Source of the DNA: Candidatus Latescibacterota bacterium
GTDB taxonomy: Bacteria > JAAXHH01 > JABIQT01
Assembly (NCBI GenBank): GCA_018667995.1
Contig: JABIQT010000583.1
Location: 1-9,530, forward strand
DNA length: 9,530 nt
Direction of reading: 5' to 3'
Shown: piece by piece, positions 1 through 9,530 of the stretch
Layout: every line of letters begins with the position of its first letter
Numbering within the stretch: position 1 is the first letter of the stretch
Notes under the pieces: generated by a model
Databases searched by the model: none
What the model saw: only the letters and a program-made list of their open reading frames with translations
What the model was told of the DNA's origin: nothing
Made by a program: the position numbers and the translations under genes

Positions 1-685
1 GCTTTATTCGCTCAATCGCCGCAATGGGTACTTTTTTCGTCAGAATGTGGTATAGCGTAGCTCCGACAGTATAAACATCCGAACGCGTATCGGTCTGCCC
101 ACGACCGTATTGCTCAATGGGGCAATACCCAGGCGACCCGAGGCTCAGTGTATCCGAGCTCTTACCGGCCTTGAAGAATCGGGCAATCCCAAAATCAATG
201 AGCTTGACATCGCCGGTACCGTCCTCCAGCATAATGTTTCTTGGGTTCAGGTCCCGGAAGATGATAGCAGGATCTTGATCGTGCAGATATTCCAGGATAT
301 TGAATAGGTCGGCACACCATCGAATGACAACAGATTCCGGAATGAAATCAGATGTAGACTCTACGATACTCTCCAGCGTCCGACCCTTTATATAGGCCAT
401 CACCAGATAGTAGCGATTGTTCTCGCTGAAATAAGCCTTCAACCTGGGTAGATTGGGGTGATCGAGCGAATGGAGGATCTTGGCTTCCTGCTCGAATAAA
501 TTGAGTCCTTCTTTACGCTCCTCGGGCGTGGAGAAATTGTCGAGCATTTCCTTGACCGCACAGACTTCATTCATCAGCTGGCGGTTCTCAGCCATATATA
601 TCGCACCCATTCCGCCCTGGTCAATCACGCGGAGGATTCGATAGGTATTGTGGAGGATGGCGCCGGATTTCAGCAGCTCGCTCAC
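1..685 (-). CDS. Ser/Thr protein kinase (Hanks type), C-terminus cut by window edge
   Basis: The first 228 codons of a eukaryotic-like protein kinase, which would transfer ATP phosphate to Ser/Thr of unknown targets. Visible elements are a glycine-rich loop QGGMGAIY (residues 23-30), the ATP lysine in CAVKEM (K45), the helix-C glutamate in EQEAKIL (E65 or E67), catalytic loop FRDLNPRN (143-150, Asp145, Asn150), DFG at 164-166, an activation segment with GSPGYCPIEQY (183-193) and the F-helix aspartate in SDVY (D203). In the catalytic loop the usual His is Phe and the usual Lys of HRDLKPxN is Asn147, which is odd. The rest of the C-lobe and any sensor or membrane tail lie outside the window. 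The start is GTG at 685, because AGAGGTG sits five bases upstream and no better in-frame start is seen. It follows the PP2C gene by about 80 bases on the same strand, so the two are probably co-transcribed and act on common substrates. Confidence 0.93.
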   Translation of the reverse strand, partial: MSELLKSGAILHNTYRILRVIDQGGMGAIYMAENRQLMNEVCAVKEMLDNFSTPEERKEGLNLFEQEAKILHSLDHPNLPRLKAYFSENNRYYLVMAYIKGRTLESIVESTSDFIPESVVIRWCADLFNILEYLHDQDPAIIFRDLNPRNIMLEDGTGDVKLIDFGIARFFKAGKSSDTLSLGSPGYCPIEQYGRGQTDTRSDVYTVGATLYHILTKKVPIAAIERIK

Positions 686-730
686 GCTTGCACCTCTATT
701 GGAAACTGGGAGAATATCGAAAATCTCACT

Positions 731-751
731 TCCGCTCAATGATTCAGCGGA
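731..751. repeat. 21-base near-perfect palindrome between phosphatase and kinase genes
   Basis: The sequence reads TCCGCT-C-AAT-G-ATT-C-AGCGGA, symmetric about a central G with one C/C mismatch. It lies in the intergenic gap of the phosphatase-kinase operon. It could be a hairpin in the mRNA that tunes expression of the kinase, or a dimeric-protein operator. No T-run follows, so an ordinary intrinsic terminator is unlikely. Confidence 0.4.
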
Positions 752-765
752 GTACCGATCTCCTC

Positions 766-2517
766 TTACCCTGCATCCTCATATCCACATCCGCGGACGA
801 TGATGATTGAGATATTATCCTCACCGCCGTTGGCGTTGGCCAACTCAACGAGACGGTCGCATGCCGCCTGCGAAAAATCCGTCTCCACCAGAGTCGATTG
901 AAGCTCTGGGTCGTGCACCATTTCCCATAGGCCATCCGAGCAGAGAATCAAACGATCACCAGATAAGAGCGGTTGAAAATAGGTGTCGACCTGAAAGTCC
1001 TCTGTGCTGCCGAGGGCACGGTAGACATAGTTCCTCTGAGGATGCGTGTAAACGTCTTCCGGTTCTATCATGCCAATGGCGACAAGTCTGGCAACGACCG
1101 AATGATCCGTAGTTATCGGCGACAGCACACCGTTACGAAACAGGTAAGTTCTACTATCGCCGACATTGGCAATGTATGCAAAGGATCCGACAACGAGCGC
1201 AGCGGTGAGAGTGGTACCCATATTGCTCGCATTGTTATCAGGTCCCGCGTCGACGACCGCCTGATTTGCCGCTCGCACCGCATCGCCTATGAGGCCACCG
1301 TATGTTGGTTCATCAGGATTCCCGCTAATGCCACTGATATCCGATTGTATTAACCTTTCGGAAATGTACCGGGCCATGGTGCCTGCGGCGACACGACTGG
1401 CTATTTCCCCACTGTCATGCCCACCCACGCCATCCGCCACAACATAGAGCCCTGCGTTTTCTCGCAAGGAATCACGCACAACCTCGAATTCCATCAAGGC
1501 AATACTGTCTTCATTCAAAGGCCTAACGCGTCCCGCATGCGAGCGCGCCCCGGCATCGAATGACAGCGCCTCGCGTTGGGCAAGCTCAATATCCGAGACC
1601 TGTACAGGTTCTTCCCCGTGGAGGCGTTCGGACAGATCCTCAGAGGCAGACAGAGCGTCGTCGTATCCTCCCTGGGCCATGTCGGATAGAATCTCTAGCA
1701 GCACCGGGTCCATAGTCTGGTTTTCATCTTGCTCATTTGGTAATGAATCTTGTGATAACAAATCCGTAATCAGCAGGGACAGGCTCCGGAGATCTGCCTG
1801 ACGGGCAAGATCAAAGGCATCGTCTTCCATTTCTGTCTGCGATGGAAACACAGAAAACGGGCCCCAATTCAAGAGCTTTATCTCATCGCCGTCCGATACT
1901 GCAAGGTCAGCTCGCCCCAACGGAATTCCTGCAAACCCGCTTTCATGAAGAACCTGCATCCCCTCGGCCAACTTGCTACCCCAGGCCAACACCACCTCAG
2001 ATTTATGGTCCCCTGGCATGTCAGCCAGGATCCGTCCGCCGAACCATTCCTGAATCATGTATCGCTGACCTTCGCATACAAACCAATCTGTGGGCGACAG
2101 CCACACATCGTGACCGAGGTTCGCCTGAACAAAGCTATCGACACCAGCGGGTCCCTGCTCCGTAGCCCACCGAGTCAACCGATACCAGCCAGGACCTAGC
2201 TCAGCTCCGCATTCATCGCAGAATTCATCATCCTGATCAAGGACATAGAGCTCCCGACAGCCGGCACACCACCGCAGATGGCCCTTCTCCGTAGCTCTGT
2301 AGACTATTCTATCTTCGAGTACAGATGCGGCGGCGTCTATAAGATACCTGTCGGCGATGATGGCGCCAACGTCCGAGGTTGCAGCGTGCTCAGTCTCTGG
2401 CTCAGCGGGAGTCGTTTCATTCGACGACCCAGTCTGTTCATCTACGGTCCCGGACTCCTCGACCTCATTGGAGCCGGTATTATCTTCAGACAAATTCACG
2501 TCTTCTTCGTTGCGCAT
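766..2517 (-). CDS. Pseudokinase/zinc-ribbon/PP2C-type protein phosphatase fusion
   Basis: A 583-residue protein in three parts. Residues 1-48 are acidic and low complexity, probably disordered. Residues about 55-300 resemble a protein kinase fold that has lost catalysis: a RYLI..A start as in kinase N-lobes, a hinge-like YMIQEWFGGRILADM (153-167), VLHESGF (189-195), then GRADLAV where HRDLKPxN belongs and LLNWG (215-219) where LIDFG belongs. A zinc ribbon C84-x2-C87-x12-C100-x2-C103 sits where the N-lobe lysine strand should be. Residues about 320-575 are a PP2C metal-dependent phosphatase with all metal-binding motifs: RPLNED (332-337), ADGVGGH (361-367), NVGDSR (451-456), CSDGLW (526-531) and GGEDN (564-568). 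It should dephosphorylate Ser/Thr in the cytoplasm, since no signal or membrane segment is seen. The kinase reading of the middle part is inference; the PP2C call is firm. ATG 2517 is preceded by TGGAG about ten bases upstream. It is first in an operon with the kinase. Confidence 0.93.
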   Translation of the reverse strand: MRNEEDVNLSEDNTGSNEVEESGTVDEQTGSSNETTPAEPETEHAATSDVGAIIADRYLIDAAASVLEDRIVYRATEKGHLRWCAGCRELYVLDQDDEFCDECGAELGPGWYRLTRWATEQGPAGVDSFVQANLGHDVWLSPTDWFVCEGQRYMIQEWFGGRILADMPGDHKSEVVLAWGSKLAEGMQVLHESGFAGIPLGRADLAVSDGDEIKLLNWGPFSVFPSQTEMEDDAFDLARQADLRSLSLLITDLLSQDSLPNEQDENQTMDPVLLEILSDMAQGGYDDALSASEDLSERLHGEEPVQVSDIELAQREALSFDAGARSHAGRVRPLNEDSIALMEFEVVRDSLRENAGLYVVADGVGGHDSGEIASRVAAGTMARYISERLIQSDISGISGNPDEPTYGGLIGDAVRAANQAVVDAGPDNNASNMGTTLTAALVVGSFAYIANVGDSRTYLFRNGVLSPITTDHSVVARLVAIGMIEPEDVYTHPQRNYVYRALGSTEDFQVDTYFQPLLSGDRLILCSDGLWEMVHDPELQSTLVETDFSQAACDRLVELANANGGEDNISIIIVRGCGYEDAG

Positions 2518-2607
2518 GAACGTGGGCTCCAGGGGTCACTTTTCTTGCTTCGCTCCTGATTACCGAGCGAATAATCACAGCGTGATGAATCGGCTCAAGG
2601 GACTGCG

Positions 2608-2636
2608 ATAATACACCAGAAGCTACAAATTGTCAA
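2608..2636 (-). promoter_or_regulatory. Sigma70-type promoter of phosphatase-kinase operon
   Basis: On the minus strand TTGACA (2636-2631) is a perfect -35 box, followed by a 17-base spacer and TATTAT (2613-2608) as the -10 box. Transcription would begin near 2601, giving a leader of about 84 bases before the ATG at 2517. The near-consensus match suggests steady housekeeping expression of the phosphatase and kinase. Confidence 0.8.
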
Positions 2637-2668
2637 GCCTTTACGTGCCGATTTGCCCCACCTGAAAC

Positions 2669-2720
2669 GACCAGGCCCCGAGCTCGTAGTCTGACATTTT
2701 TCGAGTCCCGGAGCCTGGTC
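2669..2720 (-). terminator. Long hairpin downstream of the PspC gene, probable terminator
   Basis: On the minus strand GACCAGGC pairs with GCCTGGTC. The stem continues through a U-G pair, CCG, a G-U pair and G-C, and after one bulged A through CTCG/CGAG, giving about 18 pairs around a 15-base A-rich loop. It lies about 70 bases after the PspC stop codon and just before the phosphatase promoter, where a terminator is expected. The downstream sequence is only GTTTC, so the T-tract is weak; it could instead be an mRNA-stabilising 3' structure. Confidence 0.55.
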
Positions 2721-2792
2721 GAACAGCACGGAAGGCCTTGGATTTCTTCTCTGGCGTCTTACAGCCGCTTCCGACGGCGTAATTCCTCTCAG

Positions 2793-3467
2793 TTACACTT
2801 CCTGTGGAACGTCATCAGGGCGTCCTACCGGTAGAATGAACGCAAGCACGAGGTATACCAGAATTCCCGGACCGAAACCTGACAACATGGTGCCCAAAGC
2901 CCAACCCAGCCGAACGAGTGTTGGATCGATGCTGAAGCTATCGGCGAGTCCCCCACATACACCGAATATCTTCTTATCGGCTTCGGACCTGTACAACCTG
3001 CGCTGGCCTGAGAGTTCTTTCAACTTCTGTACCACGTCGGGTCTGTATTTAAACATAAAGAAAACACCAATAGCCACGAGAATTAGGGGCATCCCGATGA
3101 ATGGCACGTTCCAGTGATGGAAGGGATGAATATCGGAATACGTCAGGACAGCCAATGCCAAGAGAATCATAACGGCGCCCCAGACCATTCCATTGCTCTG
3201 TACATCCTTTTCGAGACCTGACTCATCTTCGGAGAGGCCCTGCGTATCCATGAGTGAGACTTCATCGGGGTTTCGTGGAACTACGAACATACTCACGGCG
3301 TAAGTGAGCGCGCCCACTGCCAATCCCACGGGCATCGATACCAAGGCGATGACGACCCACGCAATTCTGATTACTGTAGGGTCTACGCCGAAATAATCAC
3401 CGAGGCCGCCGCATACCCCACCGACCCATTTATCACTAACAGACCTGTATAGTTTCTTGTCAGTCAT
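2793..3467 (-). CDS. Membrane protein with two PspC domains
   Basis: A 224-residue inner-membrane protein made of two PspC domains, residues about 4-67 and 157-216. Each shows the family pattern LYRS....GVCGGL.D.F.(I/V)DPT.(I/V)R followed by a hydrophobic segment (about 34-63 and 184-212). Between them lie a charged linker (66-92) and two more membrane segments (94-110 and 121-139). PspC proteins sense or relay cell-envelope stress, and in Enterobacteria PspC works with PspB and PspA; here no PspA or PspB is visible. Single-domain PspC proteins are shorter, so this is a duplicated form. The ATG at 3467 has a strong AGGAGG seven bases upstream. It lies 50 bases after the DUF6249-like gene in the same direction and is read divergently from the ECF sigma/anti-sigma pair, which suggests a shared envelope-stress role (inference). 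Confidence 0.88.
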   Translation of the reverse strand: MTDKKLYRSVSDKWVGGVCGGLGDYFGVDPTVIRIAWVVIALVSMPVGLAVGALTYAVSMFVVPRNPDEVSLMDTQGLSEDESGLEKDVQSNGMVWGAVMILLALAVLTYSDIHPFHHWNVPFIGMPLILVAIGVFFMFKYRPDVVQKLKELSGQRRLYRSEADKKIFGVCGGLADSFSIDPTLVRLGWALGTMLSGFGPGILVYLVLAFILPVGRPDDVPQEV

Positions 3468-3517
3468 TTCTATTCCTCCTGTTTGAGGGTTTCGGGCTTA
3501 CTTTAATCGAAGCCGTT

Positions 3518-3916
3518 CTACCACGGTTCTTCTTCGGATTCAGGGCTTTTCTGTTTTGGTTGATCTTCCTGCAGACTGCCAGTTTGAAGGCGACCTGTAA
3601 CGTGCTTCTTATGGCGAAGCAGCCGGTCTCGAACAATCAGCCCAACTCCTATGAACAGCAGGGAAAATCCAAGGAACGGCGGCGCACTTGAGGCCAGAAT
3701 AGCGAGACCGATACCCACAAGGATGATAATGCTAAAAGACGGGACGCCCGATTCCTGACGCTTGGCTTCCACATACAAGCCCTTCTCTATCAGAGCCATT
3801 TTTTCTTTGTGCTTTATCTTCTGCTGATTCAGGGCATAAGCAATAAAGCCGCCCGCACCAATGATCAGACAGACCATGGATCCGATTACACCCAATAATC
3901 CAATGACGTCACCCAT
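3518..3916 (-). CDS. Small membrane protein, DUF6249-like
   Basis: A 132-residue protein with an N-terminal membrane helix (about 5-29), a basic segment KIKHKEKMALIEKGLY (33-48), two further membrane helices (about 60-77 and 80-96) and a hydrophilic charged tail rich in Lys, Gln and Glu (98-132). The EKMALIEKGL motif after the first helix is the hallmark I associate with DUF6249 proteins, which have no established biochemical function. The family name is from memory of the motif, and no search was run. The start is clear: AGGAGG lies eight bases before ATG 3916. It is the first gene of an operon with the double-PspC gene, and an ECF-like promoter lies just upstream, so it is a candidate member of the sigma factor's regulon and perhaps a membrane partner of PspC. 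Confidence 0.8.
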   Translation of the reverse strand: MGDVIGLLGVIGSMVCLIIGAGGFIAYALNQQKIKHKEKMALIEKGLYVEAKRQESGVPSFSIIILVGIGLAILASSAPPFLGFSLLFIGVGLIVRDRLLRHKKHVTGRLQTGSLQEDQPKQKSPESEEEPW

Positions 3917-3954
3917 CTCGCTTCCCTCCTTATGACAATTGTGTTATGCAAAAT

Positions 3955-3984
3955 TTAGTACTTCTGTTTCTAATTGTACGTTCC
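3955..3984 (-). promoter_or_regulatory. Candidate ECF-sigma promoter of DUF6249-PspC operon
   Basis: On the minus strand GGAAC (3984-3980) is separated by 18 bases from GTACTAA (3961-3955). This resembles the GGAAC / GTC form of ECF promoters, with the first gene's start codon about 40 bases downstream. The divergent sigma gene has an upstream element with the same spacing and a near-identical -10 (GTCCTA), which strengthens both calls. No convincing sigma70 alternative was seen on this strand. Confidence 0.5.
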
Positions 3985-4082
3985 TATCGCCATATTCGTC
4001 ATGCCCCATGAAGATCGTTTCGCCGAACCTGAACATACGACTTGAGGCAAAAATGAATTGTTTCACCTAATGCGAATCGCGT

Positions 4083-4111
4083 TTGTTTTTTTCCAGATTT
4101 ATGCGTATAAT
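4083..4111 (+). promoter_or_regulatory. Possible sigma70-type promoter upstream of sigma factor gene
   Basis: A perfect TATAAT (4106-4111) is preceded by a 17-base spacer and a weak -35 TTGTTT (4083-4088). TG lies two bases before the -10. It would give a leader of about 115 bases before the ATG at 4234 and could supply basal sigma factor expression alongside the autoregulated promoter nearer the gene. The poor -35 keeps confidence moderate. Confidence 0.45.
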
Positions 4112-4153
4112 CTGATGTAAGTGCCCTCTACTGCAGATTTACTTGGATTTTCT

Positions 4154-4182
4154 GAAACATCTTTATATCGCTTCCGGTCCTA
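4154..4182 (+). promoter_or_regulatory. Candidate autoregulated ECF promoter of sigma/anti-sigma operon
   Basis: GAAAC (4154-4158) is separated by 18 bases from GTCCTA (4177-4182). The arrangement AAC-N18-GT(A/C)CTA is shared exactly with the element facing the other way at 3955-3984. Start of transcription would fall near 4190, about 45 bases before the sigma ATG. ECF sigma genes are commonly self-activated, so the position fits; recognition by this sigma factor is inference. Confidence 0.45.
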
Positions 4183-4233
4183 TGGTTGTGAAGAAGGACA
4201 TACAACCCGGAATGCTATCCCCGCGAGAGGCGC

Positions 4234-4791
4234 ATGGATCTGAGTGAGGGTAGCCGACCAGCGTTCGCATCGCTTATCGAACGCCACAAAGGCTCTATTT
4301 TCAGCATGGCCCTCCGGGTTGTAGGAAATCGCGAAGATGCAGAAGAAGCTGCACAAGACGCATTTGTCCGGGCCTTCCGGGCATTAAGTAAATTTCGCCG
4401 CGACGCGAAATTTGGAACCTGGCTGTACCGAATCGCAATGAATGTATGCTTGACCAAGGCAAGGCAATCTCGCCTGGATGTCACATCAATCGATGCCTCC
4501 GCTGAGGACGATGTTGACAGCGCGCCGTTGCAGATCCCGGATCACGGAGATAACCCTGATCGACTTGTTGAGCGAAGCGAGTTTAAGGATCGTGTCCAGA
4601 ATATGATCGCGTCACTACCGCCCAAGTACAGCGCGGTTCTGACCATGTACCACATGCAAGATCTTTCATACGAAGAAATGAGTGAGACCCTGGACCTTCC
4701 CATCGGGACCGTAAAAGCCCATTTGTTCAGAGCCCGCGGGGCACTTAAAAAACTGGCAATCACGGCTTTCGAGCCGCAGGAATTGCGATAA
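4234..4791 (+). CDS. ECF-subfamily RNA polymerase sigma factor
   Basis: A 185-residue sigma70-family factor with only regions 2 and 4, as in ECF (group 4) sigmas. Region 2 (about 9-76) includes DAEEAAQDAFVRAFRAL and FRRDAKFGTWLYRIAMN, the -10 recognition and core-binding part. A variable acidic linker (about 80-115) follows, then region 4 (about 118-172) with LPPKY and the helix-turn-helix LSYEEMSETLDLPIGTVKAH (144-163) that reads the -35. It would direct RNA polymerase to stress promoters when released by the anti-sigma factor encoded next. ATG 4234 is the only usable start: an in-frame TGA lies about 40 bases upstream and no other ATG, GTG or TTG intervenes. The putative ribosome site AGAGG is only three bases from the ATG, so translation may be weak. 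Its stop overlaps the ribosome site of the anti-sigma gene. Confidence 0.96.
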   Translation: MDLSEGSRPAFASLIERHKGSIFSMALRVVGNREDAEEAAQDAFVRAFRALSKFRRDAKFGTWLYRIAMNVCLTKARQSRLDVTSIDASAEDDVDSAPLQIPDHGDNPDRLVERSEFKDRVQNMIASLPPKYSAVLTMYHMQDLSYEEMSETLDLPIGTVKAHLFRARGALKKLAITAFEPQELR

Positions 4792-4801
4792 GGATGCTAC
4801 C

Positions 4802-5368
4802 ATGGAATGCCATACCTCATTGACCCTGATACAGGAATCTTTCGAACGAATTCTATCGTCGATTGAACAAAGGGAACTGGATGACCACCTGCTAACGTGC
4901 AAGAATTGTCGGGCTGAAGCCGTTCTTCTCACGGGCGTGGTCAACGCGGTTAAGGAAACTCCTCTGGAGATGCCTTCTCACGATTTCACATTGCACGTAA
5001 TGGATCGGCTCCCGGTACCCGTGAGCGGATTCCTGGGCATTCCCGGCGACGTCATGCGAGTAGCCGCGGCAGCGGCCATTGTTGTAGCCACGTTTCTCAC
5101 CTGGCTATACCAGGACTCCCTGATTCAGATATCAAAGCGGATTCCTGAAACCGCCTCAATCGGGACGGATTCGGTCTCTCCCTATTTCGCACAGATTTTC
5201 GGCAGCATCTATGGTTCGTGGCAATACATGGCCACATTTCTGCCGCCTATTGATATGGACGTGGCAATACCTGTCCTGTCCGTCCTGATCGCCATTGGCG
5301 TAGCCCAGGTTGTTCTCCGAATGGCCCATGGCTTCGAACCAGTCGAACTTGACGAAGTCACCAGCTGA
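4802..5368 (+). CDS. Zinc-finger anti-sigma factor, two transmembrane helices
   Basis: A 188-residue protein with an N-terminal anti-sigma zinc finger (zf-HC2/ZAS type): C3, then DDHLLTCKNC carrying H29-x3-C33-x2-C36. This domain holds the ECF sigma in the cytoplasm. Membrane helices follow at about 84-103 (Ala/Val-rich) and 154-173, with a periplasmic loop of about 50 residues between them and a short acidic cytoplasmic tail. The two-helix topology returns the tail to the cytoplasm, unlike the common single-pass RseA type. The signal that inactivates it is unknown. AAGGA, overlapping the sigma stop codon, lies seven bases before ATG 4802, so translation is coupled to the sigma gene, which supports a cognate pair. 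It is the last gene before a strong hairpin. Confidence 0.93.
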   Translation: MECHTSLTLIQESFERILSSIEQRELDDHLLTCKNCRAEAVLLTGVVNAVKETPLEMPSHDFTLHVMDRLPVPVSGFLGIPGDVMRVAAAAAIVVATFLTWLYQDSLIQISKRIPETASIGTDSVSPYFAQIFGSIYGSWQYMATFLPPIDMDVAIPVLSVLIAIGVAQVVLRMAHGFEPVELDEVTS

Positions 5369-5395
5369 CCGAGGCCCCGTGGCCTCGGTCAGTTT
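5365..5395 (+). terminator. Hairpin terminator after anti-sigma gene
   Basis: CTGACCGAGGCC (5365-5376) pairs perfectly with GGCCTCGGTCAG (5381-5392) around a CCGT loop, a 12-bp GC-rich stem. The stem begins inside the anti-sigma stop codon. Only TTT follows directly, so it is a strong hairpin with a weak T-tract, but its place at an operon end supports a terminator. Confidence 0.8.
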
Positions 5396-5443
5396 CAGTG
5401 TTTGTCGTACCTCGCTTACCCCTCCTTGACGCCTTAATATCCA

Positions 5444-5471
5444 TTGACAGTCACGCCCGTATAGATATATT
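5444..5471 (+). promoter_or_regulatory. Sigma70-type promoter of lepA operon
   Basis: TTGACA (5444-5449), a 16-base spacer and TATATT (5466-5471) resemble a housekeeping promoter. Start near 5478 gives a leader of about 54 bases before lepA. It lies between the preceding terminator and lepA, and no other promoter of similar quality is seen further along the operon. Confidence 0.65.
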
Positions 5472-5531
5472 AAAGAGCTTTATTATTCTGTATATGTTGC
5501 TCCCACGCGGGCTCGTCCGAGAAATGGAAAA

Positions 5532-7349
5532 ATGGCACTTCAGCATATCCGAAACTTCTCCATAATTGCACATATTGACCATGGTAAATCCACCTTGGCG
5601 GATCGGCTGCTAGAGCTGACGGGAACAGTATCTCCGCATGAGATGCGGGCACAGGTTCTGGATGACATGGATTTGGAGCGCGAACGTGGTATAACCATAA
5701 AAGCCCACGCGATTCGAATGGAGTATACGGCCCCTGACGGACTGGATTACGTACTGAATCTGATCGATACACCGGGGCACGTGGATTTCTCCTATGAGGT
5801 GTCCAGAAGCATGGCTGCTTGTGAGGGGGCACTGCTGATTATCGATGCCGCCCAGGGCGTTGAGGCACAAACACTCAGCAACCTGTACCTTGCTATGGAG
5901 AACGACCTGGAGATACTTCCGGTAATCAACAAAATCGACCTTCCCAATGCCCAAGTGGATGTAGTGACCCAGCAATTGGTGGACCTTCTCGGTGTTTCTG
6001 AGGAAGAGGTCCTTCTGATCAGTGCCAAAGAAGGCTTGGGAATCGATAAGGTTTTGGATGCCGTAATAGATCGTGTGCCGCCCCCGCCAACTTCTGACGA
6101 TGTCCCGTTACGTGCACTCATTTTTGACTCGATCTATGATCAATATCGAGGCGCCGTGCCCTATGTACGGGTTGTCGAAGGCGAGATCAGACCTGGCATG
6201 ACGATTCAGATGTGCGCTAACAAGAAGCAATTTGAGGTCTCTGAAGTTGGCGTACTCCGATTGAACAAGGCGACCGTGCCCGTCCTCACCGAAGGAGAAG
6301 TCGGATACCTGATCGGGAATATCCGGAACGTGGCGGACACCTCTGCAGGCGACACAATCACCGATGCGAGCAGACCCTGTGAAGCACCGTTGCCGGGATA
6401 CCGAGAGGCTAAGTCCATGGTCTTCAGTGGACTCTACCCTACGGCCAGTGATGATTATGAGGATCTCAAGGACGCCCTCGAGAAATATCAGCTGAATGAT
6501 GCCGCGCTGCTCTATGAACCGGAGACCTCCATTGCCCTGGGGTTTGGATTCCGATGTGGATTTCTCGGGCTGCTGCATATGGAAATCGTCCAGGAACGTC
6601 TCGAACGAGAATACGGACTCAGCATTCTGGCAACACTTCCAAGCGTGGAATATCGGGTACACACCACAGGGGGCAAAACGGTTAACGTCGACAATCCGGC
6701 GGATATGCCGGATCAGGGCCTCATCGAGAAAATCGAAGAACCCTACATCACGGCTCAGATCGTAGTACCCACAGAGTATATTGGCAACATCATGAAACTC
6801 ACCAAAGAGCGACGTGGTGTGTACAAGAACATGGAATACCTGGATGCCACACGGGTTGACCTGCATTACGAACTTCCATTGGCTGAGATCGTTTTCGACT
6901 TCTATGACCGATTGAAATCGACAAGCCGTGGCTACGCTTCTTTCGACTATGAATTCCTGGAATATCGAGCCGCAAGCATGGTAAAACTCGACGTGCTCCT
7001 GAACGGGGACGCTGTAGATGCACTGTCGATGATTATCCATCGCGATAAAGCCTATGAATGGGGGCGAGAGCTGTGTACTCGCCTCAGGAAAATCATTCCC
7101 CGTCAGATGTTCGAGGTCGCGATTCAGGCTGCCTTGGGGGCCAAGATAATAGCGCGGGAAACGGTGAGAGCACTCCGTAAGAATGTTACCGCTAAGTGCT
7201 ATGGGGGTGACATTTCTCGAAAGCGAAAGTTGCTTGAGAAACAGAAAGCGGGCAAGCGTCGGATGAAACAGGTCGGCAATGTGGAGGTACCTCAGGAGGC
7301 ATTCCTGGCGGTGCTCGACATTCGTAGCGGCGAAGGCGCTGTGGTCTGA
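5532..7349 (+). CDS. lepA: Elongation factor 4 (LepA), ribosomal back-translocase GTPase
   Basis: A full-length 605-residue LepA, close to the usual 600. EF4 is a translational GTPase that binds the ribosome and affects elongation and 30S biogenesis. The GTPase motifs are intact: AHIDHGKST (13-21), RGITIKA (52-58), DTPGHVDF (79-86), NKID (133-136) and SAK (164-166). Family-typical stretches follow: [23 protein letters not shown] in domain III, and a C-terminal domain with [19 protein letters not shown] and PQEAFLAVL. The start at ATG 5532 ([18 protein letters not shown]) matches the usual N-terminus, although the ribosome site is weak (GGA five bases upstream). It is first in an operon with two signal peptidases and hemW; lepA next to lepB and hemW-type genes is a widespread order. 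Confidence 0.99.
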
Positions 7350-7365
7350 GATAGATTAGATCAGT

Positions 7366-7373
7366 AAGGGGAG
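7366..7373 (+). promoter_or_regulatory. Ribosome binding site deciding the first lepB start
   Basis: AAGGGGAG lies eight bases before ATG 7382. An in-frame GTG at 7373 overlaps this site and would have no spacing, so ATG 7382 is the more likely start. Confidence 0.7.
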
Positions 7374-7381
7374 TGGCCACA

Positions 7382-8092
7382 ATGGCCAGACAGAAATCTC
7401 TAATTCGAGAATACGCTGAGACCATCGTCTTCGCTGTGCTGTTATTTGTCGTCATAAAGACGGATGTAGTACAGGCCTTCCGAATCCCATCGGGCTCCAT
7501 GGAAGACACCCTTCTGGTTGGCGACTTTCTCCTTGTCAACAAGTTCATCTACGGCCCGACTATTCCAGGAACCGACTACAAGCTGCCAGGGATCCGTGAT
7601 CCGGAACCAGGGGATGTGATTGTTTTTCCATATCCTTCCGATCCATCCAAGGATTTCATTAAAAGATGTGTGGCAACTGAGGGACAGGTTGTCGAGGTCC
7701 GGGATAAGGTCGTTTATGTCGACGACGAACCGATTGATGACCCGATTTATAGCAAACATACAGAATCCAATATTATCTCCGGCAAACGTGGCCCCAGGGA
7801 CAACTGGGGGCCGAAGGTTATCGGTAAAGATGAACTTTTTGTCATGGGGGACAATCGTGACAACAGTTCGGACAGCCGATTCTGGGGATTCGTTGACAAA
7901 GAGACGGTCAGAGGCCAGGCATTCATAGTCTACTGGTCGTGGGAACAGGAGATTGAAGACCCTCGGCTGCCCGCGTGGTCATGGGAGCAACCAGCCCAGA
8001 GCTTCGCCTCTCTGACGCACGTGGTGGGCTACAATATACTCCATTCGCCATGGCGTGTTCGCTGGAGTCGTATTGGCCGACTGATCGAATGA
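7382..8092 (+). CDS. lepB: Type I signal peptidase (first of a tandem pair)
   Basis: A 236-residue leader peptidase that removes signal peptides from exported proteins on the outer face of the inner membrane. It has one N-terminal membrane anchor (about 11-30), then the nucleophile motif RIPSGSMEDTL with Ser39, the general-base motif DFIKRCVA with Lys94, and the GDNRDNSSDSR motif (156-166). SGSMEDTL replaces the commoner SGSMxPTL; the same form occurs in the next gene. The catalytic dyad is complete, so it should be active. The C-terminal part (about 185-236) holds a Trp-rich stretch and ends in SPWRVRWSRIGRLIE, which its neighbour also shares. An in-frame GTG at 7373 is possible but overlaps the ribosome site. 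It lies 32 bases after lepA and 21 bases before the second lepB. Confidence 0.97.
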   Translation: MARQKSLIREYAETIVFAVLLFVVIKTDVVQAFRIPSGSMEDTLLVGDFLLVNKFIYGPTIPGTDYKLPGIRDPEPGDVIVFPYPSDPSKDFIKRCVATEGQVVEVRDKVVYVDDEPIDDPIYSKHTESNIISGKRGPRDNWGPKVIGKDELFVMGDNRDNSSDSRFWGFVDKETVRGQAFIVYWSWEQEIEDPRLPAWSWEQPAQSFASLTHVVGYNILHSPWRVRWSRIGRLIE

Positions 8093-8113
8093 TCAGAGGG
8101 CCCGGAGTTCACT

Positions 8114-8887
8114 ATGACTAAAGTCTCCACCCGGCGCCGCTCAGGCAAAAAAGGGAAACGGGGGCGCGACGGTAAACTGCGAAGTTCCGGACGATCGGTT
8201 ACCCGTGAGTACACCGAGGCGCTCATTGTCGCGGGAATCACGGCCCTTCTGATCAAAACGTTCGTCATACAAGCCTTCAGAATCCCCTCTGGTTCCATGG
8301 AGGACACACTGCTCGTCGGTGACTTCCTACTAGTCAATAAGTTCCTCTACGGAGCGTCTGTACCCTTCACCGACACCACCCTACCTGCCATCAGGGATCC
8401 CCAATCCGGCGATGTCATCGTTTTTCAATATCCGGAAGATCCCACTAAAGATTATATCAAACGCTGTGTCGCCGTGGCGGGGGAGACGGTCGAAATACGC
8501 GACAAAGTGGTATTTGTGAACGGCGAAATAAGGCCCATGCCACCTGAAGGCAAGCACATCTCCTCCGGCGTATACACGCGAGCTCAGAGCCCCAGGGACA
8601 ACTGGGGGCCAGAAACCGTACCGCCCGGACACCTCTTCATGATGGGTGACAACCGGGACAACAGTACAGACAGTCGTTTCTGGGGTATGCTCGATACCAG
8701 ACTCATTCGAGGCCAGGCCTTTATCTTGTATATGTCCTGGGAATTCCAGTTGGGTGATCCGGAGCTTACCTGGACCCTTGATCAGCCTGTGGGAAGCGCG
8801 TTCTCCTTGCTGTATATCGTCGCCTATGATATCGTCCACGCTCCCTGGCGTGTGAGATGGACCCGCATTGGTCATCTGATTGAGTGA
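8114..8887 (+). CDS. lepB: Type I signal peptidase (second of a tandem pair)
   Basis: A 257-residue paralogue of the preceding gene. It carries an extra, strongly basic N-terminus (about 1-32, rich in Arg, Lys, Gly and Ser) ahead of the membrane anchor (about 34-52). Catalytic motifs are intact: RIPSGSMEDTL with Ser61, DYIKRCVA with Lys116, and MGDNRDNSTDSR (177-188). The two proteins share the core PSGSMEDTLLVGDFLLVNKF and the ending APWRVRWTRIGHLIE with few changes. They diverge in the substrate-cleft region after the anchor (VPFTDTTLP against IPGTDYKLP) and in the insert after the lysine motif, so specificity may differ. GGAG lies six bases before ATG 8114. The pair probably arose by tandem duplication; whether one serves special substrates is not visible. 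Confidence 0.97.
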   Translation: MTKVSTRRRSGKKGKRGRDGKLRSSGRSVTREYTEALIVAGITALLIKTFVIQAFRIPSGSMEDTLLVGDFLLVNKFLYGASVPFTDTTLPAIRDPQSGDVIVFQYPEDPTKDYIKRCVAVAGETVEIRDKVVFVNGEIRPMPPEGKHISSGVYTRAQSPRDNWGPETVPPGHLFMMGDNRDNSTDSRFWGMLDTRLIRGQAFILYMSWEFQLGDPELTWTLDQPVGSAFSLLYIVAYDIVHAPWRVRWTRIGHLIE

Positions 8888-8900
8888 CCTTTCTAAAGGG

Positions 8901-8924
8901 ATGTCGACTACCTTACCTCGATAA
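8901..8924 (+). other. Possible seven-codon leader ORF coupled to hemW
   Basis: ATG at 8901 followed by six sense codons and TAA (8922-8924) ends two bases before the hemW ATG. TAAAGGG abuts its ATG, while hemW itself lacks a ribosome site of normal spacing. Termination here could deliver ribosomes to hemW. This may be chance; no conservation could be checked. Confidence 0.2.
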
Positions 8925-8926
8925 CC

Positions 8927-9530
8927 ATGTCTGCCCTATACGTACATATCCCTTTCTGCGCCCACGCCTGCCCTTACTGTGATTTTTCGTTCGAATTGCT
9001 GCGCGGGAAGGCCGTAACGCGGTACCTGGATGCACTTGAATTTGAGGCGGCACGGCGGGCGGACCAGGCGAAATGGAGTGATGTATCCTTCAAAAGCGTC
9101 TTCTTGGGCGGCGGCACCCCAACGGCTCTCACACCTGAAAAGCTCGAACGTATTTTCGCCACAATCCACCATTCCTTTGAGATTGCAGATGATGCGGAAA
9201 TCACTGTTGAAGCCAACCCGGAGACATTGACCGATAGAAAGTTGTCGCTCCTGGCTGAAGTTGGCGTCAATCGCATCAGCTTAGGGGTTCAGGCGTTGAC
9301 GGCTGCTTCGCTTACGAGATTGGGCAGGCACCATTCTGTAGAGCGGGCCGTTAAGGCTGTGCAGCAGATTCGATCAAGTGGAATCCCAGGACTCAACATC
9401 GACCTGATTTTCGGGGCTCCCGATCAAACCGCCTCCGATTGGGATGATACGTTGACGAGAGCGGTCGATTTGGGACCTGACCACATTTCTGCTTACGGAC
9501 TGACCATCGAGGAAGGCACACCATTCGGCA
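8927..9530 (+). CDS. hemW: HemW-type radical SAM heme chaperone, C-terminus cut by window edge
   Basis: The first 201 residues of a HemN-like radical SAM protein. It opens YVHIPFCAHACPYCDF with the iron-sulfur cysteines C11-x3-C15-x2-C18 and CDF after them. The CxxxCxxC without the fourth Cys and the very N-terminal position fit HemW rather than true coproporphyrinogen dehydrogenase HemN. Further motifs are GGGTPT (61-66, SAM binding), EANPET (95-100), RISLGVQ (116-122), LGRHH (132-136), NIDLIFGAP (157-165) and AYGLTIEEGTPF. HemW binds heme and is linked to heme delivery to respiratory proteins; many database entries still call it an oxygen-independent coproporphyrinogen oxidase. The only in-frame ATG is 8927, with a stop upstream at 8894; no ribosome site of normal spacing is seen before it. 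It closes the visible part of the lepA-lepB-lepB-hemW operon. Confidence 0.95.
   Translation, partial: MSALYVHIPFCAHACPYCDFSFELLRGKAVTRYLDALEFEAARRADQAKWSDVSFKSVFLGGGTPTALTPEKLERIFATIHHSFEIADDAEITVEANPETLTDRKLSLLAEVGVNRISLGVQALTAASLTRLGRHHSVERAVKAVQQIRSSGIPGLNIDLIFGAPDQTASDWDDTLTRAVDLGPDHISAYGLTIEEGTPFG

Follow-up and report, generated by a model that had tools for sequence, protein, structure and literature searches.

The protein encoded near one end of the 9,530-nucleotide stretch of DNA analyzed here (the window) joins a PP2C-type phosphatase domain to an N-terminal protein kinase homologue that carries a four-cysteine ribbon and whose catalytic motifs are degraded. An initial annotation had described a PP2C phosphatase fused to a catalytically dead, ribbon-bearing domain derived from a kinase, and this description stood. 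Its placement of the cysteines within the kinase fold did not, and a kinase neighbor is not constant.

Coordinates of the phosphatase gene, its parts and the adjoining genes in the window
Feature	Position	Strand	Basis or remark
Zinc-ribbon/pseudokinase/PP2C CDS	766..2517	-	583 aa; stop codon 766-768
Pseudokinase domain, residues ~49-302	1612..2373	-	hhalign, PDB profile search, AF2 model with Foldseek and VIA-align
N-lobe beta1-beta2, GAIIADRY...VYRAT, residues 51-76	2290..2367	-	
Four-Cys ribbon C84-x2-C87-x12-C100-x2-C103, residues 84-104, in beta2-beta3 loop	2206..2268	-	Relatives and models
beta3 strand YRLTRW, residues 112-117	2167..2184	-	Thr115 near ATP-lysine position; exact register inferred
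beta4-beta5 and hinge DWFVCEGQRYMIQEW, residues 144-158	2044..2088	-	hhalign, PDB profile search
Degenerate catalytic loop VLHESGFAGIPLGRADLAV, residues 189-207	1897..1953	-	HRD Asp replaced by Pro199, Asn by Asp204
Degenerate DFG segment IKLLNWG, residues 213-219	1861..1881	-	Asp replaced by Asn217
PP2C domain, residues 324-575	793..1548	-	Motifs NED, DGxGGH, GDSR, SDG, GGEDN
Adjacent Ser/Thr kinase, N-terminal part, runs into contig end	2..685	-	Pfam Pkinase E 7e-37
Double PspC-domain protein, upstream of phosphatase gene	2793..3467	-	

Kinase homology, degraded motifs and domain layout

By Pfam and NCBIfam alone, no pseudokinase was detected in the window protein, while one relative (L013) gave weak Pfam kinase matches and another (L002) had a weak match in the kinase portion of a lanthionine synthetase model. 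A profile was started from the window protein and two relatives from its order (L002 and L003), with no kinase included. It found matches in 100 of 384 genomes at E<=0.01, chiefly over the region from beta4 to DFG, and the ORFs read out from the matched genomes were ordinary kinases in most cases. With L013 added, the top PDB matches were PknB-type kinases, the best at E 1.2e-6. Aligned with 20 kinases by hhalign, the domain profile reached a probability of 99.4% (E 1.7e-21) over 231 columns, and 97.2% (E 3e-11) with 24 divergent relatives in the profile; reversed controls gave E values of 0.17 to 0.68, and VWA and PP2C controls E values of 0.06 to 0.42. The kinase-likeness of residues ~49 to 302 exceeds chance by far.

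Structural comparison pointed the same way. An AF2 model from the three sequences was of low confidence (pLDDT 56, pTM 0.47), yet it matched kinases over both lobes: all Foldseek matches listed were kinases, and VIA-align superposed the model on PknB with a Z score of 13.6 over 196 residues (rmsd 4.1). A second AF2 model, with L040 as the query, was poor (pTM 0.40, TM 0.2 to 0.3), and its matches were again kinases. By profile and by the low-confidence model, residues ~49 to 302 are a protein kinase homologue with similarity across both lobes.

The residues singled out in the initial annotation (C84, C87, C100 and C103, GRADLAV at 201 to 207 in place of HRDLKPxN, and NWG at 217 to 219 in place of DFG) were all found in the ORF at these places, and both motifs proved degraded as described. 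In addition, beta1-beta2 of the window protein is without a Gly-rich loop. We compared 24 aligned full-length members, several of them close relatives and the Chloroflexota sequences less sure in their beta3 register. Lysine occupied the ATP-lysine position in none of the 24 (Thr115 in the window protein), the HRD Asp was kept in one (L066; Pro199 in the window protein) and the DFG Asp in 12 (Asn217 in the window protein). No homologue combined all three residues; L066 has both aspartates and no lysine. The four ribbon cysteines were invariant in all 24 members, as was His191. With Thr115, Pro199 and Asn217, the window domain lacks the catalytic residues of an active Hanks-type kinase, and kinase homology together with degraded motifs makes it a pseudokinase as judged from sequence.

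The cysteines had been assigned to the strand that normally bears the ATP-binding lysine. In both AF2 models the order is beta1, beta2, ribbon, a further strand, a short helix and beta4-beta5. Because the strand YRLTRW directly follows the ribbon in the models, the insertion point of the ribbon is the beta2-beta3 loop, and the earlier placement was one element off. A substitution of the cysteines for beta3 was rejected on two grounds, the strand after the ribbon in both models and the family pattern. Pfam zinc-ribbon scores of the window protein were below cut-off; a relative (L108) scored above the cut-off for the four-Cys model NF045510. The cysteine pattern suggests that the ribbon binds Zn.

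The kinase homologue is preceded by a Glu/Thr/Ser-rich N terminus (residues 1 to 47) and followed, as annotated, by an intact PP2C domain (residues ~324 to 575; Pfam E 3.8e-14). This domain is shared with Stp1/IreP-type phosphatases (NCBIfam E 4.3e-66), with a score of 222.8 for NF033484 against a curated cut-off of 230; the relative L002 scored 234.1. The Stp1 model spans the PP2C domain only, whereas the window protein also has the N-terminal pseudokinase. PADLOC matched the phosphatase only over its PP2C part; among phage records none covered 80% of the query, and the 5 matches listed of 25 were to the PP2C part only. From its intact motifs, the window protein is probably an active PP2C-type Ser/Thr phosphatase.

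Distribution and forms of the family

Relatives were found in two groups, the window's order and Chloroflexota. In the latter, 50 of 251 genomes (a sample of the phylum of G346, taken as Chloroflexota from gene content) gave matches at E<=1e-9, some of them plain kinases. In a wider sample searched with an N-lobe profile, all convincing members came from these two groups; of 13 weak matches elsewhere, the five inspected were all unrelated ribbon proteins. The family covers at least two bacterial phyla.

Two forms were distinguished by the distance from ribbon to PP2C domain, which was 211 to 239 residues in full forms and 75 to 139 residues in N-lobe-only forms. In the latter, the ribboned N-lobe is followed directly by PP2C, the C-lobe having been lost at ~15 loci; for seven such sequences, alignment to the full forms reached 99% over beta1-beta5. 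Moreover, in one genome of the window's order (G014) the phosphatase is without the pseudokinase domain and yet adjoins the orthologous kinase (L004; G014:C78:14815-16245). There are in-frame stops in the repeats of that kinase, and an anti-sigma-like gene and LepA also adjoin the PP2C gene. Where the C-lobe is present, its pairwise dN/dS ratios of 0.015 to 0.30 (C-lobe boundary set by position, some pairs near synonymous-site saturation) were equal to or somewhat above the PP2C values, and the domain is therefore maintained.

Gene neighborhood and related systems

As initially annotated, the gene next to the phosphatase gene, on its downstream side, codes for a kinase. The kinase appears intact, with the VKE lysine, the FRD Asp, Asn and DFG present, and its GTG start is in line with the orthologues. 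Like those in L040 and L041, it has FRDLNPRN instead of HRDLKPxN; these orthologues end in PPC-like C-terminal repeats. Contig C36 of this genome carries what is likely the rest of the truncated gene, with a VWA gene after it. In the window's order, orthologous kinases (45 to 79% identity over matched pieces) were present only in the four genomes holding a window-type PP2C. A double PspC-domain gene lies upstream of the phosphatase gene in L002/L040 and L003/L041 as well. Elsewhere in the window lie an ECF-like sigma factor gene and a probable anti-sigma gene (4234-5368, +) followed by a LepA-like gene, and tandem, mutually similar signal peptidase I-like paralogues (7373-8092 and 8114-8887, +).

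Neighbors within three ORFs were scored at 40 loci, which are related and not independent, lie in part on short contigs, were picked by the four-Cys pattern and include two cyanobacterial PRK14559 loci. A kinase was found at 27/40, a VWA gene at 34/40 and a second PP2C gene at 24/40. The kinase neighbor is thus frequent, not constant: it was present in 14 of 25 full forms and absent from 11, and present in 13 of 15 N-lobe-only forms and absent from two. Adjacent kinase and C-lobe are therefore not obligatory for each other. One typical gene order is PP2C, ribbon-pseudokinase-PP2C, kinase, VWA and ribbon-FHA protein, and in the Chloroflexota module the second PP2C, the kinase and the FHA proteins carry ribbons too. 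These arrangements point to a recurrent, little-described signaling module in which a phosphatase, a Hanks-type kinase and a VWA protein are combined. In one Chloroflexota family, a divergent ribbon-FHA-FHA-ABC transporter fusion lies beside the module (L096 10628-13216, +, and equivalents).

The module resembles the TerY-P triad (PMC11090510), in which the same three partner types (VWA, PP2C and a Ser/Thr kinase with a zinc ribbon) are adjacent and ribbons occur among the parts; VWA, PP2C and kinase genes lie together in L040, L041 and the window's own genome. The two systems differ in detail. The TerY-P kinase has a C-terminal zinc ribbon, whereas the kinases of L040 and L041 have no CxxC ribbon and PPC-like C termini, and the kinase of the Chloroflexota family with L096 bears its ribbon N-terminally. 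Unlike that of TerY-P, the window-family phosphatase has a pseudokinase with a ribbon of its own. The VWA proteins of the module gave only sub-cut-off NCBIfam matches, to other VWA models.

A further parallel, in domain layout, is the cyanobacterial PRK14559 (NF011149), which like the window protein combines N-terminal zinc ribbons, a middle region of ~200 aa and a C-terminal PP2C domain, although its ribbons precede the middle region and that of the window protein lies inside the pseudokinase domain. The window protein scored 122 bits against this model (cut-off 374), over the PP2C part only. Compared with kinases, the PRK14559 middle region (30 sequences) gave a match of weak significance, E 7.4e-5 at 62% probability (reversed control, E 0.17), with hinge and catalytic loop in collinear alignment, which is no more than suggestive of a relationship to kinases.

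In having a kinase fold with degraded motifs, the window protein is like the bacterial pseudokinase families ActPs, GLW, CP1, DYD and DLHK (PMC12599244); PP2C, zinc and Chloroflexota do not appear in the text of that 2025 review. PP2C and kinase fusions in Pseudomonas were reported in a 2005 survey. A 2025 PP2C survey records PP2Cs with ribbons from Pseudomonadota, Cyanobacteriota and Chloroflexota; fusions of PP2C and kinase are treated there as a separate matter, and the word pseudokinase does not appear. In the searched passages of these two 2025 surveys, on pseudokinases and on PP2C, a ribbon-pseudokinase-PP2C fusion is not described.

Possible roles of the kinase-derived domain

The most likely reading, to which we give about even chances, is that the kinase-derived domain serves an active PP2C phosphatase as an adaptor or regulatory domain without catalysis of its own. 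The ribboned N-lobe would offer an adaptor or regulatory surface for the PP2C domain and would bring it to, or hold it in, a complex with other module proteins, candidate partners being the kinase, the VWA protein or some substrate that kinase and phosphatase have in common. Kinase and opposing phosphatase could thereby act at one place, and the C-lobe would be a lineage-dependent extra. Retention of N-lobe and ribbon where the C-lobe was lost counts for this reading; the 13 of 40 loci without a kinase within three ORFs, some of them on short contigs, count against it. Since the G014 phosphatase adjoins the kinase even without a pseudokinase, the domain is not needed for pairing everywhere.

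Docking of the pseudokinase to the neighboring kinase, as proposed in the initial annotation, is plausible, and with 13 of the ~15 loci that lack the C-lobe lying beside a kinase, such docking cannot require the C-lobe and hence the complete pseudokinase. A further reading, which we put forward tentatively, is that the ribboned, free-standing kinase N-lobe is a distinct kinase-derived docking module, which shed its C-lobe in several lineages and aims PP2C at the module kinase or shared substrates; PRK14559 might then be a still more decayed version.

PknB-type kinases dimerize through their N-lobes. In a narrower version of the adaptor reading, which we regard as rather doubtful, the ribboned N-lobe would copy a kinase N-lobe and pair with the neighboring kinase, so that the phosphatase turns the kinase off. 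The intact kinase beside 13/15 N-lobe-only loci, the co-occurrence of kinase orthologue and window-type PP2C in the window's order and the kinase (encoded by an FHA-kinase gene) adjoining PRK14559 at 21/30 loci are all consistent with such mimicry. However, the 11/25 full-length forms without an adjacent kinase, including the Chloroflexota L042 group, mostly have VWA genes instead.

It is unlikely that the ribbon acts as a metal or redox sensor, binding Zn or losing it on oxidation and so altering PP2C activity via the pseudokinase. Against this reading, zinc ribbons with a structural role are widespread, and sensing is not their usual function. The invariance of the four cysteines and the further ribbons elsewhere in the Chloroflexota module (second PP2C, kinase, FHA proteins) would fit such a sensor, and for TerY-P triads a role as switches that sense metal has been proposed (PMC11090510).

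It is very unlikely that the domain is evolutionary debris, a decaying linker without function. The loss of the C-lobe at ~15 loci, the absence of the whole domain in G014 and an identity of 35%, versus 77 to 79% for the neighboring kinase, would agree with decay, but the invariant ribbon cysteines and His191, the low C-lobe dN/dS and conservation across two phyla argue against it. Least probable is a nucleotide-binding or unconventional kinase that still binds ATP or transfers phosphate through a rewired site: the DFG Asp in 12/24 relatives, the HRD Asp in L066 and the description of bacterial pseudokinases that are degraded in part of their motifs and may retain ATP binding (PMC12599244) stand against the missing Gly-rich loop, a lysine in no member, loss of the HRD Asp in 23/24 and, in the window protein, loss of the DFG Asp as well.

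Bacterial pseudokinases are little studied, and here a phosphatase carries what appears to be a dead version of the fold of its opponent. With the same partner genes beside full, N-lobe-only and domain-less variants, the family provides a natural series for testing what keeps kinase and phosphatase together as a pair.
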